From: a virus
IMG/VR virus record: IMGVR_UViG_3300031660_000027
Location: 1 to 31,234 of that record
DNA: 31,234 nucleotides
Reading direction: 5' to 3' (one strand)
The notes under the pieces were generated by a model. That model saw only the letters and a list, made by a program, of their open reading frames with translations, was not told the origin of the DNA and did not search any database. Below, in pieces: positions 1 through 31,234 of this stretch. The position numbers and the translations under genes are program-made. Numbering within the stretch: position 1 is the first letter of the stretch; each line of letters begins with the position of its first letter.

Positions 1-14
1 CTGGAGGGCACGCT

Positions 15-341
15 ATGAACACTCTTTCTTTCCTACTTTCCGACAAGGCTGCTGGTCAGCGTATGAGCGGACGCAAGCCAGCGTTTGTTGTCCACGTCGA
101 AACCGACAGCGACATGTCTGTTGCTGATCGCTTCGAGGAGCTGGATGCTGACGATATTGTCCACGCAGAGACTATTGCAATGCGTTGGATTATGCGCGGG
201 AATACCTCCGCAGCAATGCGCCGATGCCTACACGATGGCACGCTAACCGATCCGATCGGTCCAATTATGGACCAGACCTTCGTCATACGGCCACTTAACG
301 CGGACGCAGGCTGGGATCAGTCTTTCGACACTCACAACTAA
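15..341 (+). CDS. hypothetical protein, 108 aa
   Basis: I do not recognise this family. The start ATG at 15 has a GGAGG ribosome binding site about 8 bases upstream (positions 3-7), and the frame closes on two stops in a row (TAA TAA at 339-344). The protein is acidic in the middle (FEELDADD), lacks a signal peptide or membrane segment, and has no catalytic motif I can name. It is followed by a second small + strand gene and a strong terminator, so it probably belongs to the end of a + strand transcription unit that begins left of the window. Small phage early proteins often look like this, but no function can be assigned. Confidence 0.6.
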   Translation: MNTLSFLLSDKAAGQRMSGRKPAFVVHVETDSDMSVADRFEELDADDIVHAETIAMRWIMRGNTSAAMRRCLHDGTLTDPIGPIMDQTFVIRPLNADAGWDQSFDTHN

Positions 342-351
342 TAACTCAACG

Positions 352-376
352 GCGGACATGCGCTGGACATGTCCGC
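352..376. other. 9-bp inverted repeat (hairpin) between two small genes
   Basis: GCGGACATG (352-360) is followed after a 7-base loop by its exact complement CATGTCCGC (368-376). It lies 11 bases past the stop of the first gene. No U-tract follows, so it is a weak terminator candidate at best. It could be an mRNA-processing or protein-binding hairpin. Confidence 0.4.
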
Positions 377-450
377 TGCCTGTCCTGTCCGTCCGGCACT
401 TACCAAACCAAGGATTGGGCAATGAAGCCCACAAAAAACAGGAGGCAGAA

Positions 451-645
451 ATGTCTTATACTTACAAACACGCAGCTATCCACTTTGACGGCAACCGCTG
501 GGTTGCTCAATACGACGGTGGATTTGCCACTGGCGGCACGTCAGAAGCCGTTGAAGCCATAATCGACCGTTCCCCTGCGCCGGCTGCGCCCTCTGAGCGG
601 TCGATCTACTGCTCCATCGGCAGCCGTCAATTCAAGCTGGCGTAA
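451..645 (+). CDS. hypothetical protein, 64 aa
   Basis: The frame is open from 358, but an AGGAGG ribosome binding site just before the ATG at 451 marks the likely start, and the upstream stretch (358-450) looks non-coding. The product is a small soluble protein with aromatic/beta-type spacing near the N-terminus (HFDGNRWVAQYDGG) and a Pro/Ala-rich middle. No family is recognised. Two bases after its TAA comes the UACG-loop hairpin at 648-671, so it is the last gene of its unit. Confidence 0.6.
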   Translation: MSYTYKHAAIHFDGNRWVAQYDGGFATGGTSEAVEAIIDRSPAPAAPSERSIYCSIGSRQFKLA

Positions 646-647
646 CT

Positions 648-671
648 AAACGGGGGCTACGGCCCCCGTTT
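648..671. terminator. bidirectional terminator hairpin with UACG tetraloop
   Basis: AAACGGGGGC (648-657) pairs over 10 bp with GCCCCCGTTT (662-671) around a TACG loop, giving a C(UACG)G tetraloop, a known extra-stable RNA loop. The A/T flanks make it plausible in both directions: it closes the + strand small-gene unit ending at 645 and the - strand terminase unit ending at 678. The first 20 bases recur exactly, inverted, at 13538-13557. Confidence 0.75.
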
Positions 672-677
672 CTACGT

Positions 678-2102
678 TTAAACAACGCCGCGTATCGAGC
701 GCCGTATCGGCTTATTCCACGATCCGGCAGCACTTCGGCCAAACGCCATCGTCGTGTGGTGGTTGGCCAAGCAAAGGCAGACGGCGTCGGCGCGGTCAGG
801 CGAATTGACGCCGCGCTTCTTCATGGCCTCCTTGCCCTCGACCTGCATCTTTCCCGATGAGGTAAAATGATACCGTGGGGCCGCAAGGTCAGCATAAAGC
901 CCGTCGTCCTTGGGCAGCACAACATCCATGCCCTCAAGCCACTCCTTAGCTTTAAACCACAGCTCAGCACGCAAATTCAGGTACGTCTCCTTCTGCGAGC
1001 TGCGCTCTGACACGTTCAGGCCGCGCGCCGGTAACTCCAGCTCACGCAAACGATCCAAAACGCCAGCACCAAAGCCGTTGCTGTCGACGATAATCTCGAT
1101 GGGACGCTTGGACGGGGGCAGTATATCATACTCCGCCTTAATAGCGCCCGTGAGCTGCATAAGGTCCAAGTTACGCCAGACAGTGAGCGGATGTATTACC
1201 GGACCCTGCCTACGCGCCAAAACGGAGCTGTCGCCACCCTGCCTCGCGACGTCAACACCCCAGATCGCCGGCGTGTCCTCGTCAATCTTGATGGTATTGG
1301 CCATCGCATGCTCGATCAGTGACACCGGAATAACCGTGTCCTCCTCCGACGGGGGGAAGTTTCCAAGAACACGCACATGGTACGCGGGGCTGTCCTCGCC
1401 GTACCGCCTCTTCATGTCCTCAACGAAATCGTCGCTTACACGGGAGCTGTCGACGCAGGATACGTGCATCGTATACCAGTCCTCACGTAAACGCGTGTGC
1501 GTATCGTAAAAGAAGCCAGTATTACGCGTCGGGTTGCCCGTAAGCACAGTCGTTGCGCTGTGGCCAGACATCGATCCTGACGCAGCCTCAAATACGGCGT
1601 TGGGAACGCCAGACGCCTCATCCGCAATCAGAAGCACATGCTGGCTGTGGACGCCGGCGAGCGCTTCGGGCTGCTCAGCACGGGACGTCCTGCACGAAAT
1701 AAACGTGCTCTCTGGGTGGCTCTTCAGCTCAATCCGGTCAGACTTGATCTCAAGCAACTCGCTAAACGGAGGCTTCAGGCGCTTGGCCACGTTCTTCATC
1801 TCAGCAAAACAGGCATCAAAAAGCTGCGAGCTGGTGGGGGCCGTGACAACCGTCTTACTCGGAAAGCGAAGCAGTACGTGCCAAATAGCGGCAATGGCAA
1901 CGCCCGTCGACTTGCCGACACCGTGACCAGAACGAACGGATATGCGGCGCTCGTTCGGGGCCGCAATCGCGTCTAACAGCTCAACCTGCCACGCGTCAGG
2001 CTCGATGCCGATCACCTCGCGGGCGAAGGCGACGGGATCGCTGTGGTAACGTGTTAGCAATTGCGTAAACGGGTTATCTTTGGAATTTTTTTTCGAGGTC
2101 AT
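678..2102 (-). CDS. terL: terminase large subunit
   Basis: This is the ATP-driven DNA packaging motor and headful/site nuclease, acting at the portal vertex. The N-terminal ATPase shows a Walker A motif RSGHGVGKS (residues 57-65), Walker B followed by the catalytic acid LLIADEAS (157-164), and the coupling motif LTGNPTRNTG (187-196). The C-terminal RNase H-like nuclease shows acidic residues in GVDVAR (D284), IIVDSNGFGAG (D340) and SPDRADA (D436/D439). The 474-aa length is usual for the family. AGGTG lies about 6 bases before the ATG at 2102. It is the last gene of the - strand replication/packaging unit, downstream of the small subunit with an unusually long 305-bp gap between them. Confidence 0.95.
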   Translation of the reverse strand: MTSKKNSKDNPFTQLLTRYHSDPVAFAREVIGIEPDAWQVELLDAIAAPNERRISVRSGHGVGKSTGVAIAAIWHVLLRFPSKTVVTAPTSSQLFDACFAEMKNVAKRLKPPFSELLEIKSDRIELKSHPESTFISCRTSRAEQPEALAGVHSQHVLLIADEASGVPNAVFEAASGSMSGHSATTVLTGNPTRNTGFFYDTHTRLREDWYTMHVSCVDSSRVSDDFVEDMKRRYGEDSPAYHVRVLGNFPPSEEDTVIPVSLIEHAMANTIKIDEDTPAIWGVDVARQGGDSSVLARRQGPVIHPLTVWRNLDLMQLTGAIKAEYDILPPSKRPIEIIVDSNGFGAGVLDRLRELELPARGLNVSERSSQKETYLNLRAELWFKAKEWLEGMDVVLPKDDGLYADLAAPRYHFTSSGKMQVEGKEAMKKRGVNSPDRADAVCLCLANHHTTMAFGRSAAGSWNKPIRRSIRGVV

Positions 2103-2407
2103 GTTAACACCTGTTGCTGGACTGAGGGGGTCAGTGGATATGTGTTGGGGTCATTAGCATTTGCACCCCGTCGAAAGTTTTGGCGGGGGGGGTCAAATCG
2201 CGATTTTCTGGCATCTGGCAGTCCGAATGACCTATAAGCACCATTATGTTAATAAACGGATTCAATGAAATCAATGACTTAGCTAAACTGGACCTATCGG
2301 GCACCGCGAAATCGTCGAAACGCGGCAACATTGTTGACATAAATGAGGTGCCCTGATACCGCGCGCGCCCGCGCTCACAATTGTGAGCCAATGCGTGATT
2401 TCGCCTC
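2103..2407. other. 305-bp gap between terS and terL with palindrome and G8 tract
   Basis: No convincing protein gene fills this gap, although neighbours elsewhere overlap or nearly touch. It holds a perfect 16-bp palindrome (2373-2388), a run of eight G around 2184-2191, and a very GC-rich alternating stretch near 2360-2373. A 36-codon + strand frame (2246-2356), ending in the natural-looking KRGNIVDINEVP, has no good ribosome binding site. On the - strand a longer frame crosses the gap but has unnatural composition. Candidate roles are the terL promoter/operator or the packaging recognition site. This is inference from position. Confidence 0.5.
2373..2388. promoter_or_regulatory. perfect 16-bp palindrome GCTCACAATTGTGAGC
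   Basis: The sequence reads identically on both strands and lies 19 bp beyond the terS stop, in the terS-terL gap. Its core TTGTGAGC resembles a half-site of the E. coli lac operator, but no LacI-type protein is encoded in this window, so that likeness is probably coincidental. A homodimeric DNA-binding protein such as the phage ribbon-helix-helix or HTH proteins, or the terminase itself, could bind it. Confidence 0.45.
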
Positions 2408-2893
2408 TCACACGTCATGCACGTCATCATCGTCGTCATCGTATCCCAGCTCTCCCGCAATCGTCACGTCCTCAGCCTCACCCTCCAACACTGAACCAAG
2501 CAGCATCGCAGCCTGCGCGTGCAAGTCTGTCACGCTGATGTTGATCGCCACGTCTCTCTGCCGCGTGTCGTATTGCGGCGACAGCTTGGACGCCATCCAC
2601 TTGTCCGTGTCCACTCGCAGCCTGTCAGCGTTCACAGTCGCCGGCTCAGTTCCCTGCGCTGTGCTGATGGCCCTGTTTGCGTAGAAGTGCGCAGCCTCTG
2701 TCAGCGCGTCCTCATATCGCCCCCTGCGTCCACTCACGCTGTCGACCCACTTGTACCACAGCTTGTGTCCCACGTTCATCTTCTTGCACATGTCACGCAT
2801 GCTTGTGCCCGACACCAGCTCCTCGAAGATGTCATCCTCGCCCCGCGCGTCTAGCGCATCCAGTTTAGCTCTTGCAATTTCACTTCTCGACAT
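2408..2893 (-). CDS. terS: terminase small subunit (putative)
   Basis: Small terminases bind the packaging site and hand DNA to TerL. This 161-aa protein has an N-terminal helix-turn-helix-like stretch (about residues 25-52: VSGTSMRDMCKKMN, then LWYKWVD), a helical middle (ADRLRVDTDKWMASKLSPQY) typical of phage small terminase oligomerisation regions, and a strongly acidic tail with six aspartates in a row. Acidic tails of small terminases are known to contact the large subunit. It lies directly upstream of terL on the same strand, which supports the call. The family match is from recalled motif patterns, not a search. Confidence 0.75.
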   Translation of the reverse strand: MSRSEIARAKLDALDARGEDDIFEELVSGTSMRDMCKKMNVGHKLWYKWVDSVSGRRGRYEDALTEAAHFYANRAISTAQGTEPATVNADRLRVDTDKWMASKLSPQYDTRQRDVAINISVTDLHAQAAMLLGSVLEGEAEDVTIAGELGYDDDDDDVHDV

Positions 2894-2904
2894 CGTCTAT
2901 CCTT

Positions 2905-3507
2905 TCAAAATGGTATCTCGTCACCGCCAAGATCGTAGTTCACCGGCTCGTCTGGCCGCTTCACTCTGGTCACGCTTGCCTCTGGGAACGCCTTGAATGC
3001 CTCGGCGGTAAACTTCTCTGTCCAGTCATGCTTCAGCAGCCTTGCAGCGTCCTCGAACGCATACACGACCCAATCAGGGTGCTTCCTGCGCAACTCGCTG
3101 ACGCCTGACGCCGCAAAGCACGTAACATGCCCGCCAAGGTTCACACAGAACCCGTCAGGCAGTAGCGGCTGATGTCCCGCAGCTATCGCCTCGCTCTCCA
3201 GCACATCCCACGCACGCATAAGCTGCGCGGCAATCTGATTGGTGCCCACGATGTCATCCGCATGGACCTTCTCGTACAGCGCCTCGTATGCCGCCTCAAA
3301 TCTTCCGGCCAGCTCCGGCGACACTAGGTCGGGCAACGTGTCACCCCACCGCTCAGTCTTCGCCCTCGCCTTTTCATCGAGCGGGCGTAACTGGCCCCAC
3401 ACGCCAGCACTGACAACCTTCGCCTCGCCCTCAGTCGAGAACGACCCCTTCGCCTTGATCTCCTTATGTGTCGGACGCCTCTTCGCCTCCGCCTTAGTCT
3501 TTGCCAT
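2905..3507 (-). CDS. unknown protein with SSB-type C-terminal tip
   Basis: The likely start is the ATG at 3507 (MAKTKAEAKRR), which has GGGAGAG about 8 bases upstream, giving 200 aa. A longer frame from 3528 lacks a site. The N-terminus is Lys/Arg-rich (residues 1-20) and the body is mainly helical and acidic, with no nuclease or OB motif that I recognise. The last residues, LGGDEIPF, closely match the conserved acidic (I/L)PF tip of bacterial single-stranded DNA-binding proteins, which recruits repair and replication enzymes. It sits between the replication genes and terS and just downstream of the CCACAGT repeat cluster. A role at the replication/packaging junction is inference. Confidence 0.7.
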   Translation of the reverse strand: MAKTKAEAKRRPTHKEIKAKGSFSTEGEAKVVSAGVWGQLRPLDEKARAKTERWGDTLPDLVSPELAGRFEAAYEALYEKVHADDIVGTNQIAAQLMRAWDVLESEAIAAGHQPLLPDGFCVNLGGHVTCFAASGVSELRRKHPDWVVYAFEDAARLLKHDWTEKFTAEAFKAFPEASVTRVKRPDEPVNYDLGGDEIPF

Positions 3508-3543
3508 GATCCAGCTCTCCCTTCGCAATTACGTTAAATCTTT

Positions 3544-3678
3544 CCACAGTCATTCTCCCACAACGCATCCCCTTCCTCCACAGTACCCTATACATAGGGG
3601 TACACTGTGGTGGAGAGAATACGGGCTAATATTACCACGGTGCCGCACGTATTCCACAGTCACTAAAACACACTGTGG
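3544..3678. repeat. cluster of five CCACAGT sites in both orientations
   Basis: CCACAGT occurs at 3544-3550, 3578-3584 and 3654-3660, and its complement ACTGTGG at 3604-3610 and 3672-3678. The first and fourth sites (by position) share the longer TTCCACAGTCA. The sites at 3578/3604 flank CCCTAT...ATAGGGG, making a 33-bp imperfect inverted repeat (3578-3610). The sites at 3654/3672 form a second inverted pair 11 bp apart. This fills most of the 177-bp non-coding gap between the nuclease and the SSB-tip gene, just downstream of the primase-helicase. Such clustering suggests an iteron-like replication origin, an operator, or a packaging site. Confidence 0.65.
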
Positions 3679-3684
3679 AGGGCA

Positions 3685-4104
3685 TCACGACAACACCTTG
3701 AACGAAGCCACATCAAAGTACGCGACTGGCTCTATGTCTTGCGGATCACCTCGACGCATTGTCCCGCCGGTCTGTATATCCATGTCTTCGGCGGGCAGTT
3801 TGCATATGCCGGCGGCGTCGCTCCACTGCACTGCCAGAAAGCACGGCAGCCCCGTCGCCTGCGTCAGTGTATTGGCCATCATAACCTTGTACAGCGAAAT
3901 CATGTACGTCGGGTACTGTAGCATCTTTGTTTTCCTTTGCCTCGCCTCTATGAATGCCACGGCGCTGCCATCTCTGGTTGCCATGAAGTCTAGCGACAGC
4001 TTGATCGGCATCTTTGTGAGCTGGCAGTTAAACTCCGCCTCTATGATACTTGACAGCGCCTGCTCGTTGTCCCTGTCTTGCTGCGTCTCGTATAGCGGCC
4101 TCAT
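3685..4104 (-). CDS. putative PD-(D/E)XK nuclease (resolvase-like)
   Basis: The start is taken at the ATG at 4104, whose ATGA overlaps the stop of the primase-helicase; the frame upstream of it lies inside that gene. The 139-aa protein shows the order E in EQALSSIIEAEF, an acidic residue on a strand (LSLDFMATRDG), then AFIEARQRK. This resembles the core of PD-(D/E)XK nucleases, but the usual E-x-K lysine is replaced (E-A-R). Later hydrophobic strands (PCFLAVQWSD) fit the same fold. Phages often carry small nucleases of this kind as Holliday-junction or branch-cutting enzymes beside the primase-helicase. The specific substrate is inference. Confidence 0.55.
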   Translation of the reverse strand: MRPLYETQQDRDNEQALSSIIEAEFNCQLTKMPIKLSLDFMATRDGSAVAFIEARQRKTKMLQYPTYMISLYKVMMANTLTQATGLPCFLAVQWSDAAGICKLPAEDMDIQTGGTMRRGDPQDIEPVAYFDVASFKVLS

Positions 4105-6299
4105 AGCCCCGCCTCTGCTCTGGTGATCCACTCACCCACCGACACGATTGTGACGTCCCTACCTGCGCGCTTGTCAGAAAATTGCTCAAGCTTCAGCACG
4201 CCTGTCTGTATCCACTTCTCCGCGATTGCCTTGGCCCTCGCCTTTTCCGGCTTCTTATCAATGTCCAGCTCAAGCGCGCTGGCGACGGCCTTGCCAACCC
4301 AGTTCTTGCTGCGCACGTTTTCCCTGTACGGGTCGCCGTTCTCTTCAGCCACGCCCACTGCGCGCTGAACCAGCATCGCGTGCTTAGCCTTCACGCCGTC
4401 AAATAAGTCTGGCATTTTGAATGGTATGGCGACGCCCACATACTCTTGATTGGGTAGAAGCACGCCGTGCATGCGCCTGTAGACGGCCTTGTCCGCCGGT
4501 GGCGCGAGGTTCGATTTGGCGTCATCAACTCGCATGATGCCAAGAGCCTCCTTCTCGTTCACACCCAGCTTCATCGCGTCCTCCATAGACACCTTGTTGA
4601 CAACTCTCGCTGCTCTAGCTGCGCCAATTAAACTGCCTGCGCCCCTGATGCTGTCAACCGTGGCATCATCCCCGTTTGACTTGCGGACGTGGTGCGTCAA
4701 CACCATCGCGCAGTCTGTCTTGTCACAGACCCAGCGTGCAGCGGATACAGCGGCATTCATCGCCACGTTGTCGTTCTCGTTGATGCCGTCGTTCGCGCCA
4801 ACCCACGGGTCGATAAACACCATGCCAATCCCGTACTGCTCGATCTTGTCGGACATGTACTGCACCATCTCGTCGTTCGTTGTGACGCCGTCACGGTTCT
4901 GTATCGCAAACTTGATCTGCACATCGCGCCCAGCATCCACGAACAGGCGGCCCTCGATGTCCTGCGGCTTGATGTTGTAATACTTCATTGCGGCTGCGAT
5001 GCGGCGCTGGGCCTCCTCCATCGGATCTTCTAAGTTGATCAGCCACACGTTTGTGCGCTCATGTACCGGCTCGCCAAGCAAGTCTCGGCCCGTGCAAATC
5101 GCCAGAGCCTCTACAATTTGCAGGCTGGTCTTGCCCACGCCGCCCTGAGACGCCAACACAGAGACATACGAACGTATATACGCCGTGTCATACACCCAGC
5201 GGCGCTTCGGTATCTTTTCTGGATCGATCGGCACGAACGCAGTTGGCCACTGGCGCTCGCTCTCCATTTTCTCCTGCACAACGACGGACACCGGCTTTGC
5301 GCTGGCAAGTGCCTCGCGCAGCTTGTCCTCGCCTGCCTCACGTAGATAGTCGTTGGCATCCTTGACGTTCTCAATGCCAAGCATGTCGAACCGCACCACA
5401 TGCACTGCCGTCGAGCCGTCACCCTGTAGCACATCCGAGCACTTATCAACGTCGAGGTCCGGATCTGCACATATCGTCACATCGGACGCCCGTGGCGGCG
5501 TGTATGTGGACATGCCGGCCTTGCCAAACGTACACACGACGATTGCGTCATCGCGCACGGCCTGCCTGACGCTCAGCGCATCCTCTGGCCCCTCAACAAG
5601 GCATATCGGCTTATCGCCTTGCGCTGCGCCAATTTGCATTACGTTTCCGGCGATAACGCCGCGCGAGTATTTGCTGATGCCGTTGACTTCGCGCTTGCGT
5701 CCCTCTGGTGTTAGTAAGACGCTCTGAATGCCCTCAACTACTCCTTCCGGTGTAGTTGCGGCAAAGATGATCGCCGGCCCGTCGTATACGTTCGGGCTAA
5801 ACTTCGCCACGCCGTCCGCTGTAGACGCCCGTAAGCCGCGTGAGTTCAGATACAGCAGCGCTGGGCGCACGGCGTCTGTGTTCTCGCGCGTGATCGGCAC
5901 TGCACGATCCCACGCATCACTGGCCTTGCGTATCTTCTCTGCGCGCGTCTCGTCGTCGCGTGCAATCAATTCCTTCTGAGCCAGACGTGTCACCAAGCGG
6001 TCAAGTTCGCTGGCCACGTACGGCATGCTGTCTGAGCTTTCCAGCTCCTTGGGGTTCTCGCCCCCGCGCTTAAAGCCTGACCCTATAGTCGTCTTAATCT
6101 CGATGTCGTTGAGGCCGACCTGCTTAGCTGCGGCGTGCAGCGCCATAATTGCGCTGTCTATGTTTGCCGGCGACAGGTGGGCGTGACGCCCGATCGAGAA
6201 CGCCGCCTTGTTCAGGTTCTCGTTTCTACCGCCAGACATTGACGCGGTTACATCATCAACCGCACCATCTAAAACCTTTTTGAAGTATGCTTCGGACAC
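4101..6299 (-). CDS. primase-helicase: Toprim domain plus RepA-like hexameric helicase
   Basis: This is the main replication enzyme seen here. Starting at a GTG (6299) preceded by AAGGGG, the 732-aa protein has an N-terminal helical primase-associated region (about 1-80, GGRNENLNKAAF), then a Toprim domain with LVEGPED (E236) and CADPDLD (D279/D281). A RecA-fold ATPase follows with Walker A SQGGVGKTS (384-392), INLEDP (421-426), Walker B MVFIDPW (493-499) and the sensor stretch LTHHVRK (534-540) typical of RepA/AAA_25 helicases. A C-terminal winged-helix-like end (from about 660) follows. No Cys zinc finger precedes the Toprim domain, unlike T7 gp4. It overlaps the downstream nuclease by 4 bases. 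Confidence 0.92.
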   Translation of the reverse strand: MSEAYFKKVLDGAVDDVTASMSGGRNENLNKAAFSIGRHAHLSPANIDSAIMALHAAAKQVGLNDIEIKTTIGSGFKRGGENPKELESSDSMPYVASELDRLVTRLAQKELIARDDETRAEKIRKASDAWDRAVPITRENTDAVRPALLYLNSRGLRASTADGVAKFSPNVYDGPAIIFAATTPEGVVEGIQSVLLTPEGRKREVNGISKYSRGVIAGNVMQIGAAQGDKPICLVEGPEDALSVRQAVRDDAIVVCTFGKAGMSTYTPPRASDVTICADPDLDVDKCSDVLQGDGSTAVHVVRFDMLGIENVKDANDYLREAGEDKLREALASAKPVSVVVQEKMESERQWPTAFVPIDPEKIPKRRWVYDTAYIRSYVSVLASQGGVGKTSLQIVEALAICTGRDLLGEPVHERTNVWLINLEDPMEEAQRRIAAAMKYYNIKPQDIEGRLFVDAGRDVQIKFAIQNRDGVTTNDEMVQYMSDKIEQYGIGMVFIDPWVGANDGINENDNVAMNAAVSAARWVCDKTDCAMVLTHHVRKSNGDDATVDSIRGAGSLIGAARAARVVNKVSMEDAMKLGVNEKEALGIMRVDDAKSNLAPPADKAVYRRMHGVLLPNQEYVGVAIPFKMPDLFDGVKAKHAMLVQRAVGVAEENGDPYRENVRSKNWVGKAVASALELDIDKKPEKARAKAIAEKWIQTGVLKLEQFSDKRAGRDVTIVSVGEWITRAEAGL

Positions 6300-6327
6300 C
6301 TTTTTCCCCTTTTTCTTGTTTGTTTAA

Positions 6328-6346
6328 GGGGCGCAGCGTGCGCCCC
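6328..6346. other. GC-rich hairpin between candidate SSB and primase-helicase
   Basis: GGGGCGCA (6328-6335) and TGCGCCCC (6339-6346) pair perfectly around a 3-base loop, just after the stop of the candidate SSB gene on the - strand. On that strand it is followed by TTAAACAAACAAG rather than a U-run. It may be a partial attenuator or an mRNA 3' end stabiliser that lets the SSB message outnumber the primase message. Confidence 0.5.
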
Positions 6347-6355
6347 CCAGTTGCC

Positions 6356-6922
6356 TTAGAAGCCGAAGTTGTTGTCCGCCGGTGCCGCTGCAACTGGTGC
6401 AGCCTCTGCGACAGGTGCCGGTGCAGGCTCAGCGCCAGCAGCCGGTGCGTCGATCCACGATGAAATCGCAAATCCAACGTCGTAGCTGGTGCCCTTGCCG
6501 ATGACGACAGGTGTCGATGACGTGATCTGCACTACAGGAACCTTACCCTGTGCAAACTCTGGCATCGTCTCAGCCTTGTTGTACAGCTTCGCAATAAACT
6601 GGCCCAAGCCGTATGAGTTGCCGCTAAATGTCGCCTCACGGCCATCAGATAGCCAGCAGGCTACTTCAAAGCCGTTCTTGTGGTTCTCGCTTGGACGTGG
6701 AGTGCCCTGCGAAGTGCTTGGCCAAGGCTGCCAGTCGCGAACACCCACGTCGATGTGTAGCCAGCCAAACACCACGTTCTTGATGTCGATCGCGAAGCCG
6801 CGATCCATGTCGATGTTCTCATCGCCTGCATCTGTCTTGGCCCACCAGCGATTTTGCGGGAGGTTGGCGCGAATGTAGTTGCTTGCGCCTGAGCTGTCGT
6901 TTGATCCGAATGAAATTGGCAT
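6356..6922 (-). CDS. candidate single-stranded DNA-binding protein
   Basis: The 188-aa protein starts at ATG 6922 behind AGGAG. Its body (about 1-155) is beta-rich with many aromatics (NRWWAKT, FGWLHIDVGVRDWQPWP, GFEVACWLSDG). It continues into a Pro/Ala linker (about 157-182) and ends in DNNFGF. A compact beta domain, a flexible low-complexity linker and a short tip with acid and terminal Phe is the plan of phage and bacterial SSBs. It lies between a RecE-like exonuclease and the primase-helicase, where an SSB or annealing protein is expected. No residue-level OB-fold signature is certain, so function rests on architecture and context. It might instead be a recombination annealing protein. 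Confidence 0.55.
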   Translation of the reverse strand: MPISFGSNDSSGASNYIRANLPQNRWWAKTDAGDENIDMDRGFAIDIKNVVFGWLHIDVGVRDWQPWPSTSQGTPRPSENHKNGFEVACWLSDGREATFSGNSYGLGQFIAKLYNKAETMPEFAQGKVPVVQITSSTPVVIGKGTSYDVGFAISSWIDAPAAGAEPAPAPVAEAAPVAAAPADNNFGF

Positions 6923-6936
6923 GTGTGTCTCCTGAC

Positions 6937-7731
6937 CTATGTTGCCTGAGTGAATTTGAACGAATAGGGCGGTATCTGGAGAGTTTGCAACTCGCCATAA
7001 CCGTAGTCCCAGACGTTCGTCTTTAATGCACTGGAATATTTTTCCAAGGCATATTGTACACCAGCCGCCCCTTCTTCGAGCGAATGGTAGTCCAATTCGT
7101 ATACGCCGACCGGATAAGGTGCGTCCTTACCCACGGCAATGAAGATAAACCGGTCGACTTCATGCCCATCGTTGAGCATGCAGCGACGATAAAATTGGTC
7201 CTGCAAGTGATAGCCAAAATTGGCCGCCTGCTTCGAAAACCCAATTGGCGAGCTATCAATTGTCGTCTTCAGATCTATCACGGCGGCAATGTCTTTGCGC
7301 CATCCGTCGGGGCGGCAGCGCATGTCAACGCCGGTCGCCGCGTCGTGTGAGAATATGCTCTGCTCAACCAGAAGGTCGCCGCCAAGCAGCTCCATTGCCG
7401 CAGCGTTCGATCTCACAGCGTTCGCCATATCGACTGCGACTTGGTAATCTCCCTCAGTCAGCAGGATCGCGCCCTCTTCGGCTGCGGCTGCATACTGGTC
7501 TTTCCACGCGCTCCCACGGCGTGTCTCCGGCCCGCACCAAACGCTGCCACTGAGATGCGGCTCAAGAACCAGCGTGTGCGCCGCTGTGCCAACGTCAAAC
7601 GCCGTAGACGCCTTGCGCTTAGCGTATTTGAAGTGCGCCAGTGACTGCAACGCAATCGTCTTTGCGCCGGAAGCGCTGAGCGCTGGGTCGAGGTGATATT
7701 CCTCGTTGGATATGTCTTGCTTAACTGGCAT
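6937..7731 (-). CDS. RecE-like / exodeoxyribonuclease VIII-type PD-(D/E)XK exonuclease
   Basis: The family (DUF3799-type) degrades double-stranded DNA ends to feed strand annealing. The start is set at ATG 7731, where TAATG overlaps the stop of the RuvC-like gene, giving 264 aa. Diagnostic features are the N-terminal MPVKQDISNEEYH-x-DPALSASGAK region, the conserved His in DVGTAAHTL (H52), E123 in LVEQSIF, CRPDGW (D142) and the catalytic IDLKTT (D153, K155), followed by YHLQDQFYR. Together with the adjacent candidate SSB it forms an exonuclease/annealing-like pair, pointing to recombination-dependent replication or concatemer formation. Confidence 0.85.
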   Translation of the reverse strand: MPVKQDISNEEYHLDPALSASGAKTIALQSLAHFKYAKRKASTAFDVGTAAHTLVLEPHLSGSVWCGPETRRGSAWKDQYAAAAEEGAILLTEGDYQVAVDMANAVRSNAAAMELLGGDLLVEQSIFSHDAATGVDMRCRPDGWRKDIAAVIDLKTTIDSSPIGFSKQAANFGYHLQDQFYRRCMLNDGHEVDRFIFIAVGKDAPYPVGVYELDYHSLEEGAAGVQYALEKYSSALKTNVWDYGYGELQTLQIPPYSFKFTQAT

Positions 7732-8177
7732 TACCTGTCCCCTTTTCCCCACTTGGCAATGAGCAGCGCCTCGGCGCGGTGCTCGTGCTTCTTCAGTTTG
7801 AGTTGCTCACTTAGCGCCGGAAACCATTGCTGGGCAAGGCGACGAGCCGCGTCTTTATCTTTTGGGAGGGCCAGATCCCGTTTCCACTTCGCCGGCGATA
7901 CCACTGAGAACGGCATACGTGACAGTGCGCAGGTGCTGCTGATTTGACCATAGCCAAAACCCAGTTTGAATGTTGAGACGACCCCTTGGCGAGGCATTGC
8001 CTGCTGACGCTCAATATATATGTGATCCACTTTCTCGACGGACTTAATGATGTCCATCAGCGCCAGAACGTCAACGCCGCCCTCGCTGTACGTCGGGAGG
8101 TCGTGCACTTCCGCCCAGTCGTCTCCAACTAGGGCTACGCCGCCGGTGCGGTATCCGCAATCAATCCCGATTATCAT
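7731..8177 (-). CDS. RuvC-like Holliday junction resolvase
   Basis: The 148-aa protein has an RNase H-fold resolvase layout. The N-terminal strand MIIGIDCGYRTGG carries D6, a second acid sits in YIERQQAM (E56), VVSPAKWKR matches the conserved RuvC W-K region, and the C-terminal HEHRAEALLIA supplies H133 and E136, where RuvC usually has Asp. The start ATG at 8177 lies 8 bases past AAGGG and inside the end of the ribbon-helix-helix gene (17-bp overlap). It would cut four-way junctions before packaging. A second, unrelated candidate junction nuclease is encoded at 3685-4104. Confidence 0.85.
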   Translation of the reverse strand: MIIGIDCGYRTGGVALVGDDWAEVHDLPTYSEGGVDVLALMDIIKSVEKVDHIYIERQQAMPRQGVVSTFKLGFGYGQISSTCALSRMPFSVVSPAKWKRDLALPKDKDAARRLAQQWFPALSEQLKLKKHEHRAEALLIAKWGKGDR

Positions 8178-8325
8178 CTGGCGTTTCCCTTTCTGTCATG
8201 AGATATTCTTTCAACGCCAGCTCGACGATGAGCGACATGCTCATGCGACTGCCATCGCTGTATGCGTGCAGCGCGTCGTAGACATCCTGACGAATACGCG
8301 GCCCGATTTGCTTCAATTTATCCAT
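8161..8325 (-). CDS. ribbon-helix-helix DNA-binding regulator, 54 aa
   Basis: The start is set at ATG 8325 because GGAGAG lies 5 bases upstream. Longer frames to 8367 run into the divergent control region. The protein reads as an Arc/CopG-type ribbon-helix-helix: a short strand (GPRIRQDVYDAL), a helix, then RMSMSLIVELALKEYL as the second helix. As the first gene of the - strand replication unit and next to the divergent lysis unit, it is well placed to bind the inverted repeats at 8340-8414 and control one or both directions. That target is inference. Confidence 0.7.
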   Translation of the reverse strand: MDKLKQIGPRIRQDVYDALHAYSDGSRMSMSLIVELALKEYLMTERETPDDNRD

Positions 8326-8435
8326 TACACTCTCCATCGTTAGCACGGTGTTAACAGGTGTGTTCAACTAGCGCAAGCGCCTTGTGTGTGCTAATCTGTA
8401 AAAAAGTTCACACCTTAAACCCATGAGGACCACAC
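8326..8435. promoter_or_regulatory. divergent control region between replication and lysis units
   Basis: This is the only point where - strand and + strand units diverge head to head, so promoters for both must lie here. It contains TTAGCAC (8340-8346) paired with GTGCTAA (8388-8394), GGTGTG (8357-8362) paired with CACACC (8409-8414), and a GTTAACAGGTG element near 8350. These nested inverted repeats look like operators. I could not find a convincing sigma-70 -35/-10 pair on the + strand. Confidence 0.5.
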
Positions 8436-8483
8436 ATGCGCCCGATTAACATTATTAACATCAACGTCAAAGCTGTCTTATAG
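8436..8483 (+). CDS. 15-aa leader peptide translationally coupled to lysis genes
   Basis: ATG at 8436 follows GAGGAC (8425-8430) by 5 bases and encodes a 15-residue peptide rich in Ile and Asn (MRPINIINININVKAVL without gaps is 17 letters in my first reading; the codons give M-R-P-I-N-I-I-N-I-N-V-K-A-V-L). Its TAG stop overlaps the GTG start of the next gene as TAGTG. The next gene lacks its own ribosome binding site, so reinitiation from this leader would set its expression. The peptide may have no function beyond that. Confidence 0.45.
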   Translation: MRPINIININVKAVL

Positions 8484-8716
8484 TGGAGATGGCTTCTCTT
8501 TGGAGTGTCGGATTGACCGCTGCCCTTGGCTTCATTGCGTGGTGGGCGAAAGGTCAGCAGGATGAGTTGGCGCGTCTGCGGACGCTTTTGAATAGGACGA
8601 GGGAAGAGATGGCCAAGGAATATGTGACCAAATCTGACAGCAACCAAGTGCTGACGCAAATCATGAGTAAATTTGATAGGCTGGAAGAAAAGATCGACCG
8701 CCTGATGGAAAAATGA
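8483..8716 (+). CDS. small membrane-anchored coiled-coil protein (lysis cassette)
   Basis: The 77-aa product starts at GTG 8483 (coupled TAGTG) or at ATG 8489. An N-terminal hydrophobic segment (about residues 5-20, LWSVGLTAALGFIAWW) is followed by a charged, coiled-coil-like helix to the end (LARLRTLLNRTREEM, then DRLEEKIDRLMEK). This resembles XhlA-type holin-associated proteins and some inner-membrane spanin-like proteins. It is the first full gene of the lysis cassette, overlapping the next by 4 bases. Role in holin function is inferred from position. Confidence 0.65.
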   Translation: MEMASLWSVGLTAALGFIAWWAKGQQDELARLRTLLNRTREEMAKEYVTKSDSNQVLTQIMSKFDRLEEKIDRLMEK

Positions 8717-9186
8717 TTGATCCAATCACAGCGGTCGGATTGGCGACCTCTGCTTTTAATATTCTGAAGCAAGGTATTAGCGCCGGTAAAGATATTCAAG
8801 AGATGTCTGGCACATTGGCAAAATGGGGGTCAGCGTTTTCTGACTTTCAATATGCTGAAGACAAAGCCAAGAACCCGCCCTTCTATAAGATGATGACCGA
8901 CAACTCTGCGAACGCCATTGAGATATTTGCGCAAAAGAAGAAAATGCAAGAGATGCGAAAGCAGATCAAAGACCATATATCATGGACGTATGGCCCGTCA
9001 GCGTGGGAAGAGGTTTTGTCTATTGAGGCAGAGATGCGACGCATCCGCAAGGAAGAGGCGTACAAAAAACAGGAGTTCATAGACAACGCTATCAACTTCG
9101 TTATTGGTGCTGCTGTCTTCATTGCCGCAGCCGGCGGTGCTGCTACTGCGCTGTATTATTTTGCTCGCTATCAGGGGAAGTTGTGA
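8713..9186 (+). CDS. conserved marine-phage protein with hydrophobic ends
   Basis: ATG at 8713 overlaps the previous stop as ATGA. The 157-aa protein has a small-residue hydrophobic N-terminus (MIDPITAVGLATSAFNIL), a long charged helical middle with the stretch AKNPPFYKMM, and a C-terminal membrane segment (about 131-152, FVIGAAVFIAAAGGAATALYYF, shown in pieces). I recall very similar proteins beside lysis or late genes of cyanophages and other marine phages, always without known function. Membrane association during lysis or virion assembly is a reasonable guess. Confidence 0.7.
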   Translation: MIDPITAVGLATSAFNILKQGISAGKDIQEMSGTLAKWGSAFSDFQYAEDKAKNPPFYKMMTDNSANAIEIFAQKKKMQEMRKQIKDHISWTYGPSAWEEVLSIEAEMRRIRKEEAYKKQEFIDNAINFVIGAAVFIAAAGGAATALYYFARYQGKL

Positions 9187-9350
9187 TGTGGTTTCTTGTT
9201 TGGTTTATGTTCTCCAATAACAACCTAGATCATTACGTGCTTGGTCAGCACACTACGCAAGATGATTGCGTCAATGCCAGACAAGAGGCGATGGTTTTAG
9301 TTAAGAACAGCACAACATCAGTTTATTGTTTCGAGATTATACCAAAATAA
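9186..9350 (+). CDS. 54-aa microprotein with N-terminal hydrophobic segment
   Basis: ATG at 9186 overlaps the previous stop (TGATG). The product starts with a strongly hydrophobic MWFLVWFMF and then has a soluble part with two cysteines (Q-D-D-C near residue 28 and V-Y-C near residue 48), as in small exported disulfide-bonded proteins. It lies in the middle of the lysis cassette, tightly packed on both sides, which supports real coding. A short N-terminal hydrophobic stretch without lipobox makes a signal anchor more likely than a lipoprotein. It could be a spanin-like or antiholin-like factor; that is speculative. Confidence 0.6.
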   Translation: MWFLVWFMFSNNNLDHYVLGQHTTQDDCVNARQEAMVLVKNSTTSVYCFEIIPK

Positions 9351-9361
9351 AGGAGTTAAAC

Positions 9362-9673
9362 ATGACACAGTTTGAGAAGGCTGACCTGAACAAAAACGGA
9401 AAGATTGACGAGGTTGAGTGGCAAAAGCTGGCCCTTGAGGATCGTTGGCGAGAGATGAATGACAACGACGCTAAGCGCGACACGCAGCGCCGCCTGACCA
9501 CAGCCTGCGCTGCTGGCATGCTGCTGTATCCGTTTGCTATCGTATTGGCGTCTGCTCTTGGCTTAGAGACTGCGGCTAACTTGATCGCCGACATCGCCAC
9601 AGTGTATGTTGTTGCTGCGTCAGGTGTCGTTGCTGCTTACTTTGGGTTCAATGCAATGGAGGCTAAGAAATGA
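9362..9673 (+). CDS. EF-hand protein with two membrane segments (holin-like)
   Basis: AGGAG at 9352-9356 selects the ATG at 9362 over the frame-open codon at 9326, giving 103 aa. Residues 7-18 read DLNKNGKIDEVE, a textbook 12-residue EF-hand loop with ligands at positions 1, 3, 5, 9 and 12 and Gly at 6. After a charged helix (EDRWREMNDNDAKRDTQRR) come two hydrophobic segments (about 46-64 and 70-96). Similar EF-hand/2TM proteins occur in cyanophage genomes as far as I recall. Calcium-dependent membrane action in lysis is inference; only one EF-hand is present, so pairing would need a dimer. Confidence 0.75.
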   Translation: MTQFEKADLNKNGKIDEVEWQKLALEDRWREMNDNDAKRDTQRRLTTACAAGMLLYPFAIVLASALGLETAANLIADIATVYVVAASGVVAAYFGFNAMEAKK

Positions 9674-10059
9674 TGTTTCAAGCACTACTAGGTCCGCTGG
9701 GGTCACTCGCAAGCACATGGCTGTCGTCTAAGGTCGAAACCAAGGCCGCTGAGACGCGAATGAAGGTGTCCGAGGCCGACGCTAAAGCAAAGATCATGTT
9801 GTCCGCTGCAACGTCCGAGGCTGACTGGGAGCGCATAATGGCGCAAGGTACTCAGAACAGTTGGAAAGATGAATTTCTCGTCATACTGTTCAGCATACCA
9901 TTGGTTTTGTCGTTCTGCGGCGAGTGGGGGCGTAAAACTGTGGCTGACGGCTTTGACGCGCTGTCCACCATGCCCGAATGGTATCAATACACATTGGGCG
10001 TTATTGTCGCCAGCAGCTTTGCCGTGAGATCGGCCACTAAGTTTTTTGGAAGGAAATGA
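9670..10059 (+). CDS. holin of 3TM gene-transfer-release type
   Basis: ATG at 9670 overlaps the previous stop (ATGA). The 129-aa protein begins with an amphipathic segment (FQALLGPLGSLASTWLSSK), has a charged helix with repeated Lys/Ala/Glu and the conserved-looking DWERIMAQGTQNSWKDEFLVILFSIPLVLSF, and ends with further hydrophobic segments (WYQYTLGVIVASSFAVRS). This matches the 3TM holin family first described in gene transfer agents. Holins form inner-membrane lesions that release the lysozyme encoded next. Confidence 0.8.
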   Translation: MMFQALLGPLGSLASTWLSSKVETKAAETRMKVSEADAKAKIMLSAATSEADWERIMAQGTQNSWKDEFLVILFSIPLVLSFCGEWGRKTVADGFDALSTMPEWYQYTLGVIVASSFAVRSATKFFGRK

Positions 10060-10060
10060 T

Positions 10061-10678
10061 ATGAGCAACGCAATGAAGCGGCTTCAGGAGAAAGTCGGCG
10101 TCGGTGCTGACGGAGCCTTCGGCCCAAACACCGCGCGTGCAATCTGCAAGCACTATGGTCTATCGCCCAAACGTGGCGCTCACATCTTGGGTCAGTCTCA
10201 CCACGAAAGCGCAGGGTTCAAACGTGTAAGCGAAGGGCTGTATTATTCGACACCGGAGCGCATCCAAGCTGTTTGGCCGTCACGTTTCAAAACAGTAGCT
10301 GACGCAGAACCATACGCCAAGAACCCCAAGGATCTCGCGGATAAGGTATACGGCGGGCGCATGGGCAATGATGGCGAGGGCTACAAGTGGCGTGGCCGTG
10401 GCTTCCTGCAACTTACCGGCAAGGATAACTATTCACTCTTTGCCAAGGACATGGACCTTAACATCGTCTTGGATAATCCAGACTTGGCGGAGGAAGAATA
10501 TGCGTTTGACACTGCGCTGTGGTTCTTCAAATCCAATAAGCTGTTTGACATTGCCGATCAGGGAGTGACCGATGAGGTCATCCGCAAAGTCACCAAGCGC
10601 GTAAACGGCGGCACGCACGGATTGTCGGATCGTGAGAAGCAGACGCATATGATTTACAAGTGGCTTGCCGACACTTAG
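10061..10678 (+). CDS. GH19 chitinase-like endolysin (lysozyme)
   Basis: The start is ATG 10061 behind GGAAGG; the product is 205 aa. A short peptidoglycan-binding-like N-terminus (LQEKVGVGADGAFGPNTARAI) leads into a GH19 domain. That domain carries the catalytic glutamates in HHESAGF (E49) and SEGLYYST (E58), the hallmark WRGRGFLQLTGKDNY, and the C-terminal RVNGGTHGLSDR. It lacks a signal peptide, so it needs the holin to reach the cell wall. Cassette order (membrane proteins, holin, lysozyme) agrees. Confidence 0.92.
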   Translation: MSNAMKRLQEKVGVGADGAFGPNTARAICKHYGLSPKRGAHILGQSHHESAGFKRVSEGLYYSTPERIQAVWPSRFKTVADAEPYAKNPKDLADKVYGGRMGNDGEGYKWRGRGFLQLTGKDNYSLFAKDMDLNIVLDNPDLAEEEYAFDTALWFFKSNKLFDIADQGVTDEVIRKVTKRVNGGTHGLSDREKQTHMIYKWLADT

Positions 10679-10696
10679 GCGCGGCGCTATTATGAG

Positions 10697-11122
10697 GTGT
10701 GGTCGGGATTTATTTTAACTCAATTTAAGTTGAGCGGTGTGCAGCATAATAAATACCGACCACGCGATCACACAAGCATTGGCCGCGCTGGCGAGTTCAT
10801 GGCGGCTTACAAGCTGCAAATGATAAGTGGCTTGGAAATCGCCCACATAAATGGCACCTGTGATCTGCATGTGACGCTGCCGTCCAAGCGTGTGCTGCGC
10901 GTTGAAGTAAAGTCGTCCATTGTGCCAACACTTTCTGGGTCATTCAAATTTAGCCGTGGCGGCTCAGATGCGGATATTTTCGTATTCTGCTGCATACCTT
11001 TGTCACTGATACGGATATTCTCCGATTGCCAGCTAAAGGGGCATCAGACGACGACGCTTCGACCCGCTGACTTTACTCAACAGGCCGAAGACGATGATAT
11101 AGAGGGTCTGTTTTTACTTTAG
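10697..11122 (+). CDS. PD-(D/E)XK nuclease-like protein, 141 aa
   Basis: The frame opens at GTG 10697. GAGGT directly abuts it, so a later start (TTG 10729 or GTG 10738) is possible. The motif order GRAGEFMAAYKL (acidic helix), CDLHVTL (Asp on a strand) and LRVEVKSS (E-x-K) is the PD-(D/E)XK core. Proteins like this occur as stand-alone phage nucleases or as restriction/intron-endonuclease relatives. The C-terminus is strongly acidic (EDDDIEG). It ends tail to tail with the diphosphohydrolase gene, sharing 4 bases of stop codons. The link to lysis, if any, is unknown. Confidence 0.6.
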   Translation: MWSGFILTQFKLSGVQHNKYRPRDHTSIGRAGEFMAAYKLQMISGLEIAHINGTCDLHVTLPSKRVLRVEVKSSIVPTLSGSFKFSRGGSDADIFVFCCIPLSLIRIFSDCQLKGHQTTTLRPADFTQQAEDDDIEGLFLL

Positions 11123-11433
11123 TTTCGGCGGTCATCTATTCCGTTGCCGTCGATCTCATAGCTCAACAGAAAGACGATGCAACAGGCTGCGTGCGCGAGG
11201 TGTGACATGCCAGTCTCCCCGTCTGCTTGCTCGCCATCCCAGAACGACAGCATGTGCCTCTGTGCAGCCGCATACATTCTCGAATAGCTCATGCCGCCAT
11301 TCTCTTGCCAGTTGTGGTCTGAATACTTTTCAGCTCCGTATCCCAACACCTCAGATATGGCCAAGATTGCTTGCGGTGGGAATAGGTCCACCCGTGGCTT
11401 GCCGGCGTCGTGCTTTACTGATTTATTTTCCAT
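11119..11433 (-). CDS. dATP/dGTP diphosphohydrolase-like (MazG-type all-alpha NTPase)
   Basis: ATG 11433 is chosen because GAGGAAG lies 6 bases upstream; the gene overlaps its upstream neighbour by 11 bases. The 104-aa protein begins with the conserved HDAGKPRVDLFPP and continues with ISEVLGYGAEKYSDHNW, RHMLSFWDGE and HLAHAACCIVFLL. This is the pattern of the PF18909-type dATP/dGTP diphosphohydrolases common in phages. It would hydrolyse dNTPs to dNMP and pyrophosphate, shaping the nucleotide pool during infection. Relatives serve phages with modified A or G bases (MazZ), but no PurZ-like synthetase is in the window. Confidence 0.8.
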   Translation of the reverse strand: MENKSVKHDAGKPRVDLFPPQAILAISEVLGYGAEKYSDHNWQENGGMSYSRMYAAAQRHMLSFWDGEQADGETGMSHLAHAACCIVFLLSYEIDGNGIDDRRN

Positions 11434-11785
11434 GCTTAGCTTCCTCATAAGCGTCCATAACCAGCTCCGCAGCGTATTCAGCCGCAGTGCTATAACCCAC
11501 GCCTTCTGCTTCGCTCAGCAACCAGTCTAATTGATCAACAGACAATGCGTCAATTATTTGGCCGATGTAGCCATACGTCAGCGGAGAGCTGTTGCGAACG
11601 GTAGTTTTGTTGCGCACCTTCTGATTGCAATGGCCTGATTTGCGCCCCCTGTTGATGGCACCGCTGACAACGCCTTGATTAAGGTTGAGCATCTTTGTGA
11701 TTTCACGTTGAGGCACATTCTGGTTGCTGAGCTTCCAGATATCCTTGGTGTGCTGCTGGATTGGATGGCGTTTGTTCTTAGTCAT
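11423..11785 (-). CDS. HTH DNA-binding protein, 120 aa
   Basis: The first 55 residues are basic and carry a helix-turn-helix-like pattern (IWKLSNQNVPQREITKMLNLNQGVVSGAINRG, here in two parts around residues 16-47), recalling the DNA-reading helices of small regulators such as GcrA or resolvase tails. The C-terminal half is acidic and helical (ALSVDQLDWLLSEAEG, AAEYAAELVMDAYEEA). It overlaps both neighbours (8 bp upstream, 11 bp downstream), as in an operon. Likely a phage transcriptional regulator; target unknown. Confidence 0.6.
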   Translation of the reverse strand: MTKNKRHPIQQHTKDIWKLSNQNVPQREITKMLNLNQGVVSGAINRGRKSGHCNQKVRNKTTVRNSSPLTYGYIGQIIDALSVDQLDWLLSEAEGVGYSTAAEYAAELVMDAYEEAKHGK

Positions 11786-11972
11786 TTTCTGCGTCCCTAA
11801 ATTCGTTCAGCTCTTTAGCCATCTGTTTCTTATCCGACATGCTGATGATGTCGCGATCTCTCAGGCGCGTTATGTCATCGCGCTGGCGGGCAACCTTGCT
11901 CTGAAGAACGCTGATTAACGTGCGAGCCTCATTCAGATTATTTTCCAACATTAATATTCTTCGGTCACTCAT
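11778..11972 (-). CDS. small coiled-coil protein, 64 aa
   Basis: The start is ATG 11972, which overlaps the stop of the upstream HTH gene as ATGA. The longer frame to 11990 is inside that gene. Most of the protein is one charged heptad-like helix (RILMLENNLNEARTLISVLQ, then KVARQRDDITRLRD). It has no catalytic motif. Dimerising accessory or regulator-binding function is possible but unproven. Confidence 0.55.
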   Translation of the reverse strand: MSDRRILMLENNLNEARTLISVLQSKVARQRDDITRLRDRDIISMSDKKQMAKELNEFRDAEND

Positions 11973-12421
11973 TGGTTGCCCCCTTTCCACCTGATCCTCA
12001 TTATCATTATATCTCTCCGGACAGTGGCCTCCGAGACGCCCAATTCAGCGGCGGCTGCGTGCTTAGTAATCATAGTGCTGGCCATTTCCTCAAGTCGATC
12101 CCGACGCGCCGAAATGTCCTCTTGATACGGCGTCGTCTTAATTGCACTTGCACGCAGTCTAACACCCAGCACCTGACAGTCCGCCCTGATCGTGGTCTGG
12201 ACGACGCGCTCCATTTGAGCGACTTGAGGTACTGTAAAAACGCCTTCCTCTGCGTAAAGCTTTACACGCTCCCGACGCTCATTTGTAAGTTGCGCTCGGC
12301 GAGCTTGGGCTAGTGCCGTTGCCTGACGCCATTTGGGTGGGTTGGGGATGCGATGATCGTGCAAGGCTTCGCGCAGCATTGCCATGCCAAGTTTCTCTTC
12401 GGCACGTTCTGCCTTGGTCAA
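11969..12421 (-). CDS. tandem-HTH regulator, about 150 aa (start uncertain)
   Basis: Although the frame is open to 12625, the stretch above 12421 has unnatural composition and is occupied by another convincing gene in a different frame. The likely start is TTG 12421, whose TTGA overlaps that gene's stop, or ATG 12383-12385. The protein has an N-terminal charged helix (LTKAERAEEKLGMAMLREAL) and two helix-turn-helix-like stretches: EGVFTVPQVAQMERVVQTTI and, near the C-terminus, KHAAAAELGVSEATVRRDI, the latter typical of DeoR-like recognition helices. It is probably a sequence-specific regulator in this small-gene cassette. Confidence 0.6.
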   Translation of the reverse strand: MTKAERAEEKLGMAMLREALHDHRIPNPPKWRQATALAQARRAQLTNERRERVKLYAEEGVFTVPQVAQMERVVQTTIRADCQVLGVRLRASAIKTTPYQEDISARRDRLEEMASTMITKHAAAAELGVSEATVRRDIMIMRIRWKGGNQ

Positions 12422-12600
12422 CGCCGGAGGGATCGCTTCAACATCTCCAAGAGCGCACGCATTTCCTCGCATTGCTGTTTCAAATTTGGGCGATCCTTCA
12501 CTGAGCTGCGCTCCAGCATGATGTCGTTGATCCGCATCAAGCGATTGAGGATGATTTGCGACTGCTCCGCTATGTGATCTGATTGTTTCGAATTGTACAT
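12418..12600 (-). CDS. small helical protein, 60 aa
   Basis: ATG 12600 follows GGAGAG by 6 bases, a better signal than any in the competing frame that covers the same DNA. The product is a charged amphipathic helix bundle candidate (IILNRLMRINDIMLERSS, KQQCEEMRALLEMLKRSLRR) with no recognised family. It ends in a TTGA overlap with the tandem-HTH gene, so the two are probably translated together. It could be a partner protein or antitoxin-like helical factor; nothing in the sequence decides this. Confidence 0.6.
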   Translation of the reverse strand: MYNSKQSDHIAEQSQIILNRLMRINDIMLERSSVKDRPNLKQQCEEMRALLEMLKRSLRR

Positions 12601-12628
12601 TATGCTCTCCGATTACGTTTACCATTAT

Positions 12629-12778
12629 TTATTCAACCTCTATTTCGCCGCTACCGTCACATAGCGGGCATTCCTCTATAAGACTGTAGACGTCGCCCAC
12701 ATCTCTACTTGCACTCTGAGGCGCATAATAATCCACCTCAACCTCGCCACTTCCTCCGCATTCTGGGCACTCAATCAT
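12629..12778 (-). CDS. 49-aa DnaJ-type zinc-finger microprotein
   Basis: ATG 12778 overlaps the stop of the gene upstream (ATGA) and has GGAGG about 7 bases before it. The peptide has two copies of the DnaJ cysteine-rich signature: CPECGGSGEVEV at residues 4-15 and CPLCDGSGEIEV at residues 37-48. The pairs C4/C7 and C37/C40 could bind one zinc ion. Between them lies a short acidic/aromatic loop (VDYYAPQ). It is a free-standing version of half a DnaJ zinc-finger domain, with no J domain. It might act as a chaperone-related or RNA/protein-binding adaptor. The clean repeat and the overlaps support real coding. Confidence 0.75.
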   Translation of the reverse strand: MIECPECGGSGEVEVDYYAPQSASRDVGDVYSLIEECPLCDGSGEIEVE

Positions 12779-12897
12779 GACTTACCTCCCTCTGGCCGCG
12801 CCTGTGGGCGCAGTGAACACTCAGGCAGGCGACATTCTGTGACTGCGTTGTTCGCTTCAAAATACACGACAGCGGCCAAGATTGCTGCGGCAATCAC
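12775..12897 (-). CDS. 40-aa membrane/secreted microprotein with GTG start
   Basis: GTG at 12897 overlaps the stop of the OB/winged-helix gene (GTGA) and is preceded by GGAGGAGG. The N-terminal 13 residues (V-I-A-A-A-I-L-A-A-V-V-Y-F) form a short membrane or signal segment. They are followed by a hydrophilic part with two Cys (ECRLPEC) and a Pro/Arg-rich end. Stop and start of the next gene overlap as ATGA. The size and build resemble phage Rz1-like or host-takeover microproteins, but no family is assigned. Confidence 0.55.
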   Translation of the reverse strand: MIAAAILAAVVYFEANNAVTECRLPECSLRPQARPEGGKS

Positions 12898-13430
12898 TGG
12901 TCCTCCTCCAGAAAGTTGTGGGCGTCTGAGGCGTACAGCACGAATGATGGCTTCGACAGACCCGACTTTCGATAGACATCAGCACGCGCCATCTTGTCCT
13001 TGTTGAACCATCGCTGGGCTGAGTTGCCGGCTGTTCTCTGGTCAATATGGCAGGCGGATGCGATCTCGCCTGTCGTTGCGTAGGCTGTGTTGCTGACGAA
13101 ATCCATGACGCGCTGATCTAGGTGGTATCTTGCGGCGTCAATCTGCTTTTGCGTTTGCGGCGCTGGCTCAACTTGAATTTTAGGCACTTCCTTTTGCACC
13201 TCCACGCCATTCGAATGCAGCTTAACAGCTTGCCAAGGTGTGCTGGCAGACTTGTCTGCAAAGTTCGGCGCAATGGTTGCTGAGACAGTGTCGCCAGCGG
13301 CAAGCGCAAAGCCAGCTTCAGCGGCAACGTAAGCCGGTATAAAGCACTGTGTTGACTTATCGTCACCTTGGACCCACGAAAAGGCGAAGCCGCCTTTTGG
13401 CGCGCTTACAATTAATAGCTGCTTAATCAT
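12894..13430 (-). CDS. OB/cold-shock-like domain plus winged-helix protein, 178 aa
   Basis: ATG 13430 overlaps the stop of the upstream microprotein (TAATG) and has GGAGG 7 bases before it; a longer frame to 13475 lacks support. The N-terminal 75 residues resemble a cold-shock/OB barrel (GGFAFSWVQGDDKSTQCFIP, then AGDTVSATIAPNF). The C-terminal part (about 110-178) looks like a winged helix (RVMDFVSNTAYATTGEIASA, WFNKDKMARADVYRK). The combination suggests a nucleic-acid-binding regulator, perhaps acting on RNA and DNA. Fold assignments are from pattern reading and need structure prediction. Confidence 0.6.
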   Translation of the reverse strand: MIKQLLIVSAPKGGFAFSWVQGDDKSTQCFIPAYVAAEAGFALAAGDTVSATIAPNFADKSASTPWQAVKLHSNGVEVQKEVPKIQVEPAPQTQKQIDAARYHLDQRVMDFVSNTAYATTGEIASACHIDQRTAGNSAQRWFNKDKMARADVYRKSGLSKPSFVLYASDAHNFLEEDQ

Positions 13431-13516
13431 TAGAAGCCTCCCGAAAAGAACAGCGGGATGCTGACTAGGGCGCACAGAAATACAAATTCTGCGGTGCGTT
13501 CGATCATTTTCTTCAT
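13430..13516 (-). CDS. 28-aa transmembrane microprotein
   Basis: ATG 13516 has AAGGA about 8 bases upstream. The peptide starts with charged MKKMIERTAEF and then a hydrophobic run (VFLCALVSIPLFF), enough for one membrane crossing, ending SGGF. Its TAA overlaps the next ATG (TAATG), and the GGAGG that serves the next gene lies inside its last codons, so the two are coupled. It could be a genuine membrane effector or only a translational leader. Confidence 0.5.
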   Translation of the reverse strand: MKKMIERTAEFVFLCALVSIPLFFSGGF

Positions 13517-13537
13517 TGTGTTTTCCTTTGTTTATGT

Positions 13538-13557
13538 GGGGGCCGTAGCCCCCGTTT
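13538..13557 (-). terminator. second copy of the UACG hairpin
   Basis: On the - strand this reads AAACGGGGGCTACGGCCCCC, identical over 20 bases to 648-667. As at the first copy, it begins two bases after a stop codon. GGGGGC pairs with GCCCCC around UACG. Here the right arm is followed by ACATAAAC rather than GTTT, so it is a weaker terminator, perhaps an attenuator between the 78-aa gene and the rest of the cassette. Confidence 0.6.
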
Positions 13558-13559
13558 GA

Positions 13560-13796
13560 TTATTTGGCTAAGTCTTTTCCAAATGCCAAGTTGATGCCAT
13601 AAGTGGCGATGTTGGATGCGCGGTCGGCTCGGATGCCAGCAACAGTATCTGGGTATTTGCGAGCCATACTGCGTGCCTCAGACGCGGCAGATGTAAATAA
13701 TTCTATTACTTTCATCGCGTCGTTATTATTATCTTTAAGCGCTTTGTTCCAAGTCTTACGAGCGCGGGTCCATTTGGTGTGATAGATGTGAGCCAT
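13560..13796 (-). CDS. hypothetical protein, 78 aa
   Basis: The ATG at 13796 has AGGACG 6-8 bases upstream and a candidate promoter at 13830-13858. The protein is basic and helical at the N-terminus (HTKWTRARKTWNKALKDN) with a polar middle (DAMKVIELFTSAASEARSMA). It has no membrane segment and no recognised motif. Being first behind its own promoter and followed by a hairpin, it may be the most highly expressed gene of the cassette, a typical early phage protein. Confidence 0.65.
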   Translation of the reverse strand: MAHIYHTKWTRARKTWNKALKDNNNDAMKVIELFTSAASEARSMARKYPDTVAGIRADRASNIATYGINLAFGKDLAK

Positions 13797-13829
13797 TTTA
13801 TCGTCCTTTGTTTGTTTGCCTATATCGTT

Positions 13830-13858
13830 AACATAGGGTTAACAGAACAGACATACAA
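13830..13858 (-). promoter_or_regulatory. candidate sigma-70-type promoter with doubled GTTAAC
   Basis: On the - strand TTGTAT (13853-13858) and TATGTT (13830-13835) are 17 bases apart, each matching 4 of 6 consensus bases. Two GTTAAC hexamers lie within and just after the spacer (around 13827-13832 and 13838-13843), possible operator half-sites. It is placed immediately before the small-gene cassette and just after the structural terminator. Confidence 0.45.
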
Positions 13859-13869
13859 CCCCCTAAAAC

Positions 13870-13919
13870 AAAAAAAAGCCCCCAACAGTGCAGTGCGAAA
13901 CCTGACACGTATTGGGGGC
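13870..13919 (-). terminator. rho-independent terminator of the virion operon
   Basis: On the - strand an 8-bp perfect stem (13912-13919 with 13878-13885, GCCCCCAA/TTGGGGGC) encloses a 26-base loop and is followed by eight T. It lies about 290 bp downstream of the last structural gene and stops transcription before the regulatory cassette, which has its own promoter. Confidence 0.75.
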
Positions 13920-14034
13920 AGTTGAGGCAATGTGAAAAAGGCTAAACACATCTGCAACAATGTTAGCTTGGCCAAGTTTGCATTTCAAGCGTCTCGCTGG
14001 TAAAAGTTAACGAGCATTTAACGGAGGATAACGC

Positions 14035-14214
14035 ATGCTAAACGACAAACAGATCAATCTGGTACACCTGTTGAGCCAGCCACACCGCATCTCAAATCCG
14101 CGCGCAATGATGAAAGCGTGCGAAGACGCGGCCAAATTGATCGAGGAAATGGACGCAGAGCTAGACGCGCTCAAGAAACCCAAGCGCGCCAGCAAGGCGA
14201 AGTCTGCGGATTAA
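14035..14214 (+). CDS. 59-aa + strand gene convergent with the virion operon
   Basis: ATG 14035 follows GGAGG (14023-14027) at good spacing. The product is polar and helical (MMKACEDAAKLIEEMDAELD) with a Lys/Ala-rich basic tail (KKPKRASKAKSAD), a natural composition, whereas the opposite-strand frame here is unnatural. It ends tail to tail with the ejection-protein gene, sharing 4 bases. It is an isolated + strand gene in a - strand half of the window and antisense to the end of the virion transcript. Function unknown; the basic tail could bind nucleic acid. Confidence 0.6.
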   Translation: MLNDKQINLVHLLSQPHRISNPRAMMKACEDAAKLIEEMDAELDALKKPKRASKAKSAD

Positions 14215-16553
14215 CGCGGATACATTCCGAGGCCCATCTGGCGAAGCAGACCTTCAGTCGCGCTGTCTGGGCCTTGTGATGACTGTTGCGCCGTAATAGG
14301 CGTTCCGGTGCTTCTAATGAGATCAGACGCATTCCGCCCACCTCTATTAGCGCGGTCGATAAGTTTCGTCATCTGCTCCATCTGTCTAGCCTCTTCGACC
14401 AGTTGCGCCTGTGTCTTGCGCTGCGTAAGGACCGGCGCAATCTCTGCCGCCGCGTTACGCACGCGCTGAGACTGCTTTGGGCCGCCGATCATTGCGTCTG
14501 TGGCTGCGCCGGTAACTGTCGACAGCAAGCCCTGCCTTGAGACTGTCTCGCCAAGGCTTTCGCCCACCATTTCCTTCATCCGATCCGCGACCATCTGCCG
14601 GATGGCAGTCTTGGAACCCATTGCGACCGAGGCACTCTGCATCAGCGCCGAAGATGTTTGCGCGATTTGCGTGCCAATGCGCGCGGCGTCATCCACACCA
14701 AGCGCCATCTCCAACTTATCTGCTACAGCGCGAGAGTTCATAGATTTCAGCGTCGCCAAAGCCTCAACGACTTCCTGTTCGTTGTCGCCGCGCGGATTAA
14801 CCCTTGCGTTTGCCGCCTGCTCATCAATGGCATTTCGCAGCGCAATTCGTAGCTGCTTTATGGAAGTTTCGTCCATTCCCGCAGTCTCCAAAAGCAAGTC
14901 TTCACGACGGAAACTTGGCCTTAGTAAGTCATTACCGAGATCGGCCATCAACTTCTGGTCGATGGCGTCTTTACCGGCCGCACGCGCCGCCGCATAGTCT
15001 GGGTTCACGGCGTCTAAGGATGCCCTTAGCTTCATTGCAAGGAGACGCTTTGATTGCGCCCCCGCGTCATTGCCCGCCATGCGCAACGCCTTGACTTGAT
15101 CCAGCATTTCTCTGGTCACGTAGTCTATAGTGGCTACCGTAGGCGTGCGTGACACAGTGTAAGAGCCATCAGCGTTGCCGACCACGTCCAAGCCATTGCG
15201 ATCTGAAGGCTTGATGTCGTTGAGTTCAGCTTGCGACATCTTTTTGCCGCCAATAAAGTTGAAAGCCTCTCCATCTTGCTGAAGCAGTTTTTTTGCACCA
15301 TCAAGGTTTTCACTTGTGACTTGGCTGAATAATTTAAGCACCTCTTCTCCACCGTCCGTTTCCGGAGTGATCTTGAAGTCGTATGCGCTTTCATACAAAT
15401 CTCTGCGTGACTGGGCAGTCTTCTCCATGATCTCTGCCTTCTGCGTCTTGATCCCACCGCCCCGACCGGCTGGAGTGCCAAGGACGCTGTCGAGAATGCC
15501 AACTAAGTCGTTGGACGCCGCAACCGCAGTCTCTTTCAGGTTTTTACGCGCAATCCTTGCGCCTTCGCTTGGCGAGTTAGCCACGACGTCTAGCAAGGCG
15601 TTAGTGTTCGGGCCGATTGTTGCGATAGATCCGTATGGACCCTGAACGGCTGCGCTCTCGACGGCACCGGCGGCATCCATTGCCAGTGTCTCCTCGACAA
15701 TCTTGGCCGCGTCGTCCTTGAAGCCGATTTTCTCAACGATTTTCCGTACAGGCTCTTTTAAGTTTTGGCTGTACAGGTAGCCGGCGGTGTCCGCCAAGGG
15801 AGGCAGTGCCGCGCCAAAGCCGCCGCCGAATAGCGCGCCGGTTGCGCCTCTCGTCTTGGCGTTCTCGTAACCTGTGCCGATGCGGTCAAGAAATCCCTGC
15901 TCTGGGTCGTCGAAATAGCCCTCTATGAAGCCGGAAATCAAACCCTCTGACCCGCCCGCAACTGATCCGACCATAGCACCTTCGCCCATCTTTCCAAGCG
16001 TGCTCTGAGCCTTCTGCTTGGCTGCAAAAGGTGCTGATGCCGCCAGCCCCGTGGCAAGCCGTGAAGCTCCAACGGTCTTAGGTGCCTCCTGCTCACGCCT
16101 TCCGACGGCAGTCTTGAGTGTGTTCAGCTCATCAGCAAAGTTTGTGCCTTGCGCTTCGGATCTCATGCCAGCCGCCAATGGTGCAATTGCCTCGCCGATG
16201 AATGGGATACCTTCTGCCGCAGAAATGACGCGGGTTGTTCCCTCGCCAACCCTTCTTTGCGCGTCTTCGCCCACTGAGATTTGCCCAGCACGCTCAATAG
16301 CAGAACCGCCAGCCTTTTTGGTTTTGATAATTTCAGAGATTGCCCCAATATCGCTGGTAGAGTAGCCTGCATTTTGGTCAACAAATGAGGGGTTGCCTTC
16401 GCTACCCAGTACCACGTAGCTGCCGTCGCCAAAGTCCTCAACAACTTCATAGCCCTCTGGGGCCGGTTTATAGGCAGGCTTTTTTCTAGTAAAGGACGGG
16501 CCGCTTCCAGCACCGCCATCCGAGTTTTTTCGTGTCCAAGATGGTCCGGCCAT
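14211..16553 (-). CDS. large internal virion / ejection-type protein, 780 aa
   Basis: The start ATG 16553 has GGAGGG upstream. The N-terminus is disordered with a repeated motif (GPSWTRK at 3-9, GPSFTRK at 18-24). Long Ala/Gly-rich stretches with weakly hydrophobic segments follow (GAMVGSVAGGSEGLISGFIEGYF, GATGALFGGGFGAALPPLA, in parts, about residues 190-255). After that comes a mostly helical region with AANARVNPRGDN near 595 and a C-terminal tail. Long, low-complexity, membrane-friendly proteins at the end of podovirus structural operons are typically DNA-ejection proteins that leave the capsid before the genome. The call rests on position and composition. Confidence 0.6.
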   Translation of the reverse strand: MAGPSWTRKNSDGGAGSGPSFTRKKPAYKPAPEGYEVVEDFGDGSYVVLGSEGNPSFVDQNAGYSTSDIGAISEIIKTKKAGGSAIERAGQISVGEDAQRRVGEGTTRVISAAEGIPFIGEAIAPLAAGMRSEAQGTNFADELNTLKTAVGRREQEAPKTVGASRLATGLAASAPFAAKQKAQSTLGKMGEGAMVGSVAGGSEGLISGFIEGYFDDPEQGFLDRIGTGYENAKTRGATGALFGGGFGAALPPLADTAGYLYSQNLKEPVRKIVEKIGFKDDAAKIVEETLAMDAAGAVESAAVQGPYGSIATIGPNTNALLDVVANSPSEGARIARKNLKETAVAASNDLVGILDSVLGTPAGRGGGIKTQKAEIMEKTAQSRRDLYESAYDFKITPETDGGEEVLKLFSQVTSENLDGAKKLLQQDGEAFNFIGGKKMSQAELNDIKPSDRNGLDVVGNADGSYTVSRTPTVATIDYVTREMLDQVKALRMAGNDAGAQSKRLLAMKLRASLDAVNPDYAAARAAGKDAIDQKLMADLGNDLLRPSFRREDLLLETAGMDETSIKQLRIALRNAIDEQAANARVNPRGDNEQEVVEALATLKSMNSRAVADKLEMALGVDDAARIGTQIAQTSSALMQSASVAMGSKTAIRQMVADRMKEMVGESLGETVSRQGLLSTVTGAATDAMIGGPKQSQRVRNAAAEIAPVLTQRKTQAQLVEEARQMEQMTKLIDRANRGGRNASDLIRSTGTPITAQQSSQGPDSATEGLLRQMGLGMYPR

Positions 16554-16555
16554 AA

Positions 16556-17740
16556 TTACATTTCCCTCCAGCTAGATGCGTCGTTTTTATCGCCGCCAAG
16601 GTATTCGAAATACTTTTGATCTTCTGCGTCAAAAATCATGTTTCCCACAGTCACGCTGCCAACAGTATACTCTTTCACCGCGCCACCAACCCAGCTTGGC
16701 ACTTCGCCAAATACTTGCTCCATAACTGCGTCCAATTTCTCTGGCTGACTTGTGTCGCGGTACGCAGCACGAATGACATTTTTGTACCTATCCTGAATAA
16801 ACTCCAAGTCTTTAAGGACAGCGGATTTCTTCTGGTTAAAGTCGATCTTTTTAATATCGGACTCCAGAAGCTCAAGTTCTTTTTCAGACACAGATCCCAG
16901 AGTTCCGCCATCCGCCTTTAACTGCACAAGTGCACCTAGTGCCATGTTGGAGCGCAGTGTCTGGACGTCCACTCTGGCCTCATATGCAGCAGTGAATGGA
17001 ATTTTTCCAAGAACCATACCCCAAAACCCAGTCACGCCTTCTTTTTCGGTGACTGTCTGGATCAAGTCAGTGACTGTCTCAAAGCTCTCCGCAGAGCCTT
17101 GGGTCACGCTCACTTCGCTCTGTTCAACCGAGCCAAGTCTTTCGGCCTCTGCCATATACTGATTAAGCATGGGCACTAGCGCCTGCCCAGCGTCCCCCAT
17201 CACTGCAATCTGACGTGCCAAATTCTGCGCTGCTGCGCGATACTCTTCTGCGGTTTGAGGCTGCGCGCCTGCACCGGCAGCTCCGCCGCCAAGGGCATTC
17301 GCCATCATCTGGTTGCGTGCAAGCGCACCCTGACGCTTACGCTCCATGTCGGCGCGGTTTGTGATGTCATCTATGACGCCCCTTACCGCAGTGCCTTCCT
17401 TGCCCTGCAATGCAAAACCGGCATCCTTCAACGCGGCGAAGCCCATCATAGTGCGCTGGCCACGGGAAAGGTTTTCAAACGGATCTTGCGGGATCGCCTG
17501 CGTGAGCAGTCCAGCCAGCGCCTGCTGGTTGTTAACCATTGGTGCGGCTGCTGGGGTCGCTGGCAGCGTGGCTGCTGGCGGCGTGGCTGTCTGCTCGCCC
17601 ACTGGCGTTTGCAAACTGAGTGCGGCCTCATCTGGCGGCATTCCCATTAGCGCCCTGTCAGCGGGGTTTGCTATCTCGCCCACCTTCGCGCCCGTCAGGC
17701 CGTAGCGGTCAATGTCGTCTTGTGTTAGTGCGTATGCCAT
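16556..17740 (-). CDS. internal virion-type protein, 394 aa
   Basis: The first part (1-60) is acidic and mixed (ALTQDDIDRYGLTGAKVGEI). It is followed by a Pro/Ala/Thr-rich linker (about 48-70), then a helical region (GQRTMMGFAALKDAGFALQG, MERKRQGALARNQMM) and a second soluble domain (VTQGSAESFETVTDLIQTV onward). No enzyme motif is seen. It lies between two other ejection-type genes with only 2- and 9-bp gaps, which suggests one of a set of three proteins carried inside the virion, as in P22 (gp7, gp16, gp20). Exact equivalence cannot be shown here. Confidence 0.55.
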   Translation of the reverse strand: MAYALTQDDIDRYGLTGAKVGEIANPADRALMGMPPDEAALSLQTPVGEQTATPPAATLPATPAAAPMVNNQQALAGLLTQAIPQDPFENLSRGQRTMMGFAALKDAGFALQGKEGTAVRGVIDDITNRADMERKRQGALARNQMMANALGGGAAGAGAQPQTAEEYRAAAQNLARQIAVMGDAGQALVPMLNQYMAEAERLGSVEQSEVSVTQGSAESFETVTDLIQTVTEKEGVTGFWGMVLGKIPFTAAYEARVDVQTLRSNMALGALVQLKADGGTLGSVSEKELELLESDIKKIDFNQKKSAVLKDLEFIQDRYKNVIRAAYRDTSQPEKLDAVMEQVFGEVPSWVGGAVKEYTVGSVTVGNMIFDAEDQKYFEYLGGDKNDASSWREM

Positions 17741-17749
17741 TGGCCGCTC

Positions 17750-18763
17750 CTACTTAAATATTCCGAAGCCCTGCGGCCCCATGCCCATGCCGAATGACCC
17801 AACCGATGCCAGCGCTGGTCCGTATCCGCCGGTTGACGTCATGCCGGAGCTTGAGCCTGAACCAATTGTTGTGCCGTACCCAGTCGGGATGCCTGACGCT
17901 GCGCTCAGCAGAGAGTTCAATCCTGACAGTGGGAAGTCTTGCTCGCGTGCAAATTCGCTGAACATCTGGTCCAAGCGTGCCTGATCCATAGATCGTGCTG
18001 TTTCGCCTGCCTGCATTTGGGTGCCAAGAACCGCCTTCTGCGCTTCCAAGCCTTGACCGGCTGTTGCGCCTAGACCTCCAGCACCTGTTGCACGAATGCC
18101 CGCCGCCTGCATCTGCGCCTGCTGATTGGCCAAATTGGCTTGCTGCTGGAGCTGTGCCCGCTGAGTTGCAAACTGATTGCGCGATGCAATGTCGCTCTGA
18201 GCTGCGTTCTGCGCATTCATGAAGCCTTGCTGCATTTGATTGGTCACAAGGTCCGATGCCTGCTGGCCGTAAGCCTTGCGCGTCTCAGCCTCTGCGATGC
18301 CCTGACGCGATCCGCCAAAGGCGTTTGCCGCTGTCGCCTGTGCGCCAAGCTGATTGAGCGCCTGCTCTTGAGCGCCTCCCAGTGTGCGCAGGCTCGCGTC
18401 AATTACGTTCTGCTGATAAGGCGACATATACTGGCCAAGGTTTGCACCGGAAAGCTGGCCCGCTGCGCCAAGGTTTGCTGCGGTTGCCTGCTGGCCCTGA
18501 AAGCCGCCCAGATCGCCATAAATGTCAGACGCTTGTCCGTATTGCTCTGTGCCAGCGTTCAAGCCACCGTAACCCTCAAGGGCACGCTGCTGTAGAGGCG
18601 TCATGCCTGCGATGCGTTCGCCTTCGTATGGCGTAAACTCTCGTTCAGCAATCGCCGTTGCGCGCGGCAATATTTGCTGGCGCAGGAAGTCCTCTTGGAA
18701 TTGAGGCATCGACTGTGTCGAGGTATTTTGCTCAGTTACGTTTGTTGTCTCTTTAGAACCCAT
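17750..18763 (-). CDS. Gln/Ala-rich internal virion protein, 337 aa
   Basis: The ATG at 18763 overlaps the GNAT-like gene's stop (TGATG). After a polar head (KETTNVTEQNTSTQSMPQFQ) comes the segment YEGERIAGMTPLQQRALEGY, and then about 170 residues very rich in Ala, Gln and Asn (NQLGAQATAANAFGGSRQG, QLQQQANLANQQAQMQAAG), ending in a Gly/Ser/Pro-rich tail. I recall this 'ERIAGMTPLQ...A' layout from structural or DNA-transfer proteins of many marine podoviruses. It is likely an elongated, helical ejection protein. Confidence 0.6.
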   Translation of the reverse strand: MGSKETTNVTEQNTSTQSMPQFQEDFLRQQILPRATAIAEREFTPYEGERIAGMTPLQQRALEGYGGLNAGTEQYGQASDIYGDLGGFQGQQATAANLGAAGQLSGANLGQYMSPYQQNVIDASLRTLGGAQEQALNQLGAQATAANAFGGSRQGIAEAETRKAYGQQASDLVTNQMQQGFMNAQNAAQSDIASRNQFATQRAQLQQQANLANQQAQMQAAGIRATGAGGLGATAGQGLEAQKAVLGTQMQAGETARSMDQARLDQMFSEFAREQDFPLSGLNSLLSAASGIPTGYGTTIGSGSSSGMTSTGGYGPALASVGSFGMGMGPQGFGIFK

Positions 18764-19239
18764 CAGCTCAACTCCATCACATAGTGTGTGTAGACCTCAC
18801 GGAATGGTGACTTGTCCACGTATTTCATAAAACCTTTTCGACCGTCGGCCTCAAGGGCATCGAGGTCGGCATCAAGTGCAATCTTCGTCAAAACTTCAAT
18901 CGCCTTATCCATCCACTCACTCATACGGCTTCCGCCCATAAATTCAATCTTTAAGGTGTCTCTCTGGGGGTGTCGGACGACGCATGTGGTGAGCGCAGCA
19001 ACTAACGTATCCCCGACGTGCACGACCCACATGACTGAGCCACCGCCTCTTATGTCATCCTCGATGTCATCCAAGCTGACATTGTCAGACTGCCTCATCA
19101 CCGCCGGCTCAATGAGCTGCATACCCTTTGGCATAAACTCATCATAATCATCGCCTAGAACAGGCAAAACCGTGATGCGAGGCTCTTTGTGCAACAATAC
19201 AACATTATCTGGCAAATTAACAGCCCCACCGTCGGTCAT
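18763..19239 (-). CDS. GNAT-like acyltransferase fold protein in the virion operon
   Basis: The 158-aa protein has a central strand-turn (SVMWVVHVGDTLVAALTTCV), then DTLKIEFMGG, an amphipathic helix (EWMDKAIEVLTKIALDADLD) and a C-terminal GRKGFMKYVDKSPFREVYTHYVME. The last stretch resembles the end of GNAT folds and the T7 gp13-type internal/assembly protein of podoviruses. The acetyl-CoA loop (Q/R-x-x-G-x-G/A) is not clear, so the enzyme may be inactive. It overlaps both neighbours by 1-4 bases. Virion morphogenesis is the likely role; acetyltransferase activity is uncertain. Confidence 0.55.
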   Translation of the reverse strand: MTDGGAVNLPDNVVLLHKEPRITVLPVLGDDYDEFMPKGMQLIEPAVMRQSDNVSLDDIEDDIRGGGSVMWVVHVGDTLVAALTTCVVRHPQRDTLKIEFMGGSRMSEWMDKAIEVLTKIALDADLDALEADGRKGFMKYVDKSPFREVYTHYVMELS

Positions 19240-19898
19240 GCGTTCACCCTAGATATGGCCAACGTAGCCGCAGGTGTAGCTGGCGCAAATGCGTTAGCCG
19301 CGTGGTGCTGCAAGCTGCCATTAGTGCGGTCTGTGGCCCAATACGCCTCAAGATAGTCCCCAGCGTTTACGTTGAATATTTGAGTGCGGGATATAATCAT
19401 TGTCGCGTTGTTTTGATGTAGCGTGTTTTGCATTGCGCTATCAGCAATGTCTACTCCGTTCAATTTTGGCCAGAACCAGAAGTTGACCGTAGAGCCTGAA
19501 GATGAGTGCGTTTGCGCCGTAAAACTCAGCGTGTACGCGCCGCCCTCAGTGAAAACAATCCGAGATGCCGGCGTGCCGAGCGTAACGCCAACGCTTCCAG
19601 TCATAACGGAAAACGTCAGCGGGTAGGCTGTATTGGCCGAGGAGGCTGTCACGTCGGATGTAATCTCAAGGTGGGCAACGCCGTTTGCCAGCACGACCTG
19701 ACGCCACTCGCCAGAACGTGAAACTACGGGCCACAGGTTCTCGCGATCCCACATCAGCGTGGCATCGTCAGCAGCGCTTTCGTCGCCTGTCTGCTGTACG
19801 AGTGTCGAACGTACTTGGGCAAGGTATTGCGTAAGCCTGCGCGCCCAAGTTTGCCAGTCATTGCCTGATGGCTCTGGTGCGCGATATTGCTGCGTCAT
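19236..19898 (-). CDS. virion protein with C1q/TNF-like beta domain, 220 aa
   Basis: ATG 19898 overlaps the nozzle gene's stop (ATGA). The N-terminal 45 residues are helical (DWQTWARRLTQYLAQVRSTL). They are followed by a beta-rich domain with the pattern seen in phage C1q-like jelly rolls: VFTEGGAYTLSFTAQTHSSS, NFWFWPKLNGVDI, IFNVNAGDYLEAYWATD. Such domains form trimers in tail spikes and head decorations and can bind receptors or glycans. Its place beside the nozzle gene fits a tail-tip or fibre-associated role. Confidence 0.6.
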   Translation of the reverse strand: MTQQYRAPEPSGNDWQTWARRLTQYLAQVRSTLVQQTGDESAADDATLMWDRENLWPVVSRSGEWRQVVLANGVAHLEITSDVTASSANTAYPLTFSVMTGSVGVTLGTPASRIVFTEGGAYTLSFTAQTHSSSGSTVNFWFWPKLNGVDIADSAMQNTLHQNNATMIISRTQIFNVNAGDYLEAYWATDRTNGSLQHHAANAFAPATPAATLAISRVNA

Positions 19899-21376
19899 CG
19901 TTTGCCGCCTTGGACGACGTCGATGCGGTTGATGCCCACACGCCAGTCAGCCAGTCTAGCGCCGGAAATCCGCATGCGTATCTGTCGGCCAGTGAACCGC
20001 ATTGATACGGGGTTGGACATATCAAACGGCCCATAGCTGCGCTCGGTCCCGTTGGGATAGAAGCGCGTCTTGAATGTTGCCGTAACGTCTCCCTGTGTGC
20101 GCTCGTCTGGCAGCATCTGCGTGACCGACGCGACCGCCTCGCCCGTGCCGATAATGATGGGGCCGGTTTCCGCGAATGGCGTCAGTGAGCCGTAATCGAA
20201 GCCGACTTCATGCTCGTAAATTTTCTTGTCGTCTGCGTCTGCCCAGATTGGCAACGGAAACGCGCCGTGATCAACGCCGGATGTGCGTGCGAGGTCTCCG
20301 GTGTACCAAGTGCCCTCGACGTAGTTGTAGACAACGTAGCGGTCGTTTTCTGTCGATCCGCTGGACGGGTAGAACCAGAATATTTCGCCATACGTTGAGT
20401 TGGCCACAGCGAAGGTCTTGCTGATCTGTGCGCGGTTGATGTCGCTGAATATGTAGTCTGCAACGTCGCACTTGATTTCCTGCGCAGCGCCGCCTGAGTA
20501 GCCAAAGAAGCTGTGCGTGCCCATCCAGAACGCGCCGACGTCAACGACAGCCGCAGCTTTGGGTGCCACTAGGCCGCAGCTCGTTCCGACCCTTTCAATC
20601 CCATAAACATACGGGGGTCCAATATAGTTGGCAGCATGTGCATCTGTCGATGTCAGGATCAGCGTCTGGCCTCTAACATTTAGCCCCGACATAATTATGC
20701 CAGACGTGTTTAGCTGCAAGTCACCAGCCTCATTCGTGGCAGCGGGTGCCCACAAGTTGTTGTTCTCGCGGTCGCTCCACTGAACCTTTCGCGGGTCTCC
20801 CCCAGCCCCCAAACACATGAGAAAACGCTCTTCTGTGACAATGATGGCCTTGTTGCCGGTAGGGGCATTTGTCAGAACAGCCGCCGCACCGCCGACAGTC
20901 GGGTTCCACTCGTAAACCTTGCCGTCGTCTTGTGAGCATGCGATGAGGTTTTGCCCAAAGTTGCTCATTGACCACGTTGTAGCAGGTAGAATGCGGGCTG
21001 TGTCTGGACGCGCCACGCCGTAAGCGTAATTTCCGTAGAAGTTGCCGCCGTACCCAGTGAATGCCGCAGCGTCCTCACGGCCTGTGCTGAACCCAGCGGG
21101 AGTAATGTCTACGCGGGTGCCTGCGGAGTTCCAAGCATAAAGTTTGTTATACGTTCCGCCGACAATGTGACGGTCGCCGACATTGTCTGGCCACGCAATC
21201 ATGCCCCTGATCTTAGCGTCCGCTGCGGTGTCTGAGCGCTTGCGCCAGCCGCGAAACGGGCGGATCGTGCCCTCGGTCCATCGAACCAAGTTGGCGTCGC
21301 GCCAGCGTCCTTGCGATTGAAGGTCAGTGCCGTTGCGAAAAACACCAGCAGGCAAGTCAAGGGGAATTAATGGCAT
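19895..21376 (-). CDS. tail nozzle / stabilisation protein (P22 gp10-like position), 493 aa
   Basis: This large beta-rich protein begins MPLIPLDLPAGVFRNGTDLQ. It has successive strand-rich blocks resembling a beta-propeller or superhelix (HIVGGTYNKLYAWNSAG, DDGKVYEWNPTVGG, KVQWSDRENNNLW, THSFFGYSGGAAQE, DRYVVYNYVEGTWYTGD), and ends with a beta domain (SMRFTGRQIRMRISGARLAD). Podovirus nozzle proteins that extend the adaptor ring and close the tail have this build and size. A candidate promoter and a strong hairpin precede it. The FGYSGG and WY repeats are typical of this group as I recall it. Confidence 0.7.
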   Translation of the reverse strand: MPLIPLDLPAGVFRNGTDLQSQGRWRDANLVRWTEGTIRPFRGWRKRSDTAADAKIRGMIAWPDNVGDRHIVGGTYNKLYAWNSAGTRVDITPAGFSTGREDAAAFTGYGGNFYGNYAYGVARPDTARILPATTWSMSNFGQNLIACSQDDGKVYEWNPTVGGAAAVLTNAPTGNKAIIVTEERFLMCLGAGGDPRKVQWSDRENNNLWAPAATNEAGDLQLNTSGIIMSGLNVRGQTLILTSTDAHAANYIGPPYVYGIERVGTSCGLVAPKAAAVVDVGAFWMGTHSFFGYSGGAAQEIKCDVADYIFSDINRAQISKTFAVANSTYGEIFWFYPSSGSTENDRYVVYNYVEGTWYTGDLARTSGVDHGAFPLPIWADADDKKIYEHEVGFDYGSLTPFAETGPIIIGTGEAVASVTQMLPDERTQGDVTATFKTRFYPNGTERSYGPFDMSNPVSMRFTGRQIRMRISGARLADWRVGINRIDVVQGGKR

Positions 21377-21404
21377 ATCGTCCTCAAGGTGTTAATCTGA
21401 AGGG

Positions 21405-21434
21405 ACTATAGCACACTCCGCTTCAAATCAGCAA
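21405..21434 (-). promoter_or_regulatory. candidate promoter before the nozzle gene
   Basis: On the - strand TTGCTG (21429-21434) and TATAGT (21405-21410, 5 of 6 to consensus) are 18 bases apart. TGC immediately before the -10 gives an extended -10 (TGnTATAGT). It would add transcripts for the nozzle and ejection genes independently of the capsid genes. Confidence 0.45.
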
Positions 21435-21453
21435 CCCAAACGGATAATGGGTG

Positions 21454-21482
21454 CCGCCTGCGCAGTCGTGTGGCGCAGGCGG
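21454..21482. terminator. 10-bp GC-rich hairpin between fibre and nozzle genes
   Basis: CCGCCTGCGC (21454-21463) pairs perfectly with GCGCAGGCGG (21473-21482) around a 9-base loop, just downstream of the assembly chaperone gene on the - strand. No U-run follows, so it is more likely an attenuator or an RNA-stabilising stem than a full terminator. It separates two groups of virion genes. Confidence 0.5.
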
Positions 21483-21488
21483 TGTGCT

Positions 21489-21692
21489 TTACGGCTTAGT
21501 CGGCCATGTAATGTTTTCTGGAAAGCCATCCTGACTACTGATGTCACGTAGAGCCTGACGATATGCTGTCTGCTCTGCTGTCATGGTACGGTCTGACAAG
21601 GCCCATACGTCTGTCGAGGCGATAAGGTTGTCACGATCTTGGCGAACCTCATTGCTGAAGTGTTGGTGTATACCCGTTTCTTCTGGGGTCAT
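21489..21692 (-). CDS. phage tail/fibre assembly chaperone-like protein, 67 aa
   Basis: ATG 21692 follows AAGGAG. The C-terminal half, TAYRQALRDISSQDGFPENI then TWPTKP, is the signature of the phage tail assembly chaperone family (Phage_tail_APC type), and the N-terminal part carries the usual RDNLIASTDVWALSD. These small proteins lie directly after fibre or tail genes and help the fibre fold or trimerise. That matches its place just downstream of the fibre gene at 21731-22822. Confidence 0.8.
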   Translation of the reverse strand: MTPEETGIHQHFSNEVRQDRDNLIASTDVWALSDRTMTAEQTAYRQALRDISSQDGFPENITWPTKP

Positions 21693-21730
21693 ATTATTTC
21701 TCCTTTAAATGTCTGCGCTTAGATAGTCTG

Positions 21731-22822
21731 CTACACTATCTTTAGGTATTCTATAGATGCAAAACCTGCATCAAGACTTACGCCTCCATATTGCGTCCCA
21801 CCACCGTTATAGGAGCTGCCGTGTGTTACTATTAGTTGAGTACCTGATGGGTAATAGTCAAACGCAAGCGGTGGGTGCACTGTTATCCCAGTAGGGTCAT
21901 TCATATTAGCACTGCCATTTAGTCCCTGATGGAAGGGTGTATAAACCAGAGCCTGCCAATCGGTGGTTGCGGGCCTGTACAACAAAACTTGTACTATACC
22001 AGTATAGTAGCCGTTAGTGCGGTGCAGATTAATCTTGCTGTAATCGATAGTAATTTTAAGCCAGCCTGCCGAATTTCCTGAAAGAGTTTGGGTCCAAGCC
22101 ACGCCAGCCGCTACTGGTGCTTGGTCTATCAGGCCACCTTGGGTCTTTTGGGTGCCGTAGTAGGTGTCGTACCCGCTGTATCTGCTATGAGAGCTACTGG
22201 TATATGTTGTCGTGGCATAGTTTGTACCACCAACACCAGCAGCACCAAATGCCGCCACTGTAGTAGCATCCACAGATGCAATGTTTTTAAGCTGGCGACC
22301 AGAGCTAATGACTTCAGAACTTCCAACACTTAAAGACGTGATATTTGGAGATGCAGTCAAGTTTACTGTAACACCGCCGCTGGTGCCGCCGCCCGTCAGG
22401 TTTGTTCCAGCAGTCACGCCCGTGATGTCGCCTACGCCCTTTGCGTTTAGCTGCGTCTGGATGTTGCTAGTCACGCCGTCAACGTAGTTTATCTCGGCTG
22501 TGGATGCAGTCACGCCATCCATCTTGTTTACTTCGGCGGTCGAGGCAGTGACGCCCAGATCGGCCAGTGTAGACGCCGCATTGTTTAACTGCGTCTGAAT
22601 GTTAGAAGTCACACCATCGACGTAGTTTAACTCGGCGGCTGATGCCGTCACAGCGGTGCCGCCGACCTTTAGCGTTGACAGGTTCGGCGCAATCGCCGTC
22701 GTCCCGTCAAACAGGTTGTCGATGGTGTCGAGGTTGGTGTTGGACTTAGTCCCCCATGTGTCCTCGCTTGCGCCTACCTCCGGTTTTACTAAACCATAGG
22801 TTGTAGTTGTTGTATCAGCCAT
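21731..22822 (-). CDS. tail fibre protein with repeated shaft motif, 363 aa
   Basis: The start overlaps the upstream stop as TAATG. The N-terminal 40 residues (TTTTTYGLVKPEVGASEDTW, then GTKSNTNLDTIDNLFDG) are the virion-attachment region I know from marine phage fibres. The shaft has repeats VTASxAExNYVDGVTSNIQTQL, and the C-terminal 180 residues are a Tyr/Ser/Gly-rich beta domain (SRYSGYDTYYGTQKTQGG) likely to bind the receptor. It is followed by its assembly chaperone. As usual for receptor-binding proteins, the C-terminus is expected to vary between relatives. Confidence 0.8.
   Translation of the reverse strand: MADTTTTTYGLVKPEVGASEDTWGTKSNTNLDTIDNLFDGTTAIAPNLSTLKVGGTAVTASAAELNYVDGVTSNIQTQLNNAASTLADLGVTASTAEVNKMDGVTASTAEINYVDGVTSNIQTQLNAKGVGDITGVTAGTNLTGGGTSGGVTVNLTASPNITSLSVGSSEVISSGRQLKNIASVDATTVAAFGAAGVGGTNYATTTYTSSSHSRYSGYDTYYGTQKTQGGLIDQAPVAAGVAWTQTLSGNSAGWLKITIDYSKINLHRTNGYYTGIVQVLLYRPATTDWQALVYTPFHQGLNGSANMNDPTGITVHPPLAFDYYPSGTQLIVTHGSSYNGGGTQYGGVSLDAGFASIEYLKIV
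22442..22651 (-). repeat. in-gene repeats of the fibre shaft
   Basis: Residues 58-81 and 104-127 are near-identical copies (VTASxAExNYVDGVTSNIQ followed by TQLN), with a partial copy at 91-103 (VTASTAEVNKMDG). At the DNA level the copies share long matches but differ at third positions. They can recombine to lengthen or shorten the fibre. Confidence 0.75.
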
Positions 22823-23610
22823 TATGCTGCCCTCTCTAAGTGATCAGCTTGAACCCAAGTTGTCGTAGGCTCGGCTGCTGTAATCCATTTATATCGTGCC
22901 TTAATGCTTAAAATTGCAGAACCGCTAATTGCCGCAGGACTTGCCCCCGCAGTAATTTGGCCGTTGCACAAAGTTGTGGAGGAAGCTGCAACGATAGAAG
23001 CGCCCGCATAGGTCGCCGCTGCACTTGTAGCTATAGCAGACACACCAGCGATTGTCGATGCCCCAGCCGCATCGAATACAGCAGACGCAGTTGATGTCGC
23101 AGCGGCATTAGATGTTGCCGCGCTCTCGCGCACACGCTGGCCGCTGGATGTGACCGTTAGCTGTGCAGCCGCAGTCAGCGATGCAGACGCTCGGCGCACA
23201 CCAATCGTGGCCATGCTGCCCGAAGCGGAGATAGTTGCGCTGAAGCGTTGCTCTTTCTCAGCGTTCGCGGTTGCCGAAGAAGCCGAAGCTGATAGTGCAA
23301 CTCCGTCCTTTACAACAAGAGCGGACGATGACGCCGTGGACGCGGAGGACGCACCAGACGCCGCCAGCTTAACAACGACAGCGGAAGACGCTGCGGATGA
23401 GGAGGCTGAAACGCCTGCGGATGTGTTCCGCGTAACTAGCGAAGAGGCTGACGTAGACGCCGCCGCTGAAACAGCAGAAACGCCGCGTGCAGTCTTAGCT
23501 GCAACGGCTGAAATGGACGCGCTTGCGCTTATCTGGGCGACAGCATCCTTTACGGTGCCATCGTAGCCAAATAAGCGCTCGCCATAATTACCTGAACCGT
23601 AGCCAGCCAT
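22822..23610 (-). CDS. Ala/Ser-rich repetitive virion protein, 262 aa
   Basis: The N-terminus MAGYGSGNYGERLFGYDG has the Gly/Tyr/Phe repeat typical of phage tail-associated proteins. Residues 30-200 are a low-complexity solenoid with a period of about 20-22 residues: small residues (SASASSA) alternate with short beta-like cores such as SSLVTRNT, AVVVKLA, ALVVKDGV, ATIGVRR. A compact C-terminal domain (LSIKARYKWITAAEPTTTWVQ) closes it. A beta-solenoid fibre or adhesin is likely. It sits just upstream of the fibre gene, with a TAATG overlap. I do not recognise a named family. Confidence 0.6.
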   Translation of the reverse strand: MAGYGSGNYGERLFGYDGTVKDAVAQISASASISAVAAKTARGVSAVSAAASTSASSLVTRNTSAGVSASSSAASSAVVVKLAASGASSASTASSSALVVKDGVALSASASSATANAEKEQRFSATISASGSMATIGVRRASASLTAAAQLTVTSSGQRVRESAATSNAAATSTASAVFDAAGASTIAGVSAIATSAAATYAGASIVAASSTTLCNGQITAGASPAAISGSAILSIKARYKWITAAEPTTTWVQADHLERAA

Positions 23611-23614
23611 ATGT

Positions 23615-23995
23615 TTAGTCCAGCGTGATGTCTAGGTCGCCGGCAGGGATGCGGAACACATCGCCAGTTGCAATAGCCTTTGATACGTTCAACGCAGAGT
23701 AAGCAAGCAAGTTGCCACCAGTGGACGCATCAAATACGCCTACGTGTGATACAGTGCCATATGAGCCAGTTGACGTTGGATACTCAACCGCGCCAGTGTT
23801 TGACGCTGTGTCCCCAGAAACTGAGAAAGCCACAGACTGACGCGCATATGCGCTGCCGGATACTTCGGTGCCGCCGCCTGCGTCGCTTGGCGCTGCGGTG
23901 TATAGCGCGACGTACCAAGCAGTTGGACGCGTAGCTGTGCCTGCTGTGAATGCGAAATCGAGCAGCTCGGTTTCCAAGTGATTAGTGAAACTCAT
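23615..23995 (-). CDS. phage tail fibre/knob-like structural protein, 126 aa
   Basis: ATG 23995 has a GGAG site upstream. The sequence MSFTNHLETELLDFAFTAG then TRPTAWYVALYTAAPSD is characteristic of a small conserved tail-associated protein found in many dsDNA phages, with further conserved-type strands (SHVGVFDASTGGNLLAYSAL) and a final DVFRIPAGDLDITL. It is beta-rich and probably forms part of the tail or fibre attachment ring. It is the first gene of the tail group after the adaptor. Confidence 0.65.
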   Translation of the reverse strand: MSFTNHLETELLDFAFTAGTATRPTAWYVALYTAAPSDAGGGTEVSGSAYARQSVAFSVSGDTASNTGAVEYPTSTGSYGTVSHVGVFDASTGGNLLAYSALNVSKAIATGDVFRIPAGDLDITLD

Positions 23996-24042
23996 GGTAA
24001 TCTCCGTTCAGATATATCTGCGTGCAACATTACACGACAAAG

Positions 24043-24666
24043 TCAGGAAAAGCTAGTCAGCTTCATACGTGGTGACGTAACCGAAAAGCGGGTAGCGTCA
24101 GACGCCGTTTGCAGCGACTGTTGAGCGTTTTGGTATAGACCGGCCCAGACAGGGATGCGGTTGTCTTCCTTCAGGAACGGAGCCGATTGCAGTAGCGCTG
24201 CATAGAGGTAAATGTCGGGGTTGCTAGACAGCAGCCAGTTGGTCTGGTTGGCGTCGCTCAACTTGGGGATTTCAGCGTAATATGTGAGCTGCATGTCGTA
24301 TGACGCGTCAGGCGTTGGGACCACCTCGATGGTGTCGCCAACATGCGCGTAATAGTTTGGACGTCCAGCAGTGTTGTTGCTTTCCTCGGTGTACTTGAGG
24401 ATGTCGTCAACAGTTATACTTGCGAGGCGATGCGTGGTGCCGCCAACAAGCGTGAAGCGCATCGTCTCAAGCCAATCAGCCGGTAACTGAACATAGCTGG
24501 TGTCGAGGACAGCGTCAGCACGCGTGATCATCTTGTGGTGGCGTATCTTGCGATTAAGATCGCTCTCCGCATACTCGATAAAGTCGGGGATCGTGTCCAC
24601 AAGGTCATCTCGATTGAGCCAGTTGGCGATGCTCGCCTTTAGGCCATCATATGTTGTTATGCTCAC
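24043..24666 (-). CDS. head-tail adaptor (P22 gp4-like), 207 aa
   Basis: The start is GTG 24666, overlapping the upstream stop as GTGA; the frame to 24717 adds a stretch that reads like the neighbour's shadow. Helical N-terminal motifs (LKASIANWLNRDDLVDTIPD, FIEYAESDLNRKIRHHKM) followed by VQLPADWLETMRFTLVGG, IEVVPTPDASYDMQLTYYAE and LYAALLQSAPFLKED are the pattern of podovirus adaptor proteins. These bind under the portal and begin the tail. Its place after the capsid gene and before the tail genes agrees. Confidence 0.75.
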   Translation of the reverse strand: MSITTYDGLKASIANWLNRDDLVDTIPDFIEYAESDLNRKIRHHKMITRADAVLDTSYVQLPADWLETMRFTLVGGTTHRLASITVDDILKYTEESNNTAGRPNYYAHVGDTIEVVPTPDASYDMQLTYYAEIPKLSDANQTNWLLSSNPDIYLYAALLQSAPFLKEDNRIPVWAGLYQNAQQSLQTASDATRFSVTSPRMKLTSFS

Positions 24667-24962
24667 AGCGTGCCCGCCCTTGTTCTGAATACTTGGTTGT
24701 CGCCGTCGTTCATCCACTTTTTCAAGGCTTTTGGATCGTCAGCTATACCCTTGCGTTTCAGCTCATAGTACACTGAAAGCGGGATCGTGGCCACCTTATT
24801 AAGATCGCCATGTTTGTTCGGTGTGTCGTTGTACTGACGCTTGTTCGCCTGAACGATAGCGGAGACATTCTGCTGTGTCTCAACAACGTATTCACCATTG
24901 CCTGTGACGTGCCAGTATTTCGTAATGCCGGTGGCGTCGTCTTGGCTGAAAATTCTCTTCAC
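24663..24962 (-). CDS. conserved podovirus head-region protein, 99 aa
   Basis: GTG 24962 follows AGGAGG. The protein has a short beta-like start (RIFSQDDATGITKYWHVTGN), then a stretch QQNVSAIVQANKRQYNDTP and a helix (IPLSVYYELKRKGIADDPKA). I recall a similar small protein between capsid and adaptor genes in related podoviruses, but not its function. Possible roles are head stabilisation or adaptor assembly. It overlaps the adaptor gene by 4 bases. Confidence 0.6.
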   Translation of the reverse strand: MKRIFSQDDATGITKYWHVTGNGEYVVETQQNVSAIVQANKRQYNDTPNKHGDLNKVATIPLSVYYELKRKGIADDPKALKKWMNDGDNQVFRTRAGTL

Positions 24963-25011
24963 AGTTACCCTCCTAAAGTGATCGGGGCGACCGAAGCCGC
25001 CCCGTCATAAC

Positions 25012-25977
25012 TTATGATGTAGTCAAGTCGAACACGCCAGCGTGCGCTTGTTCGTTCAAAACTTTCATGCCAAATTCAGCCAGAACCATTGATTTCTCAG
25101 CATCGCCTGTGCGGGAAAGTTCGATCTGCTGGATCGGACGCAGGAAGCATACAGATGCATACTCAGGGTCAAGCAAGAACGCGTCACGCTCACGCATAAA
25201 GCGGTTTGGTGTCACAGAAAGTGTACCAAAGTCAGATAGATAGACGTCAGCAGCGCCGATGATGGTTGTTGGGCCATCGGAAGGTGCTTGGTAACGCTGA
25301 GCCGCAATACCTGCAAATCCGGATACAACAGTTTTGTTGTGTGGACCGACCATCAATACGCTTGGCTGACCGCCCGATGTGTATGCCAGTTGCATGGCGT
25401 TCTTGACCATTGCTTCTGTCAAATCGCGCTGCGTGCCATCTGTACGTGCATTGGAACCGTCACCAGTTGGGGAAACGCCGTCTGTAGCGCCGCCAGTGGA
25501 GAAGTTGTCGTTGGTTGCGATCCATGCACCCAAGCCCGCAGTTTCGCGTGCAGTTGAAGAGTTGCCAGCAACTTGAGCATTGTTGTCTGTCAACGTGGCT
25601 TCGATGTCACGACGTAGCTCTTTGCCGCGCTTTGCAAGCTGGAAGCTAAGTTCGTCGTTACGGCCTGCCAAGTCTTGTGCAGACATGTTGCCAGCTACAA
25701 TGGTTGTACGACGCAAGATGTGCGTGTAGTTGCCGACGCGTGTTGTGGCGGATGTTGCATCAAATGATGATACATCATCGCCATCAATTACAGCGGTTGT
25801 GGAAGTTGCTGCAAGCGTGTCTGTCTGCCACTCAAAATACGTGTTGGACACGTTTTCAGAGCCGATGTTTGACTGCAACGGCACTTCTTCTGGTGAGACG
25901 TTTGAGATGATGTCACTCAGGCTCTCTTTTATGCCCTGAGCCGAAAAAGAGGTGAATGTATTTGCTACGATAGCCAT
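25012..25977 (-). CDS. major capsid protein, SU10/DUF5309 family
   Basis: The 321-aa protein starts at ATG 25977 behind AGGAGG. It carries features of the SU10-type HK97-fold capsid: N-terminal KESLSDIISNVSPEEVPLQS, then TYFEWQTDTL, NYTHILRRTTIVAGN and QLAKRGKELRRDIEATLTDN, and near the end DFGTLSVTPNRFMRERDAFL and AEFGMKVLNEQAHAGV. It builds the icosahedral shell around the scaffold encoded next door upstream. The match is strong from conserved segments and order. Confidence 0.9.
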   Translation of the reverse strand: MAIVANTFTSFSAQGIKESLSDIISNVSPEEVPLQSNIGSENVSNTYFEWQTDTLAATSTTAVIDGDDVSSFDATSATTRVGNYTHILRRTTIVAGNMSAQDLAGRNDELSFQLAKRGKELRRDIEATLTDNNAQVAGNSSTARETAGLGAWIATNDNFSTGGATDGVSPTGDGSNARTDGTQRDLTEAMVKNAMQLAYTSGGQPSVLMVGPHNKTVVSGFAGIAAQRYQAPSDGPTTIIGAADVYLSDFGTLSVTPNRFMRERDAFLLDPEYASVCFLRPIQQIELSRTGDAEKSMVLAEFGMKVLNEQAHAGVFDLTTS

Positions 25978-25986
25978 GATGGCCTC

Positions 25987-26991
25987 CTAAAGTAGAGATT
26001 TGATTGCAGCCGCAGCATCATTGACACGGCCACTTTGACGTACGCGCTGTAGCGCTTGTTGCTGCTCACCTTTCGGTCGAGGCTGTGTAGCACGGCTTCC
26101 GCTCTTCAATGTCTTGGACGCTTGCTGTTTCGGCTTCTGTTTCGCCGTCTTTGCACGCGTTTGTCCGCGATCATATAGCATTGCCTTGCGCGCTAGTTTC
26201 ACAAGCGTTGCATTTGTCAAGCCGCTAATGTCTTGCTCACTGAAACCTTCCCGACCCAAAAAATCTTTAAGATCATTTGCTTCTTTTGACGCGACTTTGC
26301 TGTCACGCCATTCGGGGATAATCTCAGGCAAAACTTCACGCTGCTGTTCAACAAACTTAGCCTGCATGTGCTGCACCTTTTGCTGGTGCAACTGCTGCAT
26401 GCGCTGCTGTTCAGCGTGTACCGCTTGCAGTTGAGCATTGCGCTCTTCGTTCTGCTTACGCCACTGACGTTCTGCTTTCGCTGCCATCGTGGGGTCTGTA
26501 TCATACAGAATGTCCCAGTCCGGCTCCTGTTCGACTGATTGCTCGATCCGCTGCCTTAGTGCCGGCAGCATCTGAGCGTATTGAGCACGTTCGAGATCCA
26601 TCTCTTCTGCGTGCGCTTCGACCTCACGGGTGCGATCTGCAAGCGCCTGAGTTTTTCTCGTGTAATCTCTCTGCCGAAGTCCTCCACGTTTTAGCTCTTC
26701 AACGGTGGTCTCTTCGCCGTCTACATCGACAACTGCCGACATTAGGTCAAAGGACGCGTCGTCCTGCTCTTCCGCTTCGTCATCTGCTTCGAGTTCGCCA
26801 AATTCGTATTCTTCAGGTTGCTCCTCTGAATACTCTTCCGACGTTTCGGCGTCATCCATAGATTGCTCTACAGGTTCAACCTCAAGCGCATCAGGCTCCG
26901 TCACGTTATCCCCTTCGGGCGAGATCATGGCTCTGATTGCATTTTGTGCGGTGTTCAGATCAGTCCCGAGTGGGTTGCTGGCTTCTGACAT
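25987..26991 (-). CDS. scaffolding protein, 334 aa
   Basis: ATG 26991 has AGGGAG upstream. The N-terminal third is extremely acidic (SEEYSEEQPEEYEFGELEAD). The middle is a long Gln/Glu/Arg coiled coil (HAEQQRMQQLHQQKVQHMQA), and the last 60 residues are strongly basic (QKPKQQASKTLKSGSRAT). Charge-segregated, helical proteins of this build directly upstream of the capsid gene are scaffolds that template procapsid assembly. The basic C-terminus would contact the coat protein, as in P22 gp8. Confidence 0.8.
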   Translation of the reverse strand: MSEASNPLGTDLNTAQNAIRAMISPEGDNVTEPDALEVEPVEQSMDDAETSEEYSEEQPEEYEFGELEADDEAEEQDDASFDLMSAVVDVDGEETTVEELKRGGLRQRDYTRKTQALADRTREVEAHAEEMDLERAQYAQMLPALRQRIEQSVEQEPDWDILYDTDPTMAAKAERQWRKQNEERNAQLQAVHAEQQRMQQLHQQKVQHMQAKFVEQQREVLPEIIPEWRDSKVASKEANDLKDFLGREGFSEQDISGLTNATLVKLARKAMLYDRGQTRAKTAKQKPKQQASKTLKSGSRATQPRPKGEQQQALQRVRQSGRVNDAAAAIKSLL

Positions 26992-27012
26992 TCGTCTACT
27001 CCCTATTATGCG

Positions 27013-27255
27013 CTATTTTGACTTTTTTTCAATAGCCGCATTATCCGACATTGCACGCAGCTTCTGGCTCACGCCCTGAACGCCACGCAGTTTCATGTAA
27101 ATGCCCTCGCGGGCCTCACTATCGCTGACTGAGGTTGTTTTAAATTCCTCCCAGCAATCCTGCTCGATCTCATCCATAAAGCGGATAAAATCAGTGTCAC
27201 GTAGAAGACGAGCAGCTTCCTGCCCGTCATCAATAATTTGCTGTTTAGACTTCAC
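27013..27255 (-). CDS. small helical head-region protein, about 80 aa
   Basis: The frame opens at ATG 27264, but AAGGA touches that ATG. GTG 27255 lies 8 bases after AAGGA and is the more likely start, giving MKSKQQIIDDGQ and so on. The protein is helical and charged (AARLLRDTDFIRFMDEIEQD, MKLRGVQGVSQKLRAMSDN). It overlaps the portal gene and precedes the scaffold. Small proteins here in related phages are unnamed. A role in portal or procapsid assembly is a guess from position. Confidence 0.6.
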   Translation of the reverse strand: MKSKQQIIDDGQEAARLLRDTDFIRFMDEIEQDCWEEFKTTSVSDSEAREGIYMKLRGVQGVSQKLRAMSDNAAIEKKSK

Positions 27256-29368
27256 GCGTAGCATCCTTAATTATGTCGGCCTGCGCCTTCATGACTTCGC
27301 GGTTGATCGCCATGTCCGACTTGATCTTAGCCACGTTGAGCTGCGTGCCATACTTGGCCTGCATTTCTTCGGCCTTGACGTATAGCTCCGCTTCAAGTTC
27401 GTCGCGCTTGCGATCATCGTCCATTATCATCTTTTCACGCCCAAGCTGCAACTCAGCAGCCTTCTTCTGCATGTCCGCCTGTATCTGCTGGATTTGCACC
27501 TGTATCAACTGCTCATTGATGTCAGGTTTATCTTGCGCTGGCGGTGGCTGGAATTGCGCAGGGTCTGCCCAGAATTGCGAGGTGTCTTTGAACCCTGCAA
27601 GTTCCGTCATCGCCTTCAGCGTATTGGACAGCTTGCTGATGTCGGTCAGCGGGTTCTGTGGACCCATTGTCGCCATAGCTTCCTTCTGCATCTCGCCGAT
27701 CTGGCGAAGCATCATCATGCGCTCAGTGTCGGAACCTCGGCCCAGAGCCACGTTTATGGTGACGTCCATGTTTGAGTTGAATGCGCGCGGGTCGATTGGC
27801 ACAAATTCGTTGCTCAATCGGACCATGCGCTCGCGATCTTGGTGCGTCGTGATTAAGTGTAGCACGAGTTGATACATGCGCTTGACGCCGGTCTCAGCAA
27901 AGATGCGGGCGATCAGCTCAATGTGCTGCTGTGCTGCGCTTACAGTGGCAGCAACGGCAGTTGCGGTAGATGATTGCAAGGCACTAGCATCAAGCCCAGC
28001 AGACGCCTTTGAGATGCCTGTGCGGGCCTCTTTAACCTGATCCATGTATTGCAGGACCGGAAACGCCTCACGACCGACGAACGGCATAGAAAGTGGCTGC
28101 ACCTGACCGGCAGAACGCTGGCGGATGATCGCGCCAACCTCTGTGGAAAGAACGTCATCCATGTTGACCATTCCCTCGGTCACAGCAATGCGTGGGTGGA
28201 TGGACATCGCCAAGCTGTCAAGCGTGTTGCGCATGATGGATGACTTGATGCGCTGAATATCCATGACTGTCTCAGCGACACTGTGACCGAATAGGTCATG
28301 AGCCTCTGGGTCTGGGCACATTGTGGCAAACGGTGCCATTGTGCATGGCTCATTCATAAGGATTTTATTGCCGTCGCCTGCTGTGCAAATTTTGCGCAGT
28401 TCAGCGATGCCGTCGCCATCATAATCTACTTTGATGTAGTTCTCGACGTAGAGAACCTTCTTCATCGCAGGATCGTTGCGCTCATTCATCTCGTTAGACA
28501 GCGCCTTGTTGCGCGTGTAACGCTCGACGTTGGTTGACATGTCTTCGTGCGCGGAGCTTAGTTTTGAGACTTCGTCGTAGTCATAACCCATCGCAACAAG
28601 CTCTGAGACGGTGACGATGCGACGGTGTGCAACGTAGTCAGCCTCCTCAACCGACTTAGCCTCGCGAGAAACCAGAAACTCTTCTGGCGGAACGGCCTCA
28701 ACCTTCACGCGACCGTCTGGGTGCGTGTATGTGGCACGAACGGCATGCTCCATAGGAGGCTCCACGATCATGCCGGTCATTTCGTCCATCATTGGCTCGC
28801 CGGCAGGCGTGGACGCCGTGATCTCGATTTCGACATCTGGGTCAGACATCAGAGCGTTCAGAGACGCGTCATCAAGGCCGCTCATGTCGTACGTCTCAAA
28901 CTTAGTCTGGTCGTCCCAGTAAACTTTGATGATGCCGAGCTTGCGCACTAGGGCATCCATAAATGCGCTGTGCATTTCGAGGAAGCCGTTGTTGTCGCGG
29001 TTGATAACGAAATTGGCGTAGTCTGTGGCTTGCTTAGCGCTCGCAACGTCCTCTGGACCCTGCGGGACAAACTCAACAGTGCGGTCTGTGCCGTGGAAGA
29101 TACGCATCAAGGACGGCATGATCGCCTGTACGGTATCACGTACGTCCATTGAGACGACTTGACTGCGGCCCTCTTCCTCATTGCCGAATGGCTCGCCGCG
29201 ATAGTATTGCGTCGCCGTTGCGCGCATCGGGCTGATCCAGTTGTCAATGTAGTCGATTGCGTCTTCAATCTCTTTGCCGACGATGCCCTGCAGCTCGTCG
29301 TCCTTCATCACGTCTGGGTTCAGCTCTTCTTCGAGCGCCGACACCATCTGGTTGATTTCATAGTCCAT
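27245..29368 (-). CDS. portal protein, P22-like, about 707 aa
   Basis: The dodecameric portal forms the DNA channel and head-tail vertex. The frame opens at 29413, but ATG 29368 (MDYEINQMVSALEEEL) has AGAGGG 8 bases upstream, whereas the ATGs at 29413/29410 touch their AAGGAG. Typical segments are NWISPMRATATQYYRGEPFG, YANFVINRDNNGFLEM, VYWDDQTK, PPEEFLVSREAKSVEEADYV, DLFGHSVAETVMDIQRIKSS and the C-terminal coiled coil (QIQADMQKKAAELQLGREKM), which in P22 forms the barrel. The length matches P22 gp1 (about 725 aa). Confidence 0.92.
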   Translation of the reverse strand: MDYEINQMVSALEEELNPDVMKDDELQGIVGKEIEDAIDYIDNWISPMRATATQYYRGEPFGNEEEGRSQVVSMDVRDTVQAIMPSLMRIFHGTDRTVEFVPQGPEDVASAKQATDYANFVINRDNNGFLEMHSAFMDALVRKLGIIKVYWDDQTKFETYDMSGLDDASLNALMSDPDVEIEITASTPAGEPMMDEMTGMIVEPPMEHAVRATYTHPDGRVKVEAVPPEEFLVSREAKSVEEADYVAHRRIVTVSELVAMGYDYDEVSKLSSAHEDMSTNVERYTRNKALSNEMNERNDPAMKKVLYVENYIKVDYDGDGIAELRKICTAGDGNKILMNEPCTMAPFATMCPDPEAHDLFGHSVAETVMDIQRIKSSIMRNTLDSLAMSIHPRIAVTEGMVNMDDVLSTEVGAIIRQRSAGQVQPLSMPFVGREAFPVLQYMDQVKEARTGISKASAGLDASALQSSTATAVAATVSAAQQHIELIARIFAETGVKRMYQLVLHLITTHQDRERMVRLSNEFVPIDPRAFNSNMDVTINVALGRGSDTERMMMLRQIGEMQKEAMATMGPQNPLTDISKLSNTLKAMTELAGFKDTSQFWADPAQFQPPPAQDKPDINEQLIQVQIQQIQADMQKKAAELQLGREKMIMDDDRKRDELEAELYVKAEEMQAKYGTQLNVAKIKSDMAINREVMKAQADIIKDATREV

Positions 29369-29436
29369 TGATTTGGCCCTCTTGTGCGACACTTGATTTC
29401 TTGTTAACATCATCTCCTTTATGGGAGACAGACATC

Positions 29437-29592
29437 ATGACTGACGAATTAGACTTTACCGATCCGCTTCGTGCATCGATATATTCGCTTGCGTTTATGC
29501 TTTGGGACAAGACGAGCGACTTGCCTGCGGACGTCATCGAGTTGATCGAAGACATTGTAGAAGAAGAAAGATCCACTAATAACCCCTTATGA
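29437..29592 (+). CDS. 51-aa acidic + strand gene opposite the virion operon
   Basis: ATG 29437 follows GGGAGAC at about 8 bases. The peptide is natural-looking and very acidic: MTDELDFTDPLRASIYSLAF, then LWDKTSDLPADVIELIEDIV and EEERSTNNPL. It occupies the 207-bp gap between two - strand genes and ends over the stop of the gene at 29576, in tail-to-tail overlap. The - strand frame in the gap is Ser-rich and unnatural. With 14035-14214 it is the second small + strand gene embedded in the virion operon. A DNA-mimic or small inhibitor role would fit the charge but is speculation. Confidence 0.5.
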   Translation: MTDELDFTDPLRASIYSLAFMLWDKTSDLPADVIELIEDIVEEERSTNNPL

Positions 29593-31234
29593 AGTCAGCG
29601 ATTAGACCGCGATTATACATGTCCGCATACTCTGGGCCAAGCGTTCTGCTTAGCTCCATAAACTTGTTTGCTTCTTCAACAAGTTGACCGTCAATAATCT
29701 GGCTGGTTTTGGGGTTCATTGTGAAAACTCTTTGATCCGCCGGAAGAAGATAATCCCTTTCTGGGAAGTCGTTTTGTCCGAAACGGTATCCCTGACCCTT
29801 TGCGCTTTCAGCAAGTCTCGGCAGGAACGTGTCTCGCGCCATAATGGATGGCGGGACACTCATGCCATACGTTTCAGCGCCGGTGCCCTCGACAGCGGCA
29901 TATTTGGTATCGTAGGACGGATGATCTGCGTCCAGAAGGCCGCGCTGGATGTCTGGCGTGCCAAATCGATATCCAGCACTAAAACTTTGAGCGTTTACAA
30001 GGTCAGGGTTGGTTGCCGCAAAACGAATTTCGCCGACATCGATGTTGCCATCAAGGTTTTTGACATCTGCCTTGTCAACGCGTTGGATGAATGGCTTGCG
30101 AATGCTTTCAGCCGCCTGAGAGCTAAACCAATCACGAAACACCGGAGATGATACGCTTGGCACTAATCCCTGATCAATTCCACCTTGCGGGGGCAGACCC
30201 TTCTTAGCTCTAGCCTTGTTGCGCCGATCTAGCTGCTTTGAGTTGCTGGCGACAATAATTTTTCTCAGCTCATCGTCCAGCCTGCGAACAGTAGCATCCG
30301 GCATTGGGGCGGAATACAGTGCCTCAGAGAACAACTCTGCCTGATGTTTGGCAAAGTCACCGGATCGCTCACCCATTGGCATGTAGGCCAGTTTGACCTC
30401 TTCATTTTGAGAAACTTGCTGAAGGACGTTGTCCTTTGGCTTCATGACACCTCGATGAGACGCCCAAGTGTCTCCGGTGTTCATAAACTCTGGACCCGCC
30501 ATCATTACAACAGGACGACGCAACTGCATCTCCCCAATGCTGGTAATCTCTTGGCCACCTGATGTTCGATCCCCAGCAGCAAAGTAAAGCCGCTTGCCAA
30601 GGTCGTCCTCTGGCCGGATCAAGGTCGTTGGAGCTAAAATTCCAAGGTCTCTTGCGCCGGTACTCCAGTTATACGGGGCGGTCTTTTGTTTTACGTTTAA
30701 AGAGAATGGCGATTTCATTGCCGGATCGAGCGCGCGACCTGCGTTTTGAGATGGAGGGTCAAAGTAATCAGAACCGACTTTAGCAGCACTCAGGCTGTTA
30801 GCCTCGCCGCTACGCTGGAAAACTTCGCCGATGCCTTCAAGGTCGCCAGATGCGATTGAGCGGCCAAGGCCGATTGCGTCAGCAGTGCGTGCGCCAACAT
30901 CTACGTTGCCCGCAGCACGTACAGCGGCGCGGCCTGCGCCGGCAGCCGGTATAACGCCGGTCATCGCAACTAGGTCGCCAGTATACGCGTCATTCGCGGC
31001 GCGGATTTGCTCCATCGTCGCGCTCTTCAATTCCACGCCTTCCGGCAGGTATCCGGCAGCACCTCTGGATGCGCGGCCTGTTGACTGTGCTACATCTGTT
31101 ATAACACCCCTTGCGGTGCCGACTGGGTCGGAAAGCAAGCCCTTTGCGCCCTCAAGCATGCCGGAGCCGATCTGCTTGGCAACGCCTTTAGGGTTCTCGA
31201 ATAATTCGTCCTTAAAACGCTCGCCGGCGCTGCG
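29576..31234 (-). CDS. partial large protein, start outside the window (at least 552 aa)
   Basis: The frame stays open through the right edge. Reading upstream of the ATG at 31159 gives a natural sequence ending in ELFENPKGVAKQIGSG before it, so the real start lies beyond 31234. The visible part begins with small-residue helices (GLLSDPVGTARGVITDVAQS; VIPAAGAGRAAVRAAGN), continues with a Tyr/Phe-containing mixed region (DNVLQQVSQNEEVKLAYMPM, FFRDWFSS-like segments) and a conserved-looking end (FMELSRTLGPEYADMYNRGL). Such proteins at the head end of phage virion operons can be polyvalent injected or capsid-associated proteins. I do not recognise an enzyme motif. Confidence 0.65.
   Translation of the reverse strand, partial: RSAGERFKDELFENPKGVAKQIGSGMLEGAKGLLSDPVGTARGVITDVAQSTGRASRGAAGYLPEGVELKSATMEQIRAANDAYTGDLVAMTGVIPAAGAGRAAVRAAGNVDVGARTADAIGLGRSIASGDLEGIGEVFQRSGEANSLSAAKVGSDYFDPPSQNAGRALDPAMKSPFSLNVKQKTAPYNWSTGARDLGILAPTTLIRPEDDLGKRLYFAAGDRTSGGQEITSIGEMQLRRPVVMMAGPEFMNTGDTWASHRGVMKPKDNVLQQVSQNEEVKLAYMPMGERSGDFAKHQAELFSEALYSAPMPDATVRRLDDELRKIIVASNSKQLDRRNKARAKKGLPPQGGIDQGLVPSVSSPVFRDWFSSQAAESIRKPFIQRVDKADVKNLDGNIDVGEIRFAATNPDLVNAQSFSAGYRFGTPDIQRGLLDADHPSYDTKYAAVEGTGAETYGMSVPPSIMARDTFLPRLAESAKGQGYRFGQNDFPERDYLLPADQRVFTMNPKTSQIIDGQLVEEANKFMELSRTLGPEYADMYNRGLIADFIRGY

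Follow-up and report, generated by a model that had tools for sequence, protein, structure and literature searches.

Covariation between a phage repeat array and the C-terminal domain of the adjacent primase-helicase points to a probable replication origin

Which protein reads a cluster of short repeats lying among the replication genes of an uncultured phage, and what does the cluster do? The window analysed here is the whole stretch of 31,234 nucleotides of IMG/VR virus record IMGVR_UViG_3300031660_000027. A sequence-only reading had described five CCACAGT sites in this window, three forward and two inverted, and had offered three explanations for them, namely a replication origin, an operator for the SSB-tip/terminase genes or a pac site. 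Exact matching confirmed the five sites and their orientations, and the 33-bp imperfect palindrome that had been claimed is bounded by the pair at 3578 and 3604. The sites lie in a gap of 177 bp, from the ATG of a 200-aa SSB-tip gene to the stop of a PDDEXK_14 nuclease gene, which is the only large non-coding stretch of the replication unit, as had also been claimed. The features of the gap are as follows.

3508..3684, no strand: entire non-coding array, proposed replication origin (array and its conservation)
3544..3550, plus strand: iteron 1, CCACAGT (exact match; kept in close relatives)
3578..3584, plus strand: iteron 2, CCACAGT, left arm of the central palindrome (exact match; conserved)
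3583..3603, no strand: inner palindrome GTACCCTATACATAGGGGTAC lying between iterons 2 and 3 (in relatives the pairing persists while the sequence varies)
3604..3610, minus strand: iteron 3, CCACAGT inverted, right arm of the central palindrome (exact match)
3635..3641, plus strand: degenerate sixth site CCACGGT, one mismatch (conserved in close relatives; a perfect ACTGTGG in L127)
3654..3660, plus strand: iteron 4, CCACAGT, inverted partner of iteron 5 with an 11-nt spacer (exact match)
3672..3678, minus strand: iteron 5, CCACAGT inverted (exact match)

A count over the whole window gave 8 copies of CCACAGT for 3.4 expected, and the three copies outside the array (9597, 9937 and 16645) are scattered, at chance level. 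The clustering exceeds chance, in line with the sequence-only reading: none of 150 dinucleotide-preserving shuffles of the window matched it, the criterion being that, inside 140 bp, any 7-mer of at least three letters occurs in 5 non-overlapping copies covering both orientations. When overlapping and low-complexity words were allowed, clusters appeared in 7 of 40 shuffles, so the complexity filter matters. The turning point in GC skew looked for near 3600 was not found. Two resemblances were rejected. As DnaA boxes, the sites show only a partial likeness to TTWTNCACA, with unfit flanks (judged by eye), and a geminivirus-like TAATATTAC near 3627-3635 (plus strand) is a coincidence, present in the window and absent from L016 and L021.

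Relatives were then collected via the tip gene, the nuclease and the helicase. Alignment showed that all close relatives retaining the locus keep the array, with all five sites at identical spacing, and one clade has one additional perfect site. In more distant relatives, the array is found at the same locus with every copy altered alike, giving the words ACTGTGG, ACTGCGG, ACTGAGG, GGTGTGG, GGTGAGG and GGTGCGG; six ACTGAGG relatives have just one cluster per record. As all copies change in concert, a trans-acting protein must read the word. In L028 and L032, an unrelated motif, TTATGACG, accompanies an unrelated helicase C-terminus.

The neighbouring primase-helicase, named in the sequence-only reading among the proteins to test, covaries with the sites through two of its residues. 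Its features, and those of the genes bordering the array, are the following.

2905..3507, minus strand: 200-aa gene downstream of the array, ending in DEIPF (SSB-tip-like; no family match)
3685..4131, minus strand: PDDEXK_14 putative endonuclease, between helicase and array (Pfam)
4101..6299, minus strand: 732-aa protein with Toprim primase, RepA-type (AAA_25) helicase and C-terminal winged helix, proposed initiator (Pfam, profile and fold)
4104..4394, minus strand: C-terminal winged-helix domain, residues 636-732, proposed iteron reader (AlphaFold, weak fold matches, covariation)
4164..4166, minus strand: Ala712 codon, wing turn, predicts the middle motif base (covariation and held-out test)
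4311..4313, minus strand: Arg663 codon, predicts the first two motif bases (covariation and held-out test)

Pfam detects DUF7146, Toprim_3 and AAA_25 in the primase-helicase. The helicase part matches RSF1010 RepA (1g8y) in a profile search (E 2e-8), and the fold of the whole protein matches T7 gp4, Twinkle, DnaG and RSF1010 RepA. The C-terminal domain is predicted by AlphaFold as H-H-H-E-E, i.e. three helices and a two-stranded wing (pLDDT about 80-90); its fold matches are weak, and the domain alone gave no credible match to solved structures. In the predicted structure, residue 712 sits in the wing turn, flanked by the invariant R711 and R714.

Some relatives are nearly identical but carry different words. 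Between L022 and the group L023, L024 and L026, whose motifs differ, TerS is 95-100% identical, TerL 98-99%, and RuvC and the tip protein also 95-100%. Identity is about 97% in the helicase body and 81-82% in the helicase C-terminal domain, and at the DNA level it drops mainly at this domain and at the array. Conversely, L025 and L022 share only 88% identity in the tip gene, yet have the motif and the helicase C-terminal domain in common. These comparisons bear on the proposal that the array is a packaging (pac/cos) site read by the small terminase. Although terS is one gene away from the array, TerS is 99-100% identical between L022 and L023 while all their sites differ, so that site specificity does not follow the small terminase; moreover, the two helicase residues outperform every TerS column as predictors of the motif, and the array accompanies the helicase gene in other genomes. 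The pac site is therefore rejected, with hardly any probability left to it, and of the three explanations first offered the origin is the one favoured by the evidence.

Covariation was assessed in 95 non-redundant loci, over 2222 alignment columns from eight phage proteins. Among all these columns, helicase residue 663 is the best predictor of the first two bases of the motif (R with AC in 56/56 loci, Q with GG in 37/37) and residue 712 the best predictor of the middle base (92/94), with A, H or T at 712 corresponding to T, Q to A and D to C. Certain columns of the nuclease likewise predict the first two bases at 100%, in 38 loci of which five are GG and mostly with many residue types. A tree built from the helicase body, with the C-terminal domain left out, requires at least 8 changes of the middle base and at least 6 of the first two bases. 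All supported independent contrasts with a differing residue agree (5/5, 3/3 and 2/2), these contrasts being few and none of the three sets significant alone; the contrasts without a residue difference involve L064 and L152.

To challenge the code, we scanned for loci once it was fixed, with C-terminal domains identical to none used earlier. It was fully right for 55 of 59 loci, the remaining 4 giving no call, in a set that is phylogenetically non-independent (29 of the 60 eligible loci belong to a single Q663/D712 class). Three of the four failing loci have AGTGTGG arrays, for which the middle base was right and the first two wrong, and the fourth has a divergent C-terminal domain and an unrelated motif. 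There are other exceptions. L064 and L152 have Q712 with G as the middle base, alongside D709A, which suggests that wing residue 709 may be a second specificity position. Nor does the code hold universally, as K712 accompanies T in certain phages and G in others. In distant relatives, Q663 is still found with GG and the single K663 case with AC, residue 712 being less clear. Overall, two helicase residues predict the letters of the sites across more than 100 related viruses. Glutamine with A and aspartate with C are familiar side-chain/base pairings, and we infer that residues 663 and 712 touch the bases.

The reader of the array is thus almost certainly the neighbouring Toprim-primase/RepA-type helicase, and its physical binding to the sites is strongly implied by the covariation. 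Another phage DNA-binding protein could instead be the cognate binder, the helicase covariation being hitch-hiking. The window does encode a candidate, the helix-turn-helix protein at 11969-12625, and since most loci end short of its gene, the covariation test covered eight other proteins. Against this very unlikely scenario stand the single-residue correspondence at the wing turn, the held-out success combined with repeated independent changes, and the persistence of helicase and array together in other prophage contexts. The protein at 11969-12625 has a C-terminal DeoR-like helix-turn-helix and is a possible regulator.

The specificity domain and its sites also seem to be exchanged together. 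The window phage and L016 share 81-94% DNA identity across a stretch that begins near helicase residue 640, includes the nuclease and stops where the array ends, whereas most of the helicase body reaches only 54-74% and the tip gene 54-61%. The helicase C-terminal domain, nuclease and array therefore appear to have moved between these two phages as one recombination cassette. The nuclease gene is missing between helicase and array in L013 and L127, and many Pseudomonas phages carry genes related to the nuclease of the window. The SSB-like acidic tip of the 200-aa protein (DEIPF/DEIPW) is conserved in relatives, adjoining the array, and no tip gene was found in the cultured phages searched. Further downstream, the interval between TerS and TerL (2103-2407, about 300 bp) contains no convincing gene.

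The position of the array bears on a further possibility, that the helicase binds it to control transcription of the downstream SSB-tip, TerS and TerL genes, the array being an operator or switch with no origin involved. In most relatives, the tip gene comes immediately after the array, including cases where other genes part the array from the helicase, and sites in both orientations would suit an operator. However, no sigma-70-like promoter was found in a scan of the array, and L028 and L032 have their array upstream of the nuclease gene, away from the SSB-tip gene. The array of alphaproteobacterial prophages and phage-plasmids directly follows the helicase gene while the other neighbours, including the downstream genes, differ, and the conserved central palindrome is rather a feature of origins. 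We consider an operator unlikely, though less so than the other alternatives to an origin.

An inverted pair of sites enclosing an inner palindrome is present in 88 of the 95 loci. Among 25 distinct inner sequences, 22 exceed composition shuffles in palindromicity, a figure somewhat biased toward palindromes by the choice of the best-scoring pair at each locus. Retention of pairing under sequence change would suit a hairpin or a dyad, and most of these phages have an AT-rich palindrome centre. The strong hairpin potential at this point (z -1.98) could also denote an RNA element, either a terminator or a 5' UTR hairpin. Scans of the array gave no T-run terminator and no Rfam family, and sites outside the hairpin vary in concert with the protein, which makes a mainly RNA function most improbable.

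The arrangement extends beyond these phages. RepA-type helicase genes with an array and its central palindrome directly behind them occur in Rubellimicrobium, Defluviimonas, Lichenibacterium, Rhodoblastus and a Verrucomicrobiota MAG, and likewise in circular elements from Methylobacterium, Microvirga and Rhodoplanes. For pVL1_6, the element from Methylobacterium, Pfam recognised no other initiator among the 16 proteins scanned, a subset of its ORFs; the Microvirga lotononidis element additionally has repB and repC. A host among the Alphaproteobacteria is plausible for the window phage, judged solely from these distant prophages. Repeat arrays in both orientations also occur near distant RepA-type helicases with different C-termini (L190, 5810-6066; L191, 2866-2991; L189, 5273-5458), these clusters belonging to MW202557, Rhodoferax phage P26218 and Microcystis phage Mae-Yong1326-1. 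In MW202711, the array search found only repeats within repA.

What covariation demonstrates is recognition and not the function of an origin. An origin is the most economical reading, given that a replicative primase-helicase reads the sites, and we judge it highly probable that the array is the replication origin of the phage, its iterons being bound by the winged helix at the C-terminus of the phage's own primase-helicase. The missing turning point in GC skew speaks against an origin here. The sites of 7-8 bp, read downstream as ACTGTGGA, would be the iterons for this domain. Several helicase subunits would dock on sites of both orientations, placing the ring-shaped RepA-type helicase at the palindrome flanked by one inverted pair. 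Opening of the palindrome would expose a hairpin on which the fused Toprim domain would prime, and the host polymerase would then take over. We infer that the helicase is loaded here, that priming takes place on the hairpin and that the array acts as an origin. The best reading is a self-initiating origin like that of P4 alpha, but with a RepA-class helicase replacing the SF3 one. The more complete proposal, that there is a family of replicons whose RecA-fold replicative helicase, of the RepA/DnaB class, includes a domain for origin recognition and is self-loading, with a 663/712 code rewritable by one or a few substitutions and swappable as a cassette between phages, seems to us reasonably likely.

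The helicase of P4 alpha is of the SF3 type, and P4 has a second region, crr. In P4 alpha, a winged helix binds the origin repeats, and Toprim primase, helicase and winged helix are joined in one polypeptide (PMC4234260), as here with Toprim_3 and AAA_25. The helicase here has the RepA/RecA fold (AAA_25), not SF3, hence we did not file the protein as a P4-alpha member; the specificity of domain for repeat appears here as covariation and a predictive code. In RSF1010 (IncQ), the tasks are split over three proteins, RepA, RepB' and RepC, and iterons are accompanied by the stem-loops ssiA and ssiB as priming sites (PMC4234260). RSF1010 RepA (1g8y), a hexameric helicase, is the closest helicase of known structure by sequence, but a single phage protein would here combine primase, helicase and DNA-reading domain, and no match to RepC, the separate iteron-binding protein, was found among the window proteins scanned, a subset of the ORFs. 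ORF904 of pRN1 is a primase-helicase with a C-terminal winged helix and a stem-loop origin downstream of its gene, the shape of the stem-loop being conserved and not its sequence, as here (PMC4234260); it differs in its primase type, its SF3 helicase and the absence of iterons. Lastly, the excerpted text on PLE describes a RepA_N initiator whose DNA-binding domain covaries with the origin iterons, both being swapped as a module, and contains no residue code (PMC8263062), whereas RepA_N is predicted neither as a helicase nor as a primase (PMC7145576). The present system is a combination of these known features with a RepA-class helicase, and our literature search, which covered few subscription journals, returned no paper describing it.

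These data would provide a sequence-readable rule linking initiator and origin for a large group of uncultured phages, so that the protein by itself would suffice to locate their origins. It also becomes directly testable how a DnaB/RepA-class ring helicase can be placed at an origin without a separate initiator. In addition, the relatives form a natural series of specificity switches, some only a few residues apart, useful for studying the evolution of protein-DNA recognition. By analogy with PLE and an origin-directed nuclease (PMC8263062), this frequent switching may reflect competition over origins.
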